Shown: piece after piece, positions 1 through 37,011 of the stretch | How the letters are laid out: each line of letters starts with the position of its first letter | Numbering within the stretch: position 1 is the first letter of the stretch | Virus record (IMG/VR): IMGVR_UViG_3300030430_004280 | Location: 311-37,321 of that record | Source of the DNA: a virus | Length of the DNA: 37,011 nt | Direction: 5' to 3' (one strand) | Translations under genes and position numbers: made by a program | Notes under the pieces: model-generated | Databases searched by the model: none | Seen by the model: the letters and a program-made list of their open reading frames with translations, nothing else | What the model was told of the DNA's origin: nothing

Positions 1-1
1 A

Positions 2-1870
2 CATTTTAACTTTAATCAAAGTGTTGGTATCGGAACTGATGATGTAAGTCCTGACAGACTCAGAGTAGTTAAAGATGGACTTAATCAAATATTACAACGT
101 TGGGGAGGTTATCTAGGTTCAACTGCTGGTCAGAGATTTATGGAGTTATATACTCCAGCAACTGACAATATGAATGATTACTTCAGATTTCAAACAGGTA
201 ATTCAATTAAATTTAGAATTGATACTAAAAATGCATTATGTATTAATTCAGCTGGTTTAATTGGTATCGGAACTGATACTCCATCTCATGAGTTAGATAT
301 CGAATCATCTTCACCAGTTATCGAAATGAAAGATAACGATGCAGGTGACTCAAGATTTCAAATTGCACAGAGTGGTTCTCAAACATATCTTGATATGGAT
401 GTGGGAAATCTTGGATCCTCATCTTTGAGATTCAGATTTGCAGGTCAAGAAAAAGTTCGTTTTACAAATACTGGAAGAGTCGGTATCGGAACTGATAATC
501 CAGGTCATGAACTTGATATATGGAGTAGTTCTCCAGCAATTAGATTAGTAGATAACGATCCATACGAAACAGGAGCATATGGACAAATTGGACAATCTGG
601 AAATGTACTTCAAATTTTAGCAGATAGTGGTAATACGAGTGGTCACGGAAGTGTATTTTTCTATTCTTACAATGATAATGATTCATTCAATACATATCGA
701 ATCTCAGATAACGTACACCAATGGTACATAAGTGGTCAAGAGAAGGCACGTCTTCATAGTAATGGTAATCTTGGTATCGGAACACTTACTCCAGGATCAA
801 AACTTGAAGTTTTAGGAAACATTGAAAAAAAAGATACAAATGGTTTGCAGAATTTTTTCGTATCTGATACTTCATTTAAATTTTCTCAAAGTGCCTCTAA
901 TTGGAGTAACATGGATTATACATCCACTCCAATACTTGCTTGGGATTACAAATCTGGGCCTGGTGATTTGTTCTACATTGGATCTGGTGGTAACACCGCA
1001 ATTGCTGATCAAATGGCAATCGTGGTTTCCGATGGTCATGGATTTAAAGTTGGAAAATCGGGATATGATGGAAGCGACTTTGATATATCTTCATCTAATG
1101 AGTTTTTCCGTGTCTCAACAGGTGGAAAAGTAACCATTAATTGTACTGCCATTAGTGCTGGTGGTGCTAATCCACAACTTTCAGTAGAATCTGAAACTGG
1201 TAGCAATATTGGTATAATTCAAGTTCATGCTGGTGGTGGTGAAACAAATGGAGATTTATCAGGTATTGCTTTTTCTCATGGTGTTGATGGTACAGTCGCA
1301 AGACCAAAAGCAGCAATCGCTTTAAATGCAATTGCAAGTTATGGTAAAGGTGAATTGTGTTTTTATGTAGATAATACTAATGATAATAATTCAGTTTCAA
1401 GTGCAGATGAAAAACTTCGCATCAAACGAACTGGAGGTATAACTTTTAATGGAGATACCGCAGATGACAACGCACTTGACGATTATGAAGAAGGCTCTTA
1501 CACACCAACTGCAACAACTGGTGCGGGTGGTAATATAACTGGCACTACCAGTTTTACCTTGCGTTATGTAAAAATTGGTAGATCAGTCCAAATATTTGGT
1601 AGACTTCACTTTGCCACTAGTGCCAGTGATCTTTCTTCACTCGAACTTAGTTTACCTTTTGCTAATGATAGTGGTAATAAAAATGATACTAGTAATTGTA
1701 TGCACGTGATTAGAGGTAGTGGTGGTATTCCTGCAGCAGGAATTAGAATTTTTAGAGTAGAGGGATCTGGTACTACCATGAGAATGCAGAACGCAAATGG
1801 TCAGAATTATGGTAATCTTGGCACCACGTCTCCACACATTAATGTTAATTTTAGTTATTTTTCTGCATAA
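2..1870 (+). CDS. Tail fibre protein with GIGT-x-x-P repeats, 5' end outside window
   Basis: This is a receptor-contact or fibre-shaft protein of the virion. The open frame runs back to the left edge (codons from base 2 read HFNFNQSVGIGT), so the ATG at 140 is internal and at least 622 residues are present. Four copies of a GIGT-x-x-P-x-x-x-L-x-I/V motif start near 26, 263, 482 and 773. This motif is typical of phage and marine bacterial fibre shafts and of regions preceding intramolecular chaperones. Between motifs the units share SSSP-x-I, DND and GQEK-x-R-x-x-x-x-G blocks. The C-terminal region contains LDDYEEGSYTPT followed by a beta-rich stretch, a common end domain of marine phage fibres; there is no visible S74 peptidase dyad. 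The gene ends at TAA 1868-1870, followed by a late-promoter box. Fibre role is fairly sure; receptor unknown. Confidence 0.8.
   Translation, partial: HFNFNQSVGIGTDDVSPDRLRVVKDGLNQILQRWGGYLGSTAGQRFMELYTPATDNMNDYFRFQTGNSIKFRIDTKNALCINSAGLIGIGTDTPSHELDIESSSPVIEMKDNDAGDSRFQIAQSGSQTYLDMDVGNLGSSSLRFRFAGQEKVRFTNTGRVGIGTDNPGHELDIWSSSPAIRLVDNDPYETGAYGQIGQSGNVLQILADSGNTSGHGSVFFYSYNDNDSFNTYRISDNVHQWYISGQEKARLHSNGNLGIGTLTPGSKLEVLGNIEKKDTNGLQNFFVSDTSFKFSQSASNWSNMDYTSTPILAWDYKSGPGDLFYIGSGGNTAIADQMAIVVSDGHGFKVGKSGYDGSDFDISSSNEFFRVSTGGKVTINCTAISAGGANPQLSVESETGSNIGIIQVHAGGGETNGDLSGIAFSHGVDGTVARPKAAIALNAIASYGKGELCFYVDNTNDNNSVSSADEKLRIKRTGGITFNGDTADDNALDDYEEGSYTPTATTGAGGNITGTTSFTLRYVKIGRSVQIFGRLHFATSASDLSSLELSLPFANDSGNKNDTSNCMHVIRGSGGIPAAGIRIFRVEGSGTTMRMQNANGQNYGNLGTTSPHINVNFSYFSA
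26..812 (+). repeat. Imperfect tandem repeats encoding the GIGT fibre motif
   Basis: The DNA string GGTATCGGAAC recurs at about 26, 263, 482 and 773, so the units are about 237, 219 and 291 bases long. The units at 263 and 482 also share GGTATCGGAACTGATA and a following TCATGA...GATAT block at nucleotide level, so the duplication is still visible in DNA. Each unit encodes about 73-97 residues of fibre shaft. Such repeats allow unit gain or loss by recombination. Confidence 0.75.
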
Positions 1871-1876
1871 TAAATA
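1869..1876 (+). promoter_or_regulatory. Late-promoter box AATAAATA
   Basis: AATAAATA fits the NATAAATA late -10 element of T4-like cyanophages (T4 consensus TATAAATA). It overlaps the stop codon of the fibre gene and lies 38 bases before the ATG at 1915, leaving room for a leader that carries the GGAGG site at 1901-1905. AT-rich sequence makes chance matches common, but the position between two genes supports it. It would drive the 99-aa and 839-aa genes. Confidence 0.5.
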
Positions 1877-1914
1877 ATAATGCCTAAATCAGTTTAGTTC
1901 GGAGGACTTCCCTA

Positions 1915-2214
1915 ATGGCACTTACAGAATCAATTGAATACGATAAGATAGAAATCGTTACAGAATATAGACACGTTCAAGTCAGAAAAGCTACAGTCAT
2001 CAAAAAAGATGGTGTAGAACTCACAAGATCTTTTGAAAGATATGTTCTTGATTGCGGAACTCTAGATTCTTCAGATAATTTCGTGGATAATCCATTATCA
2101 AAAGAATCTGATGGAACAACAGATATACCTGATGATGTCAAAGCTGTTTGTAATGCTGTCTGGACAACTAGTGTCAAAAACGCATGGAAGGCAAAGTTAA
2201 TCGCTGAAAAGTAA
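1915..2214 (+). CDS. Small conserved-looking phage protein, 99 aa, function unknown
   Basis: I do not recognise this protein. It is a compact, charged 99-aa product with no signal peptide or membrane segment; it begins MALTESIEYDKIEIV and ends with a Lys/Ala-rich helix (NAWKAKLIAEK). The start is well supported by GGAGG at 1901-1905, nine bases before the ATG, and by the late-promoter box at 1869-1876. The stop is six bases before the next ATG, so it is translated together with the 839-aa gene. Its place between a fibre and a large PA14-like protein suggests a virion component, fibre attachment protein or assembly helper, but this is inference from context only. Confidence 0.75.
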   Translation: MALTESIEYDKIEIVTEYRHVQVRKATVIKKDGVELTRSFERYVLDCGTLDSSDNFVDNPLSKESDGTTDIPDDVKAVCNAVWTTSVKNAWKAKLIAEK

Positions 2215-2220
2215 TCAAAA

Positions 2221-4740
2221 ATGGCATTATACGACGACGCAGCAGGAAGACCAATACAAAAAGTTTTTAATCGAATTGGTATTCGAAGAGATCAAAACTT
2301 TGCAGACCTATCAAGTCCAACTACTGGTTTGGGTAATTTAATTGACACATTAGTTGATGATGATGAAAATACTTTTATAGCAGAAGATTTAGGAGTTATT
2401 AACAATATTTTTTCAAGAGGATTAACAAATAGTAATTACTTAAGTGTTGCTGGAAGTGCATTAAGATTTGTTAGTCCCGATGGAACAAGAGAGGATTATT
2501 TTGACCCTCGAATTACATATCAAAATCGTTTAGATAAAATAAAAGTTTTTTCAGGGGAACCAAGACTTGCTGGTGGTAATGGATTAACAGCAAAATACTA
2601 TCAAAATGATCAAATAAATTTTGATGAGCATGATGACCTTGCTGGTATTGGAACTGGATTCGAATATAACATAAATCCAAACTTTCCTGCTGGTATTGCA
2701 ACTGCAACGCCTTCGGGAGATATTTTTACAGGAATTACAACTTTAGGTAATTTACCAGATGATAATTTTTGGGAGGAAGGTGATTTTTCATATACAACAA
2801 AAATTCATCCACAATCAGTTAAAAGTAATACAGGTGTAAAATGGGAGGGATACTTTACTCCAAGTATTACTGGCCCAGTAGAGTTTCAAATTAGTTCCAC
2901 TGGATATTTCACATTTGATTTTAATCAGGAAGGATATGCAGAAAACCAAAGTAGCAATGAAACAAACGCATCAAAAAATAGACCTGTTGGTGCTGGACAA
3001 ACTTATACAAATTATGCAAGAGTTGGTGTTTCCACCTCATTTCAAGTAAATTCATCTGGTGCTGGAAATGTTATCACAGTAAATACTGCAGATGTTGGAA
3101 AATTAAACACGATTGGTCATAACATGACTGTGACTGGATCAAACATTGTGTCTGGAGCAGAAATAGCAGTTATCAGTAGAGAAAGTGATCCACCAACTAT
3201 CACATTAACCTCTGACGCTGACGATTCGGTCACAGGATCATTTACCAATCAAACAGTAACATTTTCTAGAGATTTAAATGATTCTGTGAGTGTTGTTAGT
3301 GAATTCAATACTCATGTATTAGAGGCATACAAAAGATATCGAATTAGAATTAGATACTTTCATCACAAAAATTTTGACTCTAAAGATATAATTCAATCAA
3401 TTAACATTAATCATAGACAAAGGAATGAACCATTCACCAATGATTTAAGATATACTCGATTATTTTCTTTAGATTATAATTTTACAAATGCTGTGAAAGG
3501 TGATTTTAATAAGTACAATGATCAATCTGTTCTTTTTGGTGGAACGGATACTGAAGGAATTGGTTCAAGAACTGATCAGAGTGGTCTAGGTTACTCAAAA
3601 ATAAGCACAAGTAATAAAGTAGACATCAAATATCAACCAAAACAAGAATTAGGAGATGGAACAAATATATTCACAGGAATCACCAGAAGTGAAATAAGTG
3701 TCCAAAAAGTAGCTGGTTCTCAAATATTAGAAACAGGTAGTAGTTTGACAACTAATATTGAAGTTGGTAATTATATTATTGGAGAACAAAGTACCACTAA
3801 TGCGAGTGTTTCATTTTTTGCTAGAGTTTCTGATTTATTAGAAAATGAATTTATTGTTATGGATAGACCTGCATTAGCAGGTAGCAATCATACAGAAACA
3901 ATTAGATTTATTGATCATCGTGGTTTTATAAGAAGAGTTCGTGTTAATAATTCAAGTGGTACTACAATTACAAGTTCTGTATCATCAAATCCATTTAGAG
4001 GAACTCAAAGTGCTAATCCTGATATGACAACAATACACAAAGATGTTCAGGTAGGTATGATTGCAATTGGTGCTGGTATTCCTGCTTTTACAAGAGTAAC
4101 TGCAATAAACTCTCAAACATCATTAACATTAAGTGCGTCTGTCAGTGTAAGTGCAAATCAGGATGTGTTCTTTTATGATTCCAAAGGATTAAGAGATAAT
4201 AGTCTACAAAACTTCTGTGACCGTATTGACACTTCTCCAACTGTTAGATGTTTAATTTCAAATGTATCAAGCACCCTTCTTGCAGGAACAACTGTAATTA
4301 CTGTTGATGATGTAAAAAATGTTGGTGTTGGTTGGGAACTTCAAGGATCATATTTTGGTCAGAATGGTATTACAGTTAGTGCTGTGAATTCTGGTACAAA
4401 TCAGATAACTTTAAATTCTGGCATCGAAAGAAGTCTTCCTGATAATGCACAGTTTACAGCAGTAGAATCTACTAAAAGCACTGGTGATTACACATTATGT
4501 TGCCCACCAACAGATACTTCACCACCATTTGATGCAAGTGAACAGGGATTAGATACCATCCCAACACATAAAGATCTAGGAATTGAAAGTGGTAACTTAA
4601 AATTTGATTCTTTAGTCCTACAAGATGATGAAGCTTCAAACAATGCAACTGATTTAACAGTATCACAAGGAACTGATGTCAATAGAACAATCGATATTAA
4701 AACTCCATCAGGAACTTTTAAAATATTAGCAACAACTTAA
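2221..4740 (+). CDS. PA14-like domain virion protein with inserted beta modules, 839 aa
   Basis: This is probably an adhesin-like baseplate or fibre protein. From about residue 121 it shows GLTAKYY, then VKWEGYFTPSITGPVEF near 206, TGYFTFDF near 226, and YKRYRIRIRYFHH near 370. These match the order of blocks in PA14 domains (carbohydrate-binding beta-barrels): EYY, W-x-G-Y/F, G-x-YxF, and a Y-x-I/L-R-I-x-Y strand. A stretch of about 110 residues between the last two blocks looks like a nested module (VNSSGAGNVITVNTADVG and onwards). Similar 'I-x-V-G ... G-x-x-I ... x-V-x-x-I ... ITL' modules recur near residues 490-560, 580-650 and 680-740. The N-terminus (MALYDDAAGRPIQKVFNRIG) is probably the virion-attachment part. 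No strong ribosome site precedes the ATG; coupling to the preceding gene is likely. The gene ends directly at the terminator element 4741-4780. Confidence 0.75.
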   Translation: MALYDDAAGRPIQKVFNRIGIRRDQNFADLSSPTTGLGNLIDTLVDDDENTFIAEDLGVINNIFSRGLTNSNYLSVAGSALRFVSPDGTREDYFDPRITYQNRLDKIKVFSGEPRLAGGNGLTAKYYQNDQINFDEHDDLAGIGTGFEYNINPNFPAGIATATPSGDIFTGITTLGNLPDDNFWEEGDFSYTTKIHPQSVKSNTGVKWEGYFTPSITGPVEFQISSTGYFTFDFNQEGYAENQSSNETNASKNRPVGAGQTYTNYARVGVSTSFQVNSSGAGNVITVNTADVGKLNTIGHNMTVTGSNIVSGAEIAVISRESDPPTITLTSDADDSVTGSFTNQTVTFSRDLNDSVSVVSEFNTHVLEAYKRYRIRIRYFHHKNFDSKDIIQSININHRQRNEPFTNDLRYTRLFSLDYNFTNAVKGDFNKYNDQSVLFGGTDTEGIGSRTDQSGLGYSKISTSNKVDIKYQPKQELGDGTNIFTGITRSEISVQKVAGSQILETGSSLTTNIEVGNYIIGEQSTTNASVSFFARVSDLLENEFIVMDRPALAGSNHTETIRFIDHRGFIRRVRVNNSSGTTITSSVSSNPFRGTQSANPDMTTIHKDVQVGMIAIGAGIPAFTRVTAINSQTSLTLSASVSVSANQDVFFYDSKGLRDNSLQNFCDRIDTSPTVRCLISNVSSTLLAGTTVITVDDVKNVGVGWELQGSYFGQNGITVSAVNSGTNQITLNSGIERSLPDNAQFTAVESTKSTGDYTLCCPPTDTSPPFDASEQGLDTIPTHKDLGIESGNLKFDSLVLQDDEASNNATDLTVSQGTDVNRTIDIKTPSGTFKILATT

Positions 4741-4780
4741 AAAAGGTTTTGAGTCAAATTTTTGCCGAAATTTTTTTTCC
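4741..4780. terminator. Bidirectional intrinsic terminator between convergent genes
   Basis: On the plus strand a short stem TTTTG (4747-4751) / CGAAA (4766-4770), with one G-U pair, is followed by eight Ts (4771-4778). On the minus strand the same hairpin is followed by CC and six Ts. The element lies between the stop of the plus-strand 839-aa gene (4740) and the stop of the minus-strand 427-aa gene (4812), where a two-way terminator is expected. The stem is weak, so the T-tracts carry most of the evidence. The element is also the left half of a dispersed repeat. Confidence 0.55.
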
Positions 4781-4810
4781 AACTTTTTTGGATTTAAAAG
4801 TCAATTTTGG
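4741..4810. repeat. Dispersed 70-bp intergenic element, copy 1
   Basis: These 70 bases align without gaps to 23775-23844, with about 53 identical positions by eye. Conserved blocks are AAAAGG at the left, CC and eight Ts near the middle, and TTAAAAGT-x-AATTTTG at the right. Both copies adjoin the stop codon of a minus-strand gene and have the same orientation. The left half forms the terminator hairpin. Confidence 0.65.
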
Positions 4811-4811
4811 T

Positions 4812-6095
4812 TTAGGTATCAGATAAAAGTAAATAATATGTCTCTTGGTTTCCATTCTCATCCTGAACTTTGATTGGTAACTTATGTGTGAAGTTTCCAC
4901 CTGATAACGAACTATCTGCACTTTGGCCAGATACAGTTGATACATCACTAGCAATTCCTTCAATCACCATTGATCCATCTTGACTATTATTTAAAATAGA
5001 TCCATCAAGAAAAGCTAACTCACTAATTGATACTTCCTCTGATGATGTGTTTAATTCTGTTCCAACTTTACTCCACGGATTATTATCACTTGAGAATGCA
5101 CGAGTATTTCCAATATAAATGCCAGGTGCATACTGACTATCAACACCTTCAGTTGAGTTAGTAATATGATTAGCAGGATCATTTAGAACAACATTTCCTT
5201 CAAATTTAATTTCATCAGAAACAGAAACCTCTTGATCTCCTCTATATTTTTTTCCAGTAAAATATTCAGCACTTTCGGTATTAGTTTGTGCACTATCAAA
5301 ACTTTCATTGATAGTTAAACCCTCCAAAAATGAAAAATCATCACCCTCATTATCAGTATCTTGATAATCTGGTTCAATATAATTAATTAAATTCTGTTGC
5401 TGAACTGCATCATTTCGAACAAATGAAAAATTATCATTAGATGCAGTTGAATTTCCTCCTATTGAAATTGCACTTCCTCCTGAAGTGCCTGATAATTTAA
5501 ATCTATTTACCGCATTTGAATCAGTTACATAGTAGGTTGTGTCTTGATCAAATGTTTTACCGTCTATAGTGACATTGGTGCTCACTCCAACCAGATCACC
5601 ATCTGTGAAAGTAAATATATTTTGAGGTTTAAGAATAAATTGAACTGAACTTATATTCATGCCAAATTCAGTATAATTAATCAATTCGTTAGTCAAAGTA
5701 AGTTGTGTTGAATCAGGAGTTACAGTCTGAACTGTGTATTGACCATTTAAGGAAACAGCAGAGGATACTCCAGTTATACCTTTAAGTTCAACGAGATATC
5801 CTACTTTTACCTCATAGGGTTCTGCTAAATCAATCGTGATAACACTATTTCCAGTTCCTTGTTGTGATGAAAAAAGACTACTGATTCCTATTCGTCGATC
5901 AGATGCAAATGAAAAGAAACCTTGTGCATCAACTGTGTTAAAACCAACCTTTGATGTGTTTCTTAAATTATTTTGAAGTAATCTTATGTCAGCCGCAGCA
6001 CCTGCACCTGCAAGGTTATCAAACGCTGCACCATCATCAGGAGTTTCTTCTAAATTAAGATCTCTTCGATATCCTTGATTGTTTATAACTGGCAT
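4812..6095 (-). CDS. Virion structural protein, beta-rich, 427 aa
   Basis: I cannot name this protein. It starts MPVINNQGYRRDLNLEE and has no membrane or signal segment. It contains modules seen in other large proteins of this window: a 'V-K-V-G-x-L-V-E-L-x-G ... NGQYTV ... T-x-LTLTN' block near residues 95-140, and a 'DGKTFDQDTTYYV' block near 180. These resemble the HGL/YNG and TYYV modules of the 2433-aa and 1156-aa proteins. The C-terminal third is acidic (EPDYQDTDNEGDDFSF) and ends beta-rich. It is the last gene of the minus-strand block, starting 19 bases after the LRR gene stop with an AGGGAT site before the ATG. A fibre or baseplate peripheral role is inferred. Confidence 0.7.
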   Translation of the reverse strand: MPVINNQGYRRDLNLEETPDDGAAFDNLAGAGAAADIRLLQNNLRNTSKVGFNTVDAQGFFSFASDRRIGISSLFSSQQGTGNSVITIDLAEPYEVKVGYLVELKGITGVSSAVSLNGQYTVQTVTPDSTQLTLTNELINYTEFGMNISSVQFILKPQNIFTFTDGDLVGVSTNVTIDGKTFDQDTTYYVTDSNAVNRFKLSGTSGGSAISIGGNSTASNDNFSFVRNDAVQQQNLINYIEPDYQDTDNEGDDFSFLEGLTINESFDSAQTNTESAEYFTGKKYRGDQEVSVSDEIKFEGNVVLNDPANHITNSTEGVDSQYAPGIYIGNTRAFSSDNNPWSKVGTELNTSSEEVSISELAFLDGSILNNSQDGSMVIEGIASDVSTVSGQSADSSLSGGNFTHKLPIKVQDENGNQETYYLLLSDT

Positions 6096-6114
6096 GAGAT
6101 TATCCCTATTTTAA

Positions 6115-8862
6115 TTATAGATTTGATTGAATTCCACCAGGTGAGATTCCTATATCCCAACCATTATTTGAAAGTATCTTCGCAGCATCCATACCAGGCC
6201 CAAAAGGAGTTGGAATTACATTGCCACTTTGACTTTTTAAATTAATTGTAACTCCTCCACGTTTAACTGCCTGCCAATTTGCTAATAAATCTTCTAGTAA
6301 TGTATTTAGTGCTGACTGACTTAAATTATTAAATGATATATCTAAGTATCTAATTCTATAAAGTTTCTTAAATGCTCCACTTGTATATCCAGTAAAATTA
6401 TTACGATGTAATGTCAATGTTCTCAAATTAGTACACCCAGAAAAATCTGGTATTGATCCAACAAGTTGATTATTATTCATTTGGAATTTCTGTAAAGCAG
6501 GTAACAATCCTGGTTCAGAGAGACTAGTTAACTGATTATTTTGAAGGTATATATTACGAAGACTATTTAAATTTTCATAAATAGGAATTATTCCATCAAG
6601 TTGGTTATAAGATAAATCAACATGACGAATCGATGGATTTGCAGCAAAGTTAGGAGGAGATCCATCGAACGCATTTCGATTTGCAACTACAGTATGCAAC
6701 TTTGTATTAGTATTAAACAAAGAAGTTATACCACCACTAGTTCTACCGTAAGAATAATATCTAAAATGTTCAAGATTTGGATTTTTTATAAATGCACTTG
6801 GTTCTATTCCTTTTCCTGATAATAATTTATTTGACAATATATAAAGATTTTTAAGTTCTGGTGCATCTTCAAATGTATTCGCATAAATTACAAAGTCTTG
6901 ATCTGCATCTGCAGTTTGTGGTTTTCCACCTTTAATATTTGTGTATCTCAAATCCAGATGATTTAATACGGGATTTGTAAATTTACTAGGGAAATTTATT
7001 TGTCCTAAAGGTGTTCGATAAAAATTAACCCTCTCTAAAGAGTTACAATTATTAAATAAATAAGTACCAGTACTATTATTAACTAGTTGATCTTCTGATC
7101 CACGGTTAATAACACAATTGTATGTTTTAAGACTAGTGCAATTTTCTAAATTTGATGGTATTCCAAGAGCAGTTCCACCATAATTTATATTTTCAATTGT
7201 AGGTGGATCACCACCTTGTGAATTTGCACTCTCCAATGCAGTCACTACATTACCAATAGAGTTTAGTGAATCTGCATCATTTAAAAACCTATTACCGTAA
7301 CAATTAAGATCAACTAATTTTGGAAGCATTTTGAAACTAAATGATCCTTTTTCATATGTTATTGTAGTTCCTTCGGAATCGTCTGCAGTTCCATTAGGAC
7401 TTGGTATTGCATTCAAGTCAACACTTCGAAAACCATTTCTTTGAATATCGTAATTAACAACTCCTATTGGAGCATCTGGGCAAAATGCTTGAGAACCAGC
7501 ATCATTTCCAGTTGTAAGAGCACCATTTAATCTAACTTGAGTATTTGCTGATGTACTATTTCTACTATCTGGGAGTAATACTTGACCACCACCCCCTCTA
7601 TTAAGGCTAAGAGTTGTTAAATTTGGAAGTCGTGCAGAAAAAATATTTCTTTCAATTGATCCAGGAAATGTTCCACCTGCTTCCAAACTCGAAAGACTAG
7701 TTGGAATTTTTAATAAAACATTCTTATTGAAATTTCTTTCAGTTTGTACATCACTTAAATATAATGGATTTCTTCTTAATCTTAAACTAGCAAGCTGTGG
7801 TGCTATAAATGTAAAATTAGGAAGTGTTTTGATATTATTAAAATTAAAATTTAAAAGAGTGCATGCTGATAATTTTGTTGGTGGTAACTCTGAAATTGAT
7901 GCAGATTGAATTGTAATGCCTGTAATTTCATTTGGATTTTTATATACTTTAATAAATCTTTCTCTTGAGACTGGTGATCTAAATCTAATCGAAGAAGTTG
8001 TAGAACCTCTATTTTTATAATTGGTAAATAGATTTGCGTTTGCAGTTTCAACTATTTTCCAACTTACTCTTGGATTATTATTATTGACTGTGACACTAGC
8101 ATTTAAGTTTCTAAAAAATCCTTTAAAAACTAAAGGTATTCCTTTCATTGCGTACAATCTTATAATTTGACCATTAATTTTACATTTAATTCTTGACGTA
8201 GGAACTTCAGAGGGAAATTCAACTGGTTCTGGAACAATAGATGTTTGTAATCTTGGTTGTCCTGCTGGGCCAGGAATAACATTTCCTTCAGAATCTGTCT
8301 GTACAGCAGAGGTACTAGACGCATTGCCTTTTGCCTGAGTTGCAGTTGATTGTGTTCCAAAGACTAATTTACCATCTGTTACAATACCGACTCTTGCACC
8401 AAAAGAAATTCTTGCTAATTTTTGCGTATCTAAATTTTGATTATTTGCTCTAGGATCTGAAGAACTCCATGCACTTACTCGTGATGTTGATATATCTGCG
8501 ATTTTTACTTTATTACCATCATCGAAATCAATATAACGATAACGAATCGCACTTCCACTTATCGATCCATTAAGATTCAAATTACCAAACAAAGTTTGAT
8601 CAGTTCCAGCACGTTTTTCTAAAATATCAGTGAAAGCACTACTTTCTCTTTCAAAACGATCTAAAGTTTTATATAAAGGAACATTCAAACGAGAAAAACT
8701 AATCCAATCGAAACGAGACATACCTTCATTGACTGCACCTCTAATTATCTCTAAGTCAAGAGGATTTATTCCAATATTTTGTAAAGCAGTATTCTTTTCT
8801 CTTACGTCAGATAATCTGCTGAGAACATTTAGACCAAATAATTTAGGATTCGTGAGTGCCAT
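6115..8862 (-). CDS. Leucine-rich-repeat virion protein, probable host-recognition component, 915 aa
   Basis: Residues about 325-865 form an irregular then regular series of leucine-rich repeats. The clearest units, 22-24 residues each, lie between about 725 and 865 and include SIRHVDLSYNQLDGIIP, SLRNIYLQNNQL, LQKFQMNNNQLVGSIPDF, NLRTLTLHRNNFTG and RIRYLDISFNNL. The L-x-x-N-x-L-x-G-x-IP pattern resembles the plant-specific LRR class more than classic bacterial ones. The first ~100 residues (MALTNPKLFGLNVLSRLSD...) contain no LRR and probably anchor the protein to the virion. LRR domains bind protein or glycan ligands, so receptor recognition is the natural inference. The start overlaps the preceding stop (TAATG, 8864-8860), indicating coupled translation. 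No membrane segment is visible. Confidence 0.8.
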   Translation of the reverse strand: MALTNPKLFGLNVLSRLSDVREKNTALQNIGINPLDLEIIRGAVNEGMSRFDWISFSRLNVPLYKTLDRFERESSAFTDILEKRAGTDQTLFGNLNLNGSISGSAIRYRYIDFDDGNKVKIADISTSRVSAWSSSDPRANNQNLDTQKLARISFGARVGIVTDGKLVFGTQSTATQAKGNASSTSAVQTDSEGNVIPGPAGQPRLQTSIVPEPVEFPSEVPTSRIKCKINGQIIRLYAMKGIPLVFKGFFRNLNASVTVNNNNPRVSWKIVETANANLFTNYKNRGSTTSSIRFRSPVSRERFIKVYKNPNEITGITIQSASISELPPTKLSACTLLNFNFNNIKTLPNFTFIAPQLASLRLRRNPLYLSDVQTERNFNKNVLLKIPTSLSSLEAGGTFPGSIERNIFSARLPNLTTLSLNRGGGGQVLLPDSRNSTSANTQVRLNGALTTGNDAGSQAFCPDAPIGVVNYDIQRNGFRSVDLNAIPSPNGTADDSEGTTITYEKGSFSFKMLPKLVDLNCYGNRFLNDADSLNSIGNVVTALESANSQGGDPPTIENINYGGTALGIPSNLENCTSLKTYNCVINRGSEDQLVNNSTGTYLFNNCNSLERVNFYRTPLGQINFPSKFTNPVLNHLDLRYTNIKGGKPQTADADQDFVIYANTFEDAPELKNLYILSNKLLSGKGIEPSAFIKNPNLEHFRYYSYGRTSGGITSLFNTNTKLHTVVANRNAFDGSPPNFAANPSIRHVDLSYNQLDGIIPIYENLNSLRNIYLQNNQLTSLSEPGLLPALQKFQMNNNQLVGSIPDFSGCTNLRTLTLHRNNFTGYTSGAFKKLYRIRYLDISFNNLSQSALNTLLEDLLANWQAVKRGGVTINLKSQSGNVIPTPFGPGMDAAKILSNNGWDIGISPGGIQSNL

Positions 8863-11800
8863 TACTGTTCTTTGAAATTTAAACTACTTTGAATGAATTT
8901 ATCAGTGCTACCTGATAAAGATTTTGCGGTGATAAAAGTTGCCTCGATGTTATTGTTATCTGGTGTAATTACATTTCTGTCCACACCAAAAACTTTAGTC
9001 ATGTCAACTTCTTTGGTTTGATCTTGACCAATATAAAAAATATCTTTTGTAACTGATTCTCTTAAGACTCTCAAATTCTGTAAATCAACAGTTGCAGAAG
9101 ATAATCTATCTATGGGTACAAAATTAGGTGGAGGTATTTGTGTGTTTGATCCATCACCACCTACTATATCAATAGTTCCGTTTGAATTTTCTGTAATAGC
9201 TAATTTTGGTGATGTGGTTTTTTGGAAATTACCAGATATTTCTGTTACCATAATATTATTTATTTTTGAGTTGTCTCTTAATTTACCAACAAGATATAAA
9301 GGATAAACAGCATAAGTAAAGAGTTTTGTCTTAATTTGATTTAATTTATTTCCTGTTAATTTAACTGTTCTACCAATAAGTTCAAGACCTGATTTATTAC
9401 CAGGAAATAATTGACCTCCACTAGTTCTGATTCTGATATATTGAATATCAGTTCCTCCAAAATACGCAGCATTGTTAGTCGAAGTGGGAGTTGATTCGTC
9501 AAATACTGCGGTTGTTGCATTAATTGATCCGTCAGTATTTTGAAAAACAACCTGACCGTTTAACCAATCGGTGATACCACCACCAAAAGTTCCTTGTACA
9601 ATTAAATACTCATGAGGTTGAGTACTAGTGGTGCCATCAGGAACATTGGTAGTCGGAGCAAGATACAATACATCTATGGCTATATCGCTTTTTTCACCAA
9701 CTTCAATCTCTACTGTCGAACAAACTCCTCCAGATTCTTGACCATCTGGATTTGGAACTAAGGGAATTCGAACATCCTCTGCCATTCTAACTCTGTATTC
9801 AGAAGGAGACCAACGTTCATTAACCTCAACACCATCCTCATTCATTCCTCCCCATGTATGTGTGCTTTCCCCAAATAATATATTTTGATTTGGTAAAATA
9901 GTTGTTGTCATTCCACTTGTTGCTGGAACTGGAGATATTCCACCAGCTTCTGTGTAATCCATCCAACTTAAGACATCAGCATCCCATCCAACTAAATCAC
10001 TTCCACTTATGGTTGGTTCTCTGTCAGTCACACCAATTAAAAAGTCCGACCAATGAGTGTTTTGAGATGATAATGCTCCATCTTTCGGTCTAGGATTTAG
10101 GAATTGAATTTTTATTTTTGATCCAGATAATTTTTGCTTTGAAGCAAAATGAACATCATTGTAACTACTCAAACGAACCTTATGTGGATATGTTCCATCA
10201 ACTGGAGGAGTTGAAGATGGATTAGAAATTTTAATCGTGGTTGTAATTCCTGCTTGAGCATAATCTTTGACCAGAGAACCACCAATTCTTCTTCCACCTG
10301 AAGTTTCATCTGTGTTTGTGTTATAGTTTGGATATCCGTCTAATCCAGGCCCCCAACCGTATATGTTTACTGAAGAATAATAATCTTTTCCGAAATGTGT
10401 TTCTTCGGGATCTCCAACCAGTGAGTGAACATATGCATTAAAAATTGATGGTGCAATTAATTTAGAACCAATATCATCAGTAGTAAAACTTGCTCCAATA
10501 CCAGAAACTGTATTTGATTGTATAAATTCTAAATCAACCTCTCTTCCACTTATAGTTGATCCAACACCAGGAGTAATTACATGTGCATGTCCTTTACATC
10601 CAACACATGTCTTAACCTTAACTTCAGTTAATGCATTTGTTGTCATGTTAAATTTAGTTGGAAGAATTAATTTTCTATTTGCAATTTCAACTGTTCTCTC
10701 TGTAGCACCAGCTCCAGTTACACTAGTAAATATGTCTTTAGGTCTTATTCCAAATACAGTTGTTTCATTTGCAGCGTTAATTTGTTTTGGATTTAAACCC
10801 GTGCTTACGGAATAAATTTGAGATGTTCCCTCATCACCTCCATCGATGTAATATGAAGCACCATACTTATATAAAAATTGTGGTTGTGTTATTCTTGAAT
10901 TGTTAAAACAATTTAGAGTATATTTAAATCTAAAATATGAATCTTCCAAACATGGGCCTGTTAATTGGTTTTCAATCACAAGTGTATGAACTACAACCCA
11001 CCTTGCATCACCAGTACCAGCAGGAATATAAGCATAAAATCTCGCACCAATCGCACCATACCAACCAAATTCAATTTTCCACATGGTTACATTTTGTGGT
11101 AAAATATTATAACCAGATGGGCCGTTTCCATTCAAAGGATCACCATTAAATTTATCTCTTGGTATTTCAATTGTATGATATCTAATTGCTCTCTCATCTT
11201 GTTCATTATCATTACCATAAGGCCCAAATCCTGATGTCACATCAAAAGGATCACCACTAGGTATATAAGGTTGAACCGTATTGTAAGACTTTCCATTAAT
11301 TTGAATCGATGTTATTTCAGTAGGATCTAAACCATTTCTAGTTAAAACATCCACAGATAATGGAACTGTGCTTCTACGAATAATTGAAAGTTGTCCTGCA
11401 TATATTTTAAACATATATTGATCTGTGGTATTTGCAATTCCCCACTCTAATGCGACTCCACTAATTGGTTCTACAGATGATTTTAATCCAAATGTGAATC
11501 CACTTATTCGACCTGGTTGATATCTAAAAACTCTTCTAGATTGAATAGCACTAAATCTAATGTAATTGGAATTATATCCTGGTAAAGTATCTCCACTAGG
11601 AACGTCTGGTATTCCTTTAAGACTTAAGAGTGTACGTAAGGATCCAAAACTTACTTTTTCACCAGTTACTGGATCAATTAATTGAGTGCTATCAATTAAT
11701 CTCCATGTATCTGTCCAATCATCTATTTTAGAAAAAGCAAATGTGAAATCATCTGGTTTTCCTTCGACTTTAGCATACACAATTTCACCTGAATCATCAA

Positions 11801-12953
11801 CACTAACATGATTTGGATCTAAAAACTTAGTCGCATAAGCTATTGTGTAACCTATAGACAGAGCATCTGCACTAGAGAAATACTTATAAGCAGCATTTCC
11901 TAATCTTATGAAATCGAGATATCTGAGGTATTTGTTTTCATCGTATAATCCAATTTTTTGATAAATTGGCCCATACGGAAATGAATATGGAACAGGAAAA
12001 GCAGATAATTTAATTGCAGACTCCTGTGTTTCTTCTTCTATTCTTGCTGTATATTTTTTACCGTAAATTCGATTAACTCTTTGCTCCCAAGAAAGTTTAC
12101 TAGTTCCAGAATTATATTGATATGTTTCCCAATCATCTTTTTGTATTCCATAAGATGAGACATTTGAAAATAAACTTAATTGAGTTTCTGCACGATTAAC
12201 ACCAAGTAATGTTGTACTAACTTCACTTGATTCTTTAAAAACCTCTGCTATTTTTAAAACATTATTTGATTCGTATATAACTCTTTGTAAGCGAGTAAAA
12301 ATAACATCAGCAGTTTGTATTCCCACATTTACATATTCTGATATTGTTACTCTATCATATCCCTTTTTTAAAACGTATGCTCCCTCTGGAATACCAAATC
12401 CTGTGACTTTATCTGCTACTACTATATCATCGACGATTCCTCTATCAGCTTGTGAAAAATATAATTTATGTCTATCTAATCCTATGGGATTTACTACTCT
12501 TACTTCAAGTATATTAGGAAACCCATCCAACTTAACAGTATTATTATTTGCTCTCAGAACTCTAATAACATTGGATGTTGTTGATCCAACTCCGACTATA
12601 CCTCCTCCAACTTGAAGAACAGGACATGTTATCTCAGTGAATCCAACATTATTAATTTCAATATCTAAATCAAAATTAGCACCATAGGTTGCAGTTGTTG
12701 TTCCTACTCCTACTGCAACAAATCTATTGACTGCATACTTGTCTACAGGATTTTCAGAGAAAACAACCGAAGTTGCTCTTTCTTTAGATGCATCTGCAAC
12801 AAAAAACTGATCAACTTTAGTTACGAGTGGATTGCCAAACTCGTCAGTTAGACGTACACCATTCGCAATATTAAATAATGGTTGTTCATCTAATGGTATT
12901 ATGGATACTGGGCGTTTATCGTGCCCAATTTTTATATCCTTTCCCCCATTCAT
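8862..12953 (-). CDS. Large baseplate/fibre structural protein, 1363 aa, paralogue of the next-upstream gene
   Basis: This is a virion protein sharing blocks, in the same order, with the 1156-aa product just upstream: FRYQPGRISGFTFGLK near residue 476, the IPRDKFNGDPL block near 600, FGWYGAIGARFYAYIPAG plus RWVVVHTL near 628-656, and KYGASYYIDGGDEGT near 695. An extra ~470-residue N-terminal part starts MNGGKDIKIGHDKRPVSI and carries V-G-V-G/I-x-T beta modules. Near residue 784 there is CVGCKGHAHV, a Cys/His cluster that could bind metal. The ATG at 12953 follows a GGGAGG site and lies three bases after the upstream stop. I do not know the exact T4 equivalent; baseplate wedge or short-fibre parts are candidates. 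Confidence 0.75.
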   Translation of the reverse strand: MNGGKDIKIGHDKRPVSIIPLDEQPLFNIANGVRLTDEFGNPLVTKVDQFFVADASKERATSVVFSENPVDKYAVNRFVAVGVGTTTATYGANFDLDIEINNVGFTEITCPVLQVGGGIVGVGSTTSNVIRVLRANNNTVKLDGFPNILEVRVVNPIGLDRHKLYFSQADRGIVDDIVVADKVTGFGIPEGAYVLKKGYDRVTISEYVNVGIQTADVIFTRLQRVIYESNNVLKIAEVFKESSEVSTTLLGVNRAETQLSLFSNVSSYGIQKDDWETYQYNSGTSKLSWEQRVNRIYGKKYTARIEEETQESAIKLSAFPVPYSFPYGPIYQKIGLYDENKYLRYLDFIRLGNAAYKYFSSADALSIGYTIAYATKFLDPNHVSVDDSGEIVYAKVEGKPDDFTFAFSKIDDWTDTWRLIDSTQLIDPVTGEKVSFGSLRTLLSLKGIPDVPSGDTLPGYNSNYIRFSAIQSRRVFRYQPGRISGFTFGLKSSVEPISGVALEWGIANTTDQYMFKIYAGQLSIIRRSTVPLSVDVLTRNGLDPTEITSIQINGKSYNTVQPYIPSGDPFDVTSGFGPYGNDNEQDERAIRYHTIEIPRDKFNGDPLNGNGPSGYNILPQNVTMWKIEFGWYGAIGARFYAYIPAGTGDARWVVVHTLVIENQLTGPCLEDSYFRFKYTLNCFNNSRITQPQFLYKYGASYYIDGGDEGTSQIYSVSTGLNPKQINAANETTVFGIRPKDIFTSVTGAGATERTVEIANRKLILPTKFNMTTNALTEVKVKTCVGCKGHAHVITPGVGSTISGREVDLEFIQSNTVSGIGASFTTDDIGSKLIAPSIFNAYVHSLVGDPEETHFGKDYYSSVNIYGWGPGLDGYPNYNTNTDETSGGRRIGGSLVKDYAQAGITTTIKISNPSSTPPVDGTYPHKVRLSSYNDVHFASKQKLSGSKIKIQFLNPRPKDGALSSQNTHWSDFLIGVTDREPTISGSDLVGWDADVLSWMDYTEAGGISPVPATSGMTTTILPNQNILFGESTHTWGGMNEDGVEVNERWSPSEYRVRMAEDVRIPLVPNPDGQESGGVCSTVEIEVGEKSDIAIDVLYLAPTTNVPDGTTSTQPHEYLIVQGTFGGGITDWLNGQVVFQNTDGSINATTAVFDESTPTSTNNAAYFGGTDIQYIRIRTSGGQLFPGNKSGLELIGRTVKLTGNKLNQIKTKLFTYAVYPLYLVGKLRDNSKINNIMVTEISGNFQKTTSPKLAITENSNGTIDIVGGDGSNTQIPPPNFVPIDRLSSATVDLQNLRVLRESVTKDIFYIGQDQTKEVDMTKVFGVDRNVITPDNNNIEATFITAKSLSGSTDKFIQSSLNFKEQ

Positions 12954-12956
12954 AGA

Positions 12957-15900
12957 TCACTGCTCCTCCCAAGTGATACTCGCAGATGTTGTTGATATTC
13001 CAGCAGAGGCATTAAATAATTTATCTGATGATCCAACAACATACAAACTTTCTACCACATTTGTAAGTGGGAATGATAGGTATTCTTTATTATAATCAAA
13101 GTATGATGATAAGTCAAATTCTTCACCTGATGCAGGTATAAACAAACTTGCAACAATTACTCCTGTCTTTGGAATCGGTGCTTTTAATTGTGGACTTACT
13201 TTGATTGATGATAATGAATCTAATGTGAAAGAAGCTGGTTCATTTGCACTTACAGAAACTCCTTTTGGATCAGTGTTACCTTCAGGTAAGAAAGCAGCAT
13301 TATTCGCACTAGCATAAACTGTGTCTGCAGTGCTAATTAAAACAATATTATCAGTGGTTGATTCCAAAGCATTAAAATAATATCCTGGTGTTGCAGTGGT
13401 TGATGCTCTTCTTTCAAGATAACCAAGAATCGACTTTATTTTATTTGAATTATCATTTTCAAATCTTGCGAGGAAGTAACCGTAAACACCCGTTCCCTCG
13501 TCCAAATAAGTGGGGTTACTTGGATTTGATATAAGAGTTGGTTTTCCTCTTTTACCAATATTCACATTTGCTGTAGTAATTTTAAGAGTTCCAGACACTT
13601 GAGATGAAGTTTGGAATATGGGTGTTTTAAGTAAATCAACTTTAATCACAGAACCTTCAGATCCTGTTGATAATCTTGTTGGATATACCTGAGTACGATT
13701 TCGAACATCCTTACCTGTGCTACTTGTAATAAAGTCTCTACATTTTAATCCAATTAGAGGAGTTGGACGATTTGCAATTATACTAATAGTGCTTCCATTA
13801 CTTGGAACTGCAGCAAGAGGATTATTTAAAATTAATTTTCTATTTGCTGTATCAACATATATAACCTCAATATTCTGATCTAATGGATTACCAGTAATTA
13901 TTTTTGCACCGACATAGTATGATGAAGTATAACCAACAACATTGGTTCCAAAAGTGATAAATGGATCTATTGCATTATTAACTGTATTAGCATTTGTAAT
14001 GTTTACTTGATTATTACCACTACCTTTAGTCAGTGTTCTTTTTGATCCAAAAATAGTTTCGGCTGTTTGTGTTCCATGACTGAACAGTTTTACAGTACCC
14101 CTATCTCCACCATCAATATAGTATGAAGCACCATATTTGATTATATGTTCAGAAGACGATCCATATGCAAATGATGTTGGTTTTCTTTTTATATCGTTAT
14201 TACTATATCCAAAACGATTTAATCCTCCTCCACCACCATAAACAAGATATGTGATCGGTAAAGTTGCATTTCCTAGTGATGAACCCTTTAACTGGTTAGA
14301 TGCTCTCAGATGGTGAACACGCACCCATCTGGCTTCACCTGCACCGACTGGTACGTATGCTAAGAATAAAGCACCAACAGCACCATACCATGAGAATTCA
14401 ACTTTGTACATGGTGACATTATCAAATTCAAGATTCCAAATACTTGTATCTTGTGTTATCGCACCAACAGCATCAGTAACATTCGAACCTGCACGATTTT
14501 CTGCAGTCACGTCACTGTATAATAAATTATCAGTTTGATTATCTAAACGATCACCACTAAATCTAGATCTTGGGACACGGTACTCATATACGTTCCAGAA
14601 ATCTTTTTTGACATTTTGATTTACCCAATTTCGATAATATAAATTAAGTTTTTCTATTTGTGCTTTTACAGTTCCAGTTTCAGAAGATGCTAAAGTTGTA
14701 TCAATATAACCTTCAGTTGCAGTAGCAGGATTGGATGGATCTTCTTTGTACATGTATGGGAACATACCAGATCTTTTAACAGCTCCATAGGTATTCTGAC
14801 CATGAATTACGCCATTTGCCACTGGTTGTACAAAAGGAACAGGAGTAATCAGTCTATGTTTAGTTGTGTCTGCAGTCTCATTACTACCAGTAATATTAAT
14901 AGCTGTTTGTGAGGCACCAGGATCTGGCGTTGCACTACCCATTGGTTCGTTTAATTCTTTTAATTGTACTTTAACAGTGTTAGTTCCATCAAAATCAATT
15001 TGATTAACTCTATAAATTTTCTGATTGGTCAATCCTCCAATGTCAGCAGTTGCTGCTCCTCTGTCGTATGTTACGTATTGTCCTGTGGATAATCCAATAA
15101 CACGAGCACCATTTGTTGCTGACTGTGATGCGTTAAAGAAAGTAGCAACAGTCGAAACACCAACATTAACAACAAATTTGTTTGGTTCACTATCTGGAAC
15201 TTGTAGAATATTATAACCGTGTGTTCTGTCTGGATATGTTTTAATCCTTCCTGTAACTAATGTTCCACTTCCATCCAAACCTGTGTAACTATATCGACAA
15301 GTCATTGCAATTCCAGCAAGAGTCACAAATTTACTAGGTTGAAATCCATGAGGGCCATCAGTTGTGACTGTCATCAAACCAGTATCAATATCATACACCG
15401 CATCTGTTATTTTTCTTCCAAGCCCTGAATTTGAAGAGTTTGAAATGTCAAAAGTAAGTTCATCTGTAGAAGAGTTAGTTCCGAAAAAATATTCTTGTTC
15501 TTCCTGAAGAAGAGATGGATCGTAAACACCTGCATGTGTCATCATTAGGTTGTCACGATAAATGACAAGATCACCAAGTTTTACGTTTTCGAATCCTGGA
15601 GGTGTTGAATTATGAGTGCTTGGATATGAACCACCAAATCCAGTAGTTTTACCTGCCCTATCATCAGGAGTTTCATTACCTCTTGGTGCTAAGAGATCTA
15701 ATGGATTTGTTGCACCAAAATCTTCTGTCTGGCCAGACGTTGAAAAATCAACTGGGTTATTAAACAAAAGTGATTGAGTTCTTCTGACTACACAGAAATT
15801 ATCTCCTTGTCCATTATTTCTTGTTTCCCAATAATATCCATCAAAATTATCAAAGATTCCATATTTTCGAACGCATGGATTATAAACTGAGCTACCAATA

Positions 15901-16427
15901 TCCTCTGTATCATTTGTTGAACTTGTGTCAGTTGTGCTAACATTCATCACTGTGGTTTTTACACCAAATGTAGCAGCAGAAACACGACCTGGTTGGTATC
16001 TAAAAAATCTTTTTGATGTCAGAACAGCAGTTCGATCAGCAGGTGCTTCAACTAACGCACCAGATTCTTCAGGAACGTGAGTTAATCCCCATCCCATATC
16101 TTGTGTAATACCATCATATGGAGTTCCAGCACCCACACCTACTGTAGAAAATAGATCTGGTTCTGCTGCCCACTCTGTAGGGTTTACATCATAGGTATTA
16201 ACATCTGCGAATATACCAAGTGCAACTTCTGATCTAGGTATTCCTAAAAGTGAAAGTGCAACTTCTGACTGTACTTTATTTTGTTCTGCAACAGGAATCG
16301 TTGATTGATCACTTGCAATAACAACGGGAACCGATTTTTCAGATTTTTGTTGACCAGGAGGGACTGGAGCAGTCCTTCCGACAACGACCACAGACGCATT
16401 ATTATTAACATTAGTGTTATCAGGCAT
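12957..16427 (-). CDS. Large baseplate/fibre structural protein, 1156 aa
   Basis: The N-terminus (MPDNTNVNNNASVVVVG) leads into a VPVVIASDQSTIPV block frequent in marine phage structural proteins. Residue ~142 begins FFRYQPGRVSAATFGVK; about 677-705 reads FSWYGAVGALFLAYVPVG and RWVRVHHLRASNQL; about 762 begins YGASYYIDGGDRGT. These blocks are shared with the 1363-aa neighbour, but here FRYQPGR and WYGA are about 535 residues apart instead of about 150. The extra ~380 residues include a PHGFQPSKFVTLAGI beta module and a GLTNQKIYRVNQID block, so domains have been inserted. The start lies just after the upstream stop, with a GGAG site inside the end of that gene. A baseplate-peripheral or fibre-connector role is inferred. 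Confidence 0.75.
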   Translation of the reverse strand: MPDNTNVNNNASVVVVGRTAPVPPGQQKSEKSVPVVIASDQSTIPVAEQNKVQSEVALSLLGIPRSEVALGIFADVNTYDVNPTEWAAEPDLFSTVGVGAGTPYDGITQDMGWGLTHVPEESGALVEAPADRTAVLTSKRFFRYQPGRVSAATFGVKTTVMNVSTTDTSSTNDTEDIGSSVYNPCVRKYGIFDNFDGYYWETRNNGQGDNFCVVRRTQSLLFNNPVDFSTSGQTEDFGATNPLDLLAPRGNETPDDRAGKTTGFGGSYPSTHNSTPPGFENVKLGDLVIYRDNLMMTHAGVYDPSLLQEEQEYFFGTNSSTDELTFDISNSSNSGLGRKITDAVYDIDTGLMTVTTDGPHGFQPSKFVTLAGIAMTCRYSYTGLDGSGTLVTGRIKTYPDRTHGYNILQVPDSEPNKFVVNVGVSTVATFFNASQSATNGARVIGLSTGQYVTYDRGAATADIGGLTNQKIYRVNQIDFDGTNTVKVQLKELNEPMGSATPDPGASQTAINITGSNETADTTKHRLITPVPFVQPVANGVIHGQNTYGAVKRSGMFPYMYKEDPSNPATATEGYIDTTLASSETGTVKAQIEKLNLYYRNWVNQNVKKDFWNVYEYRVPRSRFSGDRLDNQTDNLLYSDVTAENRAGSNVTDAVGAITQDTSIWNLEFDNVTMYKVEFSWYGAVGALFLAYVPVGAGEARWVRVHHLRASNQLKGSSLGNATLPITYLVYGGGGGLNRFGYSNNDIKRKPTSFAYGSSSEHIIKYGASYYIDGGDRGTVKLFSHGTQTAETIFGSKRTLTKGSGNNQVNITNANTVNNAIDPFITFGTNVVGYTSSYYVGAKIITGNPLDQNIEVIYVDTANRKLILNNPLAAVPSNGSTISIIANRPTPLIGLKCRDFITSSTGKDVRNRTQVYPTRLSTGSEGSVIKVDLLKTPIFQTSSQVSGTLKITTANVNIGKRGKPTLISNPSNPTYLDEGTGVYGYFLARFENDNSNKIKSILGYLERRASTTATPGYYFNALESTTDNIVLISTADTVYASANNAAFLPEGNTDPKGVSVSANEPASFTLDSLSSIKVSPQLKAPIPKTGVIVASLFIPASGEEFDLSSYFDYNKEYLSFPLTNVVESLYVVGSSDKLFNASAGISTTSASITWEEQ

Positions 16428-16429
16428 TT

Positions 16430-19400
16430 TTAAATAACTCCGACTCTTCCTTTAGCGATAGTGAATATTCTCCTTATAGATATATAGTCACCGACCTTAT
16501 CGGTGGGTGAGTGGGCCTGTGGATCAGTTGTAAATCCTGTGACCACTATTTTACCACCCTGCTTCTCGCAAACTCTAAGTCCTTTAACAGCACTAGCAAG
16601 AGTTGCATTATTTTCATCCTTCATTCCAGCATTTACTCCTAATGTTAAATCAGGTGACATAGTATGCTGTGGTAATTGTACAAAATCTCCAATTGATATC
16701 GCAGTGTGTTGTGATGCTTCTGAAAGCACAAGTACATATTGAGTACATCCAGCACCTGTACTAATATCTGACATGTATTGTCCACTTTGTCCAGCACCAA
16801 CTTTTCCAGCCCAATATCCAGTTTGAATTCCAATGAAAGTTGTGAATCCAGCAGGTATTTGTCTAAACTCCTCTCCAAGAATTTCATAACCAAGTGCAGT
16901 TGCACCAACACCAGCATAAGTGGCAAGAGTTGCAGTTTTTGATGATGGCATCTTAAGTTGAACGTAACCATCTTCTCTTCCGATACCTTCAGGAACACTA
17001 TCTTGAGTGAGGATATCAAAGTCAATGAACGTATCACCAAGTGTAGCAGTACGAGTTGTGCTGAATAATCCAACCATAGTTCCGATACCTGCAGTAATCG
17101 AGACTTTACCTTTACTGAGATCCTTACCCTCTCCATCCTCGACATAAAGCAACGATGGGCCTTCAAAATCTGTATCCTTATCAATTGTTATATTGATCGA
17201 ATCAAAGTCTGTATCATAGATATCTGGAGTTGCAATAAACTCATCAGATGGGCCAAGAATGACATTATTTTGTGTATTAATCTTACCAGTTGCATACGCA
17301 TCAAGACCACTACCACAATTTCGAATAATGTTTCCACCAGTTGATACAACTGTTGTCACAGATAGATCTAGAGGGCCAGCAAAGTTTTCAAACAGACAAT
17401 CATTTATCCTTACGGTTTCGGATGATTGAACATCAAGTGGTCGAATATTAAATCTTTCTGTTTGACCACCATCTACGATAGTACTATTTTCTACTGATAT
17501 ACGTTTTGAGTTTCTTGCGAAGAATCCACCACCAGAACTATTTCGAATCTCCATGTCCTTGAATAACATTGAAGTTCCACCCTCAAATGACAATAGATTA
17601 TTGTCATTGTCTAATTCAAACATTATATTATTTGAACTGTTACCATCAAATGTCATATCTGATATTGTAATATCAGTTGGGTTTGTGATTGCAACACCAA
17701 CTAAATTACCATTAAATGATAAACTATTTCCAGAAGTTCCTCCACTACCTACAGAATTTTCATCTGTTCCATAATATTGGAGTTTAATAATACTATTCTT
17801 TCCAGTTCCTTTCAAAGTAAATTCAGTTGGAAGAACTAAACTATTTGTTAGATAAGTTCCACTGGGTAAAGATAAGTAGGAGGCACCAGCAGCACTAATG
17901 TTTGCAACCGCATCTGCCAATGCTTTTGTATTATCGTGAACCACCTTAACACTATTAGCAGTTCCAAATCCAGTAACTCCGTTTGTTAAGAAATTACCAG
18001 CAACTCTAATATTTCCACTTCCGATATTAGTTATTTCGGCAATTTCCCAACCTCTCCTCTTAACACCTGTATTAACACCCACAACAGTTGGAAAATGAAT
18101 CTGATGAGTTAATGTAGTATCTGCATCATGACCTAAAAATTCATTTACAGTTCCCTTCGCAGTCCAGAATGGTTGCTCATAAACTCCATAATCTATCCAA
18201 GAAATATCTGCAGTAGAACTACCTAATTCTTTTTGTCCCAAAACAGCAATGAGTTTTGCATCGTTGACATCTGCATGATTTGCAGATATTTTATTTGCTA
18301 GAGGTGCACTTTGATTACCGTGTATATGAATTTGGCGATAGATTAGAATACCATTTTCAGTTCCTGATCTCCTTAAAGTTAAAACATTATGATTTTGATC
18401 ATTAAAACTTGCAATGACTGTATTTGCGATACCGACATATGGCCCACCACCATAAGTACCACTTGGACTAATTTGTGTTGCTATACCAACCTTACCATTT
18501 CTCATATTATATTGTGCTTGCCAATAGTAATATGTTGCCGAGGTTGAAAAACCAGCAGATGGAACCTGTGTAATTTTAACGTCAGATCCACCACCTGTAA
18601 TAAGAGGATCTGCAACTGTAACATTATCTCCTGATGCAGTTACACCAAATATTTTGACTCTTTCACCAACAAAGAATTTAGAAGTTGAAATTCCAGATAT
18701 TCTAAATTTGCCACCTGCATTGGCTCCAGTACCTGCATAAATTGTTCCATCATTACTTACACCTAAACTTCTTAATTCATAAGCAGATAACTCATGTGGA
18801 TCAATCATTTCATATCCACTACCATCATCCTTAACTTTGATAATACGATTTCTTGCGTATGTTGGTTCTTCAGTTTCGTCAGGTAAGTCTGTTAGTTTAA
18901 AGTTTTCATATACATCTGCACGAACTGTTCCACTTATATCAAGTTCATATGAAGGAGTTGCAGTTCGAATACCAACATTTTGTGTTGCCTTGTTAACTAA
19001 AAGAGATGGACTTGTATCATCACCAACTTGGAATAATGGATTGTTTAATGCATTACCTTTAACTAACAATTTAATTGCTTCAATACCATCTTCAGCATCT
19101 GTGGAAGTTACTTTATTTGTAAAGTTTACAGGGCCATTAAATTCAGATGGTAAGTTTTGATTCGGGCCACCTCCAACACGAAGTGTGTTACGGATAAACA
19201 CATCATCAAATATAGCAAAGTTTGAATCACCAACATCACCTAAGAACAATTCTTTTGGTTCTTCCTTTTGTCCACTGAAGAAATCACCACGATCATTCAT
19301 ACCAGAGAAGAATGTAACTCCACCTTTCTCTTCTCTTGAGATCGCAAGAAGTTCACTCTCTGGTTCAATTTGTTTCTTAATTTTTTGTGGTAAAGAAGTT

Positions 19401-22400
19401 GAATAGTTACCTGGCCCATATCCAATATATTCAAAGGTATGACCAGAAGCACGAATACTAGAGAATCTATGTAACTCAGATGGAACTACATTTATTTTTC
19501 TCATCAATTCTCCCTTTTCATGAGCAACAGATTGGGTTCCCAATACACCTCTGAAAATTGTCATCGTAACGGTGTTACTAGAACTCTTGCTTTTTACTCT
19601 TACAATTTCATTTCCAACTTGTAAGAAATCACCAGATTTAAAAGCAGTTGTATTTTCTACATTTACATTTGATAGACCCTGTGCATTACCTGCGGTTGCG
19701 ATTCCACTTGATGATTTGATAGTAACACCAATACCTGTTGCTAATGGTGATAAAGCACCTGAGATTTTTTCAGAAGCAAGTGAACTATCTTGACCAAATG
19801 AATTTAGACTGTATCTGTAAAGTTCAGCACCAGATTCACCACTTGTTGAAATACCAACATGTGCTTTCATTGTAAATGTTGTAACTCCAACTATTTCCTT
19901 GACAATAAAATCAAATCCATTATACACAGAGGCAGCACCTCCAGTTAATCCTGCAATTTTAATTTTATTTCCAACTGCCAGATTGTGATTTACACTTGTA
20001 GTAACAGTAACAATTCCAGTCGAAGTTGTATTTGCAACACCAACTATATTAGAAATTCCAACTGCCTCGTCAAGTAAAGTGAATACACCACTTGTTAAAC
20101 TAACAGGCCCTGTGTAAATACCCGCAGAAGTTCCCGATGTCTGTCCTTTCTGTACATGTGTATAAGTAACTGATTTTGTGCTCGGAACACCTGTGATTTT
20201 ATATAATCCATTAAAGGCACCATTTGTTCTATTCGTAGTCTCACCTACACCGATTACCTGTATGACATTATTCACAGAGTTATTAATACTTGTGACTTCT
20301 GCAACTCCAGATGTTCCACCATCTATTGCTAAAGTTTGTCCTATTCCATATGCAGATCCACCATCAACAATTTCAATTGAGGTTATAGTTCCACCAGATC
20401 CAGTTACAACTTTAGCAGTTGCTCCATTTCCATTGTTACCGCTTTGATCAGTTAATGTAAGATTATATCTTGTTGTATTATTACCATATCCAGTTCCAAA
20501 AGAATCAATTGAAAGTCCTGTGATTGCATTTAGATTATGTTCTATATCAGATGTCAAAGTTGTGATACCAGAACTATTACTCTCTGCAAAAGTGACTGCG
20601 AATCCAATACGGTTATCTCTTATGTAATTAATTGCTGCTTCTTTTGTAATACTATTCAATGGATTATTGAGAGTTACTTTACCCAAATTTGAATTTGAAG
20701 CCGCAGATACACATTGAACTGGATCATTGTTTGGGTTATCCTTGTCAACAGTTGGATATAAGTTTAAGAAACTTTGTTTATATTTTAAATCAGAAAATTC
20801 AGAAACAGTAGGAGATAAATTACCAATTAAACAAGTTAGATAGTAAATACCATCTTGTTGAGTAGAAATATAATCCTGAATTGTTTCAACTTCCTGAACT
20901 GTATATGTTGTGTCATATTCACTTCTTGAAAATACTGGTAGATCTGAAGGAGTAAGATTATTTGCACTTGCACGAGCATCAGTTACAACTCCCACAAATG
21001 ATTCAGGTGCAACTCCGAAGTTTAAATTTGTATTTGTATATGTAAATGTTTTTGATGATGGTGTCGATGAAACAGTAAAGGATCCATTATATCCTGAATT
21101 ATTAGCACCTGTTGTGTTAGTTGAACTTCTTACCTTACTAACTGTAATTTTATCTCCAACACTTAATTTATGTGCGATCTCTGTTGTTACGACACTCTTT
21201 GTTGAATCACTAGCATCAGTTGCAATACCTGCAATAATTCTAGGGTTACGATTACTAATTACACTATTAATTATACTATCTTCTCCAACAGTTTTAGATT
21301 CCTGTAGAACATAATTTTTCTCTGGTTTCTTTGCAATATTTGCACCAGTAAAGTCTTTTGGAATTACATAACGTAATCTGTAAATACGATCATTTAATGC
21401 ACGAGTTTCAGATTTTCTTGTTACATATGTTGCCGAGTTATTAGATCCAATCTCTGTTGAAAATCCAACGATTCCCTCATAAATTTTATTTGTTGTAGTT
21501 GTTGAGGAACTGAGAATATACCAATTCTTTTTATCCTCGTCATATTGTATTGGGTGTCCAATTTCACCTGGTAACTTATCATTTACTATACTCTGAACAG
21601 TAAGAACACCACCCCTTGTGTTTATGGTTTCTACAATCTCTTTTCCTGAAAGAGCATCGTTCACTGTGTTTGCTAGTTTAATTTGTGTAGGATTACTTTG
21701 GGGGATAGCAAAATATTTTCTACCAATTTCAATTCCATCAGGAGTTCTACCATCATCACTAAAGATTCGAATAGATTCACCTGCAAGGAAATTATGATTT
21801 GTAGTAAGAGAAATTACATTTGAACTAATACTGTTTGCAATTCCAACTCTACCGACAGTAAACTTTTTCTCAGATGTTGGCCCATCACCTGACTCAACTT
21901 GCATAAGGATTGGAGATGAATAAATTCTACTTATACCACCTACATTTACATTCAAAAATAACTTATCATCTATCTTTGCACCAATTCTGAAACCATTTAT
22001 GATACTGGTTGGTGGATTACTTTTATCTTTTTCATCAATAATGTAAAGTCTTGATGTTGTGGCAGTTGAAACTGTTGTAGCAGGATCTAAAGATCTCCAA
22101 ATAATATTTGTCTCTTCTTTTTCTAAATCTTTTGGTGGTACAATGTGTGTTATGTAACCTGTATCATCACGATTGAATGCATTTGGTTTGAATCCTTTTG
22201 ATACTAATGCTTTATTACCAAAGTTAGAGTTGGAGTTGGTAATTGACTGCTCTCCACCAGACTCTGCTAAGAAATGATTTGAAAAACCAATCGCAAAAAC
22301 AGAAACTGCCTGAATGAATGCATCGTTTGATACCTTTATGTGGAAGTTATCATATCTCTTTCTGTATTGTGAATCTGGATTCAAATATAAAGGAGTGTTT

Positions 22401-23731
22401 ATATCTGGATCTGCTGCAGCATTGACACTATTTAAATAGTCACCAACAGATGGTTTATAAATTACAAATGCTTTATCATCTTTCTGTAGTCCAATACCAG
22501 TAAACTGAGCAACAACCATAGATTTAAATCCAGTTGCTTTTGATCCATCAGCATGAAGACCACACATACCAAAGACAGATCTGAGTGAACAGTTAAAGAT
22601 ATAAGGTGAAGCACCTGTAACTGTATCGGCCTCAATGATAACTTTTGCATTTGCAAGATCCGAAGCACTTATACTATCGTCAATAGCATCTGAATTTAAT
22701 TGATATGAGAATTGCCTATCACTTCCAATACCAGTGACTCTATATGTTCCATTGTAAAGATCAGTTGACCCAACACCAGTGATTAAAATTTGATCATCAA
22801 CAGTTAAACCGTGATCATTCTCTGTTAAAGCAACTGCACTTAAACCACTAGAGATTAATTCTTCAATTTTATTGTCGTTTGCAGACAGATCACCGACAAT
22901 TTTAGTTTCTGGTGTATTTGGTTCAAAGTCTTTATTAGTTGGAAAGTCAGCAATTACTCTATTTCCAGTATTAGAACCATACGCATTCATCAACTTGAAA
23001 TAATACATTTCCAAGTCTGTAGTAGTATATGTGACAGATCCTGATCCAGTCACACTATTTTGACCATCTGCATACTCAAAACAAGTTAATTTATGATGTG
23101 ATATGTTTGGATTTCTTTTTTCTGTGAAGTTTTTACTATAATATACTGACTGATTCGCATCAAACATACTGAATTGCCAGAAGTAGCAACCACCAGTTAC
23201 ACGGAAGAGTGCAGATCTTGGTATAACATCATCACCAAAGTCAGGATTAGGTACGTATAATGGTCTTACCTTTGTTTTTCGAAGGTCTAAACCTACGATT
23301 GAGGTTCCTTTTGGAACAATTACACCACCATGAACTGAATTGAACTTATGTAAAATATTATCTGCATCATTTAAATCAAATATTGAGTCGTTTTTTAATT
23401 CTAAATTTGTTGTTCCAGTAATATCTACATCGTTTACATTAAAATATTTTAAACCACCATCATCTTTGATACGTAATCCTGGTCTATTATCTACTACATG
23501 TTCACCAGGATATAACAAAACTGTGGTTCTATCAAACTTATCATTATTAAATCCTGATTGATATGTAAATCTAGCTGCTTCTATCAATGCCCTTTGTATC
23601 GTAACAAAAGGTCTTGTTAAAGAGTTTCCTTTATTATCAAAACTATCTGTAGCATCTAAGTCAGATGGGTTTACATATAATATATTACCATCAGTATTTA
23701 CTAGAAAATTTTCTAACCTTGAAAGGGGCAT
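16430..23731 (-). CDS. Giant modular tail fibre/structural protein with beta-helix, 2433 aa
   Basis: This is the longest gene of the window. The N-terminus (MPLSRLENFLVNTDGNILYV, then RPFVTIQRALIEAARF and TVLLYPGEHVV) resembles the first turns of a pectate-lyase-like fold. HGL...YNG...FTY modules ('GD-x-I-x-I-x-G-V ... YNG-x-Y-x-V-x-x-I') occur near residues 328, 880, 1172 and 1270. A G-x-GY repeat lies near 1080-1150. A GIRTATPSYELDISGTV fibre motif is near 1580. A pectate-lyase-3-type right-handed beta-helix (ALADAVANISAAGASYLSLP ... MTFDGNSSNN ... NSTIVDGG) spans about 1925-2165. Such helices bind or cleave polysaccharides; I see no assured catalytic residues. A late-promoter box lies 33 bases upstream of the start, but no strong Shine-Dalgarno site is visible. 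Its length suggests a tail-side fibre or tail-spike-like protein. Confidence 0.8.
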   Translation of the reverse strand: MPLSRLENFLVNTDGNILYVNPSDLDATDSFDNKGNSLTRPFVTIQRALIEAARFTYQSGFNNDKFDRTTVLLYPGEHVVDNRPGLRIKDDGGLKYFNVNDVDITGTTNLELKNDSIFDLNDADNILHKFNSVHGGVIVPKGTSIVGLDLRKTKVRPLYVPNPDFGDDVIPRSALFRVTGGCYFWQFSMFDANQSVYYSKNFTEKRNPNISHHKLTCFEYADGQNSVTGSGSVTYTTTDLEMYYFKLMNAYGSNTGNRVIADFPTNKDFEPNTPETKIVGDLSANDNKIEELISSGLSAVALTENDHGLTVDDQILITGVGSTDLYNGTYRVTGIGSDRQFSYQLNSDAIDDSISASDLANAKVIIEADTVTGASPYIFNCSLRSVFGMCGLHADGSKATGFKSMVVAQFTGIGLQKDDKAFVIYKPSVGDYLNSVNAAADPDINTPLYLNPDSQYRKRYDNFHIKVSNDAFIQAVSVFAIGFSNHFLAESGGEQSITNSNSNFGNKALVSKGFKPNAFNRDDTGYITHIVPPKDLEKEETNIIWRSLDPATTVSTATTSRLYIIDEKDKSNPPTSIINGFRIGAKIDDKLFLNVNVGGISRIYSSPILMQVESGDGPTSEKKFTVGRVGIANSISSNVISLTTNHNFLAGESIRIFSDDGRTPDGIEIGRKYFAIPQSNPTQIKLANTVNDALSGKEIVETINTRGGVLTVQSIVNDKLPGEIGHPIQYDEDKKNWYILSSSTTTTNKIYEGIVGFSTEIGSNNSATYVTRKSETRALNDRIYRLRYVIPKDFTGANIAKKPEKNYVLQESKTVGEDSIINSVISNRNPRIIAGIATDASDSTKSVVTTEIAHKLSVGDKITVSKVRSSTNTTGANNSGYNGSFTVSSTPSSKTFTYTNTNLNFGVAPESFVGVVTDARASANNLTPSDLPVFSRSEYDTTYTVQEVETIQDYISTQQDGIYYLTCLIGNLSPTVSEFSDLKYKQSFLNLYPTVDKDNPNNDPVQCVSAASNSNLGKVTLNNPLNSITKEAAINYIRDNRIGFAVTFAESNSSGITTLTSDIEHNLNAITGLSIDSFGTGYGNNTTRYNLTLTDQSGNNGNGATAKVVTGSGGTITSIEIVDGGSAYGIGQTLAIDGGTSGVAEVTSINNSVNNVIQVIGVGETTNRTNGAFNGLYKITGVPSTKSVTYTHVQKGQTSGTSAGIYTGPVSLTSGVFTLLDEAVGISNIVGVANTTSTGIVTVTTSVNHNLAVGNKIKIAGLTGGAASVYNGFDFIVKEIVGVTTFTMKAHVGISTSGESGAELYRYSLNSFGQDSSLASEKISGALSPLATGIGVTIKSSSGIATAGNAQGLSNVNVENTTAFKSGDFLQVGNEIVRVKSKSSSNTVTMTIFRGVLGTQSVAHEKGELMRKINVVPSELHRFSSIRASGHTFEYIGYGPGNYSTSLPQKIKKQIEPESELLAISREEKGGVTFFSGMNDRGDFFSGQKEEPKELFLGDVGDSNFAIFDDVFIRNTLRVGGGPNQNLPSEFNGPVNFTNKVTSTDAEDGIEAIKLLVKGNALNNPLFQVGDDTSPSLLVNKATQNVGIRTATPSYELDISGTVRADVYENFKLTDLPDETEEPTYARNRIIKVKDDGSGYEMIDPHELSAYELRSLGVSNDGTIYAGTGANAGGKFRISGISTSKFFVGERVKIFGVTASGDNVTVADPLITGGGSDVKITQVPSAGFSTSATYYYWQAQYNMRNGKVGIATQISPSGTYGGGPYVGIANTVIASFNDQNHNVLTLRRSGTENGILIYRQIHIHGNQSAPLANKISANHADVNDAKLIAVLGQKELGSSTADISWIDYGVYEQPFWTAKGTVNEFLGHDADTTLTHQIHFPTVVGVNTGVKRRGWEIAEITNIGSGNIRVAGNFLTNGVTGFGTANSVKVVHDNTKALADAVANISAAGASYLSLPSGTYLTNSLVLPTEFTLKGTGKNSIIKLQYYGTDENSVGSGGTSGNSLSFNGNLVGVAITNPTDITISDMTFDGNSSNNIMFELDNDNNLLSFEGGTSMLFKDMEIRNSSGGGFFARNSKRISVENSTIVDGGQTERFNIRPLDVQSSETVRINDCLFENFAGPLDLSVTTVVSTGGNIIRNCGSGLDAYATGKINTQNNVILGPSDEFIATPDIYDTDFDSINITIDKDTDFEGPSLLYVEDGEGKDLSKGKVSITAGIGTMVGLFSTTRTATLGDTFIDFDILTQDSVPEGIGREDGYVQLKMPSSKTATLATYAGVGATALGYEILGEEFRQIPAGFTTFIGIQTGYWAGKVGAGQSGQYMSDISTGAGCTQYVLVLSEASQHTAISIGDFVQLPQHTMSPDLTLGVNAGMKDENNATLASAVKGLRVCEKQGGKIVVTGFTTDPQAHSPTDKVGDYISIRRIFTIAKGRVGVI

Positions 23732-23764
23732 CGTATTAGCACACTAAATTTTTTTCTTCTGTCT

Positions 23765-23772
23765 TATTTATC
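23765..23772 (-). promoter_or_regulatory. Late-promoter box GATAAATA
   Basis: On the minus strand this reads GATAAATA, matching the NATAAATA late -10 element. It lies in the 103-base gap, 33 bases upstream of the ATG of the 2433-aa gene and directly after the terminator element 23775-23814. That arrangement suggests the upstream transcript ends and the giant fibre gene starts its own late transcript here. Confidence 0.6.
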
Positions 23773-23774
23773 AC

Positions 23775-23814
23775 AAAAGGTTTGGGACTGATTTTAGGCC
23801 CGAATTTTTTTTCC
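23775..23814. terminator. Intrinsic terminator-like hairpin with T-tracts
   Basis: TTTGGG (23781-23786) pairs with CCCGAA (23799-23804), with one G-U pair, followed by eight Ts (23805-23812) on the plus strand. Read on the minus strand, the hairpin is preceded by eight As and followed by CC and TTTT. The longer T-tract faces the plus strand although only minus-strand genes flank it, so use as a minus-strand terminator for the 76-aa gene is only moderately supported. Confidence 0.45.
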
Positions 23815-23844
23815 ACCCTTTTTGCAATTAAAAGTTAATTTTGA
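23775..23844. repeat. Dispersed 70-bp intergenic element, copy 2
   Basis: Ungapped alignment to 4741-4810 with about 53 of 70 identical positions. The copy runs into the last codons and stop (23835-23837) of the 76-aa gene. The hairpin is kept although its bases differ: position 8 of the aligned block is T opposite G in copy 1 and G opposite C here, and position 10 is A opposite C in copy 1 and G opposite C here. Confidence 0.65.
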
Positions 23845-24065
23845 TTTTGGGGTGACTCATCTTCATCCTCCAAAGAATCAAGAACCTCTTTTAATTTTTC
23901 ATAGTAAAGTGGTTCACCACGTAACTCAGCAAGTTTGGCAATCGCAACTGACTCAACACAAGTCCAGTATGTTTCTCCACTTACAACATGCTCATCAGTA
24001 AAGTATGCTGCAATATCCTCTTGAAGATACTGAAGTTCTCTTAGTGTTTCTCTCTGAATTTCCAT
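23835..24065 (-). CDS. Small acidic protein, 76 aa, function unknown
   Basis: I do not recognise this protein. It is mostly helical by inspection: MEIQRETLRELQYLQEDIAAYF, a central GETYWTC segment, and a strongly acidic C-terminus (DSLEDEDES) ending PQNQN. There is no membrane segment. A CATAAATA late box ends 19 bases before the ATG, so the leader would be very short, and no Shine-Dalgarno sequence is visible. The last two codons and the stop lie inside dispersed repeat copy 2, so the C-terminal residues are partly set by that element. Possibly a structural accessory or assembly factor; inferred only from position. Confidence 0.65.
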   Translation of the reverse strand: MEIQRETLRELQYLQEDIAAYFTDEHVVSGETYWTCVESVAIAKLAELRGEPLYYEKLKEVLDSLEDEDESPQNQN

Positions 24066-24084
24066 ATACTGATGAGTTTCTTTT

Positions 24085-24092
24085 TATTTATG
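24085..24092 (-). promoter_or_regulatory. Late-promoter box CATAAATA
   Basis: On the minus strand this reads CATAAATA, fitting the NATAAATA late element. It overlaps the stop codon of the 275-aa gene and lies 19 bases before the ATG of the 76-aa gene. The predicted transcript would have only about a dozen leader bases. Confidence 0.5.
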
Positions 24093-24915
24093 GGTTGAAT
24101 CTAACAAGCATAGTCAAACAAGTTGTAGTGTCAGTGGCATCAATTGTTACATAATTTATTCTATCACCTGCTGCGAAATCCATTAATGATGAGTAATTCG
24201 CATTGTTTTTTGTAACTGTTCCCGAACCAGTGGTGGTTGTAATTTGATCACTGGCACCACCTTGTGTTACTCCATTCTTTGATGGTTGAAAAGTTCCAGC
24301 ATCACTTCCACCAGATTTTGATATAGTAACGACGACAACTTCACCAGCAAAAGGCATTGCAGGCCCTTGATTATCAACTGCACCATTTCCAAATGAAAAC
24401 AATTGATTAGCGAGAGTGGCACCACTATGTTCACCGATTAGAGTGTGTAATGTTCCCTTTATTAAACCATTTGATTCGATGCTAAGTTTTTCTGTTGTGC
24501 CAGTGAGAGGATCTGTTGTTCCTGTATTATTTGTTGTTCCTGTTCTAAAACTAATTCCACCAGCAGTGCTAATATTATTAGAAATAACTAATGTATTACT
24601 ATTTTGTCCAACGAAACCAGCAGTCTTATCACCATCTTGTTTAAACCATATCTGTGGATTAGAAAATTCATCATTATCATCTGTGTCAGATTCAATGATT
24701 AAAACACAATCACTATTTGCAGTGCCTGATGAAATATGTAACATTCCATCTGGATTAGTAGTTCCGATACCGATGTTAGTGTCTGCAATAATGCTGCTAC
24801 AGTCTATGGTTTGACTTGGAGATATACCATAGGTGCTACCATTTGTTAGCATACCATCTAAAGTTTCGTTTCCGACACCAATACTAGTATCAATACCAGC
24901 ATAATATTTTGCCAT
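24088..24915 (-). CDS. Short tail-fibre-like structural protein with GIGT motif, 275 aa
   Basis: The N-terminal half carries NIGIGTTNPDGMLHISSG near residues 47-64, the same fibre motif as in the plus-strand fibre gene, followed by FVGQNSNTLVISNN and TEKLSIESNGLIKG fibre blocks. The C-terminal half (MPFAGEVVVVTISKSGG ... FAAGDRINYVTIDATDTTTC) is a beta-sandwich-like end domain seen in short marine phage fibres and decoration proteins. The start overlaps the preceding stop (TGATG, 24917-24913) and is preceded by GGAGG with eight bases of spacing, so expression is well supported. It would sit on the tail or baseplate surface. Adsorption versus decoration cannot be decided. Confidence 0.75.
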   Translation of the reverse strand: MAKYYAGIDTSIGVGNETLDGMLTNGSTYGISPSQTIDCSSIIADTNIGIGTTNPDGMLHISSGTANSDCVLIIESDTDDNDEFSNPQIWFKQDGDKTAGFVGQNSNTLVISNNISTAGGISFRTGTTNNTGTTDPLTGTTEKLSIESNGLIKGTLHTLIGEHSGATLANQLFSFGNGAVDNQGPAMPFAGEVVVVTISKSGGSDAGTFQPSKNGVTQGGASDQITTTTGSGTVTKNNANYSSLMDFAAGDRINYVTIDATDTTTCLTMLVRFNP

Positions 24916-25667
24916 CAGAGTGTCCTCCTATCATAATGATATCCAGCAATTGAATACTGATCATTCTTGCCTGGATAATCTTCAGGTGAGTTTCCTTCAT
25001 ACTCTGGAATCAAACGTTCACCATCTTTTCTTTCACCATAAACTATGTAACTACAGTGAGTTGGAAGATTACTGTGATTCTTAACTATAATTCTATTCTT
25101 CGCAACTGTATAATATAAGTATTGATAAGTTCCAATCGGAGTTAGATGCACGGTGATTGTTTTGGTATCAACTAAGTCTTTCCAGTAATCAGGAAGTTCA
25201 ATAAATTCACTGTCTTTTAGAATACCTCGATAATATACACCACCTTCTGGGCCTTCCAAACAAACGTATCTAAGTCTATGATTTTCTTTAGTTGGATGTT
25301 TAATATCAAATCCTTTCCAACCTTGACTATTGATACTTCCTCTAAAAGTTGAATACGTTGTACCACTAATCGTAGCGTTACCAGTAACTCTAAGATTTGC
25401 TGATATTCTCATGTCAGCAAAAAATTGACTGGTTCCTAAAACATAAAGAGAGTCAGAGAAAGGAAGTTTAGATACAGAATCTACTGTTCCTATTGTAACT
25501 GCTGCTCTTGCACCTTGCTTTGCTTCACCAAAAATTGATATTCCACTGCAAGTAAACAAACCAGTTTTCTTATATGGAACTTGATTTCCAGTGTCTTTTC
25601 CCCTTGCCCAGTTATTTGATCCAACGTGAAGACCAATAGTTTCAATTGAAATATTTTTAATCGTCAT
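24915..25667 (-). CDS. Fibre/baseplate-associated protein with LEGPEGGVYYRG domain, 250 aa
   Basis: Residues about 100-125 (LRVTGNATISGTTYSTFRGS) are a fibre-like beta segment. Residues about 128-200 read HRLRYVCLEGPEGGVYYRG, then a LPDYWKDLVD stretch and TITVHLTPIGTYQYLYY. This domain is a recurring C-terminal module of marine phage fibres and of proteins with intramolecular chaperone ends; its function is not established to my knowledge. The tail (PEYEGNSPEDYPGKNDQYS) is acidic and Pro/Tyr-rich. The ATG overlaps the stop of the needle gene (ATGA, 25667-25664), so it is co-translated with the hub genes. This suggests a protein tied to the baseplate centre or a central fibre rather than a host-range fibre, but that is inference. 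Confidence 0.7.
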   Translation of the reverse strand: MTIKNISIETIGLHVGSNNWARGKDTGNQVPYKKTGLFTCSGISIFGEAKQGARAAVTIGTVDSVSKLPFSDSLYVLGTSQFFADMRISANLRVTGNATISGTTYSTFRGSINSQGWKGFDIKHPTKENHRLRYVCLEGPEGGVYYRGILKDSEFIELPDYWKDLVDTKTITVHLTPIGTYQYLYYTVAKNRIIVKNHSNLPTHCSYIVYGERKDGERLIPEYEGNSPEDYPGKNDQYSIAGYHYDRRTL

Positions 25668-26308
25668 TCATCTAATCCTCCAAAGGGATCATTAAATTGT
25701 GTTATCTTATCGACAGGTAAACCACCATAAAAAGAACTTAGTTCATCAAAGAAATCAGGTGCAAGATCTACATCAACTCCTGAAGTAGTATCTATAGAAT
25801 TACTTTCACAGTGTATTCCAACTGCTGCCCCACCATTTATAAACAATTCTCGATTTGAATCAAGATTCATATCTGCACCAGCTAAGATATCTGTTTGAGA
25901 ACCTGATCTCATTCTAACATTATCTTTGGCATCTATGTATATGTTCTTCTTTGCGTTAAGAACAATGTTTCTGCCACATAGTTCAATATCACTTGCCTTT
26001 GATGTGATGAATATTCTACCATGTTTACATTCAACTTTAAAAGCAATTCCCCCCTCTCCTGTAACCTTACCATCTCCGATACTCGCATCGTCTCCAGAAT
26101 ATATCTCTAAATTTTTGCCTGCTCTTATTTTACCTATACCACCTTCATAAAAATGAATTCCTTGTGATGATTGAGTTGTCATGCACAATTCTGCTGTACC
26201 ATGTTTTTCTGTTGGATGTCCACCAGACATGGTAAATGTTGGAAAAACTCTTTTATAAAAACGTTGAAATTCGTCTTTAAATATTTCTCTTATTTCCTGT
26301 TCTGTCAT
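25664..26308 (-). CDS. Cell-puncturing needle: beta-helical gp5C-like protein, 214 aa
   Basis: The middle of the protein (about residues 50-165) is a run of short alternating beta repeats, for example GKNLEIYSGDDASIGD, GRIFITSKASDIELCGRNIV, LNAKKNIYIDAKDNVRM and MNLDSNRELFINGGAAVGI. This is the pattern of the triple-stranded beta-helix at the C-terminus of T4 gp5 and related spike proteins that pierce the outer membrane. In T4 this helix is fused to gp5; here it is a separate gene directly downstream of the gp5-like OB-fold gene, overlapping by TAATG (26310-26306). The start has a strong GGAGG six bases upstream, inside the last codons of that gene. The acidic end (FNDPFGGLDE) could be where a tip protein binds. 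Confidence 0.75.
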   Translation of the reverse strand: MTEQEIREIFKDEFQRFYKRVFPTFTMSGGHPTEKHGTAELCMTTQSSQGIHFYEGGIGKIRAGKNLEIYSGDDASIGDGKVTGEGGIAFKVECKHGRIFITSKASDIELCGRNIVLNAKKNIYIDAKDNVRMRSGSQTDILAGADMNLDSNRELFINGGAAVGIHCESNSIDTTSGVDVDLAPDFFDELSSFYGGLPVDKITQFNDPFGGLDE

Positions 26309-28890
26309 TAATATCCTCCGTACCCACCACCACTGCTAGGTGTGCTTGGTGGAGTTGAATCACCAGAATCAGTTTCCGAAGAAGTTGAAGTATTAGTGTT
26401 AGTGTTAGTGGTTGATGTATCCATCGTAGGAGTGGTTGTAGTTGTAGTTGCAGTTGTAGTAGTTGTAGTGGTCGATTCGGTAACAATGATTGGTTCTTCT
26501 GTAGTTTGTTCAGTTGAGTCCACAACTTCTGGTGATTCAGTAGTAGTGGTGGTAGGTGATGAAACTACTGGTCTTCCTAGACTTTCTTCTATTGTATCAT
26601 AAATTATTGAATCTGTCTCGCTATGTGTTGCTCCAGTCATCTTTAATCCATTTGACATCACATGATAAGGCCCAGAATACTCAACTCCATTTACATATCC
26701 AACAACTTCTTTATTATCACCAATACAATCAACAACACTGACAATACCAATAAGAGTTTTTCTCTGCTCAGATCCAACATCAGTTTTAGTTAGACCCTTG
26801 GATCTCATAACAGGTATCAGTTCAGCACCAACTCCATTTTCTGAATTAACTATAAGAACTGGGGGAGTATTAAACTCTCTTAATATATTTGGAGGGAAAT
26901 TAACACCTGCGATACATCCACTTGGTGTTGTAATAATAGGTATGTTAGTTACATCTTCTCCATCTTCTCCATCTTCAATTCCCTCGAAGGTAATTGTATC
27001 TCCAGGATCGTATCCAATACCTGGTTTTGATATGAATACGTCTGTGATTTCACCAACTATATTAGTTGAAATTCCAACATCAGAACCACCAAGACAATAT
27101 CCAAACCCAGCTGAGAGAATTACAACACTAACAATTGATCCATCTTTTACAATTGGTTTTACATTTGCACCAGATCCGTTTCCAGTATTATCAATTATTG
27201 TAATTTGTGTATCTGTGTCATATCCACTTCCACCATTTATCACTTCAACTGAAAATATTCTATTACTGTTGCCAACTATAATAAGCAACTCTGCTCCTGA
27301 TCCAGATCCAATAACCACATAATCAGGTGGTATACATTTTGGATAGATAAATCCTGGTCTTCTTGGAATAATATCAATCTGTGATGGTGGGTTATCATTA
27401 ATTCTGTTACAATCTTCAAAAAGAAAATCACCATCACCAAAGATAGTTAGTCCATCCATCGCATCATCACCAGGATCATTTCCAAAAAATCTACGAATTC
27501 CTCCTCCACGACCAGCATTTATAAGACTCGAAGAAAGTCCTGATAACACATTTACTTTATCCATCATACTACCAAAATTATCAGGTGGTGCCAATGTCGT
27601 ACCAATATCAGATGCGAACTTACTTGGTTTTCCACATGGTTCAATATTACATCCTTCAAGAAAAGCTAATATCTTGCTTGCTAAATTACTTGCACTTCGA
27701 AAAATATTCTTAATTGAATCAAATCCACCAACTAACCAATTCAATCCACTCATGATTGTTCCAAGTAAACCCTCTAAAACACTAAACATTTTTGAGAATA
27801 TACCCCCAACAAATTGTTCAATCGCACAAATTGCAGCATTGAGTATATTTCCAAGAAGATTCTTGAACATATTCTTGATAAAATCACCAATCATATCTAG
27901 AGCTTTGTTAAAGGCACAGTTAATTAAATCTGTAATTGATCCTCCACTTTTTTTTGCTGCCTTTTCCTTAAACAATCCTGTTGGGTCGTTTTTCTTTATG
28001 TCTCCAACTAAATTTTTAAATTTTTTATTAACCTTCTTCATCAAACCTATCTTCATCTCATTCATGGTTGCTCTCGTGACACTAGCAACTTCATTTTTTA
28101 TAAATGCAAGTTCTGCTTGCATGTCAACTACTGAGTTTGTTATTGGATCAATCCAGGCATCACCTGCTTGTTCAAGTCCTTGAGCCCCTTTAATAAAATC
28201 CTGCACCAACTGACTAATTCTTCCAATAGAATTATTCTCACAAGGAGTAAAATTTTCAGATGTTGAATTTGTTTTTCCTTGAAAAGTTTTATCAGCATTA
28301 TCTTGTGATTTAACAATTTGTCTAGTGTCTTTATCTCCTTTGGTTATACTCGTGTTATTCTTCTTTCCAGAGTCAGTTTTCTTTGGATTTTCAGTTATTT
28401 GAAGATTATTAGGGCCTGCAGGTTGAGCAGAATTTGGTCTTGTGTATGCTTCAAAAGATTCAAATCCACTACTCTTTCGGGAAGCAATCTCAGATGCCTT
28501 ATAAGTATTTTTTACGTTATCATACTTAGGAAAAAGTCCCATCACCACTGGTTGTTGGGCATCCTCTCCATCCAGAAAGAAACCAAGGACTCTTTCACCA
28601 CCAACTAAAGTTAAACTTTCCGATAGTCCACCTTGACCACTTCCAGAATACGGATCTGCCAAGACTTCTGCCCACGGTAAATCATCATCTGGAAGGATGT
28701 TTCCTTCTGGATCAAAAGGGTGATACCCTACAATTCTAACTTTGACTCTTGCTGGTTTTGAACCACTGTTTCGAATGTTCGCATTTACATCTCTCCAAGA
28801 TTGTGGAGGAGCAACTTGACCTATCCACCATACAAATCCATCTCTTCCAATCGAATTGACTTTACCAAGAGTAGCTAACTGATCAATCAT
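26308..28890 (-). CDS. 5: gp5-type baseplate hub protein, OB-fold, no lysozyme domain, 860 aa
   Basis: Residues 1-125 look like the gp5 OB-fold: FVWWIGQVAPPQSW, VRIVGYHPFDPEGN, LPWAEVLADPYSGSGQGG, GERVLGFFLDGEDAQQPVVMG. In T4 this domain closes the hub below gp27. No lysozyme-like E/D/T arrangement follows. Instead residues about 235-415 are long hydrophobic and amphipathic helices (CAFNKALDMIGDFIKNMFKN, IFSKMFSVLEGLLGTIMSGL). Residues about 540-640 carry G-x-GY beta repeats (VEVINGGSGYDTDTQI, SAGFGY). Near 740-765 is GLKMTGATHSE and IIYDTIEESL, then a Thr-rich tract and the end GGGYGGY. The ATG overlaps the CP12-like gene stop. The needle follows as a separate gene. Confidence 0.75.
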   Translation of the reverse strand: MIDQLATLGKVNSIGRDGFVWWIGQVAPPQSWRDVNANIRNSGSKPARVKVRIVGYHPFDPEGNILPDDDLPWAEVLADPYSGSGQGGLSESLTLVGGERVLGFFLDGEDAQQPVVMGLFPKYDNVKNTYKASEIASRKSSGFESFEAYTRPNSAQPAGPNNLQITENPKKTDSGKKNNTSITKGDKDTRQIVKSQDNADKTFQGKTNSTSENFTPCENNSIGRISQLVQDFIKGAQGLEQAGDAWIDPITNSVVDMQAELAFIKNEVASVTRATMNEMKIGLMKKVNKKFKNLVGDIKKNDPTGLFKEKAAKKSGGSITDLINCAFNKALDMIGDFIKNMFKNLLGNILNAAICAIEQFVGGIFSKMFSVLEGLLGTIMSGLNWLVGGFDSIKNIFRSASNLASKILAFLEGCNIEPCGKPSKFASDIGTTLAPPDNFGSMMDKVNVLSGLSSSLINAGRGGGIRRFFGNDPGDDAMDGLTIFGDGDFLFEDCNRINDNPPSQIDIIPRRPGFIYPKCIPPDYVVIGSGSGAELLIIVGNSNRIFSVEVINGGSGYDTDTQITIIDNTGNGSGANVKPIVKDGSIVSVVILSAGFGYCLGGSDVGISTNIVGEITDVFISKPGIGYDPGDTITFEGIEDGEDGEDVTNIPIITTPSGCIAGVNFPPNILREFNTPPVLIVNSENGVGAELIPVMRSKGLTKTDVGSEQRKTLIGIVSVVDCIGDNKEVVGYVNGVEYSGPYHVMSNGLKMTGATHSETDSIIYDTIEESLGRPVVSSPTTTTTESPEVVDSTEQTTEEPIIVTESTTTTTTTATTTTTTPTMDTSTTNTNTNTSTSSETDSGDSTPPSTPSSGGGYGGY
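26315..26560 (-). repeat. Thr/Ser low-complexity tract at the 3' end of the gp5-like gene
   Basis: Near-periodic ACTACAACT-type triplets encode a Thr-rich run, then Asn/Thr and Ser/Pro stretches, ending GGGYGGY. The DNA is close to a trinucleotide microsatellite, so its length may vary among relatives. The last Gly-Gly codons form the GGAGG ribosome site for the needle gene. Confidence 0.7.
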
Positions 28891-29117
28891 TAGTCGTCAT
28901 ATACTAGACACTCAGGTTCATCGGGGTGCATCTCACAGAATAATTCTAAAACGTTTGGATCATGATGATCACCTGCTTCAATCTCGTCGTGATGATGATC
29001 TGCATATACTTCGAGTTCATGCAACTCCTCAAGCATATGTCTTTTCATTGGTTCAGAAGTAGTTGGATCGGCAAGAACTTCCTTGTCGTGTTCGATGTGT
29101 TCTTCTATGCTTTTCAT
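28890..29117 (-). CDS. Small acidic His-rich protein with CP12-like C-terminus, 75 aa
   Basis: The protein is 75 aa and strongly acidic, with a His-rich middle (ADHHHDEIEAGDHHD). Its end, FCEMHPDEPECLVYDD, has two cysteines spaced C-x8-C with P-D at the centre and EC-x-VYDD after. This is the arrangement of the C-terminal redox loop and tail of CP12, the small protein that binds GAPDH and phosphoribulokinase in the Calvin cycle. The N-terminal cysteine pair and AWD-x-VEEL core of CP12 are absent; LEELHELEVY is at best a remnant. It lies between the gp27-like and gp5-like hub genes and overlaps the latter by one base. AGAGGT sits six bases before the ATG, and a near-consensus late box lies 24 bases upstream. 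It could be a moonlighting host-metabolism protein or a virion protein with convergent sequence. Confidence 0.7.
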   Translation of the reverse strand: MKSIEEHIEHDKEVLADPTTSEPMKRHMLEELHELEVYADHHHDEIEAGDHHDPNVLELFCEMHPDEPECLVYDD

Positions 29118-29140
29118 TTTTTTACCTCTATGTACACTTT

Positions 29141-29148
29141 TATTTAGT
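29141..29148 (-). promoter_or_regulatory. Weak late-promoter candidate ACTAAATA
   Basis: Read on the minus strand, this differs at one position from NATAAATA. It lies in the only sizeable gap (50 bases) of the hub block, 23 bases upstream of the CP12-like gene. The single mismatch and AT-rich context keep confidence low. Confidence 0.3.
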
Positions 29149-29167
29149 TATGTTAAAGGAAAGATAA

Positions 29168-30550
29168 TCACGAATTTACTGGATAAGCACTCGCATAACC
29201 ATAAGAGTCACGAATTAAATTTAAAGAACTAAAAGATGCATTTGGTTGTATGTGATGATTTAATCTTGAAATTAAATAGTTTCCACTCATACTTTGGTCT
29301 ATTCCTTTAGACTTTCCCATAGACAATTCTGGAAAGGTTAAATTTATTATATCACCTACTTTTAAATTTGTATTACATGGAACTTGAATATTTAATGATT
29401 GAGAAAATAGTGCGTTATATCTTGATATTGCTTTTGCCTGATCTACTGGATCCATTCCTGACGCTTCTAATCCATCACTACCAATACCAACTGTTCCATG
29501 ATCAGATACTCTAGTATATAATCTACTAATATGATCCTCAAGTCCTTTGGGAACTGGAAGTGCATCATCATCATTGTCATCGTTACCTCCTAACGTGTCT
29601 TCGTTTACCTGTTTTCCTAATTTATATTCAATTTGAGAAAATTTTTGCTCCAATGAATCATAAAATACAGTTAAACTAGCATACTGGCCAGTAGATAATG
29701 CTTTTCTTATGTCTGTTGATTTGTTTAAATGAAAAAATATCATGCTAAGATTCTCACTTAATTTATCCGAACTTTCTGCTCCTCCTTGTCCTCTATAAAA
29801 ATAACTATAAACTGCTTTTTGACTATTACTTTTTAATGTCGTTGATCTAACTAGGGACGTAATACTTTTGAAATTAAATCCCTCTCTATTTTCATAAAAT
29901 AAAAATCCAGCAGTTCCTGTTCCCTGTGCAGTATTCCCGTCACCAGAAACACCTTGTTTAGATCCACCACCTATTGATTTTGGACATAACCATTCAATTG
30001 TATAAAAAGGTTTACGATTATTTCCAATAAATGAGTAAGTATTATCAGTCTCTTCGATGTTTTTATCTAATATTTTATCTGGATTTACATTCATCACATG
30101 AGGCCCTAGTATTTGTCGAATATGTTTATCAATACTTTGAGACTTAAATTTAAATTGACATCTTGATGTTTCATTTTTAAAAAACTCTAAGGAAGTTATA
30201 TTCAATACGAAATCTTGTGCTTGTGATGGTTGACTTAAATCTGATACTTTGTAGACATATAATTCACCTGAATCTGGAACTATATTTGCACCATCTAACT
30301 CTCCAAAAGTAACAGTTGTTCCACCAACATCTACACTAAAAGCAATCATCTCTCCACCACGAATCGGAACGTTTGCAATATAATTAAATTCCGATCTAAT
30401 TCTCATTTTCATTGTGATCACTGGACTAAGTAAATCCTCAAAGTATTCTGTTTGTATGAGATGACTTGATAAATCAATTGCTTTTTTTCCAGACTTAGGT
30501 GACTGGATTGAAACATAATTATACTTGAGTGCTGATACTGAGATTGCCAT
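29168..30550 (-). CDS. gp27-like baseplate hub protein, 460 aa
   Basis: This is a probable trimeric hub protein linking the tail tube to the gp5-type spike. The N-terminal part (SHLIQTEYFEDLLSPVITMK, then IRSEFNYIANVPIRGGEM) and the central FLFYENREGFNFKSITSLV near residues 217-235 match what I know of hub proteins of the gp27/tail-hub fold in myoviruses. T4 gp27 is about 391 aa; this one is somewhat longer. The C-terminal segment (CNTNLKVGDIINLTFPELS ... GNYLISRLNHHI) fits the hub's last beta domain: solvent-exposed loops then a strand pair. Gene order also fits: after tape-measure-like genes, before the gp5-like protein. The start is directly adjacent to the preceding stop (TAAATG) with no strong Shine-Dalgarno, suggesting coupling. 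Confidence 0.7.
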   Translation of the reverse strand: MAISVSALKYNYVSIQSPKSGKKAIDLSSHLIQTEYFEDLLSPVITMKMRIRSEFNYIANVPIRGGEMIAFSVDVGGTTVTFGELDGANIVPDSGELYVYKVSDLSQPSQAQDFVLNITSLEFFKNETSRCQFKFKSQSIDKHIRQILGPHVMNVNPDKILDKNIEETDNTYSFIGNNRKPFYTIEWLCPKSIGGGSKQGVSGDGNTAQGTGTAGFLFYENREGFNFKSITSLVRSTTLKSNSQKAVYSYFYRGQGGAESSDKLSENLSMIFFHLNKSTDIRKALSTGQYASLTVFYDSLEQKFSQIEYKLGKQVNEDTLGGNDDNDDDALPVPKGLEDHISRLYTRVSDHGTVGIGSDGLEASGMDPVDQAKAISRYNALFSQSLNIQVPCNTNLKVGDIINLTFPELSMGKSKGIDQSMSGNYLISRLNHHIQPNASFSSLNLIRDSYGYASAYPVNS

Positions 30551-32350
30551 TTATTTACTAAGTTTATATTCAATTTGATCCGCAAGTGGATTTCGTAAAT
30601 CTACTGGAACAAAACTTGCTTTCTTTCCTCCAGTTGTTTTGTTTCTAATACCAGATCCTCTTTTGTTATTGTTAGTGGTTTGTGGTACAACTACAATATT
30701 TTGATTATTAGAATTTCCTCCTGTGATTGAAGTTTTTGCTGCTGCTTCTTTCAATTCTTTAATTTTTAAATTTCTATTGATTTCTTTTTGTCTTATCATA
30801 TCATTTGAAACTCCAAACAATGGAGCTGATGATTTTGATCTTGTAACAAAATATTTTAACTTTTCTGGATTATTCCTATAAACAGCATTGTTAATTGCTA
30901 TGAAGAAATCTTGAACCGTAGTAGACACATTATCTCCTGGTCTTAGAAATAAATCATAAAATGATTGACCAACAAAGAATAAATCAACAAAAAATAATCC
31001 TGTTTTTGTTTTTGATTTAAATAATGCTTTTGCAAAGTCTTTATTAACAGATTTTAAAATTTTTGAACCAAATTTTGTAACGCTTGAACCAGCACTAAGT
31101 AAAGATCTAAAAGGTCTCTCTATTATTTGTCTTGTTAATGGAGTTGGCCCAGTTTTTAACATATTTGGTGTAAATGCTTTGAATGGTCTTAAATTAAAAA
31201 ATCCTTTTTTACCTGATTTAAAAGCACTATCTGAATATGTTACCTGTGAAAAATCATCCTTAATTAAATCTTTTAGTTTTGCATTATTTTCATCTGGAAA
31301 TCTAACATTTCTACCTTTATTGTAGAAGTTCATAAACCTTTTAAAGATATTAGGTTTAACCGTTGTCTTACTTTTGTTTTTAAGAATTTCCTCTGCAGAT
31401 CTAAGGTCAGAAGTCTTTTCTAAACTTTCAAAAGCTTTTTGTATAGAGACATAATAAGTTTTTTCAGCAAATGATAAATCACCAAACCTACGAAATACAT
31501 TATTACTATCTCTAAAAAGAGGTATACCATCAGTATTCATGAAAACTTGCTTTGACTTTTTTAAAATTTCTAAGGTTTTATCTGATATTATAATATTTGG
31601 ATTAAATCCTTCTTGACTTAATTTTTTATTAATATTTTTTCCTCTTTCAAATATTTTATTAATATCAATTTTATTCATATTAACTTTTCCACTTCCATCT
31701 TTACCATAATTTTTTCCAAACTTTTGTGCCAGTCTTCCTTTAGTGCCTCCAGTTGGGCCCTGTTTACCTTGATTTTTGTCTATAGTTGCTGTGCTTGACT
31801 TTTTTGTGTTAGTTGTGTTACCACCAACTTCAGAAGTAGTGGTAGTGGTTCGAGTATTTTCTGCCTCTCCATACCTAAAAGTACCAGATTCAAGTGTTGT
31901 TGCATTTGCTGCTGAACCAAACTTAATATTTTTAAAAGGATTTTTATTAAATAAAGGAAATTTTTTAAATCCTCTAGTACTAATATTTGTTGATTTTCCA
32001 AAATCTTCAAGTTGTTTGAGACCATCACCTCCTTTTTTACTTTTTTCAACTCGTCCAATCATAAATTTATCAATTCCAAATCCCTCTTCCTTAACTTCTT
32101 TAACTTCCTTCTCATCTTCACCACCACCAAATCCAGCACCAAGAATACCAACTAAACCAAGCAAACCTAAACCAAAAAGATTCATACCTTTCTTTTTGGA
32201 TTTTATTTCAGATCTTTTTGGTATTTTTATGTTCTTTAACTCTTTAGTTTCTTTTTCAATAAACTTCAATAACTTATTAAAATCAGATTTTCTCTGAAAT
32301 TTTAATGTCGATATAGTTGGTTTACTTATAGTTGCTTTTATTTTTTTCAT
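30551..32350 (-). CDS. Putative tape-measure/hub protein with one membrane segment, 599 aa
   Basis: Very basic N-terminus (MKKIKATISKPTISTLKFQR), then a Gly/Leu-rich hydrophobic segment at residues 56-77 (MNLFGLGLLGLVGILGAGFG) flanked by KKK and acidic residues. The middle is Lys/Asn-rich and helical; a second, weaker hydrophobic stretch (TGLFFVDLFFVGQSFYDLFL) is near residue 450. Its length is close to T4 gp29 (590 aa), the tape measure/hub protein, and it lies between the chaperone-like and gp27-like genes. Tape measures commonly carry membrane segments. I cannot see a direct sequence match to gp29, so this is inference from position, size and composition. Start lies four bases after the preceding stop; no strong ribosome site. 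Confidence 0.6.
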   Translation of the reverse strand: MKKIKATISKPTISTLKFQRKSDFNKLLKFIEKETKELKNIKIPKRSEIKSKKKGMNLFGLGLLGLVGILGAGFGGGEDEKEVKEVKEEGFGIDKFMIGRVEKSKKGGDGLKQLEDFGKSTNISTRGFKKFPLFNKNPFKNIKFGSAANATTLESGTFRYGEAENTRTTTTTSEVGGNTTNTKKSSTATIDKNQGKQGPTGGTKGRLAQKFGKNYGKDGSGKVNMNKIDINKIFERGKNINKKLSQEGFNPNIIISDKTLEILKKSKQVFMNTDGIPLFRDSNNVFRRFGDLSFAEKTYYVSIQKAFESLEKTSDLRSAEEILKNKSKTTVKPNIFKRFMNFYNKGRNVRFPDENNAKLKDLIKDDFSQVTYSDSAFKSGKKGFFNLRPFKAFTPNMLKTGPTPLTRQIIERPFRSLLSAGSSVTKFGSKILKSVNKDFAKALFKSKTKTGLFFVDLFFVGQSFYDLFLRPGDNVSTTVQDFFIAINNAVYRNNPEKLKYFVTRSKSSAPLFGVSNDMIRQKEINRNLKIKELKEAAAKTSITGGNSNNQNIVVVPQTTNNNKRGSGIRNKTTGGKKASFVPVDLRNPLADQIEYKLSK

Positions 32351-32354
32351 TTTA

Positions 32355-33845
32355 TTAAACTATACCAAGAGTTACTGCATTCATTTGAGATAAATGATTA
32401 TCACCATTAATATTTGAGTGAATAGCAACTGATGGGCCATCTATAAGTCCACCAGTATCATTTCTTTCTAAATTACCTCCTCCTCCATTGCCCATAGGTA
32501 ACATTGCCACCTGTGGGCCTGATTTAGGCATTACATTTGAAGACACATTTCTATTATAATTTCTTTTTCTTAACAAATTCAATTTTGTTCTATTTTGTTG
32601 AGATTTAGGTTTACTATCAATTAAAATTTGATCATATACATTTTTTGATGATGGCGTATAATTTTTTTCAAGTTCTTTTAGTATTTCTTCATTATCAATA
32701 TTTGATGGATCAACAATCGCATCAAGAAAATTAAGAATTTCCCTTGCTTGAATTGCTTCGTTTACATCATTCTGTGTCTGAATTCCACCAGCAGTAGATT
32801 TATTTGATTCCAGTCCCATCTGATAGAATGCTCTTGCATCATTAATATCCTCTTCATCTTTAAATCGACCAAGAACTTTTTTAATCTCTTGTAATTTTTG
32901 ATTCCTATCTAATTTTCTAAAATCTATTGCTTTACCAAATTTATCTGTAGAAAATTTCCCTCTATCACTTACTGATTCTTTAATCTGCTTTGAGAATATA
33001 TTTAATGGGAATGGTATATTATCTAATGGGTTTTCTCCAGTTTTTAATTGTTTAATTCTATTTTCAAGTAACTTTATTGCTTCAGGATCATCTGTATTAT
33101 TTTTCTTTTTTGCTTTCTCTTCAGAAAGAAGATTTTCTAATCTTCCTATTTCATTTTCATTTGCTTTTGCAGTTGCATCCATTAAATTCAAGGGACTATC
33201 TTTTCTAGTTGTCAATTCTTCCACGTCTTTTTTTATTCTATCATCACTTAGTTCTTCTAATTCTAAAGTTTGTGTTGTTTTAAATTTGCGATTAATATAA
33301 TTTTCTATCATACCATCCACTAATTCTCTAAAACCACTTGCTTTCTTTTTTAAAAAACTTATAATTTCTTTCCTATACGTAAACAATAGAGTTCCAATGG
33401 CACCTGCACCTAAAAGTCCCAAAAATCCAAGAATAATTGGATTAGTAAAGAAACTAATTGTTCCGAGTATTGAACCTATAGCACCAAACAATCCACCAAA
33501 CAGTCCCCCTCTTTTTTTAGCACCTCCTTTTCCAATTGATTTCATATTTTCTGCAACTTCCTTTCTTAAAATTTTAGCAATTTCAAAAGTTTCAACTAAG
33601 GAATCTCTAATTGTTTTTAAACTTTTTTGTAAAATTTTTGTAGTTTTTTTAGATCCAAAGAATTCAATAAAGTTCATACTAAATTTTTGATTTTTAGATA
33701 TTCCAGATGAACTTGGTGTTTGTGCTACATTTGATATTGCCCTTGTAGTTGTCCTCAAATTTCTAACACTATTTCTTGCAGCAGAAAATAAACCTGCACT
33801 CGCAGTCTTCATTATTCTTCTAGGTGCAATTGTTGGTGTAAACAT
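32355..33845 (-). CDS. Putative tape-measure-like structural protein, two membrane segments, 496 aa
   Basis: Basic N-terminal 110 residues (Arg/Lys-rich, predicted helical) are followed by a Gly-rich hydrophobic block at residues 113-157 (GGLFGGLFGAIGSILGTISF, PIILGFLGLLGAGAIGTLLF), room for two membrane helices. The remainder is a charged helical region (LEELSDDRIKKDVEELTTRK, RLENLLSEEKAKKK) and a Gly-rich end (GPQVAMLPMGNGGGGNLERN). The layout parallels the 599-aa neighbour (basic start, Gly/Leu membrane block, charged helices), so the two may share ancestry or function. Its start overlaps the stop of the 55-codon gene (TAATG, 33847-33843). It follows the proposed chaperone pair, the place where tape-measure genes sit in many phages. 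Confidence 0.6.
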   Translation of the reverse strand: MFTPTIAPRRIMKTASAGLFSAARNSVRNLRTTTRAISNVAQTPSSSGISKNQKFSMNFIEFFGSKKTTKILQKSLKTIRDSLVETFEIAKILRKEVAENMKSIGKGGAKKRGGLFGGLFGAIGSILGTISFFTNPIILGFLGLLGAGAIGTLLFTYRKEIISFLKKKASGFRELVDGMIENYINRKFKTTQTLELEELSDDRIKKDVEELTTRKDSPLNLMDATAKANENEIGRLENLLSEEKAKKKNNTDDPEAIKLLENRIKQLKTGENPLDNIPFPLNIFSKQIKESVSDRGKFSTDKFGKAIDFRKLDRNQKLQEIKKVLGRFKDEEDINDARAFYQMGLESNKSTAGGIQTQNDVNEAIQAREILNFLDAIVDPSNIDNEEILKELEKNYTPSSKNVYDQILIDSKPKSQQNRTKLNLLRKRNYNRNVSSNVMPKSGPQVAMLPMGNGGGGNLERNDTGGLIDGPSVAIHSNINGDNHLSQMNAVTLGIV

Positions 33846-34012
33846 TATTGTTGCATTTTTGAATTTTCCTCATCAATGTATTGATTTAATAATCCAACAT
33901 AGATGTCTCTTTCCCAAGGCATCATATTTTCAATTTCAGTTAAAGAGTATTTATGGTGCTGCATCAAAGCAAAGTTAAGTTTAAAGTATGACTCAAGATC
34001 AATATGAGCCAT
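33845..34012 (-). CDS. 55-codon ORF downstream of gp26-like gene; probable -1 frameshift extension
   Basis: This short gene is 55 aa: MAHIDLESYFKLNFALMQHH, then a helix, then MMPWERDIYVGLL and an acidic end. The MPWER-x-x-Y block resembles short second-frame segments of tail assembly chaperones, where P-W-E-R/Y patterns are frequent. It begins two bases after the TAG of the gp26-like gene and its stop overlaps the next ATG, so it fills the gap exactly. Its frame is -1 relative to the gp26-like frame, and a slippery heptamer precedes it. It may therefore be made as a C-terminal extension (about 298-aa fusion), as a free peptide through coupled initiation, or both. No good ribosome site lies at the usual distance before its ATG: the GGAGG is 25 bases away. 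Confidence 0.75.
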   Translation of the reverse strand: MAHIDLESYFKLNFALMQHHKYSLTEIENMMPWERDIYVGLLNQYIDEENSKMQQ

Positions 34013-34042
34013 AACTACCCGAAAAAACTCGTTATACCCTCC
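33990..34042 (-). promoter_or_regulatory. Candidate programmed -1 ribosomal frameshift signal
   Basis: On the minus strand: GGAGGG at 34042-34037, nine bases, slippery heptamer T TTT TTC at 34027-34021 in the correct frame (AGT TTT TTC GGG TAG), a ten-base spacer, then a stem GGCTCA (34010-34005) / TGAGTC (33995-33990) with a nine-base loop. The zero-frame stop follows one codon after the heptamer. Slippage gives F-F-R-V-V-M and runs into the 55-codon frame. The layout matches the dnaX-type arrangement (Shine-Dalgarno, slip site, hairpin). Confidence 0.65.
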
Positions 34043-34740
34043 AACGCAACATCACTTTCAACTTTTGTTTTTGGATTTGTAACTTTAACAGTGTGAGATA
34101 ATTTAGGCATAGTTTCAAAAAATGTCTCTATTTGCTTAAATTGATTTGAGTTTAAGGTATCTAACCACTCACTCAATTCTTTTTTTGTGCAATCAGACGC
34201 TGCCCAAGATTCATCAGCGTTATATACGACATCAATACATGAGGCAATGATATCTAATGATTCTTCAAATGAAATATCATTAGCACCAGAGATATCAAAA
34301 TTATTTTTTATAAATTCATCTAAAGATGGATATTTCATTCTTAATGTTAGATTTTGATCTAATACAATATCACGATTATGTTTTTCATTTTTTTGAACTT
34401 GTATTTCATCAAGAAAAATTTGAGTTTCAACTGTTGTCTCACCATCATCAGGACAAGTCACGATGACATCTACAGACTCACCGACTGACTTGCCACGTAT
34501 GTTTAGAAAAATATACTCTATGTCAAAGGTAGGAAGTTCCTCAACTTTAATTCCTCTTGTTTGAATACAAGATTTTAAAGTTGATTTAATTGCAGTAGTA
34601 ATCTGTTTTGAATCTTGACTTTCTAATGCAAGAATTAATATTTTTTCTTCCTTCACAAGGAATGGTCTGTATTTAATTTTCTTTCCCGTTGATGGTAAAA
34701 CCAATTCATAAGTCGGGGTCGCTATTTTTGGTAAAGGCAT
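34015..34740 (-). CDS. 26: gp26-like baseplate hub/assembly protein, 241 aa
   Basis: The N-terminus MPLPKIATPTYELVLPSTGK, followed by KIKYRPFLVKEEKILILALE, is the hallmark of the T4 gp26 family (T4_baseplate, Pfam PF12322) in marine T4-like phages. Features after it: FDIEYIFLNIRGKSVGE near residues 70-86, a cysteine-containing VIVTCPDDGE block near 92, and a helical C-terminal half (SLDIIASCIDVVYNADESW). In T4, gp26 takes part in baseplate hub assembly and is not clearly a major virion part; in context, it may be a tail-assembly chaperone. The start is 33 bases after the tube-fold gene stop with a weak ribosome site. The last codons (TS-FF-G) contain the slippery TTTTTTC, so a longer fused form ending in the 55-codon frame is predicted. 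Confidence 0.85.
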   Translation of the reverse strand: MPLPKIATPTYELVLPSTGKKIKYRPFLVKEEKILILALESQDSKQITTAIKSTLKSCIQTRGIKVEELPTFDIEYIFLNIRGKSVGESVDVIVTCPDDGETTVETQIFLDEIQVQKNEKHNRDIVLDQNLTLRMKYPSLDEFIKNNFDISGANDISFEESLDIIASCIDVVYNADESWAASDCTKKELSEWLDTLNSNQFKQIETFFETMPKLSHTVKVTNPKTKVESDVALEGITSFFG

Positions 34741-34773
34741 AATATTTTATTCAGTATTGTATATAGCAAGGTT

Positions 34774-36957
34774 TTAGTAACCTCCGTAGTAACCACCACC
34801 ACTGTAGTAACTTGATCCAGAGGATCCAGAGGAGGAATCAGAAGATGAACTTGAACTTGAGGAACTCGTAGAAGAACTTGTGGTTGAACTTGTTGATCCA
34901 GAGGAGTCTGTAGTCGTGGTTGTAGTTGTAGTTTCAGTTGTAGTTGTGCCACCTCCACTTGTTTCAGTAGTTGAAGTTGTCTGAGTTGTCCCCTCTCCAG
35001 CTGTCGCTTCTGTTTCTGTTTTTGGATTGGTTTGCGTAATTACGCCAGTGGTGCTACTTTCTGATATACTTTCCTGAAGAGTATCATATACAATAGCATG
35101 TGGGAAAGGAGCATGTGCTTCACCTGCCATTCTAATAGTCCTATCATATAGTTGATGATTTCCAGATCCTTTTGATGTGAAAGTAATTGCAATTCCTGCA
35201 TTTGCATTAGATAGAGAAGTTGCGAGTTGAACTAAATTATCATCTACTTTTATGGTATAATACCTAGTTTCATTCTCAAGACCACCTATTGAAACATCAC
35301 CAAAGTAAGTTACAACATCACCAGTTTCCTTAGTATGATTATCAATTCTTATTGAAGACTTAGGAACAGCATCGACAAATTCAAATTTTAAGAAACCATA
35401 ATTATCACGACCAAATGTACTAACGTTTGGTTGTATTACTCTGAAGAATACATTTTCCTTTCTTGCTCCCTCTGGAATATCAATTTCAAAAACTTTTAGA
35501 GATCCATCATTATAATCACCTTCTTGAGGTGGAGTGTTAACTGGATTACTAGAATCTAAACTTAATATTGGAATAACTGTTCCAATTTCAGTAAGTATTG
35601 GATCACCAAAATTTTGATCAAAAGGTATATTTTCTAATCCACTATGACTACCTGGATCGTCTCCAACCCAATATTGTAAACGAATATCCTCAGATCCCAC
35701 ATTGTCTGGACGATGACCACCATTTCCTCCTTGAGATCTTAAACCAGTTCCTACTTTTGCATGAATTCTAAATTTTACAATATTTCGAGCATCTATTTTT
35801 TTTAATACTACATATCTTTCTCCTTTTCTGTTACCAAATCTTAAATAATCCTCACCATTAGGCATCTCAAATCCATTATTTTTTTCTGTATCAGTTATAC
35901 TTAGAGCACCACTTGGCACAACTTGTACCCTTACCAAACCACCATTGTATATTCCAGGAAAATCTGTCCTTTCAGACTCACTTAACTGGTAGGTATCAAT
36001 ATCACCTGTCATAAGAAAAAGATCATCATTTTCAATTCTAATATCTGAAGATAAAAATCTATCTGTGATATCGTGAGGATGAGTAGGCCCAAAATATGGT
36101 TTACCGCTTACGTAACCGACTGGAGGAGTTGGCACTGAACTACCAGAACTAGGTGCAATTTCATTTCCAATAATTTTTGGTCGCAATGGATTGACTTGTG
36201 TTAGCGAATTATTTACAAGTTTTTCTCGAACTGACTGCTGTGCATTACCATGTTTCTCAATCGTATGTCTCAAGTAAGTAAACACAACAGTTACTTGTAA
36301 GAATGTGCTACCATCATATGATAGGGGAACTGCATTAATATTGACTGGAAACGTATCAATAAAATTATAAGTCAATAGTGGCATATTCTTAAATGTATTA
36401 TTTCTATCATTTGGATTTTCTAAAAAATCTCTTTCAAATTTAGTAATTGATAATTTTCTTCGATAGTCATCTGGATATCTAAATCTTGAATATGTATTTC
36501 TCTCCTGATATGCTCCTAGTTGACTTGACGGTGATCCATCATATCTACCATTTGATTCATTATAAACTGGATTAATAAAATTCATCCACTCTTCAAGCAT
36601 ACGTAAAACATTATAATCATCGTCAATATAAAAGGTTAAATCAAATTCATTATATATTCTTCTAGTTGCGAATCTCTCTGTCATTCCTTGACGACTTCCT
36701 AATTCTTCAGAAATATTAAAGTTAGAACCTGGTAAAGATGCGGATGAACATAGAAAATCATACTTTTGATATGTTGAAGATGAGTCTTGAAATATACCGC
36801 AGTTAGTTAGATGTTGATATAACGCAACATTACTACCACTTATAGTTGAACTGACAAGATTCAACGATACTTTGAACTGACTTGAAATAGCCAGTTTCGA
36901 AAATATCGGACTTGCATTAGGTATACTTAAGTATAAATCCTCTGATCTTGTTGCCAT
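34774..36957 (-). CDS. Tail-tube-fold baseplate/tube protein with disordered C-terminal tail, 727 aa
   Basis: Residues 1-140 resemble tail tube/tube-initiator proteins: a basic start (MATRSEDLYLSIPNASPIFS), SSQFKVSLNLVS, CSSASLPGSNFNISEELGSR, then RFATRRIYNEFDLTFYIDDD and VLRMLEEWMNFINPVYN. LPG-x-x-F, then R-x-Y-x-x-F-x-L-T-F and a W-x-x-x-I helix are the tube-fold landmarks (compare T4 gp19, gp48, gp54). After this come about 480 residues of beta-rich sequence, including TRYYTIKVDDNLVQL near 590, the IRMAGEAHAPFPHAIVYDTL block near 635-655, then a Thr/Ser-rich run ending YYSGGGYYGGY. T4 gp48 and gp54 are about 320-364 aa, so this is much longer. Position before the gp26-like gene supports a tube-cap or tube-initiator role. 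No SD site is evident before the ATG. Confidence 0.65.
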   Translation of the reverse strand: MATRSEDLYLSIPNASPIFSKLAISSQFKVSLNLVSSTISGSNVALYQHLTNCGIFQDSSSTYQKYDFLCSSASLPGSNFNISEELGSRQGMTERFATRRIYNEFDLTFYIDDDYNVLRMLEEWMNFINPVYNESNGRYDGSPSSQLGAYQERNTYSRFRYPDDYRRKLSITKFERDFLENPNDRNNTFKNMPLLTYNFIDTFPVNINAVPLSYDGSTFLQVTVVFTYLRHTIEKHGNAQQSVREKLVNNSLTQVNPLRPKIIGNEIAPSSGSSVPTPPVGYVSGKPYFGPTHPHDITDRFLSSDIRIENDDLFLMTGDIDTYQLSESERTDFPGIYNGGLVRVQVVPSGALSITDTEKNNGFEMPNGEDYLRFGNRKGERYVVLKKIDARNIVKFRIHAKVGTGLRSQGGNGGHRPDNVGSEDIRLQYWVGDDPGSHSGLENIPFDQNFGDPILTEIGTVIPILSLDSSNPVNTPPQEGDYNDGSLKVFEIDIPEGARKENVFFRVIQPNVSTFGRDNYGFLKFEFVDAVPKSSIRIDNHTKETGDVVTYFGDVSIGGLENETRYYTIKVDDNLVQLATSLSNANAGIAITFTSKGSGNHQLYDRTIRMAGEAHAPFPHAIVYDTLQESISESSTTGVITQTNPKTETEATAGEGTTQTTSTTETSGGGTTTTETTTTTTTTDSSGSTSSTTSSSTSSSSSSSSSDSSSGSSGSSYYSGGGYYGGY
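34777..34990 (-). repeat. Ser/Thr low-complexity tract at the 3' end of the tube-fold gene
   Basis: The 3' end encodes alternating Thr and Ser runs, followed by a Ser/Asp/Gly stretch and YYSGGGYYGGY. Triplet periodicity is visible in the DNA. The ending is nearly the same as that of the gp5-like gene, and both are preceded by a related I-x-YDT-x-x-ES block. Confidence 0.7.
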
Positions 36958-37011
36958 CTAAATAGTTTTTAAATTGATCCTGTTAATATATGTATGTCAT
37001 ATAAAGGAAAA
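36958..37011. other. Upstream edge, no feature recognised
   Basis: The last 54 bases lie upstream of the tube-fold gene and contain AT-rich sequence with AGGATC about 20 bases from the ATG. I see no NATAAATA box or clear ribosome site; a promoter may lie beyond the window. Confidence 0.4.

Follow-up and report, generated by a model that had tools for sequence, protein, structure and literature searches.

A probable programmed −1 ribosomal frameshift linking genes 26 and 51 in relatives of phage T4

The tail assembly chaperones gpG and gpGT of phage lambda are made from a small gene between the tail tube and tape-measure positions, where a −1 slip near the 3′ end, at the heptamer G GGA AAG, gives a short and an extended product with a common N-terminal body, both absent from the virion. 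In the dnaX cassette of E. coli, an upstream internal Shine-Dalgarno (SD) sequence, a slippery heptamer and a downstream hairpin are combined. Frameshifting of the G-T type was described as being conserved "except T4" (Atkins, 2016; PMC5009743). For T4, gp26 and gp51 were reported as hub assembly chaperones, with gp51 being essential, of unknown function and not found in the particle, and the same source cites genetic studies that locate gp26 in the hub (PMC3004832). This absence from the virion is claimed for T4 gp51 only and not for gp26. A comparison of cyanophage genomes found that gp51 of cyanophages and of marine vibriophages starts without the N-terminal ~200 residues and that Aeh1 alone has no gp51, which was left unexplained (Sullivan, 2010; PMC3037559).

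In this study a window of 37,011 nucleotides, nearly all of a 37,321-base IMG/VR virus record, was analyzed, and all features described here lie on its minus strand. A gene for a gp26-like protein of 241 amino acids (34015..34740) ends with GAG GGT ATA ACG AGT TTT TTC GGG TAG. Its Phe-Phe codons TTT TTC are part of the in-frame heptamer T TTT TTC (34021..34027), and only the G codon GGG (34018..34020) separates them from the zero-frame stop TAG (34015..34017). Nine bases 5′ of the heptamer lies GGAGGG (34037..34042), by its anti-SD energy a putative internal SD-like stimulator. The −1 frame reads through CGG GTA GTT ATG straight into an ORF of 55 codons (33845..34012), giving a predicted fusion of 298 amino acids (33845..34740; ...EGITSFF-RVV-MAHIDLE...). 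The original prediction, made from the sequence alone, had named the heptamer, GGAGGG, the stop-free −1 frame and a fusion of this size, and all of them are present. A downstream hairpin, which it had also proposed, exists as well, although not with six pairs beginning after ten bases: 11 pairs with one bulge and a 9-base loop (33985..34016; −10.4 kcal/mol) start four bases after the heptamer, the arms being AGT-T-ATGGCTCA and TGAGTCAT-ACT with a T as the bulged base. This block contains five tail genes, and across them T TTT TTC occurs in frame only once, which together with its near-absolute conservation in relatives speaks against chance. As tryptic peptides, VESDVALEGITSFFR is predicted to be specific for the fusion and VESDVALEGITSFFG to be its zero-frame C-terminal counterpart.

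The gp26-like protein is homologous over its whole length to PF12322 (E 2.7e-74; 250 bits with a cut-off of 24.5) and also matches phrog_150 (E 8.1e-80), labelled 'baseplate hub'. The 55-codon ORF matches phrog_634 (E 1.6e-27), the 'baseplate hub assembly catalyst'. Its description as a hidden ORF was dropped, as the ORF following gp26 is annotated as gp51 in P-SSM2, S-PM2 and others. The predicted fusion aligns to phrog_150 in a single end-to-end stretch with 306 bits, compared to 269 bits for gp26 alone, and its match to phrog_634 extends across the junction. Taken as one explanation, it is highly probable that a programmed −1 frameshift at the end of gene 26 yields gp26 and a gp26-gp51 fusion, and ribosomal frameshifting at this site is in itself very likely. 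The majority of ribosomes would stop at TAG and release gp26, while a minority would slip at T TTT TTC and complete the fusion, aided by pairing of the upstream GGAGGG with 16S rRNA and by the downstream hairpin. Both products most likely act like lambda gpG/gpGT, as chaperones that would hold a tape-measure or hub protein; the extra domain of the fusion would recruit tail parts, and the chaperones would leave before the virion is completed. In T4 and its close relatives the same two products would come from the paralogous genes 26 and 51, with the slippery site lost. The sequence basis of this reading consists of the conserved heptamer, the phase, the open frame, the stimulators, the loss of start codons, the paralogy and the copy-number pattern; from these we infer the slippage itself, its efficiency and the chaperone mechanism.

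The gene order of the window, consisting of a tube-fold gene, gp26, gp51, two large genes and a tail protein, resembles that around G/GT. The upstream neighbour (34774..36957; 727 amino acids) has a tail tube fold (PF23849, E 5e-18; phrog_45 tail tube, E 1.1e-34). This protein also carries a long C-terminal extension with a piece resembling a baseplate wedge protein (phrog_32294), and it ends in a Ser/Thr-rich low-complexity tail with the final letters SYYSGGGYYGGY. The two downstream neighbours (32355..33845, 496 amino acids; 30551..32350, 599 amino acids) are, by their position, candidate proteins of a tape-measure module; the first of them matched no family in the profile comparison, and no tape-measure homology was found for the genes downstream of gp51 in the window. 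The order of gp26, gp51 and two large genes is common to P-SSM2, S-PM2, S-N03 and S-CREM2. In S-CREM2, with a tail of 418 nm, the two large genes total 3021 amino acids, compared to 1655 in S-N03 with a tail of 138 nm, which suggests that they form the tape-measure module, two phages being too few for a test. In the record of phiM12 one gene at this position is called tape-measure-like. The two genes following gp51 are annotated as endolysin or chitinase in S-CREM2 (L209:3484-12555) and S-N03 (L210:5449-10418), and are nearly twice as long in the former; they may be unrecognised tape-measure proteins of cyanomyoviruses. For S-CREM2, gp206 and gp207 (gp26 and gp51) carry no note as virion proteins, while their neighbours have one.

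With lambda gpG/gpGT this locus would share a −1 slip close to the 3′ end of a small gene that follows the tube gene and precedes a candidate tape-measure position. It would also share the pair of a short and an extended product with a common N-terminal body and perhaps, judging from the literature on T4 gp51, the absence from the virion. A frameshift-extended second product with the same start is indicated here by the sequence signature and its conservation. The two systems differ in that no sequence homology is detectable, the family here being PF12322 and the heptamer T TTT TTC. A structural model of the gp26 from the window (pLDDT 84.8) had, in a Foldseek search against the PDB, its highest-probability match with the HK97 tail assembly chaperone 2OB9 (0.69; rmsd 3.8 over 72 columns). 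With an E of 1.0 and about a third of gp26 aligned this match is not significant, and the likeness in fold is suggestive only. A Pfam search of the same protein returned PF12322 only and no known tail assembly chaperone family. A model of a T4-type gp51 gave nothing meaningful against the PDB; against viral models it matched mainly gp26/gp51-like baseplate hub proteins, along with one 'tape measure chaperone' (E 3.7e-3). Sequence searches against solved structures yielded nothing useful, and a scan with the gp26 of the Desulfovibrio phage found no relatives. It is conceivable, if rather unlikely, that the frameshift is real and that the two products serve hub assembly (gp5/gp27) only, with no chaperoning of a tape measure. 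Such a restricted role would fit with classical T4 genetics, which puts gp26 and gp51 in hub assembly (PMC3004832), and with the fact that neither fold nor sequence connects these proteins significantly to known tail assembly chaperones. However, the location, which as for G/GT is flanked by a tube-fold gene upstream and by large genes at the tape-measure position downstream, and the two products with a common N-terminal body argue against it, and gp29, the tape measure of T4, is itself part of the hub. A G/GT-like role of gp26 and the fusion is likely. We infer it, as the original prediction did, and it is supported by the anatomy of the locus, by T4 gp51 being a covalent fusion and by the chaperone literature.

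The conservation of the site was followed across a set of 191 gp26 loci taken from IMG/VR and from named phages, 22 of them being of the Ackermannviridae type. Outside of the latter, T TTT TTC is present in frame at 169 of 169 loci, including those of Kyanoviridae, KVP40-like Schizotequatrovirus, Menderavirus and Desulfovibrio phage 7757, and an Aeh1-like Aeromonas phage carries it as well. Deep variants were found as T TTT TTT in phiM12 and Ochrobactrum phage OC and as T TTT TTG in Rhizobium RL2RES, and these are still slippery. The short gp51 ORF lies in the −1 phase at all 191 loci and never in another one. For a codon test, 107 Kyanoviridae-type sequences with less than 95% identity and 67 conserved codon columns of gp26 were used. 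The two Phe codons of the heptamer were TTT in 107/107 and TTC in 107/107 sequences, and they are the sole columns of the 67 without synonymous variation. Across the family Phe usage is 69/31 for TTT/TTC, and the remaining conserved Phe columns are mixed. The codon preceding these two Phe codons ends in T in all sequences (118/118). These sequences are related and do not represent independent trials; the adjacent conserved columns serve as the internal control for the frozen Phe codons. The expectations that relatives would retain the heptamer including its synonymous sites, the −1 phase and GGAGGG were borne out, with GGAGGG and a hairpin recurring in Kyanoviridae.

The stimulators show a similar picture. 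Anti-SD energies along the 3′-terminal 300 nt of gp26 were calculated for three groups, represented by the window, S-PM2 and P-HM1. In the group of the window the minimum (mean −8.15 vs −0.29 kcal/mol) is located 7-10 nt 5′ of the heptamer, and the window's own site is the strongest one in these 300 nt (−9.8 kcal/mol). In the other two groups this site is among the strongest: for S-PM2 the minimum is found at the same distance, and for P-HM1 it ties with one other site. The Glu codon at the SD-like site is GAG in 83 of 109 sequences, compared to 29% family-wide. The mean folding energy falls just 3′ of the heptamer. The hairpin of the window has a z of −3.8 against dinucleotide shuffles, and in 91 relatives from its group 81% of the hairpin cells are paired, compared to 25-45% when the frame of pairing is slid. 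Mean z values in the three main groups were −2.97 (91 sequences), −4.09 (S-PM2 group) and −3.52. The stems are of the ATGGCTCA/TGAGTCAT type in the group of the window, GTTCTATAATAAT/ATTATTATAGAAC in S-PM2, GATGCAC/GTGCATC in S-N03 and GCCCTC/GAGGGC in P-HM1, the last three occupying the same place with no common sequence. Folding compared to shuffles gave no support for a hairpin in Desulfovibrio, Mendera and Aeh1-like phages, and weak or no support in most phages of the Ackermannviridae type. The three sequence parts of a canonical bacterial −1 cassette are found: a zero-frame X XXY YYZ heptamer before the stop (except at the 22 Ackermannviridae-type loci), an SD-like site about 8-14 nt upstream, here at 9 nt, and a structure about 5-10 nt downstream, with group means in Kyanoviridae of z −3.0 to −4.1. 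The upstream SD, the heptamer and the hairpin with similar spacing are shared with dnaX, whereas the heptamer here is U-rich and the product extended, compared to an A-rich heptamer and a truncated product in dnaX.

The production of a separate 55-residue gp51 by termination and reinitiation after the gp26 stop, with the T-rich site being incidental, appears improbable. It would be compatible with the ATG located two bases past the stop in most cyanophages, with the stop and start overlapping as TAATG or TGATG in phages of the KVP40-like and Mendera groups, with the databases annotating gp51 as separate in P-SSM2 and S-PM2, and with translational coupling often putting the next gene in the −1 phase. 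Yet the synonymous codons of the heptamer are frozen, the SD-like site lies about 25 bases from the ATG, which in the window sits within the stem of the hairpin, and T4 gp51 is one covalent chain with a gp26 domain. Start codons are also lost. Over the first 18 codons past the heptamer the −1 frame is free of stops in all 137 distinct junctions, while the +1 frame is open in two. Within these codons 21/137 junctions contain no ATG for a separate gp51, and 13/137 (e.g., L064, L130 and L204) have no ATG, GTG or TTG before the gp51 domain, a pattern not easily explained if gp51 were a gene of its own. According to the translations, the 12 Kuttervirus-/Serratia-type entries scored as having an ATG mostly contain Met codons inside or bordering the domain; gp51 is unannotated in Vi01 and Serratia 3M. 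On account of the lost start codons and the frozen heptamer codons, gp51 as an independent gene was dropped. As many genomes keep an ATG in place, a separate gp51 may also be made in addition to the fusion. The T run, which comprises six T and seven in phiM12 and Ochrobactrum phage OC, might instead make RNA polymerase slip; this is a most improbable source of the fusion, as the run never exceeds seven in the loci seen, the phase of the heptamer relative to the codons is fixed, and an SD-like site near the dnaX spacing and a 3′ hairpin are stimulators of ribosomes.

The programmed frameshift also offers a view on T4. Its gp26 consists of PF12322 alone, and its gp51 of PF12322 plus a C-terminal domain matching phrog_634; judged by these domains the two proteins are paralogues. 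The gp26 of the window is homologous to T4 gp26 over its full length, the 55-codon ORF aligns with residues 211-246 of T4 gp51 (30% identity over 37 amino acids, E 3e-5), and the predicted fusion, which is homologous to T4 gp51 end to end, is by these matches the true counterpart of the full-length protein. In contrast to the window, T4 encodes two divergently transcribed neighbouring genes, has no frameshift and reads Phe-Phe as TTC TTT. T4-like phages have two copies of PF12322, and every phage examined with the −1 arrangement has one. Where single-copy phages have TTT TTC, T4-likes carry TTC TTT or other codons, indicating that two-copy phages have lost the heptamer. In an unrooted tree T4-type gp51, T4-type gp26 and single-copy gp26 each fall on one side of a branch (100/100, 99/99 and 93/90), which is consistent with one duplication. 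We regard it as probable that T4 is no exception: its genes 26 and 51 would be G/GT split by duplication with subsequent loss of the slippery site, and the single frameshifted gene would be the older state, persisting in Kyanoviridae, KVP40- and Aeh1-like Straboviridae and Ackermannviridae.

One mechanism, a frameshift fusion, would account for three observations, namely the 'truncated' gp51 of cyanophages, the apparent lack of gp51 in Aeh1 and T4 as the exception among phages with G/GT. T4, seemingly without the frameshift used by almost all other tailed phages, would have a separate duplicated gene instead, so that duplication would have taken the place of recoding in nature, and its gp26 and gp51 gain a testable role as a short and long chaperone pair. 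No prior description of a gp26/gp51 frameshift was found in the open-access literature searched. Phage records matching gp26 and the gp51 domain amount to 696 and 606, respectively; none of the records inspected annotates the fusion, gp51 is frequently missing from the annotation, and the finding bears on how these genes are modelled in hundreds of genomes of marine phages.

Phages of the Ackermannviridae type still encode the gp51 domain behind gp26, likewise in the −1 frame. The canonical cassette was rejected for them, as all 22 loci miss the heptamer and the hairpin is mostly missing. Their sites read A/G ATT TTC, G GTT TTC, G GCT TTC or A CTT TTC, and a shift, if it happens, would use a degenerate site. 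At these loci (L088, L090-L092 and L176-L193) the domain is unannotated or hypothetical and T TTT TTN is absent, the only common feature being a T-preceded TTC one codon before the stop.

Two further observations concern the T4-type proteins. Residues 32-141 of T4 gp26 (L082:7803-8429) have a weak match (E 9e-4) to phrog_1140, the family of gp28, so that gp26, gp28 and gp51 may all be paralogues. At L202 (G005:C1:125062-125666) the T4-type gp51 seems to be present in two PF12322 pieces, with three such pieces in total, and in models from Klebsiella phage KPV15 it likewise seems to be split; this may reflect an error in the sequence, or else the gene may truly be split or frameshifted.
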